Shown piece by piece: positions 1-64,000 of a DNA stretch of 64,000 bases (position 1 is the first letter of the stretch; each line of letters starts with the position of its first letter). Origin of the DNA: Acidobacteriota bacterium (GTDB taxonomy: Bacteria; Acidobacteriota; Thermoanaerobaculia; UBA5066); NCBI GenBank assembly GCA_029781975.1, contig JAKOVQ010000016.1:186001-250000 (forward strand), given 5' to 3'. The notes under the pieces were generated by a model that did not search any database, was not told where the DNA came from, and saw nothing but the letters and a program-made list of their open reading frames with translations. Position numbers and translations under genes: made by a program.

Positions 1-429
1 GTCCACGCCGGGGAGTGGGCCGGCCCCGAGTCCGTGGCCCAGGCCCTCGACGCGCTCCGCCCCGTCCGGATCGCCCACGGGATCCGGGCTGCCGAGGACC
101 CCGCTCTGGTCCGGCGCCTCGCGCGGCTCGGCACCTTCCTGGACGTCTGCCTCGCCTCCAACGCCGCGACCGGCGCCGTCGCCGACCCGTCGCGCCACCC
201 CGTCCGGCGGCTCCTCGCCGCCGGGGTCCGGGTGACGCTCTCCACCGACGACCCGGGGCTCTTCGGGACCACCCTCCTCGGCGAGTACCGGCGGCTCGCC
301 CGCCTGGGCGCGGGGGTTGGCGAGCTGCGGGCGGTGGCGGCGCACGCGCGTGCGGCCGCGCTGGTCGGCGGACCTTCGCGTCACGGCTCGGCGGGCGGCT
401 CCGGGAGAGCGGCCAGGACGCGCTCGTAG
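1..429 (+). CDS. add: Adenosine deaminase, C-terminal part (truncated by window edge)
   Basis: Adenosine deaminase hydrolyses adenosine or deoxyadenosine to the inosine form in purine salvage. The reading frame is open from base 1, so only the last 142 residues are present and the true start lies outside. Visible motifs are HAGE (which carries the catalytic Glu), RIAHGIRA (metal-site His) and STDDPGLFGT (metal-ligand and catalytic Asp pair), in the family order and spacing. The 3' end overlaps the convergent bshA by 49 bp. Its role as a deaminase is well supported, but whether it acts on adenosine or another purine cannot be settled from this part. Confidence 0.85.
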   Translation, partial: VHAGEWAGPESVAQALDALRPVRIAHGIRAAEDPALVRRLARLGTFLDVCLASNAATGAVADPSRHPVRRLLAAGVRVTLSTDDPGLFGTTLLGEYRRLARLGAGVGELRAVAAHARAAALVGGPSRHGSAGGSGRAARTRS

Positions 430-1523
430 ATCGCCACGTACCGGCTCACCATCTCCTCCGCGGTGAAGAGCCGGGTCGCGCGCTCGCGGGAGGCCTCGGC
501 GACCACGGCGTAGCGCTGGTCGTCCAGGAGGACCCCGACGGCGGCCTCCGCCAGGCCGTCGACGTCCCCCACCTCGCGGAGGAACCCCGTCTCGCCGTCC
601 ACGACCACCTCGGGGAGGCCTCCGGCGCGGTAGCCGAGGACCGGGATGCCGCACGCCTGCGCCTCGAGGGCCGACAGGCCGAACGACTCCGAGTCCGACG
701 GCAGGAGGTAGAGGTCCGCCGCCGGGACGATCGTCTCGACCGCCGGCGTGTTCCCGACGAAGTGCGCGTGCGCCGCGATCCCCTTCCTGCGGCAGAGCTC
801 CTCGGCCGCGGGCCGGTCGGGCCCGTCTCCGACCATCAGGAGGCAGCAGGGAACGCGCTTGCGGACCCGGTCGAACACCTCCACCACGTCGAGGACGCGC
901 TTGACGGGCCGGAAGTTCGAGACGTGCAGGAGGAGCCGCGAGCCGGCGTGCGCGTAGCACCCCTCGCGTCCGCCGGCCACCGGGCGCCAGCGCTCGGGGT
1001 CGACGAAGTTCGGCACCACCTCGATCTCCTGGCGCGGCGTGAAGACCTCCTCCGTCACCTTCCGGAGGTACTGCGACACGGCCGTCACCGCGTCGGAGCG
1101 CTCGATGCCGAAGCGGGTGATCGGGAGGTACGAGCGGTCCTGCCCGACGATGGTGACGTCCGTGCCGTGGAGCGTCGTGACGACGCCGAGCCGCCGCGGG
1201 AGGAGCATCTCGCGCGCCAGGTGCGCCGAGATGGCGTGCGGCAGGGCGTAGTGCGCGTGGACGACGTCGAGCCCTTCGTGGAGCGCCACGTCGACGATCC
1301 TCGTCGCGAGGGCGAGGTCGTAGGGCGGGTAGGTGAAGAGCGGGTAGGTCGGGACCGCCACCTCGTGGTACGACACGCGCTCGGCGAAGACGTTGAGGCG
1401 CGAGGGGACGGCGTAGGTGACGAAGTGGACCTCGTGGCCGCGCCGCGCCAGCTCGTGCCCGAGCTCGGTGGCGACGACCCCGGAGCCGCCGAAGGTCGGG
1501 TAGCAGGCGATCCCGATCCGCAT
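381..1523 (-). CDS. bshA: N-acetyl-alpha-D-glucosaminyl L-malate synthase BshA
   Basis: A 380-aa GT-B fold glycosyltransferase (family GT4) that joins UDP-GlcNAc and L-malate, the first step of bacillithiol synthesis in the cytoplasm. The N-terminal CYPTFGGSGVVATELG glycine-rich loop and the C-terminal ESFGLSALEAQACGIPV nucleotide-sugar motif are typical of BshA. It is the last gene of a bshC-bshB1-bshA operon. Its ATG shares one base with the bshB1 stop (TGATG). The 3' end overlaps the convergent deaminase gene. Length and operon context make the assignment strong. Confidence 0.93.
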   Translation of the reverse strand: MRIGIACYPTFGGSGVVATELGHELARRGHEVHFVTYAVPSRLNVFAERVSYHEVAVPTYPLFTYPPYDLALATRIVDVALHEGLDVVHAHYALPHAISAHLAREMLLPRRLGVVTTLHGTDVTIVGQDRSYLPITRFGIERSDAVTAVSQYLRKVTEEVFTPRQEIEVVPNFVDPERWRPVAGGREGCYAHAGSRLLLHVSNFRPVKRVLDVVEVFDRVRKRVPCCLLMVGDGPDRPAAEELCRRKGIAAHAHFVGNTPAVETIVPAADLYLLPSDSESFGLSALEAQACGIPVLGYRAGGLPEVVVDGETGFLREVGDVDGLAEAAVGVLLDDQRYAVVAEASRERATRLFTAEEMVSRYVAIYERVLAALPEPPAEP

Positions 1524-2251
1524 CAGAAGCCCGGCTCGAACCCCTCGAAGGCGGCGAGCGGGTCGGCGAGGAGGGGCGGGCGCGGCGCGACGAAGGCCTC
1601 GGCCGCGGCGACGTTCGCCAGGAGGCCGTACGCCCGGGCGCGCGCGAGGATCGCCTCGAGGAAGAGGGGCGAGGAGATGAAGGTCGAAGGCTCCTTCGAG
1701 GCGGGGTCGAAGAACTGGCTCCGGTAGGCGCGGATCGCGGCGACCTTCGTCTCGAGGGCTCCCGAGACGTCGACGAGGAACGAGGGCGCGGCGAGGTACG
1801 CCGACGGGTAGTAGACGACCTGCTGCGGCCTGTGCGGCGGCAGGCCGGTCTCGAGCGCCCGGAGCCCCGCGTAGAAGGTCGCGTCGGTGACGAGCCTCCC
1901 CGCCCGGACGTGGTCCGGGTGCCGGTCGTCCGGGAGCGGCGCGACGACGAGCCGCGGCCGGCGGCGCCGGACCACCTCGATCACGTCGAGCTCGGCCGCG
2001 CGGTCGGTCCTGAGGTTCCCGTCGCCGAGGTCGAGCCCGTCGCGGAACGACACGCCCAGGGTCCGGGCCGCCTCGGCGGCCTCGCTCGCCCGCGTCTCGG
2101 GCGTCCCCCGCGTCCCCGCCTCCCCCCGGGTCAGGTCGAGGATCGCGGTCCGGAGCCCTCTCCTCGAAAGGGTCGCGAGGAGCCCGCCGCAGCCCAGCTC
2201 CACGTCGTCGGGGTGGGCCCCGACGGCGAGGACGTCGACCGTCTCGTTCAC
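1523..2251 (-). CDS. bshB1: Bacillithiol biosynthesis deacetylase BshB1
   Basis: A 242-aa LmbE/PIG-L-type zinc deacetylase that removes the acetyl group from GlcNAc-malate, the second step of bacillithiol synthesis. The metal-binding GAHPDDVELGCGG motif lies at residues 9-21, and DDRHPDHVRAG supplies the third zinc ligand. The ORF track extends this frame much further upstream as a shadow of bshC. I chose the GTG at 2251 because the protein then begins just before the conserved strand and the codon forms a GTGA overlap with the bshC stop. Confidence 0.92.
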   Translation of the reverse strand: MNETVDVLAVGAHPDDVELGCGGLLATLSRRGLRTAILDLTRGEAGTRGTPETRASEAAEAARTLGVSFRDGLDLGDGNLRTDRAAELDVIEVVRRRRPRLVVAPLPDDRHPDHVRAGRLVTDATFYAGLRALETGLPPHRPQQVVYYPSAYLAAPSFLVDVSGALETKVAAIRAYRSQFFDPASKEPSTFISSPLFLEAILARARAYGLLANVAAAEAFVAPRPPLLADPLAAFEGFEPGF

Positions 2252-3840
2252 GCGTCGCCTCCTTCCCCGCCCGCCTCGACCTCGACGAGGCCGGGGGCGT
2301 CCCAGCGAACCGCTTCCTCGAGCGCCCCGACCAGCGCGCGCCGCCCCATCCGCGCGAGCCACGGGACGGGCGTGTAGATCCGCTCGGCGAGCGTCCCGTT
2401 CGGGACGACGAGGTCGGCCAGCCGCCTCACGGATCGAGCGAACGCCTCGTCCGCCCGCCCCGCGGCCGCCCGCGTCCTCTCGGCGAGCTTCCCGAAGGCG
2501 AAGCGGACGTTCTCCTCGGTCGCGTCGAGGCCCTTCCCCAGCGACGGGTCGACCGACAGGAGCCCCGACCGGACCTCCTCGAGCGAGGCGACGGCGGCGT
2601 CCCGCGCCCTCTCGAGCGCCCCGAGGAGCTCCCCGGCCCGGGCGGCGCCCCGCGCCTTCACGACGGCGTCGGGACCAGCGAGGAGCTCCTCGACCTCGAT
2701 GCCCGCCTTCGACAGGAGGCGGCGCTCCAGGGGGCCGAGGACCGCGACCATCGGCCGGAGGACCAGGACGGGCGGCACGACCCCCGCCCAGCCGAAGAGG
2801 GGGAGCGCCTGCGCCCAGTAGGCGACCTCGGCCGGCCCGAGGATGGTGGCGGCGACCGGATAGAGGACGGAGACCGCGACGGGCCGGCCGAGCGCGGAGA
2901 AGGAGGGGAGCCAGGCGCCGCTCTCGAAGCGCGCCGCGACCTCCTCCGGGGTGTAGCTCTCGTGCGGCCGCCCCTTCAGCTCGATCCGCCCGCCCGCCTC
3001 GCGCAGGAGCAGGCGCTCGCCGTCCACGCGAGCGAAGAGCGGAAGCGCTCCCGGCTCGCTGACGACCTGGAGCGGGTGACCGGCCGCCGCGAGCGCCGCC
3101 GCCCGCTCGTCGAGGAGCCGTCGGACCGTCGCGCGCTCGAGGACGATCCGGACGGCGAGCGGCACGAGCGGAGGCTTCTCGTCGGGCCGTGCCGCGTCGG
3201 CCAGGGGCTGGTCCGGGTCGTCCAGGAGCCACCGGAGCGTGTCGGCGAACGCCTCGAGGTAGGTCCTGCCGACGGTGAGGTCGCGAAGCGCCCCGAGGGC
3301 CTCGTCGTCGGCGAGGCTCCCCGCCTGGCTCCGGGCCGCCTCGAGGAGGGCGACGACGTCGGCGGAGATCCGCAGCCCCCCGACGGGGAGCCGGTTCCCC
3401 GCCAGCGCCGCGGCCTCCTCGCCCAGGTCGACGGGGCCCTCCGCCGTCGGCAGGACGAAGCGCGACACCTCCACCAGGTCGTGGTCCTCCGACGCGCACC
3501 AGAAGACGGGGGTCGCCGGCGTCCCCCGCTCCGCCAGGTCCGCGGCGAGCCCGCGGGCGGCGAGCGCCTTGACCAGCGTGAGGAGGGGCCCGGTGAAGAG
3601 GCCCACCTGCTGCCCGGTCAGGACGGCGGCCCGCGCCCCGGCCGCCAGGTCGCGGAGCGAGGCCGGCAGGTGAGGAGCCTCCCGCGGGGCGAAGCGCGCG
3701 AGGACCTCCGCCGCCCGGGCCGCGATCGTCCCGGCCGAGGCCGGCGGGCCGAGGAAGGGGGCGACCTCCGGGTCCCCCTCCGCATGGCCCCGGGGCAGGC
3801 GCGCGAGGCCCGGGAGCCTCCCGACCGGCAGCCTTCTCAC
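2248..3840 (-). CDS. bshC: Bacillithiol biosynthesis cysteine-adding enzyme BshC
   Basis: A 530-aa putative cysteine ligase that completes bacillithiol by adding Cys to GlcN-malate. Diagnostic motifs are LTGQQVGLFTGPLLT and FWCASEDHD in the N-terminal third, a predicted coiled-coil section near the C-terminus, and the LVVPNG segment. I placed the start at GTG 3840, not the ORF-track start at 3975. The upstream residues do not resemble the family, and the GTG overlaps the stop of a short upstream ORF in a GTGA junction. No Shine-Dalgarno is seen before this GTG, so translational coupling to that ORF is likely. Confidence 0.88.
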   Translation of the reverse strand: MRRLPVGRLPGLARLPRGHAEGDPEVAPFLGPPASAGTIAARAAEVLARFAPREAPHLPASLRDLAAGARAAVLTGQQVGLFTGPLLTLVKALAARGLAADLAERGTPATPVFWCASEDHDLVEVSRFVLPTAEGPVDLGEEAAALAGNRLPVGGLRISADVVALLEAARSQAGSLADDEALGALRDLTVGRTYLEAFADTLRWLLDDPDQPLADAARPDEKPPLVPLAVRIVLERATVRRLLDERAAALAAAGHPLQVVSEPGALPLFARVDGERLLLREAGGRIELKGRPHESYTPEEVAARFESGAWLPSFSALGRPVAVSVLYPVAATILGPAEVAYWAQALPLFGWAGVVPPVLVLRPMVAVLGPLERRLLSKAGIEVEELLAGPDAVVKARGAARAGELLGALERARDAAVASLEEVRSGLLSVDPSLGKGLDATEENVRFAFGKLAERTRAAAGRADEAFARSVRRLADLVVPNGTLAERIYTPVPWLARMGRRALVGALEEAVRWDAPGLVEVEAGGEGGDA

Positions 3841-3935
3841 GAGGCCCGCGCCCCGGCGCGAAGGGCCTCGGGCTCGCCCTGCGCGAAGGCCTCGAGGACC
3901 TCCCGGGACGTCCGGGCCGACGGTCCGATTCCCAT
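3837..3935 (-). CDS. Short leader ORF upstream of bshC (32 aa)
   Basis: A short ORF beginning MGIGPSARTSREVLEAF, too short for the ORF track. An AAGGAG Shine-Dalgarno sits about 6 nt before its ATG, the best ribosome binding site near the bsh operon. Its TGA overlaps the bshC GTG by four bases. It may be a leader that couples translation of bshC, or a small protein in its own right. I recognise no homology. The alternative is that bshC really starts here through a frameshift, which the sequence does not require. Confidence 0.5.
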   Translation of the reverse strand: MGIGPSARTSREVLEAFAQGEPEALRAGARAS

Positions 3936-4048
3936 CGTGATCTCCTTGTCGGGCCGCCGGCGCACCGGATCGCATCGGCAGCGGATGGGGAGGCGCCCGC
4001 CGGCGATGATAGTCCGCGCGCCCGGCGAGCGGCCCGCGACCCGCTCCG

Positions 4049-4327
4049 CTAGAAGCCCCAGAGCGCCAGCTCGTCGATGAGCGCCGCGATCTGCGGGTGC
4101 GCCGTCAGCTCCCGGTAGAGCCAGCCGTGCCGCTCCTTCACGTCCGTCAGGCGCGCCCGTGCGGCCTCGGCGTCCTTGCGCGCCGCCGCCTCGCGCAGGC
4201 CGTCCACCGCGCCGCGCTCCTCCGCGCCGAGCCGCTCGCCCAGCCGGCTGCTCAGGTCGTCGAACGCCGCGCCGACCCGTTCGGCGTGGGTGTCGTCCGG
4301 GGCCGGGGGCTTCTCTTCGTCGGTCAT
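4049..4327 (-). CDS. Unknown 92-aa protein at the 3' end of the atp operon
   Basis: A small acidic, probably helical protein with no signal peptide or membrane segment, beginning MTDEEKPPAPDD and ending ELALWGF. It starts 7 bp after the atpC stop and so is most likely co-transcribed with the ATP synthase genes. I do not recognise a family. The downstream gap of about 110 bp (3936-4048) holds only a weak -10-like TATCAT on the minus strand before the bsh leader ORF. A link to ATP synthase assembly would be guesswork based on position alone. Confidence 0.7.
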   Translation of the reverse strand: MTDEEKPPAPDDTHAERVGAAFDDLSSRLGERLGAEERGAVDGLREAAARKDAEAARARLTDVKERHGWLYRELTAHPQIAALIDELALWGF

Positions 4328-4334
4328 CGGGCGG

Positions 4335-4745
4335 TCACGCCTTCTCGGGCGCCGCGGCCGCGGCCAGCCGGGCGTCGGCGAAGGCGGCCTCCGCGTTGGC
4401 GTCGTCCAGCTCCTCGGAGCCGGAGACCGTCAGGCGGCGCGCCTCGGCCGCGGCCTTCTCGACCCGGGCCGCGGCCACGTCGACCGCATCGCGGGGGACC
4501 GCGTGGTCGGCCAGGACGCGGACCGCGTCGTCGGCGACCTGGACGAACCCGCCCCGGACGGCCACGCTGCCCCGGCGGCCGCCGGACGTCCAGGCGACGA
4601 TCCCCACGCCGAGGAGCGCGACGAGGGCGGCGTGGCCGGGGAGGATCCCCAGCTCGCCCCCCTCGCCCGGCAGGGTGACGGACTCCGCGGGGACGCCCTC
4701 GACGACCGAGCGCTCCGGCGTGACGACGGTGAGCGTCAGCGGCAC
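4335..4745 (-). CDS. atpC: F1 ATP synthase epsilon subunit
   Basis: A 136-aa epsilon subunit of the F1 central stalk, which couples gamma rotation to proton flow and damps ATP hydrolysis. The N-terminal beta-sandwich (LTVVTPERSVVEG, GEGGELGILPGHAALV) is well conserved, followed by a two-helix C-terminal region rich in Ala. The GTG start lies one base after the atpD stop. Confidence 0.93.
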   Translation of the reverse strand: MPLTLTVVTPERSVVEGVPAESVTLPGEGGELGILPGHAALVALLGVGIVAWTSGGRRGSVAVRGGFVQVADDAVRVLADHAVPRDAVDVAAARVEKAAAEARRLTVSGSEELDDANAEAAFADARLAAAAAPEKA

Positions 4746-4746
4746 G

Positions 4747-6192
<1,446 letters not shown>

Positions 6193-6248
6193 CTACCTCG
6201 CGAGCCCGACGGGCTGAGGATGCTGCTGCGGGACGGGGGGGGCGCCGC

Positions 6249-7121
6249 TCATTCCAGCGCCTCGGCGCCCGACACGATCTCGATCAGCTCCTTCGTGATC
6301 TTGGCCTGCCGGGCCCGGTTGTAGGTCAGGGTGAGGGAGTCGATCAGCTCGGCGGCGTTCTTCGACGCCCCCTCCATCGCCGTCATCTGCGACGCGTAGA
6401 ACGCGGCGTTCGCCTCGAGCAGGACGCGGAAGAGCTGGAACTCGAGGTTCCGCGGGAGGAGGCGCGAGAGGATCGCCTCGGCGCTCGGCTCGTAGAGCGC
6501 GTCGCCCGCGTCCGCCGCGGCCGCCGGGAGCGCGAGCGGCAGGAGGCGCCGCTGCTCGACCACCTGCGACAGGACGCTCCGGAACTCGTTGTAGACCACC
6601 CAGACCTCGTCGAAGTCGCCGGAGGTGAACCGCGTCCCGATCTCCCGGGCGATCCGGGCCGCCGTCTGGTAGTCGAAGCGCTGGAAGATCCCGGGGCGGG
6701 CGTCGACGATCGGCACCGACCGCCGCTTCCAGAAGTCGACCCCCTTGCGGCCGAGGACGACCAGGGAGACCGCCAGCTTCCTCGCGGTCAGGTCGCGGAG
6801 CAGCTGCCCGGTGGCGCGGTTCGCGTTCGTGTTCAGGGCCCCGCAGAGCCCCTTGTCGCCGGAGACGGCGACGACGAGGGCCCGCTTCGCGGGGCGCGTC
6901 TCGAGGAGCGGGTGGAGCGGCGTCCCGTCCTCGCGCGGCGCGACGCGCGTCAGGACGGCCGCGAGGGTGGCCTCCAGCGTCCGGGCGTACGGGCGCGCCG
7001 CCAGGACGCGTTCCTGGGAGCGCCGCAGCTTCGACGCGGCGACCATCTTCATCGCCTTCGTGATCTGCTGCGTGCTCTTGACGCTGCGGATCCGCCGCCG
7101 GATGTCGATCAGGTTCGCCAT
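6249..7121 (-). CDS. atpG: F1 ATP synthase gamma subunit
   Basis: A 290-aa central-stalk subunit. The N-terminal IRSVKSTQQITKAMKMVAASKL helix and the C-terminal MTAMEGASKNAAELI and YNRARQAKITKELIEIVSGA helices form the coiled-coil rotor shaft typical of gamma. It lies 15 bp downstream of atpA in the operon. Length is normal for the family. Confidence 0.97.
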   Translation of the reverse strand: MANLIDIRRRIRSVKSTQQITKAMKMVAASKLRRSQERVLAARPYARTLEATLAAVLTRVAPREDGTPLHPLLETRPAKRALVVAVSGDKGLCGALNTNANRATGQLLRDLTARKLAVSLVVLGRKGVDFWKRRSVPIVDARPGIFQRFDYQTAARIAREIGTRFTSGDFDEVWVVYNEFRSVLSQVVEQRRLLPLALPAAAADAGDALYEPSAEAILSRLLPRNLEFQLFRVLLEANAAFYASQMTAMEGASKNAAELIDSLTLTYNRARQAKITKELIEIVSGAEALE

Positions 7122-7136
7122 GGCGCCCTGCGGGGC

Positions 7137-8705
<1,569 letters not shown>

Positions 8706-8723
8706 GGTTCGTGCTCTTCTCTC

Positions 8724-9275
8724 TCAGCCGATGCGGCCGGCCCCGGCGAGGGTTTCTTTGGCCCGCTCGAGGCGGCGGGACAGGGAGGCGTCGTAGACCG
8801 AGCTGCCGACCTGGGCGACGAACCCGCCGAGGAGCGCGGGATCGACCGAGGCGACGAGGCGGACCTCGCTCTTGAGGCGGCGGGCGAGGGCGCTGCGGAG
8901 GGCGTCCGCGGCGCCCGGCGGCAGGGGCGCGGCGGATCGGACCGACGCCTCGACCACGTGCCGGTCCTCGTCGATCCGCCGACGCGCGGCCTTCAGCAGG
9001 GCGCCCAGGTCGCCGAGGCGGCCGTTGTCGTGAAGCACGACGAGGAACCGCTGGACGAGGAGGTCCCCCCCGGCCTGCCGCGCGACCTCCTCGAGGAGGG
9101 ACCGGCGGGTCTTTCGCGGGATTCCGGGGTTCCGGAGGGTCGACCGGAGCTCCTCCGTCCCCGCCAGCGCCGCGGCGACCGCGTCGAGCGCCGGGAGGAG
9201 CTTCTCCACGGCGTCGGCCGAGCCGGCCACCGAGAAGAGGGCCTCGACGTAGGGCCGGGTGGCGGACGCCCTCAC
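8724..9275 (-). CDS. atpH: F1 ATP synthase delta subunit
   Basis: A 183-aa peripheral-stalk subunit that links F1 to the b subunits. The N-terminal TRPYVEALFSVA helix and the C-terminal SEVRLVASVDPALLGGFVAQVG segment match the OSCP/delta family. The ORF track extends the frame to 9977, but the extension is a shadow of the b subunit gene. GTG 9275 overlaps the preceding stop as GTGA. Confidence 0.94.
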   Translation of the reverse strand: MRASATRPYVEALFSVAGSADAVEKLLPALDAVAAALAGTEELRSTLRNPGIPRKTRRSLLEEVARQAGGDLLVQRFLVVLHDNGRLGDLGALLKAARRRIDEDRHVVEASVRSAAPLPPGAADALRSALARRLKSEVRLVASVDPALLGGFVAQVGSSVYDASLSRRLERAKETLAGAGRIG

Positions 9276-9844
9276 GACGGCCTCCCTTCGGCCCGGGGCT
9301 GCTCGAGGCGGACGAGCCCGTCCTTCACCAGCCGCTCCTGGTCCGCGTCGGTCAGGTGAGCCTTCAGGAGGTCTCGCGCGAGGGAGACCGCCAGCTCCGC
9401 CGCGTAGCGGGTCAGCTCGGTCCGCGCGGTCCTCGCGCGCGTCTCCATCTCGACCGCGGCACGCGCCACGATCCGGCGGGCCTCCTCTTCGGCCTGTCGC
9501 GCCGCCTCGGCCCGCTCGACCTCGGCCTGCCGGGCCGCGTGGGCCCGGACCTCCGCGAGCTCGCCCTCGAGCCGGCCGAGCCGATCCGAGAGCTCGGTCG
9601 CGATCGCCTCCGCGCGGGCACGGTCCTCCTCCGCCTTGCGGAGGGCCGCCGCGACCCCTTCCTGGCGCTGCGTGAAGAAGGTCCGGACCGGCTTCCTCAG
9701 GAGCCAGACGAGGAGGACGAGGAAGGACGCGAGGTTGAGCGCCTGCCAGACCCCCAGCGAGATGCCTGCGAACGTCGCGGGGCCGGCCTCCTCGCCCCCC
9801 GCGGCGAGGAGGAGCATGGCCGCCGGGATTCCCCGGGCCGTCAC
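9272..9844 (-). CDS. atpF: F0 ATP synthase subunit b
   Basis: A 190-aa peripheral-stalk b subunit. A short N-terminal extension is followed by one membrane segment (about residues 29-48, ALNLASFLVLLVWLL), then KPVRTFF and a long charged helical domain (residues 55-150) expected to form the dimeric coiled coil. It overlaps b' upstream and atpH downstream by GTGA junctions. The pair with the adjacent b' gene suggests a b-b' heterodimeric stator. Confidence 0.92.
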   Translation of the reverse strand: MTARGIPAAMLLLAAGGEEAGPATFAGISLGVWQALNLASFLVLLVWLLRKPVRTFFTQRQEGVAAALRKAEEDRARAEAIATELSDRLGRLEGELAEVRAHAARQAEVERAEAARQAEEEARRIVARAAVEMETRARTARTELTRYAAELAVSLARDLLKAHLTDADQERLVKDGLVRLEQPRAEGRPS

Positions 9845-10269
9845 GCCACCCTCCGGCCGAGGAGGGTGCTCGCCAGCTCGGCGGCCGTGGAACGGGCGTC
9901 GGCGGCCAGCTGCGTCCGCGCCGCCGTCGCGGCGGCGTCCAGCTCGGCCTGGGCCTGGTCGGCGGCCCTGCGGGCATCCGCGCGGGCGGCGTCCAGGAGC
10001 TCCTGGCGGCGGGCCGCGGCCTCCGCGCGGGCGGCCTCGCGCTGGGAGAGCGCCTCGCGGCGGGCGTCCAGAAGGCGGCGGTCCACGTCGGCGAGGACCT
10101 CGGCCTGCCGGTCGAGCGCCCCCTGGAGGGCTGTCGCGGCGGCGACGACGGTTTTCTCCCGCTCGCCGAGGACCTCGCCGAGCGGCTTGAAGACCGTGGC
10201 CTTCAGGACGTGATAGGTCGCCCAGAAGACAGCCAGGGCGATGAGGAGAGACAGGTCAGGTAGCTGCAT
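9841..10269 (-). CDS. F0 ATP synthase subunit b' (second b-type subunit)
   Basis: A 142-aa b-type subunit with an N-terminal membrane helix (LSLLIALAVFWATYHVLKATVF), KPLGEVLGER, and an Ala/Arg/Glu-rich helical stalk. It is the first gene of the operon. The a and c subunit genes that normally precede it are absent here, so they must lie elsewhere for a working F0. No clear Shine-Dalgarno precedes the ATG. A promoter lies about 100 bp upstream. Confidence 0.9.
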   Translation of the reverse strand: MQLPDLSLLIALAVFWATYHVLKATVFKPLGEVLGEREKTVVAAATALQGALDRQAEVLADVDRRLLDARREALSQREAARAEAAARRQELLDAARADARRAADQAQAELDAAATAARTQLAADARSTAAELASTLLGRRVA

Positions 10270-10367
10270 CGATCGTACCGCCGTCGAGAGGGCGGACCGG
10301 CACCCGGCCCGGGGACGCCGATGAGATGAGACGAAGCCGGGGGCGGAGGCTCCGCACGGGAAGCTTG

Positions 10368-10396
10368 CTTATGCCACAGAGGACCGAGGGGGTCAA
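10368..10396 (-). promoter_or_regulatory. Sigma70-type promoter of the atp operon
   Basis: On the minus strand TTGACC is separated by exactly 17 nt from CATAAG. That is five of six and four of six matches to the -35 and -10 consensus. It directs transcription into b' with a leader of about 90 nt. Confidence 0.65.
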
Positions 10397-10458
10397 CCGC
10401 GGCTCCGTTCGGCGCGCCTTCCTGCTGCGCTGACCGGCCTTCTGCCGGGCGGACGGGC

Positions 10459-10464
10459 TACGAT
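10459..10464 (+). promoter_or_regulatory. -10-like TACGAT five bases before the start codon
   Basis: The hexamer lies 5 nt upstream of GTG 10470, and no Shine-Dalgarno is visible. The spacing places transcription start at or next to the start codon, as in leaderless genes. Confidence 0.4.
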
Positions 10465-10469
10465 GCGGC

Positions 10470-11186
10470 GTGCATCCTCCATCTCGGATAATCGATAGGT
10501 TGATAACCGGTTTCCGCGAGGCCTCGGGACTCTGGACCGCGGCGGCGGACCGGACCCTTCCCGGGGACCTGGCCTGCCGCCCCGGGTGCTTCGGCTGCTG
10601 CATCGGGCTCTTCGAGATCTCGCTTCCCGAGGCTGCCCTCGTGCGCGCCGGCGTCGAGCGTCTCCCCGAGGCGGAGAGGGCCGACGTCCTCGCCCGGTCC
10701 GTCCGGATCCTCGAGGAAAGCCTGCCCGCGTTTCCAGGAGACCCCCGCCGCGGGGTCCTCGACCCGGAGAGGACCGAGGAGGAGGACGACCGCTACTTCG
10801 AGGTGGTGGCCGACCGGGCGTGCCCGATGCTCGAGATGCCCTCGGGGCGATGCCGGATCTACGAGGAGCGTCCGGTCACCTGCCGCACGTACGGCGTCGC
10901 CTGGACGAGGGACGGGGAGCGGATTCACCCCCCGTGCGACCTCAACCTCGTCGGGGCCACGGTCGAGCGGCAGGTGGTGTGCGGGATCGACGTCTCGACC
11001 CTCGACGAGCACCCGGAGGAGGAGACCGCCCTCGCCGCGCTCTGGAACCTGCCGCGGGGCGCCGAGACGACGGTGGCCCACGCCGTCGCCGGCTCCGCGT
11101 TCGGCCCGCTCCGCGCGCCGGGGGGCGGGGAACGCACCGCGGCGGGGCCGTGCGGTGACGAGGAGGGTCCGGCTCCAACCCGCTGA
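10470..11186 (+). CDS. YkgJ-family CxxCxxCC cysteine-cluster protein
   Basis: A 238-aa protein of the YkgJ family (putative zinc- or iron-chelating). The cluster CRPGCFGCC is at residues 36-44 and a second set, CPMLEMPSGRCRIYEERPVTCR, lies near residues 113-134. Together they form the family's eight-Cys pattern. The C-terminal 30 residues are low-complexity. It is transcribed divergently from the atp operon and is one of the few plus-strand genes left of the origin. Biochemical role is unknown for the family in general. An in-frame TTG at 10500 is an alternative start. Confidence 0.8.
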   Translation: MHPPSRIIDRLITGFREASGLWTAAADRTLPGDLACRPGCFGCCIGLFEISLPEAALVRAGVERLPEAERADVLARSVRILEESLPAFPGDPRRGVLDPERTEEEDDRYFEVVADRACPMLEMPSGRCRIYEERPVTCRTYGVAWTRDGERIHPPCDLNLVGATVERQVVCGIDVSTLDEHPEEETALAALWNLPRGAETTVAHAVAGSAFGPLRAPGGGERTAAGPCGDEEGPAPTR

Positions 11187-11242
11187 AGGGGCCCCCTCCT
11201 TCGGGTCTCCTCGGGTCGCTCCGGGTTCCTGCGCGGTCCGGG

Positions 11243-11620
11243 CTACGGGGCCGTCGGTGCCTCGGCCGGGGCCTTGCCGACCTGCGGGCCGGTCTCGACG
11301 GGCCCCTGGATGATGGCGCCCTCCTCGACGGTGAGGGCCGGGGTGTGGAGCTCGGCCTGGACGCGCGCCCCGGCGTGGACCTCGATCCGCTCGGTCGCGA
11401 AGACGACTCCCCGGACGGTCCCCGAGACGGCGAGCCTCGCCACCCGGATCTCCCCCTCCACGACCGCTCCGTCGCCGACGACCAGCTCCCGCGGCGAGAT
11501 CACGGTCCCCTTGAGGATGCCGTCGATCCGGAACGTGTCGTCGAACTCGAGCTTTCCCTCGAACCGGGCCCCGCGGTCGAGGAACCCGTTCAGGACGACG
11601 GCCTTCGCCTTGCCGATCAC
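11243..11620 (-). CDS. Bactofilin
   Basis: A 125-aa polymer-forming bactofilin (DUF583), a bacterial cytoskeletal right-handed beta-helix protein. The repeating pattern GKLEFDDTFRIDGILKG, VVEGEIRVARLAVSGTVRG and VQAELHTPALTVEEGAIIQG gives the stacked rungs, and a short Pro/Ala tail follows. Its GTG overlaps the parB stop as GTGA, so it is the last gene of the rsmG-parA-parB transcript. Bactofilins in other bacteria organise cell shape or ParAB-associated scaffolds. A role with ParAB here is inferred from the coupling. Confidence 0.9.
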   Translation of the reverse strand: MIGKAKAVVLNGFLDRGARFEGKLEFDDTFRIDGILKGTVISPRELVVGDGAVVEGEIRVARLAVSGTVRGVVFATERIEVHAGARVQAELHTPALTVEEGAIIQGPVETGPQVGKAPAEAPTAP

Positions 11621-12492
11621 TCGCTCCCCTTCACGAAGCGCTCGAAGAGGCCGATGAGCTGCTCCTCCGAGTAGAAGGCGATCCGGACCTCGCCCCCCTT
11701 CCGCTTCCTCCGGATCTCCACCTTGGTCCCGAGAGACCGCGCGAGCCGCCGCTCGGCGTCGCGCGTGTCGGGGTCGCTCTCCGGCGGGGGCACGCGCTTC
11801 TTCGGCTCCGAGGCGCCGGCCATCTCGGCGGCCCGCGCCTCCGTGGCCCGGACCGTCAGCCCCCGCCGGAGGACCTCCGCTGCCAGGGCCTCCTGGTCGG
11901 CCGCCGACGTCAGCGCGAGGAGCGCGCGGGCGTGTCCCGCCGTGAGGAGCCCGTCCTCGAGCTGTGTCCGGACCTGCGCCGGGAGCTTGAGGAGGCGGAT
12001 GGCGTTGGCGACCGTTGCCCGGTCCTTGCCGACCCGGTCGGCGATGGCCTCCTGCGTCAGGCCGAACTGGTCCTTGAGGTGATGGTAGGCCTCCGCCTCC
12101 TCCAAGGCCGTCAGGTCGCGCCGCTGGACGTTCTCGACGAGCGCCAGGAGGAGATGGTCCCTGTCCTCGAGCCCCTCGCGGACCAGGACCGGGACGCGGA
12201 GGAGGCCGGCCAGGCGGGCCGCGCGCGCGCGCCTCTCGCCGGCGATGATCCTGTAGCGGTCCCCGTCGCGCGACGCCAGGATCGGCTGGAGGACCCCGGT
12301 CTCGCGGATCGACCGGGCCAGCTCCTCCAGCCCCTCGTCGTCGAAGCGGCGGCGGGGCTGTCTCCGGTTCGCCTCGAGGTGATCGAGGTCCACGAGGACC
12401 ACCCCCGGCCCCGGGCGGGACTCCCCCTCCCCGCCCGGGCGGGAGGGGATCAGCGCGGAGAGCCCTCGGCCCAGGACCGGCTTCTTCGTCAC
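11617..12492 (-). CDS. parB: Chromosome partitioning protein ParB
   Basis: A 291-aa ParB/Spo0J CTP-dependent DNA clamp that binds parS and segregates the origin. It shows the N-terminal LGRGLSALI segment, the ParB/sulfiredoxin-like CTPase region with GERRARAARLAG (arginine patch), VENVQRRDLTALEEAEAY, and a helix-turn-helix LTQEAIADRVGKDRATVANAIRLL. The C-terminal dimerisation domain is present. The start GTG 12492 forms a GTGA overlap with parA. Longer starts in the ORF track run back through parA in another frame. Confidence 0.95.
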   Translation of the reverse strand: MTKKPVLGRGLSALIPSRPGGEGESRPGPGVVLVDLDHLEANRRQPRRRFDDEGLEELARSIRETGVLQPILASRDGDRYRIIAGERRARAARLAGLLRVPVLVREGLEDRDHLLLALVENVQRRDLTALEEAEAYHHLKDQFGLTQEAIADRVGKDRATVANAIRLLKLPAQVRTQLEDGLLTAGHARALLALTSAADQEALAAEVLRRGLTVRATEARAAEMAGASEPKKRVPPPESDPDTRDAERRLARSLGTKVEIRRKRKGGEVRIAFYSEEQLIGLFERFVKGSE

Positions 12493-13319
12493 GGCGTCCC
12501 CCCGGCCGCGACCGGCGCCACCGTCCCGGCGGGGCCCCCGGCCTCGCGCTCCAGGAGCTCCCGGGCGATCCCGAGGTAGGCCTCCGCCCCGCGCGACTTC
12601 ACGTCGTAGAGGAAGATCGGCTTGCCGAACGAGGGGGCCTCGCCGAGGCGGACGTTCCGGGGGACGACGTTCCGGAAGAGCGCGCCGCCGAAATAGCGCC
12701 GCACCTCCTCCAGGACCTGCCGGGAAAGGTTGAGGCGGTCGTCCCACATGGTCGCCAGGACCCCCGCGATGGAGAGGGCCGGGTTGAGGCTCTCCCGGAC
12801 CCGGTCGATGGTCGCCAGCAGCTCCGAGACCCCTTCCAGGGCGAAGTACTCGCACTGGATCGGGACGAGAACCCCGTCCGCGGCCGTCAGGGCGTTGATC
12901 GTGAGGAGCCCCAGGGAGGGGGGGCAATCGATCAAGACGTGGTCGAACCGGGCCGGGACCTCGGCGAGCCGATCCGCCAGCAGGAACTCGCGGCGCTCCG
13001 TCCCGACCAGCTCGATCTCCGCGCCGACGAGCTCGCGGCTGGCCGGGAGGAGCGAGAGGTGGGCCAGCTCGGTCGATCGGACCGCCTCGGAGAACGGGGC
13101 CTGGCCGACGAGCCAGTCGTACACGGTCGCCCCGAGGGTCGCCTTGTCGACGCCGAGGCCCCCGGTGCTGTTCCCCTGGGGGTCGAAGTCGACGAGGAGG
13201 ACGTCCTTCTCGAGGAGCGCGAGGGCGGCCGCGACGCTGATGGCCGTCGTGGTCTTCCCCACCCCCCCTTTCTGGTTCGCCACCGCGAGCCGGCGGCCGC
13301 GGCCTGTGGAATGTTTCAC
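12489..13319 (-). CDS. parA: Chromosome partitioning ATPase ParA (Soj)
   Basis: A 276-aa deviant Walker A ATPase that moves ParB-parS complexes along the nucleoid. The motif NQKGGVGKTTTAIS (both lysines) is near residue 15, LLVDFDPQGNST is the A' site, and LIDCPPSLGLLT is Walker B. The GTG start lies inside a parS-like sequence and overlaps the rsmG stop as GTGA, so ParB binding there could also repress its own operon. That repression is an inference. Confidence 0.96.
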   Translation of the reverse strand: MKHSTGRGRRLAVANQKGGVGKTTTAISVAAALALLEKDVLLVDFDPQGNSTGGLGVDKATLGATVYDWLVGQAPFSEAVRSTELAHLSLLPASRELVGAEIELVGTERREFLLADRLAEVPARFDHVLIDCPPSLGLLTINALTAADGVLVPIQCEYFALEGVSELLATIDRVRESLNPALSIAGVLATMWDDRLNLSRQVLEEVRRYFGGALFRNVVPRNVRLGEAPSFGKPIFLYDVKSRGAEAYLGIARELLEREAGGPAGTVAPVAAGGTP

Positions 13320-13327
13320 GTGGAACG
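13312..13327. promoter_or_regulatory. parS centromere-like site
   Basis: TGTTTCACGTGGAACG matches the conserved bacterial parS palindrome TGTTTCACGTGAAACA at 14 of 16 positions. It straddles the rsmG-parA junction, about 6.6 kb from dnaA, which is where parS sites normally sit. It is the only full-length match I found in the window. Confidence 0.8.
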
Positions 13328-13984
13328 CTCCAGAAGCGCGATCCCACGCGCCTCGCTCCCGGGGGAGGGGTGAAACGAAATCCTGTGGATTCCGGACTCC
13401 CGCTCGATGCGCGGAACGAGGTCCGCGGAGGTCCAGAGGAGGGCCCGGGCGTCCGCCGACAGGGCCGGCGCGGCCCCGCGGACCAGCGTGCCCGCATGCG
13501 CCACGGCGCGGCTCGTGAGGACGTCGAAGGGAGCCAGCTTCCGAATCTCCTTCCCGGCGGGATCGGGAAATCTAGCGTTCACCACCCGGGCCGTCAATCC
13601 GAGAAGCGAGACGAGCTCCGCCAGGATCCGCGCCTTCTTCCCCGTCGACTCGACCAGGACCCCCTCGACGTCCCGCCGGACGATCAGGAGGGGCAGCGCC
13701 GGGAGCCCGCCGCCGGACCCGAGGTCCAGGAGGCGGAGCGGACGTTCCGGCCGCGGCCGGGGGAGGAGCTCCAACCCCTCCAGCGACTCGACGAGGTGCC
13801 TCTCGACGAGGATGGTCGGGGCGGCGTCGCGCCGCGACAGGAGGTGGACGCGCGCGTCCGCCGCCAGGAGCGCTTCCAGGTACCGGGCGAGATCCTCCGC
13901 CGATTCCTCGACCGCCCGGGCGGACTCCGGTGGGAGCCTCCCGGCCGCGGCGCGCACCTCCCGGCCGAGCGTCGGAGCGCTCAC
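13316..13984 (-). CDS. rsmG: 16S rRNA (guanine527-N7)-methyltransferase RsmG
   Basis: A 222-aa class I SAM methyltransferase that modifies G527 of 16S rRNA. The SAM loop LLDLGSGGGLPALPLLI and the LVESTGKKARILAELVSLLGL segment are family hallmarks. FDVLTSRAVAHAGTLV is the typical RsmG strand-4 region. GTG 13984 overlaps the mnmG stop (GTGA). The reading frame in the track that runs to 15847 is a shadow of mnmG. Confidence 0.94.
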   Translation of the reverse strand: MSAPTLGREVRAAAGRLPPESARAVEESAEDLARYLEALLAADARVHLLSRRDAAPTILVERHLVESLEGLELLPRPRPERPLRLLDLGSGGGLPALPLLIVRRDVEGVLVESTGKKARILAELVSLLGLTARVVNARFPDPAGKEIRKLAPFDVLTSRAVAHAGTLVRGAAPALSADARALLWTSADLVPRIERESGIHRISFHPSPGSEARGIALLERST

Positions 13985-15894
13985 GCGGCCCCCGGCCGTT
14001 CGCCGGCGGCGAGGCGCGCCAGGAGGAGGGTCACGGCGGCCGGACTGACCCCGGGGATCCGGGCGGCCTGTCCGATCGTCCGCGGCCGGTGCCGCTCGAG
14101 CTTCTCGGCGGCCTCGAGCGAGAGGCCCGGCGTCCCTCGATAGACCCACCCGTCCGGGATCCGCCGCTCGGACGACCGGCGTGCCCTGTCGATCGCCTCG
14201 TGCTCCCGGCGGACGAACCCCTCGTACCGGGCCTCGTCGACGAGCCGCCGCCACGTCGCGTCGTCCAGCCCCGGCAGGAGCGCGGCCCCACGGGGCGAGA
14301 GGCGGCGGCCCGCGAGCCTCCGGAGCGTCTCCGCGTCGACGTCGGGCCGCCGGAGGAGCCCGCCCAGGGTGGTCTCCGCCGAAAGGGGAATCCCGAGGGC
14401 CGCGAGCTCCGCCACCGTTTCCCGATCGGGCACGACGCGGCAGGCGCCGACCTCCTCCCGCAGCCGCCCGAGCCGGGCCTCTCTCTCGAGGATCGGCGCC
14501 GCCACCCGCTCGTCGACCAGCCCCCGGGCGACCGCCCTGGGCAGGAGGCGGGCCTCCGCGCTCTCGGCCCCGAGGAGGAGCCGGTGCTCGGCCCGCGAGG
14601 TCAGGAGGCGGTACGGCTCGTCGGCGCCCTGGGTCACGAGGTCGTCGATCATCACCCCGATGTAGGCCTCGTGGCGCGCGAGGACGAACGGCTCGGCGGT
14701 CGATCCCGCCGCCCGGTTTGCGGCGTTCACCCCCGCGATGACCCCCTGTCCCGCCGCCTCCTCGTAGCCGGAGGTCCCGTTGACCTGTCCCGCCAGGAAG
14801 AGCCCCGGGAGCCCGCGGACCTCCAGGGTGTCGTCGAGCTGCTCCGGCAGGACGACGTCGTACTCGACGGCGTACGCGGCGCGCAGGATCTCTGCTTTCT
14901 CGAGGCCGGGAATCGCGTGGACGATCCCCTCCTGCACGTCGGCCGGGAGACTCATCGACAGGCCGTTGAGGTAGAGCCAGGCCGTGTCGAGCCCCTCGGG
15001 CTCGACGAAGATCTGGTGCCGCTCCCGCTCGGCGAACCGGACCACCTTGTCCTCGATCGACGGGCAGTAGCGGGGGCCGCGCCCGACGATCGTCCCCGCG
15101 TAGAGCGGCGAGCGGTGGAGGTTCTCCCGGATCCTCGCGTGGACCTCCTCCGACGTGTGGGTGAGCCAGCAGGCGACCTGCGGGAGCGCCGGGAAGCGCG
15201 ACCCGCGCGTCCGGAACGAGAACGGCGTCGGGACGGGGTCGCCCGTGGAGAGCTCCATCCGCCCGGTGTCGACGCTGTCGCGGTGGACCCGGGGGGGGGT
15301 CCCCGTCTTCATCCGGGTGGTCCTCAGCCCGAGGCCCCGGAGCGCGTCCGAGAGGGCGACGGCCGCCGGCTCCCCCCAGCGTCCCTCCTCCTGGCGACGG
15401 TCGCCGACGTGGATCAGGCCCCGGAGGAAGGTCCCTCCGGTGACGACTGCTGCGTTGCAGCGAACGGCGCTCCCGTCCTCGAAGACCACGCTCCGGAGCC
15501 GGTTCCTCTCCACGCCGATACCGACGGCGACGGCAGCGAGGAGGGTGAGGTTCGGCGCCTCGGCGAGGAGCCGCCTCATCTCGCGGGAGTAGGCCCCCTT
15601 GTCGGACTGGCAGCGCGGACCCCGAACGGCCGGGCCGCGCGACGCGTTCAGCACCTTGAACTGGATGCCGGTCCGGTCGGCCACGACCCCCATGGCGCCC
15701 CCGAGGGCATCGACCTCCCGGACGACCTGCCCTTTCGCGAGCCCGCCGACGGCCGGGTTGCAGCTCATCCGCCCGACGGCGTCCCTCTCCCGGGTGACGA
15801 GGAGCGTTCGCCGTCCCAGCCTCGCCGCGGCCAGCGCCGCCTCGCACCCCGCGTGCCCCGCCCCCACGACGACGACGTCGTACCGGTCGTCCAC
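13981..15894 (-). CDS. mnmG: tRNA uridine-5-carboxymethylaminomethyl modification enzyme MnmG
   Basis: A 637-aa FAD enzyme that works with MnmE to modify the wobble uridine of tRNAs. The FAD dinucleotide-binding GAGHAGCEAALAAARLG is near residue 11, followed by MSCNPAVGGLAKGQ, PRYCPSIEDKV and FLAGQVNGTSGYEEAAGQG, all diagnostic. The C-terminal helical domain ends IPGVSPAAVTLLLARL. I chose GTG 15894, two bases after the mnmE stop and just before DDRYDVVVVG. The longer track ORF is a shadow of mnmE. Confidence 0.95.
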   Translation of the reverse strand: MDDRYDVVVVGAGHAGCEAALAAARLGRRTLLVTRERDAVGRMSCNPAVGGLAKGQVVREVDALGGAMGVVADRTGIQFKVLNASRGPAVRGPRCQSDKGAYSREMRRLLAEAPNLTLLAAVAVGIGVERNRLRSVVFEDGSAVRCNAAVVTGGTFLRGLIHVGDRRQEEGRWGEPAAVALSDALRGLGLRTTRMKTGTPPRVHRDSVDTGRMELSTGDPVPTPFSFRTRGSRFPALPQVACWLTHTSEEVHARIRENLHRSPLYAGTIVGRGPRYCPSIEDKVVRFAERERHQIFVEPEGLDTAWLYLNGLSMSLPADVQEGIVHAIPGLEKAEILRAAYAVEYDVVLPEQLDDTLEVRGLPGLFLAGQVNGTSGYEEAAGQGVIAGVNAANRAAGSTAEPFVLARHEAYIGVMIDDLVTQGADEPYRLLTSRAEHRLLLGAESAEARLLPRAVARGLVDERVAAPILEREARLGRLREEVGACRVVPDRETVAELAALGIPLSAETTLGGLLRRPDVDAETLRRLAGRRLSPRGAALLPGLDDATWRRLVDEARYEGFVRREHEAIDRARRSSERRIPDGWVYRGTPGLSLEAAEKLERHRPRTIGQAARIPGVSPAAVTLLLARLAAGERPGAA

Positions 15895-15896
15895 GC

Positions 15897-17237
15897 CTAT
15901 TTCCCGATGCAGAAGGTCGAGAAGAGGCGGTCGAGGAGCTCCTCCGTCGCGGTCTCGCCGGTCACCTCGCCCAGCGCGGTCAGCGCCTCCCGCAGGAGGA
16001 GCGCCTCGAGCTCGACCGCGCCCCGGACCTCCCGCGCCGCGCGGACCGCGGCGTGCGCGCGTGTGACGGCGTCGCGGTGCCTCGGGATCGCGAGGAACTC
16101 GCCCGCCGGCTCCCCCGCGCCGCCCTCGTCGAGCCGCCGCACGATCTCCCTCCGGAGCGCGTCGAGCCCTTCTCCGTGAAGCGCGCAGACCACGCGCTCT
16201 CCGCGGGCCTCCGCCCGCGTCCGGTCCTCCGGTGACCGCCGGTCGGCCTGCGCCGCAACGACGACCCGCCGCCCGGCCGGGACCGCCGTCTCGTCTCCCG
16301 GCGCCGCGACCAGGAGGACGAGGTCCGCCGCCGCCGCGGCGCGCCCGGCGGCCTCCACGCCGAGCCGCTCCGCCTCGTCCTCCGTCCCGCGCAGCCCCGC
16401 CGTGTCGACCAGCCGGATCAGCCGCCCCGCGAGGAGCGTCGTCTCCGAGACGGCGTCCCGCGTCGTTCCGGGCGCCGGCGTCACGATCGCCCGGTCCCAC
16501 CCGAGGAGGGCGTTGAAGAGGGTCGACTTCCCGGCGTTCGGCGCGCCGGCGAGGACGACGGTCGGGACCGGGAGCGCTTCCCGTGCCGGCGCGAGGAGGT
16601 CGGCGAGCCGCCCGAGGGACGCCTCCAGCCCGTCGAGGTCCTCGCCCGCGGCGGGAGGCTCCACGTCCTCCGGAAAGTCGAGAAGCGCCTCCCGCGACGA
16701 CAGCGCGGTGAGGAGCGTCTCGCGCACGGCGGCGACCCGGGCGGAGAGCGCGCCCCGGACGAGGCCGAGCGCCCGTGCGGCCGTCGCCGGGCTCGCCGCC
16801 GTCACCAGCCTGCCGATTCCCTCGGCGCCGGCGAGGTCGATCCGTCCGTTCGCCAGGGCCCTCCGCGTGAACTCGCCCGGGCGCGCCCTCCGCGCCCCCG
16901 CGGCGACGCAGGCGTCGACCAGGGCGGAGACGACGACCGGCGCGCCGTGGCAGTGGAGCTCCACCACCTCCTCCCCCGTCGCCGACCGCGGCGCGAGGAA
17001 GGGGAGGACGAGGCCCTCGTCGACGACCGCGCCGTCCGGCCCCCTCATCTCGGACAGGAGCGCGTGCCGCGGCCGCGGCCGCTCGGGGAGCGCGGGCGCG
17101 ACGCGACGAGCGAGGCTCACCGCCCGCCCGGCCGGACCGCTCAGCCGGACGATCGCGACGGCGCCGGCTCCGGGCGCCGTCGCCGGCGCGACGATGACGT
17201 CGCCGGTCCCCTCGGGGTCCGCGACCAGGCGCGCCAT
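15897..17237 (-). CDS. mnmE: tRNA modification GTPase MnmE
   Basis: A 446-aa GTPase with an N-terminal formyl-THF-binding domain (TGEEVVELHCHGAPVV), a helical domain, an inserted G domain and the C-terminal FCIGK motif. G1 is GAPNAGKST, G2 lies in PGTTRDAVSE, and G3 is DTAGLRGTED. The expected G4 NKxD is replaced by AQADR, so the guanine-specificity motif is degenerate, while the Asp is kept. It partners with MnmG, encoded immediately downstream. The jag gene often found between yidC and mnmE is absent. Confidence 0.93.
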   Translation of the reverse strand: MARLVADPEGTGDVIVAPATAPGAGAVAIVRLSGPAGRAVSLARRVAPALPERPRPRHALLSEMRGPDGAVVDEGLVLPFLAPRSATGEEVVELHCHGAPVVVSALVDACVAAGARRARPGEFTRRALANGRIDLAGAEGIGRLVTAASPATAARALGLVRGALSARVAAVRETLLTALSSREALLDFPEDVEPPAAGEDLDGLEASLGRLADLLAPAREALPVPTVVLAGAPNAGKSTLFNALLGWDRAIVTPAPGTTRDAVSETTLLAGRLIRLVDTAGLRGTEDEAERLGVEAAGRAAAAADLVLLVAAPGDETAVPAGRRVVVAAQADRRSPEDRTRAEARGERVVCALHGEGLDALRREIVRRLDEGGAGEPAGEFLAIPRHRDAVTRAHAAVRAAREVRGAVELEALLLREALTALGEVTGETATEELLDRLFSTFCIGK

Positions 17238-17277
17238 CGTTTCGCCCCCTCCCGCGGGGAGCCGGCCGCCCCGTCCG

Positions 17278-18987
17278 TCACGCCTTCTTCGCCTTCGGGC
17301 GGATGCCCAGGTCCGTGTAGCGCTCGAGGAGGAGCTGCTGCGCGATCGACAGGACGTTCTGGACGAGCCAGTAGAGGACGAGGCCCGAGGGCATGTCCTT
17401 GAACATGAAGCCGAAGACGAGCGGGAGGAACGCCATCATCCGCCGCGTGGTGGCGTCTCCCGTCGCCGGCGTCATCTGCTGCTGCAGCCACATGGTGGCC
17501 GTCATCAGGATCGGGGTGACGTACCAGGGGTCCTTCGCGGACAGGTCCTGGATCCAGAGCGCGAACGGGGCGTGCCTCAGCTCGATCGCGTGGGCGAGGA
17601 GGTTGTAGAAGGCGATCAGGATCGGCATCTGCAGGAGGAGGGGGAGGCAGCCTCCGGCGGGGTTCACCCCCTCGTTCCGGTAGAGCCCCATCATCTCCTC
17701 GTTCATCTTGGCCCGCGCCTCGGGGTCGGTCTTGATCTTGGCCGCCCACTTGATCTTCAGCGCCTCCACCTTCGGCTGCAGCGCGCTCATCTTCTTCATC
17801 GAGACGAGCTGCTTGTAGGTGAGGGGGAAGAGGAGGATCTTGATGACGCCGGTGATCAGGATGATCGCCACGCCCCAGTTCCCCGAGAAGGCGTAGAGCC
17901 CCTTCAGCATCCAGAGGAGCGGCTTGGCGAGGATGGCGAACCATCCGTAGTCGATGAGCTTCTCGAGCCCGGGCCGGACCGCCTCGAGGACGTCGATCTG
18001 CTTCGGGCCGAGGAAGACGTCCGTCTTCAGCACCCCGGGCGCGCTCGCCACGACCTCCGTCTCCCTGTCCTCGCCCGGCTTGCCCCCCGCCTGGGCCGGC
18101 GGCGTCTCCACCGCGACGGGACGGAGCGTGACGCTCGTCCCCGGGGCGGGCAGGAAGGCGGTGACGAAGTAGTTGTCCTCCACGCCGGCGGCCATCACCC
18201 CCGGCTCCACCGCCAGCGGCTCCTTGAGCCCGTCCTTCGCGTGGCGGGTCACCGAGCCCGAGGCGCTCAACGTGACGCTGGACCCGGGCTTCGTGTACCG
18301 GTTCTGCAGCTCCTCAGGCGAGGGGTTCCCCAGGCCGGGGCCGAGCTCGACCGCCACCGGAAGGTCCGAGCCCTCCTGGCGCTCCACCCGGAGGGAGACG
18401 ACGTAGCCGTCGCCGAACGTGTAGGTGCGCGTGACGGCGTTCCCGTCCGGCTCGCGGTAGCGGAAGCGGACGATCGTCCTGAGCCCCTCGGTCCTCACGT
18501 CGGCCTCGTGGAGCGCCGTCGCCGCCCGCTTCAGAAAGGCGTCCCCCTCCAGCGTCAGGATCCGGCCGGGGTACGAGTCGCCGTGCCGGACCAGGTCGAG
18601 GGGCTGGCCGGCGTGGTCCTGGAACTTCTTCAGCGCGAAGGCCGTGAGGTCCCCGCCCCGGTTCGAGAGGCGCGCCGTGTAGAGCGCGGTCGAGACGACG
18701 TAGTCGCGCGGCTCCGCGGCAGCGATCGGGGTCACCGCGACCGCGCGGGGGGCGGCCGTCGCGGCAGGTTGCGCCGCTGCTTGCCCCGCGGGGACGACGG
18801 GTGCGGCCGTCGCCGCCGGCGGCGTGGTGGCGCCGGCCGCGGAGGCCACCGGCGCGGTCGCCGTCGCTCCCGACCCGGGCGTCCCCGCCGGGCCGGGCTT
18901 CGGCCGCTCCGGCGGGAAGAGGATCGTCCAGAGGATCAGGACGGCGGCCGACAGACCGAAGGCGAGGGCGAGACGTTTCGATTCCAA
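17278..18987 (-). CDS. yidC: Membrane protein insertase YidC
   Basis: A 569-aa insertase of the inner membrane. It has an N-terminal anchor (ALAFGLSAAVLILWTILF), an Ala/Pro/Thr-rich linker (about residues 30-95), the periplasmic beta-supersandwich domain of diderm YidC (about 100-335), then the conserved five-helix core with GNWGVAIILITGVIKILLFPL and NPAGGCLPLLLQMPILIAFY, and a basic tail KAKKA. The start is TTG 18987, preceded by GAGGAG. The track start at 19215 runs through yidD. The large periplasmic domain supports a diderm host. Confidence 0.94.
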   Translation of the reverse strand: MESKRLALAFGLSAAVLILWTILFPPERPKPGPAGTPGSGATATAPVASAAGATTPPAATAAPVVPAGQAAAQPAATAAPRAVAVTPIAAAEPRDYVVSTALYTARLSNRGGDLTAFALKKFQDHAGQPLDLVRHGDSYPGRILTLEGDAFLKRAATALHEADVRTEGLRTIVRFRYREPDGNAVTRTYTFGDGYVVSLRVERQEGSDLPVAVELGPGLGNPSPEELQNRYTKPGSSVTLSASGSVTRHAKDGLKEPLAVEPGVMAAGVEDNYFVTAFLPAPGTSVTLRPVAVETPPAQAGGKPGEDRETEVVASAPGVLKTDVFLGPKQIDVLEAVRPGLEKLIDYGWFAILAKPLLWMLKGLYAFSGNWGVAIILITGVIKILLFPLTYKQLVSMKKMSALQPKVEALKIKWAAKIKTDPEARAKMNEEMMGLYRNEGVNPAGGCLPLLLQMPILIAFYNLLAHAIELRHAPFALWIQDLSAKDPWYVTPILMTATMWLQQQMTPATGDATTRRMMAFLPLVFGFMFKDMPSGLVLYWLVQNVLSIAQQLLLERYTDLGIRPKAKKA

Positions 18988-19012
18988 CGGGGACTCCTCG
19001 GGACGCCGGCCC

Positions 19013-19267
19013 TCAGGGGACCGGGTCGATGCCTCCCGGGTGGAACGGGTGGCAGCGGGCGAGACGCCGGAGGGCCAGGACGAGCCCCCGGCCGGCGCCG
19101 TGGCGGAGCACCGACTCCCGGGCATATTCGGAGCAGGTGGGGGTGAAGCGGCAGGCCGGGGGGAGGAGCGGCGAGAGGAAGCGCTTGTACGCCGCGAAGA
19201 CGCCCGCCAGCGCACGGGCGACGAGGCCCGGCCCCGGGGACGGCACGGCCTCTCCGGCGACGTTCAT
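19013..19267 (-). CDS. yidD: Membrane protein insertion efficiency factor YidD
   Basis: An 84-aa YidD protein with the motif [25 protein letters not shown] and the following cysteine-containing [12 protein letters not shown]. It assists YidC-dependent insertion at the membrane. ATG 19267 overlaps the rnpA stop as ATGA, and yidC follows 25 bp downstream. The track frame starting at 19411 is a shadow of rnpA. Confidence 0.92.
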
Positions 19268-19674
19268 CGGGCGGGGCCCGCCTTTCTCTCGCGCGTGAGC
19301 TTCTCGAGCAGGCGGTCGAGATCCGCGGCGAGATCCGCGTAGGTCGCCTCGGCTGCGGCGTCGCGGGCGTTGATCACCACGTCGAGCCCGGAGCGCCCGG
19401 CCTCCGGCCATCGCCGCGGCGACCGCCGGAAGCTCTCCTTCAGGCGGCGCCGGATCCGGTTCCGGACGACCGCCGTCCCCGACTTCCGGGTCACGGTGAC
19501 GCCCAGACGGACCCCCGCCCCGGCGCTTTCCCGGGCGAACCCGATCAGGAACCGTCCGTAGGCTTTCCGCCCCGCGTCGTACACCGCGCGGTACTCCGCC
19601 CGGCGGCGGATCCGTTCCTCGCGGGCGAGCCGCTCGCGGCGGGGAGCCGCAGGGGCCGTCGGCTCGGCGGGCAC
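19264..19674 (-). CDS. rnpA: Ribonuclease P protein component
   Basis: A 136-aa basic protein subunit of RNase P, which matures the 5' ends of tRNAs. The RNR signature is present as [14 protein letters not shown], and [11 protein letters not shown] precedes it. An N-terminal extension of about 20 Ala/Pro-rich residues is longer than usual. The GTG start lies 31 bp downstream of rpmH. Confidence 0.93.
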
Positions 19675-19705
19675 GGTCGTCGGGGGGACGGGGCCGTCGG
19701 CCCCG

Positions 19706-19840
19706 TCAGACCGTCAGGCGCTTGCGCCCCTTGGCCCGGCGGCGCGCGAGCACGGCGCGTCCGTTCTTGGTCCGCATCCGGACGAGGAAACCGTGGGTGC
19801 GCTTGCGGCGGCGGTTGTTCGGCTGAAACGTTCTCTTCAT
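19706..19840 (-). CDS. rpmH: 50S ribosomal protein L34
   Basis: A 44-aa basic protein, too short for the ORF track, that is almost fully family consensus: [18 protein letters not shown] at the N-terminus and [17 protein letters not shown] at the C-terminus. A GAGGGAGG ribosome binding site precedes ATG 19840. It is the first gene of the minus-strand transcript from the origin region. Confidence 0.97.
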
Positions 19841-19869
19841 GGCCTCCCTCGAAGGACAGGGAGCGGCGG

Positions 19870-19898
19870 ATTCTCCGGGGGAAGCCCCTCTCTGTCAA
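19870..19898 (-). promoter_or_regulatory. Sigma70-type promoter of rpmH-rnpA-yidD-yidC
   Basis: The minus strand carries a perfect TTGACA, a 17-nt spacer and GAGAAT (four of six). This would start transcription about 22 nt before the rpmH ATG. Confidence 0.75.
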
Positions 19899-19928
19899 CC
19901 CGAGGGCCCCCGGAGCCGGGAGGATCGC

Positions 19929-21299
19929 ATGCTAGCATTTCGCCATCGAACGGCACCGGTGCCGAGCCGGGACGGGCAGCCTGTGGAAAAGACGACCTCC
20001 TGGGATCGGATTCTCGAGCACCTCAAGAGCCGCGTCGACGAGCGGGACTTCGAGACCTGGTTCCGCGGCACGCGCCAGAAGTCCGAGAGCGCGGACGCCA
20101 TTAACGTCCTGATCACGAGCCCCCTCTTCATCGAGTACATCCCGCGCGAGTTCGGCGACCGGATCGGCGAGGCCGCGCGCCTCGCCGGACTCGAGGGGAG
20201 GGAGATCCGCTTCCGGCTCGAGGGAGAGGAAGACTATCGTGCGGCCCTCACCCCTTCGCGCCAGGCGCCCCCCCGCCGGCGGACCGGGGACCTCAACCCC
20301 TCGTACACCTTCGAGAACTTCGTCACGGGGGCCTCGAACCGCCTCGCGCATGCCGCGGCCCTCCGCGTCGCGGACCAGACCTCGCGCCAGTACAACCCCC
20401 TCTTCATCTGCGGGGCGACGGGGCTCGGGAAGACCCACCTCATGCAGGCCATCGGGCACCGCCGCCTGAGCCGGCGCCCGGGGGAGAGGATCGTCTACCT
20501 CACCTCCGAGAGCTTCGTGAACGACGTCGTCGCCGGGGTCCGCTTCAACCGGATGGAGTCCGTCCGCCAGCGCCTGCGAGCCGTCGACGTCCTCCTGCTC
20601 GACGACGTCGAGTTCGTCGTCGGCAAGGAGGCCTCCGAGAACGAGCTCTTCCACACCTTCAACGCCCTCTACGAGGCGGGCAACCAGATCGTCTTCACGT
20701 CCGACGTGCCGCCGCGCGAGATCCCGGGGCTCACCGACCGTCTCAAGAGCCGCTTCGAGGGAGGGCTCATCGTCGACATCCAGCTCCCGGACTTCGAGAC
20801 GAAGGTCGCGATCCTCCGCCACAAGGCGGAGCACGCCAAGCTGGAGCTCTCCGACGAGGTGGCCTTCTTCCTCGCCGCCAAGGTCAAGTCCCACGTCCGC
20901 GAGCTCGAGGGCTACTTCAACCTCGTGGTGGCGACCGCGTCGCTCAAGGGGGAGCCGATCACGAAGGACCTCGCCCAGGAGGCGCTCCGGAGCGTCGTCA
21001 AGGACGAGGCCCACCGCGCCGCGCCGGCCGACATCCTCCGGGCGGTCGCCGGCCAGTTCGGCCTGAAGCCGGCCGAGCTCCGCGCGCGGACGAAGAGGAG
21101 CTCCATCGTCGTCCCGCGGCAGATCGCGATGTACGTCCTCAAGGAGACGACCAGCCTCTCCCTCCCGGAGATCGGACGGCTCTTCGGCGACAAGCACCAC
21201 ACCACGGCCCTCCACTCGATCCGGAAGGTGACGTCGCGACGGGAGGAGGACCCCGACTTCGACCGCCAGGTCGCGGCGCTGGTCGCCCAGTTTCGCTGA
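19929..21299 (+). CDS. dnaA: Chromosomal replication initiator DnaA
   Basis: A 456-aa AAA+ initiator that opens the origin. Domain I includes LKSRVDERDFETWF. The AAA+ domain has NPLFICGATGLGKTHLMQAIGH (Walker A) and VDVLLLDDVEF (Walker B). The C-terminal DNA-binding domain carries VPRQIAMYVLKETTSLSLPEIGRLFGDKHHTTALHSIRK. I chose ATG 19929 because GGGAGGAT precedes it. GTG 19982, just before EKTTSWDRIL, would give a more typical length. A DnaA-box-like TGTGGAAAA occurs at 19981-19989 inside the gene. Confidence 0.95.
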   Translation: MLAFRHRTAPVPSRDGQPVEKTTSWDRILEHLKSRVDERDFETWFRGTRQKSESADAINVLITSPLFIEYIPREFGDRIGEAARLAGLEGREIRFRLEGEEDYRAALTPSRQAPPRRRTGDLNPSYTFENFVTGASNRLAHAAALRVADQTSRQYNPLFICGATGLGKTHLMQAIGHRRLSRRPGERIVYLTSESFVNDVVAGVRFNRMESVRQRLRAVDVLLLDDVEFVVGKEASENELFHTFNALYEAGNQIVFTSDVPPREIPGLTDRLKSRFEGGLIVDIQLPDFETKVAILRHKAEHAKLELSDEVAFFLAAKVKSHVRELEGYFNLVVATASLKGEPITKDLAQEALRSVVKDEAHRAAPADILRAVAGQFGLKPAELRARTKRSSIVVPRQIAMYVLKETTSLSLPEIGRLFGDKHHTTALHSIRKVTSRREEDPDFDRQVAALVAQFR

Positions 21300-21532
21300 C
21301 CCCCCTGTCGAGATCCGCCGGTCCCCCTGTGCAACCCGGAGGAGATCTTCCCGGGGACGTCCCGGCGCCGACACAATCACACAGGGCGGCGCTCCGGGAT
21401 TCACAGCGATCGAATCAAGCAAACGGCGTCGTTTCATCGACTTACAAACCTCTTCAGGAAGGACCCCTCCCTTCTACTCCTACTTCTGGTAGATCTCTTT
21501 TGATGCTAAGATTTTAGGGTTAAGGAGGAGAC
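21300..21532. other. Candidate replication origin (oriC), dnaA-dnaN intergenic region
   Basis: This 233-bp gap is clearly richer in A and T than its surroundings, most of all from 21400 to 21525. It lies between dnaA and dnaN where gene orientation switches from leftward to rightward. It contains a GC-rich patch (GGACCCCTCCC), a DnaA-trio-like run, and an AT-rich stretch (TTTTGATGCTAAGATTTTAGGG). I find no good TTATCCACA box; the nearest is GGATTCACA at 21397. The call therefore rests on position and composition. Confidence 0.7.
21471..21485 (-). promoter_or_regulatory. DnaA-trio-like element
   Basis: The minus strand reads AAG-TAG-GAG-TAG-AAG, close to the repeating trinucleotide known as DnaA-trios. 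It is flanked by a GC-rich patch on its 3' side and AT-rich DNA on its 5' side, as in the basal unwinding system described for Bacillus. Confidence 0.5.
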
Positions 21533-22657
21533 GTGGAGCTGACTCTTCCGGCCGCGGCTCTCTCGCGCGAGCTGAGTCTCATGCAAGGGGTCGTCGAAAA
21601 GCGCGCGACCCACCAGATCCTGACGAACGTCCTCCTCGAGGGCCGGGGAAACGTCCTGTCCCTGACGGCCACCGACCTCGACACGACGTTCGTGTCCGAG
21701 GTCGAGAGCCTCTCCCTGAAGGTCCCGGGCGCGGTGACCGCACCGGCCCGCAGGCTCTTCGACATCGTCCGCGACCTTCCGTCCGCCGCCGAGATCCGCC
21801 TCAAGGTCCTCGAGAACAACCACGTGCAGCTCGACTGCGCGAACCCGAAGCTGAGGGTGAGGCTCAACGGCCTTCCGGCGACGGACTTCCCCACGAGGCC
21901 GGAGGTGTCGGGAGGGCCGTCGCTGACGATCCCGTTCGGGACGCTTCGCCGGATGGTCGAGAAGGTCCGGTTCGCGGTCTCGACCGAGGAGATGCGCCTG
22001 CAGCTCCAGGGGGCCCTCCTCAAGCCGGGCGACGGCGGGCTGGAGATGGCCGCCACCGACGGACACCGCCTCGCGCTCGTCGCCGTGGAGGAGGCTCAGA
22101 TCGAGGAGGGGTTCGAGCCGGTCCTCGTCTCCAAGAAGATCCTCGACGAGCTGGGCCGGCTCGACGCGCCCGACGAGGTCCCGGTGACCATCGTCCGGGG
22201 CGCGAACCACATCGGCTTCACCGTCGGTCCGCGCCGCCTCTTCTCCAAGCTCGACGAGAGGCGTTTTCCGGACTACGAGAAGGTGATCTCGAAGGACAAC
22301 ACGAAGAGGGCGGTCGTCGACCGCCAGGAGCTCCTCTCCGCCGTCAAGAGGATCTCCCTCCTCTCCGGAGACAGGACCAAGGCCGTGACGGTCGGTTTCC
22401 GTCCCGGGGCGATCGTCATCTCGTCCGAGAGCCAGGACGTCGGGGACGGGGACCAGGAGATCGCGGCGGAGTACGACAGCACGACGATGAGCCTGAGGCT
22501 GAACGCGCGCTACCTCGAGCAGTTCCTCGAGGTGGTCGAGACGCCGCAGGTCCATCTCTTCGTCCGGGACGAGCAGGCCCAGTGCCAGGGACGTCCCGGC
22601 GGGCCGATCACCGGCGTGAAGAGCTACCTGTACGTCGTGATGCCGATGCGGATCTGA
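21533..22657 (+). CDS. dnaN: DNA polymerase III beta sliding clamp
   Basis: A 374-aa clamp with three repeats of the clamp fold. Conserved stretches are LTATDLDT, MAATDGHRLALV and YLYVVMPMRI at the C-terminus, which ends the ligand-binding pocket. GTG 21533 is preceded by a near-perfect AAGGAGGAG. The gene follows the origin region and is six bases upstream of recF. Confidence 0.97.
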   Translation: MELTLPAAALSRELSLMQGVVEKRATHQILTNVLLEGRGNVLSLTATDLDTTFVSEVESLSLKVPGAVTAPARRLFDIVRDLPSAAEIRLKVLENNHVQLDCANPKLRVRLNGLPATDFPTRPEVSGGPSLTIPFGTLRRMVEKVRFAVSTEEMRLQLQGALLKPGDGGLEMAATDGHRLALVAVEEAQIEEGFEPVLVSKKILDELGRLDAPDEVPVTIVRGANHIGFTVGPRRLFSKLDERRFPDYEKVISKDNTKRAVVDRQELLSAVKRISLLSGDRTKAVTVGFRPGAIVISSESQDVGDGDQEIAAEYDSTTMSLRLNARYLEQFLEVVETPQVHLFVRDEQAQCQGRPGGPITGVKSYLYVVMPMRI

Positions 22658-22663
22658 GGCCGC

Positions 22664-26298
<3,635 letters not shown>

Positions 26299-26308
26299 AG
26301 CCACGCGC

Positions 26309-28927
26309 ATGACGGACCAGCCAGAAGCCCCCGCCGAGCAGCGGATCCCCGTCTCCATCGAGGAGGAGATCCGCCGCAGCTACCTCGACTACGCGATGTC
26401 CGTGATCGTCGGGCGCGCCCTCCCCGACGTCCGCGACGGCCTGAAGCCGGTCCACCGTCGCGTCCTCTTCGGGATGTGGGAGCAGGGGAACCGGTTCAAC
26501 AAGGCCCACAAGAAGTCCGCCCGCATCGTGGGCGACGTGATGGGCAAGTACCACCCCCACGGGGACCAGGCCATCTACGACACCGTCGTGAGGCTGGCCC
26601 AGCCGTTCTCGATGAGCGAGCCGCTCGTCGACGGGCAGGGGAACTTCGGGTCGATCGACGGCGACAACGCCGCGGCGATGCGGTACACGGAGATCCGGCT
26701 GACCCGCCTGGCCGAGGAGCTCCTCGGCGACGACATCGAGAAGGAGACCGTCGACTGGACCCCGAACTACGACGGGTCGCTCGAGGAGCCGACGGTCCTC
26801 CCGGCGAAGTTCCCGAACCTCCTGGTGAACGGCGCCGAGGGGATCGCGGTCGGCATGGCCACCAAGATCCCCCCGCACAACCTCCGGGAGGCCTGCGACG
26901 CGGCGATCCTCCTCCTCGACGACCCGGCGACCCCGCTCGACCGGCTCCTCTCCGTCCTCCCCGGGCCCGACTTCCCGACGGGCGGCGTGATCCGCGGGCG
27001 GCAGGGGATCGTCGAGGCCTACAAGACGGGCCGCGGGATCCTCCAGGTGCGGGGCCGGGCCGAGATCGAGACGAGCGCCCGGGGGGACCGCGAGTCGATC
27101 GTGATCACCGAGATCCCCTTCCAGGTGAACAAGGCGCGCCTCATCGAGCAGATCGCCGACCTCGTCAACGAGAAGAGGGTCGAGGGGGTCTCCGCCATCC
27201 GCGACGAGTCCGACCGGCAGGGGATGCGGGTCGTCGTCGACCTCAAGCGCGGGGAGAACGCCAACGTCCTCCTCAACAGGCTCTTCGCCCTGACCCCGCT
27301 CCAGTCGTCGTTCGGGATCATCTTCCTCGCGATCGTCGACGGGCAGCCGCGCGTCCTGCCGCTCCGGGACCTCCTCTCCCACTTCCTCGACCACCGCCGC
27401 CAGGTCGTGGTCCGGAGGACCAAGTTCGACCTCGGGAAGGCGGAGGAGCGCGCCCACCTCCTCCTCGGCCTCGCCCTCGCCCTGGCGGACCTCGACGCCG
27501 TGATCCGGATCATCCGGGGCTCGAAGGACCCGGCCCAGGCGCGGGAGCGCCTCACCCGGGAGGTCGCCTTCGAGGTCGAGGGGCTCGCCCGCTTCCTCGG
27601 GGTCGAGCACCTCGAGCTGACGCCCCGGGCCCGCCGCGACGGCGCCCTCGTCCGCCTCGACGAGACGCAGGCCCAGGCGATCCTCGACATGCGGCTGCAG
27701 CGGCTGACCGGCCTCGAGCGCGAGAAGATCGTCGCGGAGTACCGGGAGGTCCTCGCGCTCGTCGCCGACCTGAAGGACATCCTGGCCCGGCCCGAGCGGG
27801 TGACGGCGATCCTGAAGTCCGAGCTCCTCGAGGTGAAGGAGCGCTTCGGGGGACCGCGGAGGACGGAGATCTCGGTCGAGGAGGGGGACCTCGCCATCGA
27901 AGACCTGATCGCCGAGGAGCTCGTCGTCCTCACCGTCACCCGGGGGGGCTACGCCAAGAGGACCCCCCTCTCCGTCTACCGCGAGCAGAGGCGGGGCGGG
28001 AAGGGGCGGACCGGGGCGGCCACGACCGAGGAGGACGTCGTCGACCAGCTGTTCGTCGCCTCGACGCACGACTACCTCCTCGCCTTCACCAACCGGGGGC
28101 GCGTCTTCTGGATCAAGGTCTACGACGTCCCCTCCGCAGCGCCGACCGCGCGCGGCAAGGCGCTCGTCAACCTGATCTCGCTCGAGCAGGGCGAGACGGT
28201 CGCGGCGCTGACCACCACGCGCGACTTCCCGGAGACGCAGTACCTCCTCTTCGCCACGCGGCGCGGCCTCGTGAAGAAGACGGTCCTCTCCGCCTACGGC
28301 AACCCCCGCGCCGCCGGCATCATCGCGATCAACCTCGAGGAGGGGGACGAGCTCCTCTCGGTCCACGTGACGGACGGCTCCCGCCAGGTCTTCCTCGGAA
28401 CGCGCGGCGGCATGGCGATCAAGTTCTCCGAGAGCGACGTGAGGGCGACCGGCCGGGACACGACGGGAGTCAAGGGGATCGAGCTGAAGGAGGGCGACGT
28501 CGTGGTCGAGATGGATCTCGTCGAGGAGGACGGGGCGCTCCTGGCCGTGACCGAGAACGGCTACGGGAAGCGGACCGACGTGGCCGAGTACCGGCACCAG
28601 GCGCGCGGCGGGTCGGGCGTCATCAACGTGAAGGTGACCGAGAAGACGGGTCCCGTCGTCGGGATCAAGTCGGTGACGGGGTCCCACCAGCTCCTCGTCA
28701 TCACAGAGAAGGGGATCCTGATCCGGTTCGCCGCCGCCGAGGTGAGGGAGACGGGCCGGGCCGCGCAGGGCGTCCGCCTCATCGACCTCGAGGAGGGGGA
28801 CCGCGTCGTCGCCGTCGCCACGATGGACGAGAAGGACGAGAGCCCGGAGCCCGAGGACGCCGGCGGGGCCGGGGAGGGGACGGACGCCGCCCGGGGCGGG
28901 CCCGGGCCCGAGCCGGAAACCGAGTAG
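26309..28927 (+). CDS. gyrA: DNA gyrase subunit A
   Basis: An 872-aa DNA-cleaving subunit of gyrase. The catalytic Tyr is Y126 in [11 protein letters not shown]. The C-terminal wrapping domain contains the GyrA-box QRRGGKG, which separates gyrase from topoisomerase IV. The quinolone region reads [11 protein letters not shown], with Gln87 where E. coli has Ser83. Its last bases hold a -10-like TAGAGT that may serve the next gene. Confidence 0.97.
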
Positions 28928-28930
28928 AGT
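28925..28930 (+). promoter_or_regulatory. -10-like TAGAGT seven bases before the start codon
   Basis: The hexamer overlaps the gyrA stop codon and lies 7 nt before ATG 28938, which has no clear Shine-Dalgarno. The spacing suits a leaderless transcript. Confidence 0.35.
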
Positions 28931-28937
28931 CGGGGCC

Positions 28938-29591
28938 ATGAGATTCTTCCTGGACACCGTGGACGTCGACGACGCGCGCCGGGCGCGCGAGTGGGGCCTC
29001 CTCGACGGGATCCTCGTCCGCCCCGACGCGGTCGCGTCGGCGGGCCGCGACTACCGGCGCTCCGTGGCGGACCTCGCGCAGGTGGGCGACGGCGCCGTCG
29101 TGGCGACGGTCACGGCGGCGGAGCCGAAGGGGATGTACAAGGAGGCGCGCGAGCTCCACAAGCTCGGCAAGAACCTCGTCATCCGGGTGCCGATGTCGCG
29201 CGAGGGGCTGCGTGTCGTGAGGCTCCTCAACGACGAGCAGATCGCCACCGACGTCGGCCTCGTCTTCAGCCCGATGCAGGCCCTCCTGGCCGCCCGGGCC
29301 GGGTCGGCGTACGTCTCCGCGCACGTCGGCGCGCTCGACGACTCGAGCCAGATCGGGATGGACGTCGTCGACGCCATCGTCCGCGTCTACGACAACTACG
29401 GCCTGCAGACCCAGATCGTCGTCGACGGGATCCAGAGCCCGGTCCACGTCCTCGACGCGGCCACGATGGGGGCGGACGTGGGGGTCCTCCCGTTCGCGGT
29501 CCTCGACCGGCTCTTCGACCACCCCCTGACCTCCGCCGGCCTCGCCGCGCTCCGCGTCCACGCGGGGGACGGGACCCGCCGCGTGCATTGA
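28938..29591 (+). CDS. Transaldolase/fructose-6-phosphate aldolase-family protein lacking catalytic residues
   Basis: A 217-aa protein with the TalC/MipB (small transaldolase) fold. The framework MRFFLDTVDVDDARRA, GMYKEARELHKLG, VPMSREGLRVVRLL and GSAYVSAHVGALDD follows the family. Asp6 is kept, but the residue at the position of Asn28 is Arg28 (GILVRPD instead of GxTTNPS). The Schiff-base Lys85 position is also Arg (LVIRVP instead of IVVKVP). A classical aldolase or transaldolase reaction is therefore unlikely. It may be a pseudoenzyme or a sugar-phosphate-binding protein. Confidence 0.8.
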   Translation: MRFFLDTVDVDDARRAREWGLLDGILVRPDAVASAGRDYRRSVADLAQVGDGAVVATVTAAEPKGMYKEARELHKLGKNLVIRVPMSREGLRVVRLLNDEQIATDVGLVFSPMQALLAARAGSAYVSAHVGALDDSSQIGMDVVDAIVRVYDNYGLQTQIVVDGIQSPVHVLDAATMGADVGVLPFAVLDRLFDHPLTSAGLAALRVHAGDGTRRVH

Positions 29592-29595
29592 GCCG

Positions 29596-29880
29596 ATGAC
29601 GATCTCGCGGGAGCGGGCGGCCGACCTGTCGCGGCGGATCGTCGAGCGGCTCCGGAAGACGCCGGGGGTGGAGCTGGCGGCCGAGCCGGAGCTCGTCAGG
29701 ACCCGGCTCGTCCAGGCCTTCCTCGAGTTCGAGCGCGAGGCGGACGCGATCGGGGATGCCGTCCGGGCGAAGCTCCTGGCGCGCCCCCGCCACCCGACGG
29801 AAGGGTCGCGGGAGTGGGACCTCCTCTACTCGGAGGAGGTCGGGCGGGCCTTCTCCGCGCTCGTCAGCCGCGGCGAGTAG
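29596..29880 (+). CDS. DUF507 family protein
   Basis: A 94-aa protein matching the DUF507 pattern: an N-terminal helix SRERAADLSRRIVERLRK, a central EFEREADAIGDAVRAKL segment and the C-terminal EGSREWDLLYSEEVGRAF. It begins 4 bp after the transaldolase-like gene, so the two are probably co-transcribed. No function is established for the family, and no membrane or signal sequence is seen. Confidence 0.85.
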   Translation: MTISRERAADLSRRIVERLRKTPGVELAAEPELVRTRLVQAFLEFEREADAIGDAVRAKLLARPRHPTEGSREWDLLYSEEVGRAFSALVSRGE

Positions 29881-29958
29881 TCGGCCGGCCGGGGAGGGGC
29901 GTTGGTTGGTGTCTCGTCCCGGTCTTCTTGCGTTTGGTCTAGGCCAAGAGCCATCCTG

Positions 29959-29978
29959 ACGGGCGTGGAAACGCCCGT
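29959..29978 (+). promoter_or_regulatory. Perfect hairpin at the pdxR start
   Basis: ACGGGCGT-GGAA-ACGCCCGT is an 8-bp perfect stem closed by a GNRA-type tetraloop. It overlaps both candidate GTG starts of pdxR (29965 and 29977), so it could be an operator or an RNA element that limits translation. Confidence 0.5.
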
Positions 29979-31473
29979 GACGCTCCCCGATGGCCCGGCC
30001 CCTGGTCGGATCCCGCTCTACCGGACGATCTCGGACGGGATCATCCGCGACATCCGGCGGGGCCGGTACCTCGAGGGGACGCGCCTTCCGGCCTCGCGCG
30101 CCCTCGCGAAGGAGCTCGGGGTGAACCGGGCCACGGTCCACCAGGCCCTCCAGGTCCTCAAGCGGGAGGGGTGGATCGAGACGAACAAGGGGGGCGGGAC
30201 CCACGTCGCCCGGCGCTCCGCGGCGGCCCCCGTCCTGGCGCCGTCGCCCGCCTGGGACCGGATCTCCTCCTCGCTCCTCTCCCGGATCGTGGCCGAGGCC
30301 GCCGGGCAGGAGCCGTTCCCCGACGCCCCCTTCGACCTCGCCCGCCTCGCCCCGGACGAGAGGGAGTTCCCGGCGGAGGAGTTCGCGGCGGCGCTCTCCG
30401 AGGTGGCGCGCGACGGGGCCCTCCTCGCGTACGGCTCCCCCTTCGGCTACCGGCCGCTCCGCGAGACGATCGCGCGGCGCCTCGAGCGGAGAGGGATCCC
30501 GGCCGACGCGGACGCGATCCTCGTCGTCAACGGCGCGCAGCAGGGCCTCGACCTGATCACGCGCGCGCTCGTCGACCCGTCGGACCCCGTGGCGGTGGAG
30601 GAGCCGAGCTACTCGGGGGCCCTCGCCCTCCTCCGGGCGCACCGGGCCCGGCTCCTCGGCGTCCCGCTCGACGCGTCGGGCCCGACGCCGGAGGCGCTCC
30701 GGGCGGTCCTCGCCGAGAGGCCGAAGTTCCTCTACACGATCCCGGACTTCCAGAATCCCACCGGGCTCCTGACCTCCCCCGGCCGCCGGGCGGAGATCGT
30801 CGAGGCCGCGGCCGAGGCGGGGGTCCTCGTCGTCGAGGACGCCTTCGACGCCGACCTCCTCGTGGAGGGGGAGCTCCCGCCCCCCCTCGCCGCGCTGGCC
30901 CCCGGCCTCGTCGTCCACCTCGGGACCCTCTCGAAGGCGCTCTTCCCGGGCGTGAGGGTGGGGTGGATCTCGGGGCCGCGCGAGCTCGTCCACCGGCTCG
31001 CCGCGCTCAAGAGGATCGGGGAGCTGACCTCGCCCCCGGTCCTCCAGGCCGCGCTCAACCTCTTCCTCGCGCGCGGCGGCTACGACCGGCACCTGGCGCG
31101 GACCCGCGCCCGCCTGAAGGCGCGGCTCGCCGTGGCGCACCGGACCATCGCCCGGTGCTTCCCCGCCGGCACCCGCTGCGAGAAGCCGCTCGGCGGCTAC
31201 GTCCTGTGGGTCCGGCTCCCGGAGGGGGTCTCGGGGCGGGAGCTGGCGGCCTCGGTGCGGGGGGAAGGGGTCCTCCTTTCGCCCGGGGCGGATTACGTCC
31301 CCGACCGGTCCGACGTCGCCGCCGTCCGCCTCTCGGTGGCCCGCCTCTCCGGCGCGGAGCTGGAGGCGGCCCTGGAGATCGCGGGGACCCACGCGCGGCA
31401 GGCCGCGCGCCGCGCCCGCCGGGCCGCGGGGCCGGCCGGCGTCCGGGGCGAGGAAGCCCTCATCGGCATCTGA
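29965..31473 (+). CDS. pdxR: MocR/PdxR-type regulator of PLP synthesis
   Basis: A 502-aa GntR-type winged helix ([38 protein letters not shown], residues about 15-80) fused to a fold-type I aminotransferase-like domain that senses PLP. The Schiff-base Lys lies in [16 protein letters not shown], with PDFQNPTG before it. Because pdxS and pdxT follow directly in the same direction, it most likely controls them. PdxR is usually divergent from pdxST, so this co-directional layout is less common. Start is uncertain between TTG 29902, GTG 29965 and GTG 29977. Confidence 0.88.
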
Positions 31474-31505
31474 AGAGACGGAACCAGACACCGAAAGGAA
31501 CGACC

Positions 31506-32420
31506 ATGAGCAGCACCTTTCCCACCTTCGCCACCCCGTTCACCTCCGACGCCTTCCGCGTGAAGGTCGGCCTCGCCGAGATGCTCAAGGGCGGCGTCAT
31601 CATGGACGTCGTCAACGCCGAGCAGGCGAAGGTCGCCGAGGACGCCGGCGCGGCGGCCGTCATGGCGCTCGAGCGGGTCCCGGCCGACATCCGGAGGGAC
31701 GGCGGCGTCGCCCGGATGTCGCCGGTCGCCAAGATCCGCGAGATCCAGGCCGCCGTCTCGATCCCCGTGATGGCCAAGTGCCGGATCGGGCACGTCGCCG
31801 AGGCGCGGGTCCTCGAGTCGCTCGAGGTCGACTTCATCGACGAGAGCGAGGTCCTGACCCCGGCCGACGAGGCGAACCACGTCTACAAGCACGACTTCAA
31901 GGTCCCCTTCGTCTGCGGCTGCCGCAACCTGGGCGAGGCGCTGCGGCGGATCGGCGAGGGGGCGGCGATGATCCGGACCAAGGGCGAGGCGGGGACGGGA
32001 GACATCGTCCACGCCGTGAAGCACCTGCGGGAGGTGACGCGCGCGATGAAGGCGCTCACCCTCCTCACCCGCGACGAGTGGATGGCCGCCGCCAAGGAGC
32101 TGGGGGCGCCGTTCGAGCTGGTGATCTGGGTCGCGGAGAACGGGAAGCTCCCCGTGCCGAACTTCGCCGCCGGCGGCGTCGCCACGCCGGCCGACGCGGC
32201 GCTCTGCCGGATCCTCGGGGCCGAGGCGATCTTCGTCGGCTCCGGGATCTTCAAGTCGGACGACCCGGCGAAGCGGGCGCGGGCCATCGTCGAGGCGACG
32301 ACGCACTGGAACGACCCCGCGCGCGTCGCGAAGGCGTCGGAGGACCTCGGCGAGGGGATGAAGGGGCTCGAGGCCGCGAAGCTCGCCGAGTCCGAGATGC
32401 TCCAGACCCGCGGCTGGTGA
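31506..32420 (+). CDS. pdxS: Pyridoxal 5'-phosphate synthase subunit PdxS
   Basis: A 304-aa (beta/alpha)8 synthase that makes PLP from ribose 5-phosphate, glyceraldehyde 3-phosphate and ammonia delivered by PdxT. Conserved stretches are [54 protein letters not shown] and [15 protein letters not shown]. The track frame starts much earlier as a shadow. ATG 31506 follows AAAGGAA and gives the normal length. Confidence 0.98.
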
Positions 32421-32424
32421 GGCG

Positions 32425-33057
32425 ATGACGGGCCGGCCGGGGGGGACGCCCGCCCGGGCGCCGGGGACGGCGTCGCCCCGCGCCATCGGCGTCCTGGCGC
32501 TCCAGGGCGACTTCGAGGCCCACGCACGCGCCCTCGCGGCCGTGGGAGTCCCCGCGGTCGAGGTCCGGACGGCGGGCCAGCTCCTGTCCGCCGCCGGGCT
32601 CGTCCTTCCGGGCGGCGAGTCGACGACGCTCTGGAAGCTGATGGAGGGGACCGGGATCGCCGAGGCGATCGCGGAGGTCGTCCGCCGGGGCGACCCCGTC
32701 CTCGCCACCTGCGCGGGGGCGATCCTCCTCTCCCGCCGGATCCTGAACCCGGAGCGGCCCGGGCTCGGGCTCCTCGACGTCACCGCCGTCCGGAACGCCT
32801 ACGGCAGGCAGCTCGACTCCACCGTGGTCCGCCTGACCGACCTCGACCGGACGGCCCTCGGGAGCGATCCGCTGGAGGCGGTCTTCATCCGGGCGCCCCG
32901 CCTCGAGGCCCCCGGACCCGGCGTCGAGGTCCTCGCGCGGCGGGACGGCGATCCGGTCCTGGTGAGGCAGGGGAACGTGCTCGCCGCCACGTTCCACCCG
33001 GAGCTGGGCGAGGACTCCCGCGTCACGAGGCTCTTCGTCGCGGCCGGGCGCCGGTGA
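32425..33057 (+). CDS. pdxT: Pyridoxal 5'-phosphate synthase glutaminase subunit PdxT
   Basis: A 210-aa class I glutaminase that feeds ammonia to PdxS. The motifs are LALQGDFEAHA, LVLPGGEST, the nucleophile Cys in LATCAGAILLS and the catalytic His-x-Glu in TFHPELGED. About 20 extra residues precede the usual N-terminus. The gene lies 4 bp after pdxS and overlaps the next gene by GTGA. Confidence 0.96.
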   Translation: MTGRPGGTPARAPGTASPRAIGVLALQGDFEAHARALAAVGVPAVEVRTAGQLLSAAGLVLPGGESTTLWKLMEGTGIAEAIAEVVRRGDPVLATCAGAILLSRRILNPERPGLGLLDVTAVRNAYGRQLDSTVVRLTDLDRTALGSDPLEAVFIRAPRLEAPGPGVEVLARRDGDPVLVRQGNVLAATFHPELGEDSRVTRLFVAAGRR

Positions 33058-34205
33058 CCGGCGCCGATCCCGTCGCGGAGACCCTCGCGGCGCTCGGCTT
33101 CCCGCCGGGCGAGCTGCCGCGCGCCGGAGCGCTCGACGCCCTCCATCTCCGCTTCTCCGGCGCGGTCCCCTATCACCCCACGCCGCCGCGCGCGCGACAT
33201 CCGCGAGAGGTCCTCGCCGCGTGGCTCGAGACGGGGGCGGGGACGTCGGGGGGCGAGAGGAGCCTCGCGTTCGCCGCCCTCGCCCGTGCGCTCGGCCTCG
33301 CCGTCACCCCGGCCGGGGCGGTCCTCCCCGGGGGGCGGCCCCACGCCCTCCTCCTCGTCGAGTCGGGCCGCGGGCCGCGCGCGCTCGTCGATCCCGCCCT
33401 GCCCGTCCCGGCCGTCCTCCCGCTCGAGCCCCTCCCCGTCGACCTCGCGAGCCCGATCGGCAGGCTGTCTGTCGTCCGGAAGGGCCCGGAGCTCGAGCTG
33501 GTCGCCGAGCGACGGGGGGCGGCGCGGACCCTCCTCCGGACGGCTCTCGCGCCCGTCACGGACGCCGCGCTCGCGGGACCGGGCGCTCCGGCCGGCCTCC
33601 CGCCAGGGGCGCTCCTCCGCTTCCTCGAGGACCGGACCCTCGCGTGGAGCGGGGGCCGACTCACCCTCTCGGATGCCTGGAGCCGGCTCGAGCTCCCGGT
33701 GAGCGCCAGGGACGCATCGACGCTCGCAGGGCTCTTCGGCGAGCCGCTTCCCGCCGGCGTCGAGGACGCGACGCCCGAACCGCCGGCGGAGGCGTCCCTC
33801 ACCGCGTACCACGCCGTCGCCGCGCCCTCGGAGGAGCTCCTGGCCAGGCTCCGGAGCCTCGCGGGGCACCGGGCCCGCCTCGAGCCCGGAGCGCTCGACG
33901 GAGGCGTCGAGCCGCGGGAGGACGGGTTCTGCTGGACGCTGCGGGCTGCGGAGGGAGAGCTGCTCCGCGGGGAGGAGGTCCGCTTCCTCGACGACGGCGC
34001 CGAGGTGACCCTGTCCGGTCCCGGACCCGTCGCCCGGAAGCGCTACCGGGTCGAGCCTGCCGACGGCGGCGGGTCGCGCCTCTCGGTCCGCGCGACGCTC
34101 GCTCCCCCGGTCCCGGTCCGCGGCCCGAACGACGGGACGCGACGGACGCTCGTCTTCCTCCTCGTCTCCGAGCTCGTCGCCCTCGCCCGCGACGGCGCCC
34201 GCTGA
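33054..34205 (+). CDS. Acetyltransferase-like/SRPBCC-like two-domain protein, unknown function
   Basis: A 383-aa soluble protein translationally coupled to pdxT (GTGA). The first half resembles arylamine N-acetyltransferase in layout: LDALHLRFSGAVPYHP, then SLAFAALARALGLAVTPAG, then HALLLVE...RALVDPALP. Where that family has its catalytic Cys (GGxCFE) it has GTSGGE, so the nucleophile is missing. The C-terminal about 130 residues (from YHAVAAPSEELL) look like an SRPBCC/START-type ligand-binding domain. Both domain assignments are by eye and moderate. A role linked to PLP is suggested only by position. Confidence 0.6.
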   Translation: MTGADPVAETLAALGFPPGELPRAGALDALHLRFSGAVPYHPTPPRARHPREVLAAWLETGAGTSGGERSLAFAALARALGLAVTPAGAVLPGGRPHALLLVESGRGPRALVDPALPVPAVLPLEPLPVDLASPIGRLSVVRKGPELELVAERRGAARTLLRTALAPVTDAALAGPGAPAGLPPGALLRFLEDRTLAWSGGRLTLSDAWSRLELPVSARDASTLAGLFGEPLPAGVEDATPEPPAEASLTAYHAVAAPSEELLARLRSLAGHRARLEPGALDGGVEPREDGFCWTLRAAEGELLRGEEVRFLDDGAEVTLSGPGPVARKRYRVEPADGGGSRLSVRATLAPPVPVRGPNDGTRRTLVFLLVSELVALARDGAR

Positions 34206-34246
34206 GCGCAGTCCCGCCGTCCGGGCGGCACCGGGCGGAGGCCGAG

Positions 34247-35011
34247 CTACCCGAATCGCAGCTCGTCGCCGTCCTGGAGGAGGCGGATGCGCGCCTCGCC
34301 CAGGGCGGCGAGGTCTTCCTTCAGCTCGTCCAGAGAGGGCGGCTTCATGTGGTAGAGGTTCACGGGGACGCCGGGCGGGAACTTGGTCATCTCCCGGCGG
34401 AGCGAGGCGGGCGTCAGGTGCTTCGAGACGTCGGCGATGCGGGCCATGCTGTCGGGGAACGAGCACTCGACGAAGATCGCCTCGAGGCGCGGGGCGCCCC
34501 GCGCGAGCTCCCAGATCGCCTCGGTCGGCCCCGTGTCGCTCGAGAAGACGACCTGGACCGTCCCGTCGGAGAGGAGGTATCCGAACGTCGGGACGACGTG
34601 GGTCACGGGGACGGCGACGCCCGTCAGCCCGCCCACCCGGAAGGGGACGCCCACGTCGATCGCCCGGAACGTCACGGCGGGGAGGAGGTGCGTCGGGATC
34701 CTCGTGAAGTCGGGCCAGAGCGCGTCGTTGAAGAGGTGCTGCTGGAGCAGGGTCGTCACCTCGCGCGGCGCGACGATCTCGATCGCCTGCTCCGTCTTCC
34801 CGAAGACGTTCTCGACCAGGAACGGGAGCGAGGCGACGTGGTCCATGTGGGAGTGGGTCACGAGGATGGAGCGGACGCGCGCCTGCTCGTCGAGGGAGAG
34901 CGCGGTGGTGAGGGCCCCGGCGTCGAGCGCGACGGTGCCGTCGATCAGGAACGAGGTCTGCCGGTGCCGGGGCGAGGAGCCCCCGTACGCCCCGAGGACG
35001 CGAATCTGCAC
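34247..35011 (-). CDS. Metallo-beta-lactamase-fold hydrolase, class II cyclic nucleotide phosphodiesterase-like
   Basis: A 254-aa MBL-fold protein. The zinc motif ILVTHSHMDHVASLPFL resembles the class II 3',5'-cyclic-nucleotide phosphodiesterase signature. VPVTHVVPTFGYLL, VVFSSDTGPTEAIWE (Asp ligand), IFVECSFPD and NLYHMKPP supply the remaining ligands. It could hydrolyse a cyclic nucleotide or another phosphodiester; RNase Z-like activity is an alternative. It lies downstream of the envelope genes but has its own -10-like TAGAAT 6 bp before the GTG. Confidence 0.8.
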   Translation of the reverse strand: MQIRVLGAYGGSSPRHRQTSFLIDGTVALDAGALTTALSLDEQARVRSILVTHSHMDHVASLPFLVENVFGKTEQAIEIVAPREVTTLLQQHLFNDALWPDFTRIPTHLLPAVTFRAIDVGVPFRVGGLTGVAVPVTHVVPTFGYLLSDGTVQVVFSSDTGPTEAIWELARGAPRLEAIFVECSFPDSMARIADVSKHLTPASLRREMTKFPPGVPVNLYHMKPPSLDELKEDLAALGEARIRLLQDGDELRFG

Positions 35012-35017
35012 GGTCGC

Positions 35018-35023
35018 ATTCTA
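35018..35023 (-). promoter_or_regulatory. -10-like TAGAAT six bases before the start codon
   Basis: TAGAAT (five of six) sits 6 nt before GTG 35011 in GC-rich DNA, with no Shine-Dalgarno between. This fits leaderless initiation. Confidence 0.45.
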
Positions 35024-35063
35024 GGACGGTCGGGGGACCCTCGGGGTGACGCCGGTCACGATT

Positions 35064-35106
35064 CCCGGCCGCCGGGGCTCGCGCCGGGCGGAGCGGCGCG
35101 GCCGGG
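35064..35106 (-). terminator. Inverted repeat after the propeller-barrel gene
   Basis: Perfect 9-bp arms (CCCGGCCGC and GCGGCCGGG) separated by 25 nt lie just beyond the stop of the 964-aa gene. There is no T-tract, so it may be a processing or pausing hairpin and not a true terminator. Confidence 0.3.
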
Positions 35107-35108
35107 GA

Positions 35109-38003
35109 CTAGAAGGTCCCGCTCCCGATGTAGAAGCTGACCTGCCAGTCGGAGGTGTTCTTGAAGTCCCAGAGGCGGGCGAAGTCGACGTTCCAGGGGA
35201 TCCCGAGGAAGAAGACGGTGAAGCCGGCGCCGTAGGCGGAGCGTCCGTCCTTCAGCTGTCCGTCCACGGCGAAGTGGAAGTCCTGGTCCTTCAGCCACGC
35301 GGCGCCGATGTCGAAGAAGATCCGCCCCCGGACCCCGGAGAAGTTGAGTCCGAACCCCGTGGCCAGGACGTCGATGAGCGGGAAGCGGAACTCCGAGTTG
35401 ACGTAGAAGGCCCGGTTGCCGATCTGGGTCCTGTAGTCGGCGCCGCGGAGGGTGTCGAGGCCGCCGAAGTAGAAGACGGTCGGCGCGTTCCCCTCGGAGC
35501 GCCCGCCGAAGCCGCGGAAGGCGAAGAGGGTCCGCCGCGAGATCGGAACGTAGGCGCGGGCCTCGCCGTAGACGTCCGACGTCAGGGTGCCGCCGTCGCG
35601 GAAGTCGGGGAGGTACCGGAACGCCCCGGTCAGGAGCTGCCCGCCGTGGGGGCCGAACGACCGGTAGCGGACCGAGTCGAACGTGAAGCCGGCGCCGGCC
35701 TGGAGCGTGTTGTCGGTCCGGGCCTCGTAGGTGGTGACCTGCGTCCCGTCGATGTTGTAGGCGAGGAGCGGGACGTCGAGCGTCCGGGAGAGCCCGCCCA
35801 GGAGCCCCTCCACCCGCGTGTACCGGTTGATCGGGTACGAGAGGATCCCGTCGAGGCCGGTCTCCTTGAAGATCCGGTCTCCCTGGACGTACGTCCCCTG
35901 CTGGTAGTCGACGCCGACGAAGTAGCTCCGGTTGTCGTAGGCGTGGAGCCCCCACTGGAGGCGGCGGGCCATGTTGAAGTAGACGAGGTCGAGGTTCGAG
36001 TAGCCGGCGATGGAGTCCCACCGGAAGAGGACCCGGCGGTCGCCGAGCATGTCCGAGAAGCTGAGGTAGATGCTGGAGACGAACGTCCCGTCGGAGCTGA
36101 CGCCGGCGTTCACACCCGCGTCGTCGACGAAGAGCTTGAACTTGACCTTTCCGAGCTTGTCGGGGTCGACCGTCACCTCGACGGCGGGGACGAAGCCGGC
36201 CACCGCCCCCTGGAGCATCGGCTGCGGCGGCAGCGCTTTCTCCTCCAGCTTCCGGAGCGGCTTCTTGGCGTCGGCCATGTAGAGCTGGAAGCGCCCCGCC
36301 TGGTATCCGGTGAAGAGGACCTTCTCCTGGCCGTCGGGCCCGACGAAGGGGGCCGGGCCGATGGCGGCCCCGATGACGTCGGTGTACTGGTAGAGCTCGC
36401 CGGTCGCGAGGTCCTGGGCGTAGACGTTGAAGATGCCCCCCCGCGACGACGCGAAGTAGAGCCGCTTGCCGTCGGCGGAGAGCGCCGCGTCCTCGTCGTT
36501 CGCCTCGCCCCACGTCACCTGCTCCACCTTGGAGGGGTCGTCCACCGGGAAGCGGACGATCTTCGTCAGGCCGGCGACGATCTTCGAGTGGTAGACGTAC
36601 TTCCCGTCCGGGGAGTAGACGGGGGCCGTGTCGTAGGCCTCGTCGTTGGTGAGGTTCGTCACCTCACGCGTCGCCAGGTCGATGGTGAAGATGTCGCGCG
36701 AGTTGTTCGCGATCCCCGAGAAGATGACCTTCGTCCCGTCGGGCGAGAAGGAGGGGGAGAGCGGCATGTCCGCCCCCACCTTGATCCGCGACAGGAGCTT
36801 GCCGTTCCGGGCCGAGAAGATCATCAGCTGCCGGCCGCGCTCGCGCCGGGCGAAGACGGCGATCCGGTCGCCGTCGGGGGCGAAGGAGAGGTCGCGGCCG
36901 CTCTCGGCCCCCTGCGTGAGGAACTGTGCCGAGATGTACTCGTACTTCGTGGTCCGGCCCGGCGTCAGGTCCTTGTAGAGCCGCCGCGTCTTGGCGGAGA
37001 AGAGCGCGATGTCGATGTCGTCCTTGTAGGTCGTCAGCGTCGCCACGAACTCGCCCGAGGGCGACGGCGCGGCGCCCACCTCGTAGGAGGCGCGCGCGCC
37101 GGGGCCGACGCGGTAGCGCTCCCCGTACTCGGACGCCTCTCCCTTCACGGCGAGAAGGGGGAGGTACTTCCGGCGGAGGTAGCGCCGGAACTTCAGGTCG
37201 AAGTCGTCGGGCTCGACCTCGAAGGCGCGCTTCAGGGCCGTCGCCACGTCGCGGCCGAGGAACGACCGGAACTCGAAGATCAGCTCCCGGACGGCGTCGC
37301 GCCCCCACTCGGACTCGATGAACTCGAAGAACGCGTGGCCGTAGCGGTAGGCCGGGTAGCCGCTGATGTCGACCCGGGTGATCGGGGGGATCTGGTCGGA
37401 GTTGACCGCGTCCCGCAGGAACATCCGGTCCTTCTCGTCCTCGTCGTTGGCGAAGTAGGACGCCATCCCCTCCATGAACCAGGTGGGGACCGGGGTCGTC
37501 AGGACGCGTCCGAGCCTGCCGCCGAAGAGGATCTCGTACTGGAAGATGTGGGTCAGCTCGTGCTGGATGAGGGCCTGGAGCTTCTCGTCCGGCAGGTCGA
37601 TCGGGAGGACCATCCGGTTCCGGGCCGGCTCGGCGAACGCCCCCACCCCCTCGGGGATGAAGTTCAGGATGACGTTGTTCTGCTCGAAGTCCGAGTGGCT
37701 CGCGTAGTAGAGGAGGGGGATCGGCTTCGGGACCTGGTAGTTGAGGCGCCGGGAGAGCTCGTCGTAGGCCGACTCGGCCATCGACGCCACCTTCCCGAGC
37801 GCCTTCTTCTCGCGGTCGTAGTGGTAGATCTGGAAGTGCGTCGACGCGTAGACGCTCCACGTGAAGGTGTCGTAGACGATCTTGTTCTGGCCCTGGGCGC
37901 GGGCCGGCCCCGGAACGAGGAGGAGGGCGGCCGCCGCCGCGGTCGAGAGGGCCGCCGAGAGGGCCGAGACCGCCCTCCCCGCGGCGCGCCTAGTCGAAGA
38001 CAT
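35109..38003 (-). CDS. Secreted metallopeptidase/beta-propeller/outer-membrane barrel fusion protein
   Basis: A 964-aa envelope protein with several parts. A signal peptide covers about residues 1-37 (cleavage after PARAQ). A gluzincin-like peptidase domain has HELTH at 148-152 and Glu178 in WFMEGMASYF as the likely third zinc ligand. A TolB/PD40-type propeller (about 300-600) has repeats such as SPSFSPDGTKVIFSG, APVYSPDGKYVYHSK and AALSADGKRLYFAS. A C-terminal barrel (about 660-964) resembles Omp85/surface-antigen strands, contains FYFGGLDTLRGADYRTQIGNR and ends in Phe. The protein is probably anchored in the outer membrane with the peptidase in the periplasm. It overlaps the upstream gene by 14 bp. 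Substrate is unknown. Confidence 0.82.
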   Translation of the reverse strand: MSSTRRAAGRAVSALSAALSTAAAAALLLVPGPARAQGQNKIVYDTFTWSVYASTHFQIYHYDREKKALGKVASMAESAYDELSRRLNYQVPKPIPLLYYASHSDFEQNNVILNFIPEGVGAFAEPARNRMVLPIDLPDEKLQALIQHELTHIFQYEILFGGRLGRVLTTPVPTWFMEGMASYFANDEDEKDRMFLRDAVNSDQIPPITRVDISGYPAYRYGHAFFEFIESEWGRDAVRELIFEFRSFLGRDVATALKRAFEVEPDDFDLKFRRYLRRKYLPLLAVKGEASEYGERYRVGPGARASYEVGAAPSPSGEFVATLTTYKDDIDIALFSAKTRRLYKDLTPGRTTKYEYISAQFLTQGAESGRDLSFAPDGDRIAVFARRERGRQLMIFSARNGKLLSRIKVGADMPLSPSFSPDGTKVIFSGIANNSRDIFTIDLATREVTNLTNDEAYDTAPVYSPDGKYVYHSKIVAGLTKIVRFPVDDPSKVEQVTWGEANDEDAALSADGKRLYFASSRGGIFNVYAQDLATGELYQYTDVIGAAIGPAPFVGPDGQEKVLFTGYQAGRFQLYMADAKKPLRKLEEKALPPQPMLQGAVAGFVPAVEVTVDPDKLGKVKFKLFVDDAGVNAGVSSDGTFVSSIYLSFSDMLGDRRVLFRWDSIAGYSNLDLVYFNMARRLQWGLHAYDNRSYFVGVDYQQGTYVQGDRIFKETGLDGILSYPINRYTRVEGLLGGLSRTLDVPLLAYNIDGTQVTTYEARTDNTLQAGAGFTFDSVRYRSFGPHGGQLLTGAFRYLPDFRDGGTLTSDVYGEARAYVPISRRTLFAFRGFGGRSEGNAPTVFYFGGLDTLRGADYRTQIGNRAFYVNSEFRFPLIDVLATGFGLNFSGVRGRIFFDIGAAWLKDQDFHFAVDGQLKDGRSAYGAGFTVFFLGIPWNVDFARLWDFKNTSDWQVSFYIGSGTF

Positions 38004-38709
38004 AGCGGTTGGCCTCCCGCTCCCTGACGACGAAGAGGCCGAGGAGCTGGTTCTCGAGGGCGAAGAGGTTCTCGAAGAGGCCGACCATCTCGTCCACGGC
38101 GCGGCGCGGCTTCTCCTTGGAGTCCTTGAAGGTCTCCTGGAAGAGCTTCGCTCCCGTCCGCCCGTCGAAGGCCAGGACGGTCACCTCGAACGTGAACCCG
38201 GTCGACTCGACGAGGACCTGCCGGTAGTAGGTCCGGCGGTCGATCGGGCTGACGTACTCCTCGGTCTTGTACCCCGACTTGTCCTCGACCTTGAAGTCGA
38301 CGATCCCCGAGAGGACGATGTCCGCGCCCAGGCGGGCGCCGAGCGCCTTCCAGAACTCGGTCGCCTCGCCGAGGTCCTTCAGGTTGCTCGCCGGGAGCTT
38401 CACGTCGGCCGGCATGGTGACGACGGTCATCTTCGTCCGCTTCGCCAGCTGCTTGCCGAAGTGGCGCCGGAACTCGGTGTCCAGGTCGAGGTCCCGGTAC
38501 CGCGCCGAGTCCTTCCTCTCGGTGAGCTTGGAGGCGACGAGGAAGGGGGCGAGGGTGATCCGCTCGCGGCCGGTCACCGCGAGCTTCGGGCGGAGCGGGA
38601 GCTTGAGCCGGACCTCCCCCGCGCCGGCGGCGAGCGGCCGGGCGGGAAGCACGGCGGCGAGAGAGGCCAGCGCGGTGGCCGCGGCGAGCAGGCGACGGGA
38701 CGCTCTCAT
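37990..38709 (-). CDS. Secreted protein of unknown function
   Basis: A 239-aa protein with a signal peptide (MRASRRLLAAATALASLAAVLPARPLAAG). The mature part has RITLAPFLVASKLTER, LGADIVLSGIVDFKVED, and TGFTFEVTVLAFDGRTGAKLFQETF. This is an alternating layout similar to CsgG/FlgT-like or penicillin-binding-protein-activator lipoproteins, but I do not see a certain family match, and there is no lipobox Cys. ATG 38709 overlaps the TPR lipoprotein stop (ATGA), and its own 3' end overlaps the large barrel protein gene. All three are probably one transcript and one envelope module. Confidence 0.75.
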   Translation of the reverse strand: MRASRRLLAAATALASLAAVLPARPLAAGAGEVRLKLPLRPKLAVTGRERITLAPFLVASKLTERKDSARYRDLDLDTEFRRHFGKQLAKRTKMTVVTMPADVKLPASNLKDLGEATEFWKALGARLGADIVLSGIVDFKVEDKSGYKTEEYVSPIDRRTYYRQVLVESTGFTFEVTVLAFDGRTGAKLFQETFKDSKEKPRRAVDEMVGLFENLFALENQLLGLFVVREREANRYVFD

Positions 38710-39257
38710 CTCGGGGTCGGCGTGGGAGTCGGTGCCGGCGGCGGCGCGGCGGGCGGTGCGGGGGCCGGCGCTCCGGGGGGCGACGCCGGCTCGCCGGCCG
38801 GGGCGGCCACGGCCGGCGCCGCGTGCGTCCCGGGCTGCTCCGGCGTCGCGGCCGGGGCCGCGGGCGGCGGGGGCGACAGCGACGAGCCCCCCGCGCGCTG
38901 GAGGGCCGTGTAGTACTCCGCGAAGCGGGCGTAGTTCCGCTTGATGTACGAGTCCTGGGGCTGGAGCGCCAGCGCCTTCTTGTACGCCGAGAGGGCCCGG
39001 GCGGGCTCCCCCACGGCCTCGAGCGCGACCGCGAGGTTGTTCTGGATCTGGGCGTCCTCGGGGGCGAGCTCCGCCGCCTTCTGGAAGCGGAAGAGGGCCT
39101 CCCGCCAGAACCCCTTCTTCGCCATCTGCGCGCCGTACGCCTTCTGGGACTTCGCGTCGCTCTTCGGGACCGACGCGCACCCCGCGGCTCCCGCGAGCGC
39201 CAGGGCGAGGGCCCCCGCGAGCGGGGCGGTGCGCGAGCGGCGGCTGATCCTCTGCAC
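38706..39257 (-). CDS. TPR-repeat lipoprotein
   Basis: A protein of about 183 aa with a lipoprotein signal (RISRRSRTAPLAGALALALAGAAGC) and about three TPR-like helical pairs (GFWREALFRFQKAAELAPED, QIQNNLAVALEAVGEPARALSAYKKALALQPQD). A long Pro/Ala-rich tail follows. TPR domains bind partner proteins, so it may scaffold the two envelope proteins encoded downstream. I prefer GTG 39257 because a TATAAT -10 covers the earlier starts; ATG 39269 and GTG 39281 are alternatives in frame. Confidence 0.78.
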   Translation of the reverse strand: MQRISRRSRTAPLAGALALALAGAAGCASVPKSDAKSQKAYGAQMAKKGFWREALFRFQKAAELAPEDAQIQNNLAVALEAVGEPARALSAYKKALALQPQDSYIKRNYARFAEYYTALQRAGGSSLSPPPPAAPAATPEQPGTHAAPAVAAPAGEPASPPGAPAPAPPAAPPPAPTPTPTPR

Positions 39258-39267
39258 GGGCGGGGGC

Positions 39268-39275
39268 ATTATAGT
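39268..39275. promoter_or_regulatory. Overlapping divergent -10 elements for dprA and the envelope operon
   Basis: The same eight bases read TATAAT on the minus strand (39273-39268) and TATAGT on the plus strand (39270-39275). No good -35 is seen on either side. Polymerase could use only one direction at a time, so dprA and the envelope operon may compete. Confidence 0.55.
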
Positions 39276-39298
39276 CGGCACCCTTCACCGGAGAGCCC

Positions 39299-40459
39299 AT
39301 GGAAAGCAATCCCGGGACCGTCCGCGCCGACCTCGAAACAGGCCTCGGCTTCTGCCTCCTGGCCCGCGGCGCGGCCGCGCGCGCCCTCCGAAGGCTCCTC
39401 GCCGCCCGGGGGAGCGCGGCGGCCGTCCTCGAGCTGTCTCCCGCGGAGGCCGCGGCGCTCGCCGGCGAACCCGTGGAGGTCGTCGCGCCCCTCCTCGCGC
39501 CGGAGCGGGCTCCCGGGCTCGCCGGACAGCTCCGGCGGGCCGCGGCGTGTGGCGCACGGACGATCCTCCTCACCGACCCCGAGTACCCGCCGCTCCTCAG
39601 GGAGACCGCCGACCCGCCTCCGGTCCTCGTCGCGCGCGGGCGGGAGCTCGGGGCGGGCCCGGCCGTGGCGGTCGTCGGCTCGCGCCGGGCGACGCGGGCG
39701 GGGCTCGAGGCCGCGCGCGTCCTCGCGGGAGGCCTCGCCCGGGCCGGGGTCACCGTCGTCTCGGGCTTCGCCCGCGGGATCGACGCGGCTGCCCACGCCG
39801 CCGCGCTCGACGCCGGCGGCACGACCTGGGCGGTCCTCGGCTGCGGCGCCGACGTCTGCTACCCGGCGGGACAGGCGGCGCTCCTCGACCGCGTCCTCGG
39901 CTCGGGCACCGTCCTCTCCGAGTGGCCCCTCGGGACGGAGCCGCTCCCGTTCCACTTCCCCGTCCGCAACAGGATCATCGCGGGGCTCTCGCGGATGGCC
40001 GTGGTCGTGGAGGCGGCCGAGCGGAGCGGATCGCTCATCACCGCCCGCTGCGCCGCCGAGGCGGGGCGGGACGTCGGCGCCGTCCCCGGGCCCGTCGCCT
40101 CCCCCGTCTCGGCCGGGACGAACGCCCTCCTGAAGGACGGGGCGATCCTCGTCCGCGACGCCGCGGACGTCCTCGCCGAGCTCCCCGGGGAGGACCGGTC
40201 GCGCCTCGGCCTCGCCGGGACGGCCGGCGTCCGTCCGGCGGCCCCCCGGGCCGGGGCCGCGCCGGAGGGGCTCGACCCGGACGCAGCGGCGGTCTGGAGC
40301 GCCCTCGACCCGCGCGAGGAGCGGGACGCGGACCTCCTCGCCGAGGCGTCGGGCCTCCCGGCCGACCGCCTTTCCGCGGCCCTCGTCCTCCTGGAGCTCC
40401 GGGGCCTCGCCGAAGCTCTCCCGGGGGCGCTTTTCGTCCGCCGCGCGGCGGGGGCTTGA
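39299..40459 (+). CDS. dprA: DNA processing protein DprA
   Basis: A 386-aa protein that binds incoming single-stranded DNA and loads RecA during natural transformation. The Rossmann-like core has AVVGSRRATRAGLEAA, VVSGFARGIDAAAHAAAL and PVRNRIIAGLSRMAVVVEAAERSGSLIT, followed by a winged-helix C-terminal domain (about residues 320-380). Extra residues precede the core as a SAM-like domain. GGAGAG precedes the ATG. It is followed by topA, a very common pairing. Confidence 0.95.
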   Translation: MESNPGTVRADLETGLGFCLLARGAAARALRRLLAARGSAAAVLELSPAEAAALAGEPVEVVAPLLAPERAPGLAGQLRRAAACGARTILLTDPEYPPLLRETADPPPVLVARGRELGAGPAVAVVGSRRATRAGLEAARVLAGGLARAGVTVVSGFARGIDAAAHAAALDAGGTTWAVLGCGADVCYPAGQAALLDRVLGSGTVLSEWPLGTEPLPFHFPVRNRIIAGLSRMAVVVEAAERSGSLITARCAAEAGRDVGAVPGPVASPVSAGTNALLKDGAILVRDAADVLAELPGEDRSRLGLAGTAGVRPAAPRAGAAPEGLDPDAAAVWSALDPREERDADLLAEASGLPADRLSAALVLLELRGLAEALPGALFVRRAAGA

Positions 40460-40484
40460 CAGGCGTGGCATCGTAACCGGCCCC

Positions 40485-43112
40485 ATGTCGAAGTCGCTCG
40501 TCATCGTCGAGTCCCCCGCCAAGGCCGGGACCCTCGCCAAGTTCCTCGGGCGGGACTTCACGGTCCTCGCCTCGTACGGCCACGTGCGCGACCTCCCGAA
40601 GAAGGGGATCTCGGTCGACCGCGAGAACGGCTACGAGCCGACCTACGAGCTCCTGGCCGGCAAGCAGAGGACGATCGCCGACCTGAAGAAGGAGGCGAAG
40701 GGAGCCGGGGACATCTACCTGGCCGCCGACCCCGACCGCGAGGGGGAGGCCATCTGCTGGCATCTCCACGAGATCCTGCGGCCGGGGGCCCCGAACGCCC
40801 GGTTCCATCGCGCCGAGTTCCACGAGATCACGAAGAGCGCGGTCCAGCGCGCGATCGAGCACCCCGGGGAGATCGACCTGAACCGGGTCAACGCCCAGCA
40901 GGCGCGCCGGATCATCGACCGGCTCGTCGGCTACGAGGTCTCGGACCTCCTCTGGAAGAAGGTCTGGCGCGGCCTCTCGGCGGGACGCGTCCAGACGGTC
41001 GCCCTCCGCGTCATCGTCGAGCGCGAGGTCGAGCGCGAGCGCTTCACCCCCGTCCCCTACTTCACCCTCCCGGCGACCGTCCGGAAGGGCGACGCGGCCT
41101 TCCCCGCCCGGGTCGTCGCATGGCGCGGGACGCGGCTGAAGTTCGACGGGAGCGACCCGCGGCTCGCCACGCGCGACGAGGCCGAGGCGGTGAAGGCGCA
41201 CGTCGACGCCTCGCGGCTCGAGGTGGTCTCGGTCGAGTCCCGGGAGAAGCGGACGCAGGCGGCTCCCCCCTTCACGACGCCCAAGCTCCAGCAGGCCGCG
41301 GCGCGGAGCCTCGGCTTCTCGGTCCGCCGGACCATGCAGGTGGCGCAGCGGCTCTACGAGGGGAAGCCGATCTCGGGCCGCGGCACCATCGGCCTGATCA
41401 CCTACATGCGGACCGATTCGACCCGGACGGCCGAGGAGGCGCTGGCCGCCGTCCGCGACTACATCGGGACGACGTACGGAGCCGACGCCCTCCCCGACCA
41501 GCCGCGCCGGTTCAAGCAGAAGAAGGACGCCCAGGACGCCCACGAGGCGATCCGGCCGACCTCCCTGGACCTGCCGCCCGAGGCGATCGCCGCCGACCTC
41601 GCCCCCGACGAGCTGAAGCTCTACCGGCTGATCTGGAGCCGGTTCGTCGCCTCGCAGATGAGCCCCTCGGTCACCGACGTGACCTCGGTGGAGATCGAGG
41701 CCCGCGCCGAAGGCTCGCCCGACCGGGCGCTCCTCCGGGCGTCCGGCTCGGTCCTGAAGGACCCGGGCTGGCTCCGCGTCTACGGCCAGGTGGCCGACGC
41801 CGAGGAGGGGGTGGGGACGACGAACGGCGATGGGGGCGAGGGCGGCGACGAGGGGAAGGTCCGCCTCCCGCAGCTCGCCGAGGGGGATGCGCTCCTCCTC
41901 GCCGACCTCTCCGTCGAGGGGAAGGAGACGCAGCCGCCGCCCCGCTTCAACGAGGCCTCGCTCGTGAAGTTCCTCGAGGAGAACGGCATCGGCCGCCCGT
42001 CCACCTACGCCGAGATCCTCCGGAAGATCGAGGACCGCGAGTACGTCAGGAAGAAGGACCGCCGCTTCCTCCCGACCCTCCTCGGGCGGATCGTCGTCGA
42101 CCTGATGAAGGACGGCTTCGACGACTTCTTCCAGACCGAGTACACGGCGCGGATGGAGGAGGAGCTGGACGAGGTCGAGGAGGGGACGCTCGACTGGCGG
42201 CAGGCCCTCGCGGAGTTCGACGGGAAGTTCGTGAAGGACCGCGACCGGTCGCTGAAGAAGATGGCCTCGATCAAGGCCGGGATCCCGCTCGCCGAGGTGG
42301 CGACGCGGTTCCCCGACTTCCCCCTCCCGGAGGGGGTCGGAACGACCTGCCCGAAGAGCGGGGACGCGCTGAAGCTCCGGATGGGGAAGAACGGCGTCTT
42401 CATCGCCTGCGCCGGCTACCCCGACTGCGACTTCACCGTGAACGTCCCGGAGCCGGAGGAGGACGAGATCGACGCCTCCGAGCTCGAGGGGCAGACGTGC
42501 GAGGAGTGCGGGAGCCCGATGAAGCTCCGCTCGGCGCGGGACGGCTCGACGTTCCTCGGCTGCACGGCCTACCCGAAGTGCCGGAACACCGTCGCCGTGA
42601 AGGTGGCGGGCGGGAAGGCCGAGGCCAAGCCCGACCTGCCGACGGGCGAAACGTGCCCCGAATGCGGCCACCCGCTCGTCTCCAAGCACGGCCGCTACGG
42701 GGACTACGTCGCCTGCTCGAACTATCCCGCCTGCCGGTACAAGCCGCCGAAGCCGGTCATCTCGACGGGCGTGACCTGCCCGGAGTGCGGGACCGGCGAG
42801 ATCCTGGTCCGCCGCGGGCGGTTCGGCCCGTTCTACGGCTGCTCTCGCTACCCGGCGTGCGGGAAGAACTTCCGGGTGCGGCCCGTCCCGAAGGCGTGCC
42901 CCTCCTGCGGCGCCCCCTACCTCCTCGTCCGCGACCGGAAGGCGGGGCCCTTCTTCGTCTGCGAGAAGGAGGGGTGCGGATTCGACGAGCCGGCCTCCGA
43001 CCTCGACGCCTTCGCGCCGGTGGCGCGCGTGATGGCGGCCGCGGCCGCGGCCCCCGCGACGCCCCCGGCCCGCAAGGGGGCTCGGAAGGAGAGGCGCCGG
43101 ACGGCGCCCTAG
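40485..43112 (+). CDS. topA: DNA topoisomerase I
   Basis: An 875-aa type IA topoisomerase that relaxes negative supercoils. The TOPRIM part has VIVESPAKAGTLAKFLG and AADPDREGEAICWHL, and the active Tyr is in GLITYMRTDSTR. Five C-terminal zinc-finger-like repeats follow (each of the TCPECG...CSNYPAC type, about residues 615-830). The first has lost one Cys (TCPKSGD). A basic tail KGARKERRR ends the protein. The TAG stop interlocks with the TAG of the convergent HEAT gene in a single CTAG. Confidence 0.97.
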   Translation: MSKSLVIVESPAKAGTLAKFLGRDFTVLASYGHVRDLPKKGISVDRENGYEPTYELLAGKQRTIADLKKEAKGAGDIYLAADPDREGEAICWHLHEILRPGAPNARFHRAEFHEITKSAVQRAIEHPGEIDLNRVNAQQARRIIDRLVGYEVSDLLWKKVWRGLSAGRVQTVALRVIVEREVERERFTPVPYFTLPATVRKGDAAFPARVVAWRGTRLKFDGSDPRLATRDEAEAVKAHVDASRLEVVSVESREKRTQAAPPFTTPKLQQAAARSLGFSVRRTMQVAQRLYEGKPISGRGTIGLITYMRTDSTRTAEEALAAVRDYIGTTYGADALPDQPRRFKQKKDAQDAHEAIRPTSLDLPPEAIAADLAPDELKLYRLIWSRFVASQMSPSVTDVTSVEIEARAEGSPDRALLRASGSVLKDPGWLRVYGQVADAEEGVGTTNGDGGEGGDEGKVRLPQLAEGDALLLADLSVEGKETQPPPRFNEASLVKFLEENGIGRPSTYAEILRKIEDREYVRKKDRRFLPTLLGRIVVDLMKDGFDDFFQTEYTARMEEELDEVEEGTLDWRQALAEFDGKFVKDRDRSLKKMASIKAGIPLAEVATRFPDFPLPEGVGTTCPKSGDALKLRMGKNGVFIACAGYPDCDFTVNVPEPEEDEIDASELEGQTCEECGSPMKLRSARDGSTFLGCTAYPKCRNTVAVKVAGGKAEAKPDLPTGETCPECGHPLVSKHGRYGDYVACSNYPACRYKPPKPVISTGVTCPECGTGEILVRRGRFGPFYGCSRYPACGKNFRVRPVPKACPSCGAPYLLVRDRKAGPFFVCEKEGCGFDEPASDLDAFAPVARVMAAAAAAPATPPARKGARKERRRTAP

Positions 43113-44164
43113 GCGCGGACCGGCCGTCCGCCCTTCGGGTCCGGAGGGTCGGCCGGGACCGGGAGGCCGGGGCGTCCGGCCGCCGCGAGGAGCGCCGCCA
43201 GCGGGGCGGCGTGCCCGGGCGGGACGATCGAGGAGGCCCGGAGGAGCTCGCTCCTCGCCTCGTCGCCGAGCGACGGATCCGTCAGCAGCGTGGAGAGCGC
43301 CGGCCACTCCGCGCGGAACGCGAGGTGGCGGACGAGGACCCGCAGGGCCTGCGCCTCCTCCCAGGAGGACCGGTCGCCCCTCGACCGCACGGCGAGCCGC
43401 CTCAGCGCGGGCTCGGCCGCGGCGAGGTCCGCGCCGGTCCCGGCGAGCTTCTCGAGGAACGCGAGGGCGTAGATCCGCGCGTTGCCGCTGCAGCCTGCCA
43501 GCGCAGGGACCGCGGCGGAGACGTCCGCTCCGTGGTCGGACAGCTCCTCGAGCAGGCGGACGGCGCAGGGGCTGTTCCGTTCCCGGAGCCGTTCCGCCGC
43601 GGCGGCCACGAGGGGGCCGGCCTCCACGGGGCGTCCGGCCCGGACGACCGACAGCAGGGCCCCGACGGCCGCGTCCCCGGCCTCTGCGTCCCCGACGAGC
43701 GCCACGAGCCGTGGGACCGCGCCGCCGGGATCCGAGCCGCGGGCCACGGCCTTCCCCAGCAGCTTCGCCGCGCGGGCCCGGACGGCGGGGGCGGGATCGT
43801 CGAGGAGGCGGACGAGCTCCTCCAGCGCCGCCCGGGCGACGGCCGGGTCGGCGGCACGGAGCCCCTCGAGGTCGGGGTCGCCGAGCCCCCCGGCACCGGC
43901 GACCTCGAGAGTCCCGACGTCCGGCGGCGTGGCGGATGGGGACAGGCGGCGCAGCCTGCGGCGCGTCCACTCGAAGCACATCAGGCCCTCGGCCTCTTCG
44001 ACGAGGTCGAAGAGCGAACCGCAGCCGGGGCAGCGGCGCCGGTCGAACGGGAGGGGCTCGAGGGCCGCGAGGCCGGCCGGCTCCGGCCGGTCGTCCCCGC
44101 CCGGGCCCGCCTCGCCCCACCAGAGGTCGTCGGTGACCCACGCGCACGCCGGGCATTCCGCCAT
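43109..44164 (-). CDS. HEAT-repeat protein with N-terminal zinc ribbon
   Basis: A 351-aa protein with a CPAC...CPGCGS pair in the first 60 residues, likely a zinc ribbon, followed by an armadillo/HEAT-type helical solenoid (DPAVARAALEELVRLLDDPAPAVRARAAKLLGKAV and several degenerate repeats). It has no signal peptide. The family is not identified. HEAT solenoids usually bind proteins. It is single in its transcription unit, with a -10-like GAGAAT 7 bp before the ATG. Its stop shares CTAG with the topA stop. Confidence 0.75.
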   Translation of the reverse strand: MAECPACAWVTDDLWWGEAGPGGDDRPEPAGLAALEPLPFDRRRCPGCGSLFDLVEEAEGLMCFEWTRRRLRRLSPSATPPDVGTLEVAGAGGLGDPDLEGLRAADPAVARAALEELVRLLDDPAPAVRARAAKLLGKAVARGSDPGGAVPRLVALVGDAEAGDAAVGALLSVVRAGRPVEAGPLVAAAAERLRERNSPCAVRLLEELSDHGADVSAAVPALAGCSGNARIYALAFLEKLAGTGADLAAAEPALRRLAVRSRGDRSSWEEAQALRVLVRHLAFRAEWPALSTLLTDPSLGDEARSELLRASSIVPPGHAAPLAALLAAAGRPGLPVPADPPDPKGGRPVRA

Positions 44165-44171
44165 CGCCGGG

Positions 44172-44177
44172 ATTCTC
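44172..44177 (-). promoter_or_regulatory. -10-like GAGAAT seven bases before the start codon
   Basis: The hexamer is identical to the -10 proposed for rpmH and lies 7 nt before ATG 44164 with no Shine-Dalgarno. It is consistent with a leaderless mRNA. Confidence 0.35.
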
Positions 44178-44219
44178 CGCCGGCCGCGCGGCCGCCGGCA
44201 ACGGCGCGGGGGCCGGGCG

Positions 44220-44936
44220 CTAGCCCCGGACGGCCCGGAGGCAGGTGCGGAACCGGCAGAGCGCGGCCCTGGGGAAGAGCCGGTCGATGCCGCCGAGGAG
44301 CGGGTAGGGGCTCGCGGAGAAGAAGAGGTCCTCGACGGCGAACCCCGCCTCGGCGACGAGCCGCTCCACGGCGGACGACGGCCGGACGGCGATGTGGTCC
44401 GGCTGCTGGAGGCCCGGGACTCCCGCCTTGATCCTCTCGGCCCAGTGGTCCCGGTTCGGCGTGTAGATCGACAGGGCGCCTCCCGCGACGAGGACGCGGC
44501 GCGCCTCGGAGAGCGCCGGGGCGAGGACGTCGTCCTCCACGTGCTCGACGAAGTCGGCCAGCAGGACGAGGTCGAACGAGGCGTCCGCGAAGGGCGACAG
44601 GTCACTCGCGTCGGCCACCGCGAACCGGACGTTGGCGGCCCCCCGCTCGCGGGCGAGCTCGGCCGCCTTCGCCACCGCGGTGCCCGACGCGTCGATCCCG
44701 ACGACGGAGCCGACGCGGGGGGCGAGGAAGAACGCCGTGTCGCCCCGCGCCGACCCGAGCTCGAGGACCCTCAGGGCGGGGTGCGGCCGGACGAGGCGGA
44801 CGAGCGCCGCGTCGCGCTCGCGGTACTTCCGCCGGTTCCTCAGGAACCAGTGCGGCCGGTACATGGCGTCGTAGTACGCGTCGTCGTAGACGTGCGCGTT
44901 CGGGGCGAAGTCGGGCGGCGCCGGCATCCGCGCCAT
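44220..44936 (-). CDS. Class I SAM-dependent methyltransferase (tandem copy 1)
   Basis: A 238-aa methyltransferase. The SAM motif is VLELGSARGDTAFFLAP, motif II ends VVGIDASG, and FDLVLLADFVEHVEDD is the post-motif. It is preceded by the distinctive YDDAYYDAMYRPHWFLRNRRKYRERD. It shares this N-terminal block and LELGSARGD with the next gene upstream, so the pair arose by tandem duplication. The substrate is unknown. Sugar or lipid methylation by Methyltransf_11-type enzymes is possible. Confidence 0.85.
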   Translation of the reverse strand: MARMPAPPDFAPNAHVYDDAYYDAMYRPHWFLRNRRKYRERDAALVRLVRPHPALRVLELGSARGDTAFFLAPRVGSVVGIDASGTAVAKAAELARERGAANVRFAVADASDLSPFADASFDLVLLADFVEHVEDDVLAPALSEARRVLVAGGALSIYTPNRDHWAERIKAGVPGLQQPDHIAVRPSSAVERLVAEAGFAVEDLFFSASPYPLLGGIDRLFPRAALCRFRTCLRAVRG

Positions 44937-45030
44937 CGTCGCACCCTGCGGCGGGCGCCGCCACGGCCCCGGGGACGGAGGAACGGGGAGCGCTTCGGCC
45001 GGGTGCGCCGCGAGCGCCCGAACGCCCCGG

Positions 45031-45738
45031 TCAGGCCGCCCGGCGCGCGCGGAGCAGGATCCGGTACCGGAAGGTCGGCCCGACGAGGGGGAGGGGCGCG
45101 AGCGCGCGCTCGACCCAGCGGACGCCGGGGAAGGGCGAGACGCTCCAGGTGTCGAGCTCCACGTCGAAGCCGGCCTCGGCCAGGAACCGGCGGTAGGCAG
45201 AGGCGCGCCGGACCGCGATGTGCTGGGGGAACTGCTTCAGGACGAGGTCGTGCGCCTTCATCCGCTCGACGTAGTGCGCGCGGTCGGGGGTGTAGAGCCC
45301 GAGGCGGCCGCCCGGCTTCAGGACCCGCCGGCACTCGCGGAGCATCGCCGCGAGGGTCGGGTCGTCGACGTGCTCGACGAGGTCGATCGCCGCCACCGCG
45401 TCGGCGGAGGCGTCGGCGAGCGGGGAGAGGTCCGCGACGTCGGCCTCGACCCAGCGGACGTTCGAGACGCCTCGTCGCACCCTCTCGCGCTCGGCCATCG
45501 TGAGGGCTTCCGGGGCGGCGTCGACGCCGATCACCTCGCGGGCGTGGGCCGCCAGGAGGAACGAGACGTCGCCGCGCGCCGACCCGAGCTCCACGACGAC
45601 GTCGTCCGGCCCCGGCGCCACGACGCGGAGGACGTCCCGGTCCCGCTCCGCGTACTTCCGCTCCGGGTTCTTGAACCAGTGGTGCGGGTGGAGCTCCCGG
45701 TAGTACGCCTCGTCGTAGAGGTCCCGCTCGAAGGTCAC
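45031..45738 (-). CDS. Class I SAM-dependent methyltransferase (tandem copy 2)
   Basis: A 235-aa paralogue of the neighbouring gene, with LYDEAYYRELHPHHWFKNPERKYAERD, VVELGSARGDVSFLLAA, VIGVDAAPEAL and DAVAAIDLVEHVDD. The C-terminal DRAHYVERMKAHDLVLKQFPQHIAVR region also aligns with its twin. GTG 45738 was chosen because it directly precedes the shared N-terminal block and lies 6 bp after TACACT; the longer track frames are shadows of trmFO. Confidence 0.85.
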   Translation of the reverse strand: MTFERDLYDEAYYRELHPHHWFKNPERKYAERDRDVLRVVAPGPDDVVVELGSARGDVSFLLAAHAREVIGVDAAPEALTMAERERVRRGVSNVRWVEADVADLSPLADASADAVAAIDLVEHVDDPTLAAMLRECRRVLKPGGRLGLYTPDRAHYVERMKAHDLVLKQFPQHIAVRRASAYRRFLAEAGFDVELDTWSVSPFPGVRWVERALAPLPLVGPTFRYRILLRARRAA

Positions 45739-45744
45739 GTCGGG

Positions 45745-45750
45745 AGTGTA
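45745..45750 (-). promoter_or_regulatory. -10-like TACACT six bases before the start codon
   Basis: TACACT lies 6 nt before GTG 45738 in an otherwise GC-rich 70-bp divergent gap shared with trmFO. No Shine-Dalgarno is seen. Confidence 0.4.
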
Positions 45751-45793
45751 GGGCCCGCCCCCGAGCGAGCGCGGGGCCGGGGAGCCCTCTCCG

Positions 45794-45799
45794 TAGAAT
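45794..45799 (+). promoter_or_regulatory. -10-like TAGAAT nine bases before the start codon
   Basis: TAGAAT (five of six) lies 9 nt before trmFO ATG 45809, and no Shine-Dalgarno follows it. It suggests a leaderless or nearly leaderless transcript. Confidence 0.45.
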
Positions 45800-45808
45800 C
45801 CCGATCCG

Positions 45809-47191
45809 ATGGGCGGAACGCCTCGCGTCACGGTCCTGGGCGGCGGCTTCGCCGGCGTCGAGTGCGTCCACCAGCTCGCGCGGCGGGGGCACCGGGTCCG
45901 GCTCGTCGAGATGAGGCCGCGCCGGACCACCGACGTCCACGCCACGGACCGCCTCGCCGAGATGGTCTGCTCGAACTCCTTCCGGTCGGACAACCCGGCG
46001 AACGCCGTCGGGCTCCTCAAGCGGGAGATGGAGGCCGTCGGGTCGCTCGTCCTGACGGAGGCGCGCCGCGCCGCCGTCCCCGCGGGGGACGCCCTCGCGG
46101 TCGACCGGGCGGTCTTCGCCGACGCGGTGACCCGGCGGATCGAGAGCGCGGCCGAGGTGGAGCTGGTCCGCGAGGAGGCGGTCGAGCTCCCCGACCCGGG
46201 CGAGGGCTGGGTCGTGGTGGCGACCGGCCCCCTCACGTCGCCGCCGCTCGAGAGGGCGATCCTCGCGGCGCTCGGCGACCGGTCTCTCTTCTTCTACGAC
46301 GCGGTCGCCCCGATCGTGGAGGCCGCCTCGCTCGACCGCGACGCCCTCTTCGCCGCGAGCCGCTGGGGGAAGGGGGGCGGCGACGACTACCTGAACGTCC
46401 CGCTCACCCGCGACCAGTACGAGCGGTTCGTGTCCGACCTCCTCGCGGGCGAGAAGGTGCCGTTCCACGACTTCGAGAAGGCGGTCTACTTCGAGGGGTG
46501 CCTCCCGATCGAGGCGATGGCCGAGCGGGGGCCCGAGACGCTGCGCCACGGGCCGATGAAGCCGTTCGGCCTGCGCGACCCGCGGACCGGCCGCGAGCCG
46601 TACGCCGTCGTCCAGCTGCGGCAGGACGACCTGGCGAAGAGCCACTACAACCTCGTCGGCTTCCAGACGAAGCTGAAGGTCGGCGAGCAGCGCCGGATCT
46701 TCCGGACGCTTCCGGGCCTGGCGAACGCCGAGTTCGTCCGCTACGGGCTCCTCCACCGGAACACGTTCCTGAACGGCCCGGCGCACCTCGACGGGCTCTT
46801 CCGCTGGCGGAGGGACCCGCGCCTCTTCTTCGCCGGGCAGATCACCGGCGTCGAGGGGTACCTCGAGTCGGCCGCGACGGGGCTCCTCGTCGGCGTGGCC
46901 CTCGCCCAGCTCCTCGAGGGGCGCGAGCCGCTCCCCGTCCCGCCGTCGACCGCGCTCGGCGCCCTGGCGCGGCACGTCAGCGAGCCGCGGGAGCAGGCGT
47001 TCCTCCCGATGAACGTCACCTTCGGGATGATCGACGACTCGGCGGTCCCGCCCCACCGCGACCGCGCCGTCCGGCGGGCCGAGATCGCCCGCCGCGCCCG
47101 GGAGGCGGTGACCGCGTGGGCCGCGGCCGCGCTCGCACCGCCCGGGGGGCGGACGCCTCGGGCCCTTCCGCCCCTCCCGGCGGACCCCTAG
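45809..47191 (+). CDS. trmFO: Methylenetetrahydrofolate-tRNA-(uracil-5-)-methyltransferase TrmFO
   Basis: A 460-aa FAD and folate-dependent enzyme that makes ribothymidine 54 in tRNA. The FAD loop VTVLGGGFAGVECVHQLARRG opens the protein. LVEMRP, LAEMVCSNSFRSD (with a conserved Cys), YFEGCLPIEAMAERGPETLRHGPMKP and FAGQITGVEGYLESAATGLL are diagnostic. It heads the trmFO-xerC-hslVU block, an order found in several phyla. Confidence 0.97.
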   Translation: MGGTPRVTVLGGGFAGVECVHQLARRGHRVRLVEMRPRRTTDVHATDRLAEMVCSNSFRSDNPANAVGLLKREMEAVGSLVLTEARRAAVPAGDALAVDRAVFADAVTRRIESAAEVELVREEAVELPDPGEGWVVVATGPLTSPPLERAILAALGDRSLFFYDAVAPIVEAASLDRDALFAASRWGKGGGDDYLNVPLTRDQYERFVSDLLAGEKVPFHDFEKAVYFEGCLPIEAMAERGPETLRHGPMKPFGLRDPRTGREPYAVVQLRQDDLAKSHYNLVGFQTKLKVGEQRRIFRTLPGLANAEFVRYGLLHRNTFLNGPAHLDGLFRWRRDPRLFFAGQITGVEGYLESAATGLLVGVALAQLLEGREPLPVPPSTALGALARHVSEPREQAFLPMNVTFGMIDDSAVPPHRDRAVRRAEIARRAREAVTAWAAAALAPPGGRTPRALPPLPADP

Positions 47192-47213
47192 ACTGACCGG
47201 ACAGGCGAGTGAG

Positions 47214-48179
47214 GTGACGGATCGAGCCGAGCCCCGAGCCGCCGCGGCCGGCGGGAGCCTCGCGGAGGACGTTGCGGCGTTCGAGCGGCACCTGCGAGAC
47301 GAGCGCGCCGTCTCGGCCCACACGCTCCGGGCCTACGGCGACGACCTCGGGCAGTTCCTCGGCTTCCTCGAGACCTTCCTCTCGCGCCCGGCGCGCGAGG
47401 TCCGGGTCGAGGAGGTCGACGTCCTCTCGGTCCGGTCGTTCCTCGCCCACCTCCGCGCGCAGGGGCTCGCGAAGAGCTCCATCGGCCGGCACCTCTCCTC
47501 CCTCCGGACCTTCTTCGCCTTCCTCCGCCGCGAGGGGCGGGTCGAGGCGAACCCGGCGCGGGCCGTCTCGGCCCCGCGCCTTCCGAAGCCCCTGCCGCGC
47601 GCCCTCTCCACGGGGGAGGCCGCGGCGGTCGTCGAGGCGCCGGGGGACGAGGGGCCGCTGGCGCTCCGCGACCGCGCCCTCCTGGAGCTCCTCTACGCCA
47701 CGGGCCTCCGGGTCTCCGAGCTGGTGGGGCTCTCGCTCTCGGACGTCGACCTCGCCGGACGCCAGCTCCGGACGCTCGGCAAGGGGAGGAAGGAGCGGGT
47801 CGTGCCGTTCGGGGAGAAGGCGTCCGAGGCGCTCCTCGCCTACCTGCCGGCCCGAAGCTCTCTGCGCGGCCCCCGGACGCGCCGGGACCGCGACCCGCTC
47901 TTCGTCAACGCCCGCGGGGGGCGGCTGACCGACCGGAGCGTGAGGCGGGTCCTCGACCAGGCGCTCGCCGGCGCGGCCGTGACGCGCCACGCCTCGCCCC
48001 ACGCGCTCCGCCACTCCTTCGCGACCCACCTCCTCGCCGCCGGCGCCGACCTGAGGACGATCCAGGAGCTCCTCGGCCACGCCTCCCTCGCGACGACGCA
48101 GAAATACACCCACCTCGACGCCGAGAGGCTCCTCGAGGTCTACCGGAAGAGCCACCCGCGGGCCGAGGCGGACGAGTGA
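47214..48179 (+). CDS. xerC: Tyrosine recombinase XerC
   Basis: A 321-aa site-specific recombinase that resolves chromosome dimers. The SAM-like core-binding domain (AHTLRAYGDDLGQFLGFLE) is followed by the catalytic domain with Arg in ATGLRVSELVGL, Lys in GKGRKERVVP, HxxR in HALRHSFATHLL, His in ELLGHASLATTQ and Tyr in KYTHLD. All active-site residues are present. Context between trmFO and hslV favours housekeeping XerC over a mobile-element integrase. Confidence 0.95.
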   Translation: MTDRAEPRAAAAGGSLAEDVAAFERHLRDERAVSAHTLRAYGDDLGQFLGFLETFLSRPAREVRVEEVDVLSVRSFLAHLRAQGLAKSSIGRHLSSLRTFFAFLRREGRVEANPARAVSAPRLPKPLPRALSTGEAAAVVEAPGDEGPLALRDRALLELLYATGLRVSELVGLSLSDVDLAGRQLRTLGKGRKERVVPFGEKASEALLAYLPARSSLRGPRTRRDRDPLFVNARGGRLTDRSVRRVLDQALAGAAVTRHASPHALRHSFATHLLAAGADLRTIQELLGHASLATTQKYTHLDAERLLEVYRKSHPRAEADE

Positions 48180-48206
48180 GCTCCCGCGGCCGCGGGCCGA
48201 GGGAGC
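48180..48206 (+). other. Stem-loop between xerC and hslV
   Basis: GCTCCC pairs with GGGAGC around an inner perfect palindrome CCCGCGGCCGCGGG. It directly follows the xerC stop. Without a T-tract it may be a processing or attenuation hairpin. Confidence 0.35.
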
Positions 48207-48226
48207 GGGCGGGGCGCGGCGGGCAG

Positions 48227-48232
48227 TAGACT
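48227..48232 (+). promoter_or_regulatory. -10-like TAGACT seven bases before the start codon
   Basis: TAGACT lies 7 nt before hslV GTG 48240 with no Shine-Dalgarno, the recurring leaderless-type arrangement of this window. Confidence 0.4.
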
Positions 48233-48239
48233 CCGGCCC

Positions 48240-48782
48240 GTGCGCCACCCGCTGATCCGCCACACCACGGTCCTCGCCGTCCGCCGCGACGGGCAGGTCG
48301 CCCTCGGGAGCGACGGCCAGGTGACGATGGGGAACACGATCCTCAAGCACGGCGCCTCCAAGGTGCGCCGTCTCCTCGACGGCTCGGTCCTGGCCGGCTT
48401 CGCCGGCTCCACCGCCGACGCCGTCGCCCTCTTCACCCGCTTCGAGCAGAAGCTCGAGCAGTTCCGGGGCCAGCTCGAGCGCGCCGCCGTCGAGCTGGCG
48501 ACGGACTGGCGGACCGAGAAGAGCCTGCGCACCCTCGAGGCGCTGCTGATCGTGGCCGACCGCGAGACGACGCTCCTCGTCTCCGGGACGGGGGATGTCA
48601 TCGCCCCGGACGAGGGGATCCTCGCCGTCGGGTCTGGGGGCCCCTTCGCCACCGCGGCCGCCCGGGCGCTCCTCCTCCACACGCCGATGACCGCCCCGGA
48701 GGTCGTCCGGGAGGCGCTGAAGATCGCAGCGGGGATCGACGTCTACACCAACGACGCGATCCGCGTGGAGTCGCTCCCGTGA
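48240..48782 (+). CDS. hslV: ATP-dependent protease subunit HslV (ClpQ)
   Basis: A 180-aa threonine peptidase of the HslVU proteasome-like complex. After an eight-residue prosegment the mature chain should begin at Thr in [37 protein letters not shown] and the C-terminal [17 protein letters not shown] are conserved. It is translationally coupled to hslU (GTGA). Confidence 0.96.
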
Positions 48783-50143
48783 CGGGGGGGCCGGTCCTCC
48801 CTCCGGCCTCCCCGCGCGAGACGCGGCTCCGGGACCTCTCGCCCCGGAAGGTCGTCGCGGAGCTCGACCGCCACGTCGTCGGCCAGGCGCGGGCGAAGCG
48901 GGCCGTCGCGATCGCCCTCCGCGACCGGTGGCGGCGGCAGCGGCTGGCGGTGGAGGTGGCGCGGGAGATCACCCCGAAGAACATCCTGATGATCGGGCCG
49001 ACGGGCGTCGGCAAGACCGAGATCGCGCGCCGCCTCGCCCGCCTCGCCGACGCGCCGTTCGTCAAGGTGGAGGCCTCCAAGTTCACCGAGGTGGGGTACG
49101 TCGGGCGCGACGTCGACTCCATCGCGCGCGACCTGGCGGAGGCGGCGGTCCAGCTCGTGAAGGACGAGCGGCGCGCCCGGGTGGCGGACCGCGCCGCCGC
49201 GGCCGCCGAGGAGAGTCTCCTCGACCTCCTGGCGAAGGACCCCGCCGTCGGCGCCTCCGGCGCGGACGGCCGCGAGCGGCTCCGGCGCGACCTGAGGGAG
49301 GGGCGCCACGAGGCGCGCGAGGTGGAGCTGGAGGTGACGGACGACAGGACCCCCCAGATCTCCGTCATGACCCCGCAGGGGGTCGAGGAGATGGGGCTCG
49401 ACCTGCCGGGGCCCCTCTCGAGCCTCTTCGGCAGCAAGAAGAAGAAGGTCCGGCTCGCCGTGGCCGACGCGCGCCCCCTCCTCGTCGAGCGCGAGGCCGA
49501 CGCCCTCTCGGACGAGGGGTCGGTCCCGACGGAGGCGATCCGGAGGGCCGAGGAGACCGGGATCGTCTTCCTCGACGAGCTCGACAAGATCGCGGGGCGG
49601 GAGGGGCCGCGCGGCGGGCCCGACGTCTCGCGGGAGGGGGTGCAGCGCGACCTCCTGCCGCTCGTCGAGGGGACGACGGTCAAGACCAAGCACGGCATCC
49701 TCAGGACCGACCACGTCCTCTTCGTGGCCGCCGGCGCCTTCAACGTGGCGCGGCCGTCGGACCTGATCCCGGAGCTGCAGGGGCGCTTCCCGATCCGCGT
49801 CGAGCTCGACGCGCTGACCGAGGCCGACTTCCTCAGGATCCTGACGGAGCCCGAGCACGCCCTCCCGAAGCAGGCGCGGGCCCTCCTCTCCGCGGACGAC
49901 ATCGACCTCGTCTTCGCCGACGACGGCCTGGCCGAGATCGCCCGCGCGTCGGCCGAGCTGAACCGGAACCTCGAGAACATCGGCGCGCGCCGCCTCCACA
50001 CGATCCTCGAGAAGGTCCTCGAGGAGGTCTCCTTCGCCGGGCCGGACGCGGCGGGCGCGCGGATCGTCATCGACCGGACGGCCGTCGAGCGCGCCCTCTC
50101 CGAGCTCGTCCGGAACCGCGACCTCTCCCGCTTCGTCCTTTGA
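48779..50143 (+). CDS. hslU: ATP-dependent protease ATPase subunit HslU (ClpY)
   Basis: A 454-aa AAA+ unfoldase for HslV. Walker A is [15 protein letters not shown], the pore loop is in [13 protein letters not shown], Walker B is [12 protein letters not shown], and sensor-2 lies near [18 protein letters not shown]. The intermediate domain spans about residues 115-240. The terminal DLSRFVL is the tail that docks into HslV. Overlaps with both neighbours show one operon. Confidence 0.97.
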
Positions 50144-51246
50144 GCCGCCGGACAGTCCTCCCCCTCCTCCTCCTGGCCGCGGCGGCGGGCGCCTGCGGCC
50201 GCAAGCTCCCCCCCGAGGCGCCGCTGCAGGTCATCCCGGCCCGGGTCGCGCCGCTGAAGGTCGCGCAGCAGGGGTCGGACGTGGTCCTCCGCTTCCCCTA
50301 TCCCTCCCGGACGGCGCAGGGGGCCCCCCTGACCAACCTGACCTCGGTGACCGTCTGGCGCGAGGCGATCCCGGCGCCTCCCGGCGCCGCCCCTCCCGGC
50401 CCCGCGGAGGACCCGGAGCAGCGCCGGCGCGACGAGAAGCTCTTCGTCCAGAGGGCGGAGCCCCTCCGCGTCCTCTCCGGGACCGACCTGGACGCCGCGA
50501 CCTTCGGCTCGGAGGTCCTCGTGAGGGACTCGCTCTACCCCCTGGCGAAGGACGGCCGCCTGGGACGGGTCTTCCTCCGGTACGGCGTCACCGCGACGCG
50601 CGACCGGAAGAAGGTCTCCGCCCTCTCCCCCCTCGTCACGCTCCTGCCGCTCGTCCCTCCCGCCGAGCCGCTCGGCCTCTCGGCCACGGTCGAGGAGGGG
50701 CGCGTCTGCCTCGACTGGCTCCCGCCCCAGGCGATGCTCGACGGGACGAAGCCGGCCCGCGTGGCCGGCTACGCCGTCTACCGCCGCCTCGTCGAGGACG
50801 CCGAGTACGACGAGCCGCTGACGTTCGTCGGAAAGGACCCCCTCGCGATCGACGAGACGGTCCAGCCCGGCCGCCGCTACCTCTACACCGTCCGGGCGGC
50901 CCCGACCGCCGCCCGTCCCCTCGTCCTCGGACCGCCGGCCGACGAGGTCCTCGTCGACACGGCCGACGTCTTCCCGCCCCCCGCTCCGGAAGGGCTCCTC
51001 GTCCTCCGGGAGGACGCGGGGAGCCGGCTCGTCTGGAACCCGAGCCTCGCGCGGGACCTCGCCGGCTACCGCGTCTACGGGCGCGACGGCGAGGGGGCGT
51101 GGATTCGGCTGGCGGACGGCCTGACGGACCCGGGCTACCTCGACGCCGGGGCGCCCGCCGGGCGGCGCTACGCGGTGACGGCCGTCGACACGGCGGGGAA
51201 CGAGAGCCCGCGGGCGTACGCCCAGGCGGGGCGGGAGGGGAGATGA
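50140..51246 (+). CDS. Fibronectin type III-like lipoprotein
   Basis: A 368-aa predicted lipoprotein: an N-terminal RRTVLPLLLLAAAAGACG signal with its lipobox Cys near residue 20, then PPEAPLQVIPARVAPLKV and two to three beta-rich modules of Fn3 type (SATVEEGRVCLDWLPP...VAGYAVYRRL; SRLVWNPSLARDLAGYRVYGRD). Fn3 modules usually mediate binding at the cell surface. The TTG start overlaps the hslU stop (TTGA), and the stop overlaps dapF (ATGA). No enzymatic motif is seen. Confidence 0.8.
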   Translation: MSRRTVLPLLLLAAAAGACGRKLPPEAPLQVIPARVAPLKVAQQGSDVVLRFPYPSRTAQGAPLTNLTSVTVWREAIPAPPGAAPPGPAEDPEQRRRDEKLFVQRAEPLRVLSGTDLDAATFGSEVLVRDSLYPLAKDGRLGRVFLRYGVTATRDRKKVSALSPLVTLLPLVPPAEPLGLSATVEEGRVCLDWLPPQAMLDGTKPARVAGYAVYRRLVEDAEYDEPLTFVGKDPLAIDETVQPGRRYLYTVRAAPTAARPLVLGPPADEVLVDTADVFPPPAPEGLLVLREDAGSRLVWNPSLARDLAGYRVYGRDGEGAWIRLADGLTDPGYLDAGAPAGRRYAVTAVDTAGNESPRAYAQAGREGR

Positions 51247-52106
51247 ACGACACGCTGGGCGGCCTCCCGAGGGCGTTCACGAAGATGGCGGGGGCCGGGA
51301 ACGACTTCCTCGTCTTCCCCGGGCGGGTCGCGGTCGGCCCGCGCGAGGCCGAGACGATCCGGCGGCTCTGCCGCAGGGGGACGGGCGTGGGGGCCGACGG
51401 CGTCCTCTTCGTCTCGCCGTCCGCCGAGCCGGGGGAGCGGACGACCGTCGTCCTCGACTACTACAACGCCGACGGCGGCCCCGCCCGGTTCTGCGCGAAC
51501 GGGAGCCGCTGCGCCGCTCGGTTCGCGCGCCTCAAGGGGATGGCGGGGGACGAGCTCTCCCTCCGGACGGGGTGGGGCGTCCTCGAGGCCACCGTGCGGC
51601 CCGACGGCTCGGTCACCCTCCGCCTCCCCGAGCCGGTCGCGGCCGGCACGTGGCTCCCCACGTTCGACGCGGAGGCGCGCCTCGTGGAGGCCCGGGCGGC
51701 GCACGTCGGCGTCGGCGTCCCCCACCTCGTCGTCTTCTGCGCCGCCGGCGTGGAGGTGGAGACCCTCGACGTGGCGGCGCTCGGACCGCCCCTCCGGCGC
51801 CACCCGGACCTCCCGGAAGGGGCCAACGTCAACTTCGTCTCGACGCGGGGCTCCTCGCGCCTCTCGGTCCGCAGCTACGAGCGCGGCGTGGAGGGCGAGA
51901 CCCTCTCGTGCGGGTCGGGCGTCGTGGCCGCGGCGGTGGCCGCGGCGGCCGAGCGCGGCGAGACCCCCCCCATCTCCGTCGCGACCCGCTCCGGCTCGGC
52001 GCTGGTCGTCGACTTCCGCCTCGACGGGAGCCTCGCGCGCGAGGTGACCCTGACGGGCGAGGCGCGGCTCCTCTTCGAGGGGACGCTCACCGAGGAGGCC
52101 CTGTGA
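51243..52106 (+). CDS. dapF: Diaminopimelate epimerase
   Basis: A 287-aa cofactor-independent epimerase that converts LL-DAP to meso-DAP for lysine and peptidoglycan synthesis. The two catalytic Cys are in RFCANGSRCAAR and LSCGSGVVAA. TKMAGAGNDFLVF opens the fold, and VPHLVVF precedes domain two. ATG 51243 overlaps the preceding stop, and its own stop overlaps the next gene (GTGA). The longer track frame is a shadow. Confidence 0.95.
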   Translation: MNDTLGGLPRAFTKMAGAGNDFLVFPGRVAVGPREAETIRRLCRRGTGVGADGVLFVSPSAEPGERTTVVLDYYNADGGPARFCANGSRCAARFARLKGMAGDELSLRTGWGVLEATVRPDGSVTLRLPEPVAAGTWLPTFDAEARLVEARAAHVGVGVPHLVVFCAAGVEVETLDVAALGPPLRRHPDLPEGANVNFVSTRGSSRLSVRSYERGVEGETLSCGSGVVAAAVAAAAERGETPPISVATRSGSALVVDFRLDGSLAREVTLTGEARLLFEGTLTEEAL

Positions 52107-52864
52107 GGTTCATCCGGTATCGCGAAGGAGGCGCCGCGAGGTACGGCGCCCTCGAAGGCGAAGCGGTCCGGCCGCTCCCCGGCGCGCCGTGGGAGGGAGG
52201 GGCCCCTTCGGGAGCCGCACGGCCCCTCGAGGGCCTCGAGCTCCTGCCGCCCGTCCCGGCGGCCAAGATCGTCTGCATCGGCCGGAACTACGTCGCCCAC
52301 GCCCGGGAGCTGGGCCACGACGTCCCCACGGAGCCGCTGATCTTCCTGAAGCCCTCGACGAGCCTCCTCGCCCCGGGCGGGACGGTCCTGATCCCCCCCG
52401 AGTCGAGCCGCGTCGACTACGAGGGGGAGCTCGCCCTCGTCATCGGCCGCCGCGCCCGCCGTGTCGCGCGCCATTCGTGGCGCGACGTCGTCCTCGGCAT
52501 CACGGCGGGGCTCGACGTCACCGCCCGCGACCTGCAGAAGAAGGACGGGCAGTGGTCGCGCGCCAAGGGGTTCGACACCTTCTGTCCGCTCGGCCCGTCC
52601 GTCGACACGGAGCTCGACCCCGCCGACCTCCTCGTCGAGACGCGGGTCAACGGCGAGGTGCGGCAGAGCGCCCGGACGACGCTGATGATCTTCGACGTCG
52701 GGACGCTCGTCGCGCACATCTCGGCCGCGATGACGCTCGAGCCCGGGGACGTGATCCTGACGGGGACCCCCGAGGGGGTCGGGCCGCTCGCCCCGGGGGA
52801 CGCGGTCGAGCTGGCGATCGAGGGGCTCCTCCCGCTCCGGGTCAGCGTCGCGCGGGAGGGGTGA
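52103..52864 (+). CDS. Fumarylacetoacetate hydrolase-family protein
   Basis: A 253-aa FAH-fold enzyme. KIVCIGRNYVAHARELG, FLKPSTSLLAPGG, the metal-binding DYEGELALVIG and DVTARDLQ, and ILTGTPEGVGPL are diagnostic. Members hydrolyse acylpyruvates, decarboxylate oxaloacetate or isomerise HHDD-type products. The exact substrate cannot be read from sequence. GTG 52103 overlaps the dapF stop, and the 3' end overlaps the convergent mpl by 23 bp. Confidence 0.88.
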   Translation: MRFIRYREGGAARYGALEGEAVRPLPGAPWEGGAPSGAARPLEGLELLPPVPAAKIVCIGRNYVAHARELGHDVPTEPLIFLKPSTSLLAPGGTVLIPPESSRVDYEGELALVIGRRARRVARHSWRDVVLGITAGLDVTARDLQKKDGQWSRAKGFDTFCPLGPSVDTELDPADLLVETRVNGEVRQSARTTLMIFDVGTLVAHISAAMTLEPGDVILTGTPEGVGPLAPGDAVELAIEGLLPLRVSVAREG

Positions 52865-54341
52865 CCAGCCCCTCGCGATCCGCGAGGGCGGCGAGGAGCT
52901 TCCCGCAGAGGCCGCCGAACGCCCCGGACGACATGACGACCACGACGTCGCCCGGCGCCAGCCGCGCGAGGAGCCCCGCGGCCAGCTCGTCCGCGTTCGC
53001 GCCGGCGAACGCCTCCCGGCCGGAGGCGGCGAGGCGGCCGGCCACCGCGGCCGCGTCGAGCGCGCCGGGGGCCCCCGGGCGGGAGAGGCGGGCGGCGTGG
53101 TGCGGAACGGCGAGGGCCACCCCGTCCGCCACGGAGAGCGCCCGCTCGTAGCGGTCGGCGAACTCCGCCCGCCCCGCCGTCAGCGAGCGGGGCTCGAAGG
53201 CGGCCCAGAGCCGGCGGCCGGGCCACCGGCGCCGGGCCCCGGCCAGGGTCGTCTCGACGGCCGTCGGGTGGTGCGCGAAGTCGTCGACCACCGTGACTCC
53301 GGCCGCGGTCCCCTTCACCTCGAGGCGCCGCCGGACCCCGCGGAAGCGGGCCAGCGCCGACGCGAGGGCCTCGGGAGAGAGCCCGAACGCCTCCCCGACG
53401 GCCAGCGCCGCGAGCGCGTTCCCGACGTTGTGCCGGCCGGCGAGGGGGGAGGCGACCCGGTACGCCGGGCGGCCGCCCCCGAGGACGTCGAACCGGACCG
53501 CGTCGGGTCCCTCGTCGATCGCGGCGGCCGCCAGCTCCCGGCCGCCGCCCGGGTCGCCCGTCCCGGCGACGCCCGTGACGTCCGTGTCGCCGGCGATGCC
53601 GTAGCGGAGGACGCGGGCGCGGGCCGGGCCGAGGACGTCGAGGACGCCCGGGTCGTCCCCGTTGGCGACGATCAGGCCGTCGGGAGGGACCAGGGCGACG
53701 ACCTTCCGGAACGCCTCCTTCACCGACGCGAGGTCCGGGTAGAGGTCGGCGTGGTCGAGCTCGACCGAGGTGACGACCAGCGTCCGCGGCGCGTAGTGGA
53801 GGAACTTCGGCCCCTTGTCGGCCCACGAGGTCGAGTACTCGTCCCCCTCGACGACGAAGGGGGCCCCGCGGCCGACGGCCGACGGGCCGTCGAAGTCGAG
53901 CGGCTCGCCCCCGACGAGGAAGCCGGGCTCGAGGCCGCCGGCGGCGAGGAGCCAGGCCGTCAGCGCCGTCGTCGTCGTCTTGCCGTGGGTCCCGGCGACG
54001 ACCACCGGGTGCCGGCCGGCCAGGAACTCGGTTCGGAGCGCCTCCGGCATCGACGTGACCGGGAGGCCGCGGCGCAGCGCCTCGACGAGCTCGGGGTTGT
54101 CCTTTCCCGCGAGGTTCCCGACGACGACCTGGTCCACGTCGGCCGGGAGGTTCGCGGCGTCGAACCCGGGGCGGACGTCGATCCCGAGCGCCGCGATCCG
54201 GTCGGACATCGGCGGGTAGAGGGGGAGGAGGTCGGATCCGAGGACGCGGTCCCCCCTCTCGACGAGGAGGGAGGCGAAGGGGGCCATGGCCGTTCCGCCG
54301 ACGGCGATGACGTAGAAGGTCCGGGGGGACGTGGTCCGCAC
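52842..54341 (-). CDS. mpl: UDP-N-acetylmuramate:L-alanyl-gamma-D-glutamyl-meso-diaminopimelate ligase Mpl
   Basis: A 499-aa Mur-ligase family enzyme that reattaches recycled murein tripeptide to UDP-MurNAc. It has the MurC/Mpl N-terminal VIAVGGTAMAPFASLLVERG, ATP loop VAGTHGKTTTTALTAWLL, the Mpl-type GEPLDFDGPSAVGRGAPFVVEGDEYSTSWADKGPKFLHY, and VVDDFAHHPTAVETTL. These distinguish Mpl from MurC. It implies DAP-type peptidoglycan recycling in a diderm. Confidence 0.93.
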   Translation of the reverse strand: MRTTSPRTFYVIAVGGTAMAPFASLLVERGDRVLGSDLLPLYPPMSDRIAALGIDVRPGFDAANLPADVDQVVVGNLAGKDNPELVEALRRGLPVTSMPEALRTEFLAGRHPVVVAGTHGKTTTTALTAWLLAAGGLEPGFLVGGEPLDFDGPSAVGRGAPFVVEGDEYSTSWADKGPKFLHYAPRTLVVTSVELDHADLYPDLASVKEAFRKVVALVPPDGLIVANGDDPGVLDVLGPARARVLRYGIAGDTDVTGVAGTGDPGGGRELAAAAIDEGPDAVRFDVLGGGRPAYRVASPLAGRHNVGNALAALAVGEAFGLSPEALASALARFRGVRRRLEVKGTAAGVTVVDDFAHHPTAVETTLAGARRRWPGRRLWAAFEPRSLTAGRAEFADRYERALSVADGVALAVPHHAARLSRPGAPGALDAAAVAGRLAASGREAFAGANADELAAGLLARLAPGDVVVVMSSGAFGGLCGKLLAALADREGLVTPPARR

Positions 54342-54409
54342 GGGCGCGGAGTTTGCTTCCCATGGCTCCGGCCGTCAAACGTGCCACCGTGGCGGCGTCT
54401 CTGGACGCC

Positions 54410-54415
54410 TATAAT
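54410..54415 (+). promoter_or_regulatory. TATAAT -10 element upstream of the DUF1573 gene
   Basis: A perfect TATAAT lies 54 bp before GTG 54470. No convincing -35 lies at the right distance. It would give a leader of about 48 nt. Confidence 0.55.
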
Positions 54416-54431
54416 CAAAGGTTCGAGATGC

Positions 54432-54451
54432 GGGCCGGAAGGTTCCGGCCC
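54432..54451 (+). promoter_or_regulatory. Perfect inverted repeat in the DUF1573 leader
   Basis: GGGCCGGAA-GG-TTCCGGCCC, with 9-bp arms, sits between the TATAAT box and the Shine-Dalgarno. It could be a repressor operator just downstream of transcription start or an mRNA stem. Confidence 0.5.
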
Positions 54452-54469
54452 CCCCGACAGGAGGCCCTC

Positions 54470-55549
54470 GTGAAGCATCCCCACCCCCACTCCAGCGGCC
54501 CGGCGACGCGGGCCCTCCTCGCGCTCTTCGTCACCGGCTCCCTGGCTGCCGTTCCGGCCCTGGCCCAGACCGCGGTGAAGGCGCCGGCCCCTTCGAGCGA
54601 GGCGAGCGCGGCCGGCCCGAAGCTGGTCGTCACCGAGGAGCGGAAGGACATCGGGACGGTCCCCAAGGGGGAGGTCATCCACCAGACGTTCGTCGTGAAG
54701 AACGCCGGCAAGGCGGACCTCCACATCACCGACGTCAAGCCCTCCTGCGGCTGCACCGTCCCCGAGTTCGACAAGGTCGTCAAGCCGGGCGGCGAGGGGA
54801 AGATCAACCTCTCGATCGACACCAAGAACTTCCAGGGGCCGATCTCCAAGTCGGCCCTCGTCCTGACGGACGACCCGACCACGCCGCAGATCACCCTCTT
54901 CGTGACGGCGACCGTCAAGCCGTACGTCGAGACGCTCCCGACCGGCTTCTTCCGCCTCCAGGGGCTGACCGGCGAGGTCGCCTCGTCCGAGCTGGTCCTC
55001 GTCTCCGACGAGCCCGACTTCAAGCCGGGGAACGTCGAGGTGCCGCAGTCGTACCTGAAGGCGTCGATCGCGCCGGTCCCCGAGAAGGAGCGGATCGCCG
55101 GGAAGGGCCCGCAGCAGTACAAGGTCACCCTCTCGACGACGCCCGAGACGCCCGAGGGGCTCCTCGGCGGCTACGTCAAGGTGGCCACCGGCGTCGCCAA
55201 GCAGCCCGAGCTGCAGATCGCCATCTCCGGCTACGTCAAGCCGACCGTCTCGGTCACCCCGCTCTCGATCAACTTCGGCAACTTCGACGCGAAGGGCGAC
55301 CCCGTCAAGCGGACGGTCACGCTCGTCAACAACAACACGAAGAACGAGGCGTTCCAGGTCTCCGACGCGACGACGACGGTCCCGGGGATCTCGGCCCAGG
55401 TCGTGATGGCCGACAAGGGACGGGCGCAGGTCGTCCTGACGGTGGCCGACACGGTCAAGAAGGGGGTCTTCGAAGGGGCCCTCACGATCCGGACGAACGA
55501 CACGACGAAGCCCGAGATCAGGATCCCGCTGAAGGGCGTCATCCTCTAA
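54470..55549 (+). CDS. Secreted DUF1573 protein
   Basis: A 359-aa exported protein: signal peptide MKHPHPHSSGPATRALLALFVTGSLAAVPALAQ, then a DUF1573 module (FVVKNAGKADLHITDVKPSCGCTVPEF) and further Ig-like repeats (VTPLSINFGNFDAKGDPVKRTVTLVNNNT; GVFEGALTIRTNDTTKPEIRIPLKG). The SCGC motif is the family hallmark. It is likely a periplasmic or surface protein of unknown role. GTG 54470 has a strong AGGAGG, so the track start at 54353 is too early. A hairpin terminator follows. Confidence 0.88.
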   Translation: MKHPHPHSSGPATRALLALFVTGSLAAVPALAQTAVKAPAPSSEASAAGPKLVVTEERKDIGTVPKGEVIHQTFVVKNAGKADLHITDVKPSCGCTVPEFDKVVKPGGEGKINLSIDTKNFQGPISKSALVLTDDPTTPQITLFVTATVKPYVETLPTGFFRLQGLTGEVASSELVLVSDEPDFKPGNVEVPQSYLKASIAPVPEKERIAGKGPQQYKVTLSTTPETPEGLLGGYVKVATGVAKQPELQIAISGYVKPTVSVTPLSINFGNFDAKGDPVKRTVTLVNNNTKNEAFQVSDATTTVPGISAQVVMADKGRAQVVLTVADTVKKGVFEGALTIRTNDTTKPEIRIPLKGVIL

Positions 55550-55573
55550 GCTGAGCGCGAGGGCGCGATCCCG

Positions 55574-55613
55574 GCGGCCGGGGGAGCCTCGCTCCTCCGG
55601 CCGCTCGTCGTTT
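55574..55613 (+). terminator. Rho-independent-type terminator after the DUF1573 gene
   Basis: A 13-bp stem (GCGGCCGGGGGAG pairing with CTCCTCCGGCCGC, one G-T wobble) with a CCTCG loop, followed by TCGTCGTTT. It lies 24 bp after the stop codon and is the best terminator in the window. Confidence 0.7.
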
Positions 55614-55668
55614 CCGGGGCCCGCGCCCCGACCACCGCGGGGCCGAGGGCCCCGGGAGGAGGAGCGGA

Positions 55669-56586
<918 letters not shown>

Positions 56587-57099
56587 CGATCTCCAGCCAG
56601 TCGAGCGCCATCGCCAGCGTGCGGGCGTCCGTCGCGCCCGGGACGCGGTCCCGCGGCGCCTCCGCGTAGGCGAGCTCGAACCGGATCTCGTTGGTCCCGT
56701 CGTGCCACGCGGCCGCGGGCGTCAGGAACGAGTAGACGTGCGGACCGTCGGCCATCGGGACGGAGTCGATCCGGGTCTCGTTCACGTAGAGCGTCAGCCG
56801 CTGGGGGGGCGCGCCGTCCCAGCGGTAGGGCCAGGCCCTCAGGCGAACGAGGCGGTCCCGGCTCCCGATCGCGACGACGGCGACCCGCGCCTCCCGCGAC
56901 TGGGCCCAGACGAACGTGTCGCCGGCGTCGGTCTTCTCGAACCCGGAGAAGCCGGAGAGAAAGGCGCCCGAGCTGCTCTCGGGATCGGCGTTCAGGAAGC
57001 GCGTCTCGAGGGGCGCCCTCTTGCAGGCGCTCCCTCCGAGGGCGACGAGCGCGCCGAGGAGGACGGCGGCGAGGCGCGGCCGGGCCGAGGGCGTCCTCT

Positions 57100-58338
57100 T
57101 CACGGCGTGGCGCCGAAGTCGAGCGCCCGGCCGGCACGGTAGGCGTAGGTCGTGGCGACCGACGGGCAGCCGGTCGCGGTCGGGGCGCTGGTGAAGGCGA
57201 GGGAGCCGAAGAGCGAGCCGTCCACCCAGGGAAGGACCGTCCCGCTCCAGCTCCCGGCGGAGGGGCTCGACCCGGCGAAGTCCCAGCCGCCGTCCGCCCG
57301 TTTCGTGAACGTCGTGTTGACGTCGCCGGCCGGGACGCCCGAGCCGCTCCCGTAGCCGACGAAGGAGAAGGCCCGGCCCCCGGAGGGGCAGGAGACGTAG
57401 ACGAGCCCGCCGACGTAGTTGGGCGAGCCCGAGAGGAGGTCGACGCGGCCCGAGGAGATCGCCGCGGGGTCGTCGCTCGCGACCCATCCGTAGGCGCCGT
57501 CGCCCGGAACGGCGACCTTGGCCGGGGGGGCGTAGTTCAGGGACGAGATGGCGTTGTCGATGATCGACAGGCCGACGACGACCGGCCCCCCGCTGCCGAC
57601 GGTCACGAGGAGCCTGAGGTTCGTCTCGGCCGTGCTCACCCCGAACGACTCGCCGATCCGCGTCTGCTGCGCGGCCGAGTACCGGCCGAGCGTGTAGGTC
57701 CGCTCCCCGACCTCGGTCCCGTCGCCCCGGACGAGCGAGACGTGGACGGAGGCGTCCCCGCTCGCGGTGTTGAGCATGATGAAGTTCGACCGGAACCCCC
57801 GGCTCTCGACGGGCGAGGCGGAGACCCACGTGAGCCAGGCCGTCTCCCCCGCCGCGACCGCCTGGGCCCCCGCCTGGGCGGGGATGGTGAAGCCGAACGT
57901 CCCGGGGACCCCGGACGCGTTCGTGGCGTTCGCGACGTACGTCCGCGACTGGACCGAGACGGGGAGGTCCGAGTCGACGCGGATCCCGCCGGCGGGGATC
58001 CCGAACGGCGCCGCGCCGTCGGCGAAGAGGGTGCCGACGACGTCCTCGAGGGCGAGGGTCTCGGACGGACCGACGGAGAGGGCGACGGGCGCCGCCGAGC
58101 CGTTGTCGCCGAGCGCCCGGCCGCTCGCGTCGATCGGGGACTGCGCGAGGTAGGTCAGGCGGACGTTCGCCGGCGCGCTCCACGGGTTCACGATCCGGAG
58201 GGAGCTGACGAAGTCCTCGCCGCCGGCGCCACGGGCCTTCGCCGTCGCCAGGACCCACTGTCGCGTCGCGGGGGTGTCGGCGCGCAGGGCCGGGGAAGCG
58301 AGGAGCAGAGCGGCGACGAGGAGCCGGGCGGTCTTCAC
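57100..58338 (-). CDS. Secreted beta-rich protein of unknown function
   Basis: A 412-aa exported protein (signal MKTARLLVAALLLASPALRA). The body has repeats of Ser/Gly/Val-rich strands, including SSLRIVNPWSAPANVRLTYLAQ and RSNFIMLNTASGDASVHVSLVRGDGTEVG. This suggests paired Ig-like or adhesin-like modules facing the surface. A few Cys near the C-terminus could pair. No catalytic motif is seen. It shares a transcript with the lipoprotein downstream. GGAGG precedes its GTG. Confidence 0.75.
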   Translation of the reverse strand: MKTARLLVAALLLASPALRADTPATRQWVLATAKARGAGGEDFVSSLRIVNPWSAPANVRLTYLAQSPIDASGRALGDNGSAAPVALSVGPSETLALEDVVGTLFADGAAPFGIPAGGIRVDSDLPVSVQSRTYVANATNASGVPGTFGFTIPAQAGAQAVAAGETAWLTWVSASPVESRGFRSNFIMLNTASGDASVHVSLVRGDGTEVGERTYTLGRYSAAQQTRIGESFGVSTAETNLRLLVTVGSGGPVVVGLSIIDNAISSLNYAPPAKVAVPGDGAYGWVASDDPAAISSGRVDLLSGSPNYVGGLVYVSCPSGGRAFSFVGYGSGSGVPAGDVNTTFTKRADGGWDFAGSSPSAGSWSGTVLPWVDGSLFGSLAFTSAPTATGCPSVATTYAYRAGRALDFGATP

Positions 58339-58427
58339 GTGGGGAGCCTCCGGCTGGATCTTAGCGTTCCGCTCCCGTCCCCTCGCGGAGGAAATCCGCC
58401 GCCCGCTGGGGATCGGAGCGACAGACG

Positions 58428-59006
58428 ATGGAGAAGAAGGGTGCCGGCAGGCCCCGGGACGGGAACCCGGAGGAGACGAGGCGCGAGATCCTCCGGGCCG
58501 CCGAGGAGAGCTTCGCCCGGAGCGGCTTCGTCGGCGCCACGACCCGCTTCGTCGCGACGTCCGCCGGGGTCAACGTGGCGACGCTCCACTACCACTTCGG
58601 CAGCAAGGAGGGGCTCTATCGCGCTGCCCTCCGGCGGGCCTCGGAAGAGGCGCTCCCGGAGGTCCCGGCCGGCGGGAGCCCCGCCGAGGAGGTCGCTCGG
58701 ACCGTGGCCGCGCTCTACGACGCCGGGCTGAGGCGGCCGTCGTTCGCGAGGCTCGTCCTCCTCGACTCGCTCGCGGGTCCGCCGGCGGGCCCGGCGGCTC
58801 TCGACCCGCGGGTGCCGTGGCTCGCCGGCCGTCTCCAGGACTGTCTCAACGGGAGCGCGCCGGCGGCCCCTCCCGCCGAGAAGCTGGCCCGGACGATCCT
58901 CACCCTCCTCGACGCAGCGGTCGCGACCGCTGCGCCCGCCTCCTCCGAGGGGCCCGGCCGCGCCGCCGTCGTGGCGGCGGCGCTCCGGATCACCGGCCTG
59001 GCGTAG
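58428..59006 (+). CDS. TetR/AcrR-family transcriptional regulator
   Basis: A 192-aa repressor with the N-terminal HTH TRREILRAAEESFARSGFVGATTRFVATSAGVNVATLHYHFGSKEGLYRAAL, an almost textbook TetR DNA-binding domain, followed by a helical ligand domain. It is divergent from the secreted-protein gene and convergent (17-bp overlap) with the symporter gene. Either neighbour could be its target. Ligand is unknown. Confidence 0.9.
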   Translation: MEKKGAGRPRDGNPEETRREILRAAEESFARSGFVGATTRFVATSAGVNVATLHYHFGSKEGLYRAALRRASEEALPEVPAGGSPAEEVARTVAALYDAGLRRPSFARLVLLDSLAGPPAGPAALDPRVPWLAGRLQDCLNGSAPAAPPAEKLARTILTLLDAAVATAAPASSEGPGRAAVVAAALRITGLA

Positions 59007-60327
59007 CGGGACGCGCGCGGCGCGTCCCCGCGGCGAGGACCGCGGCGTTCACGGCGGTCCCGGCCAGGACGGGGTCGAGGCCCCCGAGGCCGAGGAACCG
59101 CTGGGCCAGCGCCACCCCGCCGCCCAGGAGCATGGCGGCGGCGGCGAACCGGGGCCGGACCTTCCAGCCCGTGGCGAAGCCGGCGAGGGTCGGGAGGATC
59201 AGGGCCGAGGCGAAGAGCGTGTACCCGAGCCGGAAGGTCTCGACCAGGTCGCGCAGCGCCAGGGCGACGAGGAGGCCGAGGACGCCGTACAGGCCGACGA
59301 AGAGGCGGACCGCCCCCGGCGAGCGGAGCCGCAGGAGGTCGTGCGTCGTGGCCGACGCGGCGGAGAGGAGGACCGAGTCGGACGACGACTGCATCGTCGC
59401 GACGAGGCCGACCAGGAGGAACGGCGCGACGGCCGGCCCGGCGAGCTCGCGGACCGTCGCCGGCAGGAGCGCGGACGGCGGGCCGCCCACCCCGGCGGCC
59501 ACCCCGGCGAGGGCCACGACCGCGCAGGCCAGGCCGAAGGCGAGCTTGACCCCCGAGGCGCCCAGCGTGCCGCGGCGCGCCGACGCCTCGTCCCGGGCCG
59601 AGAGGAGCTTCGCCCAGACGTCGCTGCCCACGGCGTGCGGGAGCCCGACGAGGACGAGGAGGCCGAGGACGTCGAGCCAGGAGAAGCCGGGGCCGACCGG
59701 GAAGCGGAGGAGCCGCGCCGGGACGCCCGTCCGGGCGAGCGAGGCGACCGCCAGCGGGAGCGCGACGCCGAGGAGCGACGCGGCCATGAGAGCGAGCTGG
59801 AGGAGGTCGGTCCGGACGACGGCCCGCTGGCCGCCGAGGGCGGTGTAGGCGACGAAGACCAGCGCCGTCCCGACGAGGACCAGCGTGGGGTCCCAGGGAG
59901 TCATCGCCGTCACGACCGTCTCCGTCGCCTCCGTCAGGAGCGCGAACCAGACCACCTCGGCCGAGACGACGAGGACGGCCGCGACGCGGCGGACGCGCTC
60001 CCCGTAGAGCCGTCCGATCACGGACGCGAGCGTCGCCTCGCCGCTCCGCCTCACCCGCGCCGCGAGGAAGAGGCCGAGGCCGAGGAGCCCGAGGACTCCG
60101 GCCAGGTCGAGCCAGAGGCCGGGGAGCCCGACGCGCGCGACGAGGGCGGCCAGGACGAGCGTCGTCGAGCCCCCGACCGTCGTCGACGCCAGGGCGGCCC
60201 CGGTGGCCAGCGGCCCGAAGGACCGGTCCCCGACCAGGAAGGAGTCCTCTGACGTGCCGGAGCGCCTGGCCGCGGCGGCGCCGACGGCGAGGACGACGGC
60301 CGCGTAGAGGAGGAGGGCGAAGATCAG
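58990..60327 (-). CDS. Sodium:solute symporter family protein (start unusual)
   Basis: A protein of about 445 aa of the SSS family with many membrane helices. Helix 1 (LIFALLLYAAVVLAVGAAAARRSG), the EDSFLVGDRSFGPLATGAALAST loop, and LLVGLVATMQSSSDSVLLSAASATTHDLLRL (sodium-site Ser cluster) are typical. The first ATG/GTG/TTG in frame is GTG 60054, which would delete two conserved helices. The frame stays open with normal family sequence to CTG 60327. That CTG overlaps the TGA of a 12-codon ORF as CTGA. Substrate is unknown. Confidence 0.78.
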   Translation of the reverse strand: MIFALLLYAAVVLAVGAAAARRSGTSEDSFLVGDRSFGPLATGAALASTTVGGSTTLVLAALVARVGLPGLWLDLAGVLGLLGLGLFLAARVRRSGEATLASVIGRLYGERVRRVAAVLVVSAEVVWFALLTEATETVVTAMTPWDPTLVLVGTALVFVAYTALGGQRAVVRTDLLQLALMAASLLGVALPLAVASLARTGVPARLLRFPVGPGFSWLDVLGLLVLVGLPHAVGSDVWAKLLSARDEASARRGTLGASGVKLAFGLACAVVALAGVAAGVGGPPSALLPATVRELAGPAVAPFLLVGLVATMQSSSDSVLLSAASATTHDLLRLRSPGAVRLFVGLYGVLGLLVALALRDLVETFRLGYTLFASALILPTLAGFATGWKVRPRFAAAAMLLGGGVALAQRFLGLGGLDPVLAGTAVNAAVLAAGTRRARPATPGR

Positions 60328-60356
60328 CGGACGGCCTCCGCCGCCGTCCGCCGGGG

Positions 60357-60362
60357 TACCAT
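60357..60362 (+). promoter_or_regulatory. -10-like TACCAT six bases before the start codon
   Basis: TACCAT lies 6 nt before GTG 60369, without a Shine-Dalgarno. On the opposite strand it covers the ATG of a 12-codon ORF preceding the symporter. Confidence 0.35.
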
Positions 60363-60368
60363 CGGTCC

Positions 60369-60692
60369 GTGCCGGAGAGCGGGAAGCGGATCTTCACCTT
60401 CGAGCAGGCGCGCGAGCTCCTCCCCGAGGTGCGCGAGATGACCCGGCGGGCGCTCGAGGAGCTCTCCGGGCTCGACGAGGACGCCGACGACGGGGAGCGC
60501 GGCGACGAGGCCCGCCGCCTCGTGACGGCGTGGGCCCGGGCCGTCGAGGCGCTCGGGGCCGAGGCCAAGGGGACGTGGCTCGTCGACTTCGACTGCGGCT
60601 CCGGCTACTACTGCTGGCGCTGGCCCGAGGAGGCGCTCGAGTTCTTTCACGGCTACACCGAGGGGTTCGCGGGGCGGATGCGGATCCAGTGA
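60369..60692 (+). CDS. DUF2203 family protein
   Basis: A 107-aa soluble protein matching DUF2203: FTFEQARELLPEVREMTRRAL at the start, a helical middle with WARAVEALGAEAKGTWLVDFDC, and the C-terminal YYCWRWPEEALEFFHGYTEGFAGR. The family has no established function. The GTG start is 6 bp after TACCAT. It lies between two minus-strand genes and appears to be transcribed alone. Confidence 0.85.
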   Translation: MPESGKRIFTFEQARELLPEVREMTRRALEELSGLDEDADDGERGDEARRLVTAWARAVEALGAEAKGTWLVDFDCGSGYYCWRWPEEALEFFHGYTEGFAGRMRIQ

Positions 60693-60738
60693 CCGGGGCG
60701 CGCGGCGCGGCGGACGAGCGGCTCGGCCGCGCGGCGCC

Positions 60739-61218
60739 TCAGCGGTCCCGGACCTTCAGCGCGCCCCCCTCGATCGCCTCGATCCTGCGGCGGAGGTCGT
60801 CGGTGATCGCGACCTTCCGGTCCTCGTGCCAGTCCCAGCCGACCTGCACGGTCCGGCCCGACGCGACCAGCCGGACCTCCGAGTCGATCGAGGTCTGCCG
60901 CGACACGATCCGGTAGTCGAAGACGAACGACGTCGTCCCCAGCTCGGAGATCCGGCAGCCGACGAGGAGCGGCTCGCCGAGGAGGGCGGGCGAGTCGAAG
61001 TCGACCTCCGCGCGGGCGACGACGAACCCGACCCCGCGCGGGTCCCGTGGGGAGGCCGGCTGGGCCGGAGCGACGAGCGAGAGCCAGTAGCCGATCCGGG
61101 CCTGCTCGAAGTACGAGAGGTAGACGGCGTTGTTGACGTGTCCCATCGCGTCGAGGTCGCGGAACCAGACCTCGACCGGGAGGGCGAACGGGAAGTCCGG
61201 CAGCCTGACGTCTCGCAT
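60739..61218 (-). CDS. Acyl-CoA thioesterase, hotdog fold (4HBT family)
   Basis: A 159-aa hotdog-fold thioesterase of the YbgC/4-hydroxybenzoyl-CoA type. VEVWFRDLDAMGHVNNAVYLSYFEQARIGYW holds the catalytic Asp and the conserved HVNNAVY. VARAEVDFDSPALLGEPLLVGCRI completes the fold. It hydrolyses acyl-CoA thioesters; chain length is not evident. ATG 61218 was chosen because the much longer track frame is a shadow of the kinase-like gene. Confidence 0.9.
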   Translation of the reverse strand: MRDVRLPDFPFALPVEVWFRDLDAMGHVNNAVYLSYFEQARIGYWLSLVAPAQPASPRDPRGVGFVVARAEVDFDSPALLGEPLLVGCRISELGTTSFVFDYRIVSRQTSIDSEVRLVASGRTVQVGWDWHEDRKVAITDDLRRRIEAIEGGALKVRDR

Positions 61219-61220
61219 CG

Positions 61221-61239
61221 CGGGTGGACGATACACCCG
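61221..61239. promoter_or_regulatory. Inverted repeat in the thioesterase/kinase-like divergent gap
   Basis: CGGGTG-N7-CACCCG lies in the 43-bp gap between divergent starts. Its spacer carries TATCGT on the minus strand, a possible -10 for the thioesterase. It may be an operator shared by both genes. Confidence 0.4.
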
Positions 61240-61261
61240 GGAGCGGGCGCAAAATACGCCG

Positions 61262-62557
61262 ATGGGCAAGCCGGGGGAGCCCGATGAGGGGATCGACTCG
61301 CTCGTCGAGCGAGCCTTCCGGAGCGCCGCCCCGGACGAGCCTTCCGGGAGAAAGACGGTCCGTCCGGCGGGGGGTGCGGCGACGCCCCCGCCGACGGGGA
61401 CGATTCGCCTCGCCCCGGGCCAGCCCCAGCAGGCGGGGGCGGCGCCTCCCCGGGGCGGGGCGGAGGCGGCGTCGCTCATGGAGATGCTGCCGTTCGGCCT
61501 CCTCGTGACGGACCAGGCCGGGATGGTCCGGGCGACCAACGGCGTCGCCCGCAGGCTCTTCGGCGTGGGGGAGGGGGTCCTCGAGGGCCGGCGCGTCATC
61601 GACCTCTTCGAGCCGACGGACCGGGGCGCGCTCGCGAGCCTGATCGACGACGCCTTCCGGGGCCGTCCGGCCCGCGAGGTCCAGCTCGCCGCCCACGGAG
61701 TCCCCGGGCCGTTCCCCGCGTCGGTCTCGGCCGCCGGGGCGTTCGACGGCGACCGGCGCCTGCGCCAGGTGGTCTGGACCGTCCGGGAGAGCGCCGCGAG
61801 CCAGGCCGCGCTCGACGTGCAGGTGCACGGCTCGAAGGTCGAGGTGCTGGCCGAGCTCGGGCTCGAGCTGGGCCGGGAGGCGAGCCCCGTGATCGCCCGG
61901 ATCACCGAAGGGCTCGTCTCGGCGCAGCGGCTCCTTTCGCCCGACCCCGACGAGGTCCGCCAGGTCGACCGCGGCGCGCTCCGGGACAGGATCACCGACG
62001 CCACGAGCGGCGTCCTGAGGATCCAGGAGTTCGTGGCCGAGCTCGAGCGGTTCGCGGCAACGCCGCCCCTGAAGCTCGAGGCGGTCGACCCGGCCGAGAT
62101 CCTCGCGCGGGCGCAGAAGCTCCTGGCGCGCTCCCTGAGGAGCCATCGCGTCCGCCTCAGGAACGAGATGGACGACCCGGCGCCGAGGCTGCAGGCCGAC
62201 GCCTCGCGCCTGACGGAGATCGTCGTGAACCTCCTCCGGAACGCGCGCAACGCCCTCTCGCGGCGGTTCGACGGGGGCGACCCGGACGCCTCGGCCTCGA
62301 CGAAGCGGCTGATCATCGTCGAGTCGTTCGTGAAGGACCCGTACGTCGTCCTGGCCTTCTCCAACAACGGCGTCCCCGTCGCCGCCACGGACCAGGAGCG
62401 GATCTTCCTCCCGTCGTTCCAGGCCAGGGACCCGGACCGGACCGGCCTCGGGCTCCCGGAGACGGCGGCCCTGATGAAGCAGATGGGGGGGGCGATCCAG
62501 TGCGAGTCGCTCGGCGACGCCGGGACCCGCTTCCTCCTGACCCTCCCGCACGCCTGA
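61262..62557 (+). CDS. PAS and HATPase protein, degenerate histidine kinase-like
   Basis: A 431-aa cytosolic protein with no membrane segment. A low-complexity N-terminus (1-70) is followed by a PAS domain (about 72-180, LPFGLLVTDQAGMVRATNGVARRLFG). Next is a DHp-like helical pair and a C-terminal GHKL ATPase (about 300-431) with N-box EIVVNLLRNARNAL and G2-box DRTGLGLPETAALMKQMGG. The phosphoacceptor site reads LELGREASPV where AHEINNPL would be expected, so His is Arg205. The G1 box SNNGVPV lacks its Asp. It may bind ATP weakly or act as a regulator without autophosphorylation. Confidence 0.82.
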   Translation: MGKPGEPDEGIDSLVERAFRSAAPDEPSGRKTVRPAGGAATPPPTGTIRLAPGQPQQAGAAPPRGGAEAASLMEMLPFGLLVTDQAGMVRATNGVARRLFGVGEGVLEGRRVIDLFEPTDRGALASLIDDAFRGRPAREVQLAAHGVPGPFPASVSAAGAFDGDRRLRQVVWTVRESAASQAALDVQVHGSKVEVLAELGLELGREASPVIARITEGLVSAQRLLSPDPDEVRQVDRGALRDRITDATSGVLRIQEFVAELERFAATPPLKLEAVDPAEILARAQKLLARSLRSHRVRLRNEMDDPAPRLQADASRLTEIVVNLLRNARNALSRRFDGGDPDASASTKRLIIVESFVKDPYVVLAFSNNGVPVAATDQERIFLPSFQARDPDRTGLGLPETAALMKQMGGAIQCESLGDAGTRFLLTLPHA

Positions 62558-62597
62558 GGCGTCTCTCGCCGGAGGGCGAGGGGTCGCCGGTCCCGGC

Positions 62598-63182
62598 TCA
62601 GGCGATCCCGAGCGCCTTCCTCCCCGCGGGGCTCATCATGTCGGCGCTCCACGGCGGGTCCCAGACGAGCTGGACGTCCGCGTCCGAGACTCCCGGGATC
62701 CGCAGCACCTTCTGACGGGCGTCCGCCGCGATCGCGGGGCCCATCCCGCAGCCGGGCGCCGTGAGCGTCATCTTCACCGAGACGCGCGCCCCGCCCCGCG
62801 GCGCCTGCGAGACGACGAGGTCGTAGACCAGCCCCAGGTCGACGATGTTCACGGGGATCTCGGGGTCGTAGCAGTCCCTCAGGCGCGCCCAGACCGCCTC
62901 CTCGTCCACCGGTCCCGCAGCGGGGACCGCGGCGCCGGGAGCGGAGGACGGCCGCCCGCCTCGCCCGGGAGCCTCGCCGGCCGGCGCCAGCCCGAGGGCG
63001 TCCGCGTCGGCGGCCGAGACCCGGAAGAGGACGTCGTGTCCGGCGGCCCTCACGGTGTGGCTCCCGCCGAGGGACTGGAAGAGGAGGAGGGGCGTCCCGG
63101 CGTGCAGCGTCACGGGCCGGCCGCTCGGGATCTCGAGCGCGGGGCAGTCGCGAGAGAGGACGAGCGGCCGGGGCTCGGACAT
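62598..63182 (-). CDS. sufT: Fe-S cluster assembly protein SufT
   Basis: A 194-aa SufT. The N-terminal LSRDCPALEIPSGRPVTLHAGTPLLLFQSLGGSHTV extension is specific to SufT. The C-terminal MIP18/DUF59 domain has LRDCYDPEIPVNIVDLGLVYDL and KMTLTAPGCGMGP, with the conserved Cys. SufT assists Fe-S cluster maturation of client proteins. It lies 4 bp downstream of an MFS gene. The rest of the suf genes are not in the window. Confidence 0.93.
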   Translation of the reverse strand: MSEPRPLVLSRDCPALEIPSGRPVTLHAGTPLLLFQSLGGSHTVRAAGHDVLFRVSAADADALGLAPAGEAPGRGGRPSSAPGAAVPAAGPVDEEAVWARLRDCYDPEIPVNIVDLGLVYDLVVSQAPRGGARVSVKMTLTAPGCGMGPAIAADARQKVLRIPGVSDADVQLVWDPPWSADMMSPAGRKALGIA

Positions 63183-63186
63183 GGCG

Positions 63187-64000
63187 TCAGCTCCCTCCGG
63201 GGGCCCGGTCGAGCTCCGTGCGGGCCGGCTCGGCCGCCGGGCGCGAAAGGGCGAAAACCGCGACGAGGAACGCCACGACCTCGAGGACGAGGCCGGTCCC
63301 GTACGGGCCGATCGCGCCGTAGCGGAGGTAGACGTTCTCGCCCCAGAACGGTCCGACGATCCGGCCGAGCGACGAGAGCGACTGCCCCGCGCCCAGCACC
63401 TCCCCCTGCTCGCGCGAGGCGGCCGAGCGCGACAGGAGCGAGGCGAGCGACGGGTTGAGGATGCCGTTGCCGCAGGCGACGACCACGAGGACGGCCACGA
63501 GCGCCCAGAGGCTCCGGACGAGGAGGAGCGCGACGAACGAGAGGGCGATGAGGCCCGTTCCGACCGCGACGAGCCTCTGCTCTCCGAGCCGCGGGACGAG
63601 CCGCTTGAGGAGACCGCCCTGGACCGCGGCCCCGGTCACCCCGAGGACGACGAAGAGCCAGGCCACGGTCGACGGGCCGGCCGAGAAGCGCCCGGCGACG
63701 AACTGGGCGAACGTCGCCTCGAGGTTCGCGAAGGCCGTCGTCGCGACGAACGTCAGGACGAGGAGGGCTCCCACGGCCGGGCGCCGGGCGGCCGCCGCGA
63801 GGCTCGCGACGGGGAAGAGCGAGCGGGTCGGCCCCTGGGGCGGGCCCGGGGGGCGCGTCTCGGGGAGCTCGAGGAGGGCCCAGACGAACGCCGTGGCGGA
63901 GAGGGCGGCGGCGACGAGACCGGGCACCGCCTCGCCCGCCTTCACGGCGAACCCGCCGATGGCCGGGCCGAGGACGAAGCCGAGGCCGAACGCCATGCCG
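63187..64000 (-). CDS. MFS transporter, C-terminal part (truncated by window edge)
   Basis: The last 271 or so residues of a major facilitator superfamily transporter; its start lies beyond the window. It holds about eight membrane helices, including GFVLGPAIGGFAVKAG (the motif C region of drug/H+ antiporters), LPETRPP at the end of the first half, then the second six-helix bundle. TCR/TetA-like efflux proteins are the closest type by eye. Substrate is unknown. It appears co-transcribed with sufT. Confidence 0.85.
   Translation of the reverse strand, partial: GMAFGLGFVLGPAIGGFAVKAGEAVPGLVAAALSATAFVWALLELPETRPPGPPQGPTRSLFPVASLAAAARRPAVGALLVLTFVATTAFANLEATFAQFVAGRFSAGPSTVAWLFVVLGVTGAAVQGGLLKRLVPRLGEQRLVAVGTGLIALSFVALLLVRSLWALVAVLVVVACGNGILNPSLASLLSRSAASREQGEVLGAGQSLSSLGRIVGPFWGENVYLRYGAIGPYGTGLVLEVVAFLVAVFALSRPAAEPARTELDRAPGGS

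Follow-up and report, generated by a model that had tools for sequence, protein, structure and literature searches.

Omp85 proteins with additional domains

To our knowledge, Omp85 proteins have long been held to carry out insertion or translocation only, with PlpD being the enzyme-bearing exception studied so far. Omp85 barrels have both of their termini in the periplasm. In PlpD, a patatin-Omp85 protein, a lipase domain and a POTRA accompany the barrel, the enzyme domain has been found experimentally to be periplasmic, against an earlier export model, and the protein works in lipid homeostasis (PMC11116518). A further arrangement is that of WD40-Omp85, one of the ten Omp85 subfamilies of Heinz and Lithgow (2014), where a TolB-like propeller precedes an Omp85 barrel and POTRA domains are lacking, and which was likened to a BamA-BamB fusion; the text of that work mentions neither a peptidase before the propeller nor operon partners, and the 'metallo' Omp85 class it describes is defined by PF00149 (PMC4104836). 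Proteolysis at an Omp85 barrel is known from BepA, a soluble periplasmic HExxH zinc peptidase of family M48 with a TPR of its own, which acts on an outer-membrane protein by maturing or degrading LptD at BAM (PMC8423444).

The 964-aa acidobacterial protein described here is like PlpD in that an enzyme domain is N-terminal to an Omp85 barrel, but it has a putative zinc peptidase and a propeller in place of a lipase and POTRA, together with two partner genes. As its propeller is directly N-terminal to the barrel it falls within WD40-Omp85, the members of which may be the same proteins as those considered here. It shares a six-bladed propeller with TolB (E 4e-27) and differs from BepA in that the peptidase is covalently tied to the barrel, and M48 was not among the family matches from the domain search. 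Propeller-Omp85 proteins are already described. In the open-access literature searched the peptidase domain and its invariance appear to be undescribed, as do the operon and the fused genes, and neither a description of a peptidase-propeller-Omp85 architecture nor an experimental study of any homologue was found there.

Organisation of the locus

Within the window, the whole stretch of 64,000 nucleotides that was analysed, three genes on the minus strand overlap at their ends, as the initial annotation had claimed. The order, as read from the open reading frames, is a TPR lipoprotein of 191 aa (38706-39281, assigned from the reading frame, domain matches and homologues in other loci), a secreted and presumably periplasmic 239-aa protein of the FlgT-middle/CsgG/PelC type (37990-38709, assigned by profile and predicted fold) and the 964-aa peptidase-propeller-Omp85 fusion protein (35109-38003, assigned from domain matches, a family profile, AlphaFold2 and Foldseek). 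The first two genes overlap by 4 bp (ATGA) and the second and third by 14 bp. On the opposite strand, upstream of the operon, are dprA (39299-40459) and topA (40485-43112), both named by sequence.

An MBL-fold hydrolase resembling RNase Z and class-II PDE (34247-35011, minus strand; Lactamase_B_2, E 6e-16) is encoded 97 bp downstream of the 964-aa gene. Close relatives (44-75% identity) have it beside the operon, and distant ones do not. It was considered as a fourth member of the operon and rejected, as no signal peptide is seen by eye and the adjacency is patchy, thus it probably has a separate function, as had been suspected from the start.

Domain structure of the 964-aa protein

That a HELTH metallopeptidase, a TolB-like propeller and a barrel are joined in a single chain had been proposed from the open reading frame, and both profile searches and an AlphaFold2 model agree with this. 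The model, made from a 48-row alignment, has a mean pLDDT of 88 and a pTM of 0.86, the latter suggesting that the predicted domains are packed in a fixed arrangement. A low-confidence signal peptide is followed by a mixed domain that is the candidate zinc peptidase (residues ~45-285; 37149-37871, minus strand), which holds the HELTH helix and has helices at 139-160, 174-185 and 190-201 among others. Next comes a TolB-like (PD40) beta-propeller (residues ~300-595; 36219-37106, minus strand) in which six blades can be counted, and then the Omp85 barrel (residues ~620-961; 35121-36146, minus strand), with its strands at 625-959. Failure of structure prediction to form a barrel had been named as grounds for giving up this view of the protein, and the model has a barrel of 16 strands.

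The strength of the matches differs between the domains. With the single sequence PD40/TolB is strong (TIGR02800, E 3.8e-27), and the Omp85, BamA and Peptidase_MA_2 matches are weak, with Omp85 and Peptidase_MA below the curated cut-off (20.9 bits against 32.4 for PF13485). Across the family Peptidase_MA_2 matches 34 of 48 members at 0.01, the best member having an E-value of 3.5e-9. When the profile made from 48 homologues was compared to solved structures it matched TolB chains (E 2e-40) and, over its C-terminal third, BamA (E 6e-13), and it touches the aminopeptidase structure 3cia at profile positions 129-238 (E 0.01). Foldseek with the predicted model also matched TolB and BamA (BamA E ~1e-11, TMt 0.59-0.65 to isolated barrels). 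The best 50 Foldseek matches listed are all to TolB, BamA or further propellers, so that the peptidase fold is assigned from the motif, the Pfam matches and the helix pattern. PF00149, the family of the 'metallo' class, is that of the metallophosphoesterases, the fold of which differs from that of a zinc peptidase.

The BamA-related 16-stranded barrel and an L6 motif of the VRGF/Y type place the protein within the Omp85 superfamily, yet it lacks the one or more POTRA before the barrel that BamA and TamA have. No POTRA was matched in the domain search, and the model leaves only ~35 residues between the propeller and the first barrel strand, which is too short for a POTRA. On sequence and model together, the 964-aa chain is predicted to be a protease domain, a TolB-like propeller and a POTRA-less Omp85 barrel.

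Conservation of the putative catalytic site

An HExxH motif followed by a Glu after about 25 residues is the spacing of the gluzincin zinc peptidases, and the 964-aa protein has this pattern of the Peptidase MA clan. The HELTH zinc-binding and catalytic motif (residues 148-152; 37548-37562, minus strand) and the likely third zinc ligand, Glu178 (37470-37472, minus strand), fall in invariant alignment columns. H148, E149, H152, W175, E178 and Y219 are unchanged in all 49 aligned proteins, which include some of only ~25% overall identity; HExxH, E178 and Y219 are likewise kept in 20 homologues from Gemmatimonadota and one from Salinibacter, that is in 70 of the 70 inspected. Such invariance argues for the peptidase domain having been kept as an active enzyme. 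At the other end of the chain the L6 motif is LRG (L852-R853-G854; 35442-35450), with R853 found in 48 of 49 proteins, and the 20 Gemmatimonadota homologues have xRG(Y/N) at the same place. With the peptidase site and the L6 motif both conserved, it is apparent that both ends of the fusion are under selection.

The two partner proteins

The first gene had been read as encoding a TPR lipoprotein and this holds, the product having a signal sequence, a Cys at a lipobox-like GAAGC, TPR repeats at residues ~47-120 and a Pro/Ala-rich tail. It matches Tgl/PilW and generic TPR; BamD (TIGR03302) was not among the matches listed for it, and another gene in the genome is BamD.

A possible CsgG/FlgT-like layout had been suggested for the second protein, which is supported both by family matches and by the predicted fold. 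The 239-aa protein matches FlgT_M with an E-value of 8e-6, although PF16539 is below cut-off by sequence, and FlgT_M is matched by 21 of 28 members of its family at E<=1. Neither the single sequence nor the profile gave any match to solved structures, and it is the predicted fold that gave the identity: the AlphaFold2 model (pLDDT 89) has Foldseek matches between 1e-7 and 1e-3 to a flagellar ring subunit (1e-7), FlgT (1.5e-6), PelC and CsgG (5e-5) and also HpaA. FlgT, HpaA, PelC and CsgG are periplasmic or associated with the outer membrane, and several of them build rings. The 239-aa protein shares its predicted fold with FlgT, CsgG and PelC; flagellar, curli or Pel genes were not seen adjoining its gene. 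The N-domain of TolB is of this broad fold group as well, a weak likeness that one member gives at E 0.12. Several homologues of the 239-aa protein have a lipobox-like Cys.

Linkage and fusion of the partner genes

Partners were looked for at 50 acidobacterial loci, 45 of which belong to clade A, the branch of the family tree that holds the 964-aa protein. A profile search located both upstream genes, with order and strand kept, at no fewer than 40 of the 45 clade A loci, so that the three-gene set sought in other genomes is indeed kept, and TPR homologues adjoin the fusion gene in at least 40 of the 50 loci. Of the five clade A loci that remain, one is cut at a contig end (L011), one has the fused form, overlooked in that search since the frame used as anchor was a longer one (L067), a further one shows the TPR gene next to a gap of fitting size (L077), and two are without both partners (L074, L075). 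Conservation across the phylum excludes chance as the origin of the three-gene pattern. Neither is the set a mere bystander of a conserved region, because at the 15 loci without dprA or topA nearby (L063-L068, L073-L080, L086) it is kept in 12 or 13. The device had been called self-contained from the single chain, which for the acidobacterial version does not stand given that two conserved partners are nearly always present. The Gemmatimonadota loci lack both the TPR and the CsgG-like partner, thus the partners are not needed everywhere.

A single chain encoded by fused TPR and CsgG-like genes is found at five loci (L064:10893-11915, L067:10748-11758, L068:6224-7855, L072:10933-12075 and L087:11039-12058). 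These fusions sit on two separate branches of the tree, with unfused sisters L061/L062 and L066, and the supported branches force two changes, a single change being found in 0% of 200 bootstrap trees. Repeated gene fusion is a classical sign that two products work in contact, therefore fusion on two separate branches is evidence that the TPR and CsgG-like proteins touch each other.

Other genes are found beside the fusion in particular groups. In one Gemmatimonadota subfamily 9 of 17 loci have a SPOR-domain lipoprotein immediately after the fusion gene (L019:11124-12602). A cytidylyltransferase-like gene of the HldE/RfaE type, presumably of ADP-heptose synthesis, is downstream of a shorter Gemmatimonadota paralogue in all 8 loci (L111:4666-5187). 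In several acidobacterial loci FtsE- and FtsX-like genes are on the opposite strand beyond the homologue of the 964-aa gene (L064:6205-7781).

Distribution and inheritance

A sample of 297 Acidobacteriota and 61 Gemmatimonadota genomes was searched. As counted from the table of matches, ~145 of the 297 Acidobacteriota genomes have a strong match (E <= 1e-50), mostly at full length, including 31 of the 35 genomes of the source's own class, the source among them. The remaining Acidobacteriota have weak, propeller-type matches only, and three large families without the fusion (f19, f30, f32) are among them. All but about one (G348) of the 61 Gemmatimonadota genomes have a strong match, the matches mostly spanning profile positions 5-957 and often present in two or three copies per genome. 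It had been put forward that homologues might exist as single domains only, which would have spoken against the fusion; this is rejected, as the search for the same domain order elsewhere found it in full in two phyla.

Strong and mostly full-length matches in both phyla mean that the peptidase-propeller-Omp85 fusion is old. The tree separates acidobacterial clade A from a side with the Gemmatimonadota and a second acidobacterial paralogue (L081-L085). The fusion gene neighbours topA and dprA in one phylum and rpsF, rplI, rsfS and smc in the other, all named by sequence, and housekeeping neighbourhoods of this kind in each phylum suggest vertical inheritance of the family. A relative without a barrel is found on the plasmid pSR116 of Salinibacter ruber, a 633-aa peptidase-propeller protein annotated as 'basic secretory protein-like' (L089:4902-6803); beyond this the plasmid search returned only ordinary TolB or other propellers.

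BAM, Tol and peptidases of the host

The host genome is 5.4 Mb and 96% complete. Its own BamA has five POTRA stretches, another POTRA-Omp85 is present, and a separate BamD and true TolB are over their cut-offs (the curated one for TolB); no BamB was found in the genome. By the test of TIGR02800 the 964-aa protein is not the TolB of Tol-Pal, scoring 95 bits against a cut-off of 343. The idea that the operon replaces BAM or Tol was rejected, since separate BamA, BamD and TolB make it an extra system; the operon is an addition to both. Four M48 peptidases are also encoded. In the same genome TamB, POTRA and Omp85 occur in one open frame of 1966 aa, a TamB-TamA-like fusion (G000:C6:50900-58900; L134, ORF 255-6155, minus strand), of which L133 is the 1358-aa C-terminal part.

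Possible functions

It is tentatively suggested, at somewhat less than an even chance, that the operon encodes an outer-membrane-anchored periplasmic zinc metalloprotease complex that matures envelope proteins or controls their quality. The location, activity, substrates and complex with the 964-aa protein that we infer would have the C-terminal barrel set into the outer membrane, its two ends toward the periplasm, and the six-bladed propeller directly under its mouth, carrying the peptidase domain. Propellers gate substrates in other peptidases such as tricorn and DPP IV, and the propeller of TolB binds peptides. Here the propeller would presumably recognise or gate protein substrates that the zinc site cuts, and the TPR lipoprotein and the CsgG/FlgT-fold protein would form a subcomplex, probably an adaptor, at the inner leaflet of the outer membrane. 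The position of propeller and peptidase beneath the barrel, and so in the periplasm, is reasoned from the topology of Omp85 termini and from the precedent of PlpD (PMC11116518). Most likely it would mature outer-membrane proteins or lipoproteins or check their quality, which likens it to BepA at BAM in role and not in ancestry, and among the functions named in the initial annotation processing would be the likeliest. Counting against such a protease complex, the four M48 peptidases could already do BepA-type work. Somewhat less probable is the wider claim that this is an ancient and vertically kept protease complex of Acidobacteriota and Gemmatimonadota in which a POTRA-less Omp85 barrel carries a peptidase-propeller, a proteolytic branch of Omp85 beside BAM. 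Recognition of the substrate, its cleavage and the anchoring in the membrane would then all be tasks of a single chain.

As the barrel is related to BamA by both profile and fold, the operon might alternatively be an accessory barrel-assembly machine, with the barrel inserting clients like BamA, the propeller in the role of BamB, the TPR lipoprotein in that of BamD and the peptidase removing stalled clients. The propeller and the TPR lipoprotein do resemble BamB and BamD in kind, BamB is the component not found in the genome, and WD40-Omp85 has been compared with a BamA-BamB fusion (PMC4104836). This is unlikely all the same, since the POTRA, the client-handling part of BamA, is absent, the genome already has a POTRA-bearing BamA and a BamD, the matches of the TPR protein are to Tgl/PilW and generic TPR and not to BamD, and, as PlpD suggests, protein insertion is not required of an Omp85 barrel. 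Export, which had also been proposed, would have the barrel carry the peptidase-propeller part out to the cell surface in a type Vd-like manner, as was first described for enzyme-barrel chains such as PlpD (discussed in PMC11116518), and the peptidase-propeller module does exist in a barrel-less version, for example on the Salinibacter plasmid. Yet two folded domains of ~550 residues, placed before a 16-stranded barrel, would need to cross it, the conserved and periplasmic-looking partners would be left without a role, and the enzyme domain of PlpD has itself turned out to be periplasmic (PMC11116518), all of which makes surface display improbable. It is rather improbable, too, that the operon serves envelope homeostasis tied to peptidoglycan or lipopolysaccharide, with a barrel that anchors or senses and a peptidase that cuts one regulatory protein. 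The SPOR-domain lipoprotein after one Gemmatimonadota subfamily (9/17 loci), the HldE-type cytidylyltransferase-like gene near another (8/8 loci) and the action of PlpD in lipid homeostasis (PMC11116518) are in keeping with this, but the neighbourhoods vary between subfamilies and are mostly of housekeeping genes, and nothing similar adjoins the acidobacterial version.

If the proposed outer-membrane-anchored protease is correct, a second class of enzyme, a protease, would be found on Omp85, which would make the scaffold a general platform for enzymes on the inner face of the outer membrane. Nearly all of the sampled Gemmatimonadota genomes and about half of those sampled from Acidobacteriota have the fusion, and this would also put a name to a core function of the envelope in two environmental phyla that are abundant and little studied.
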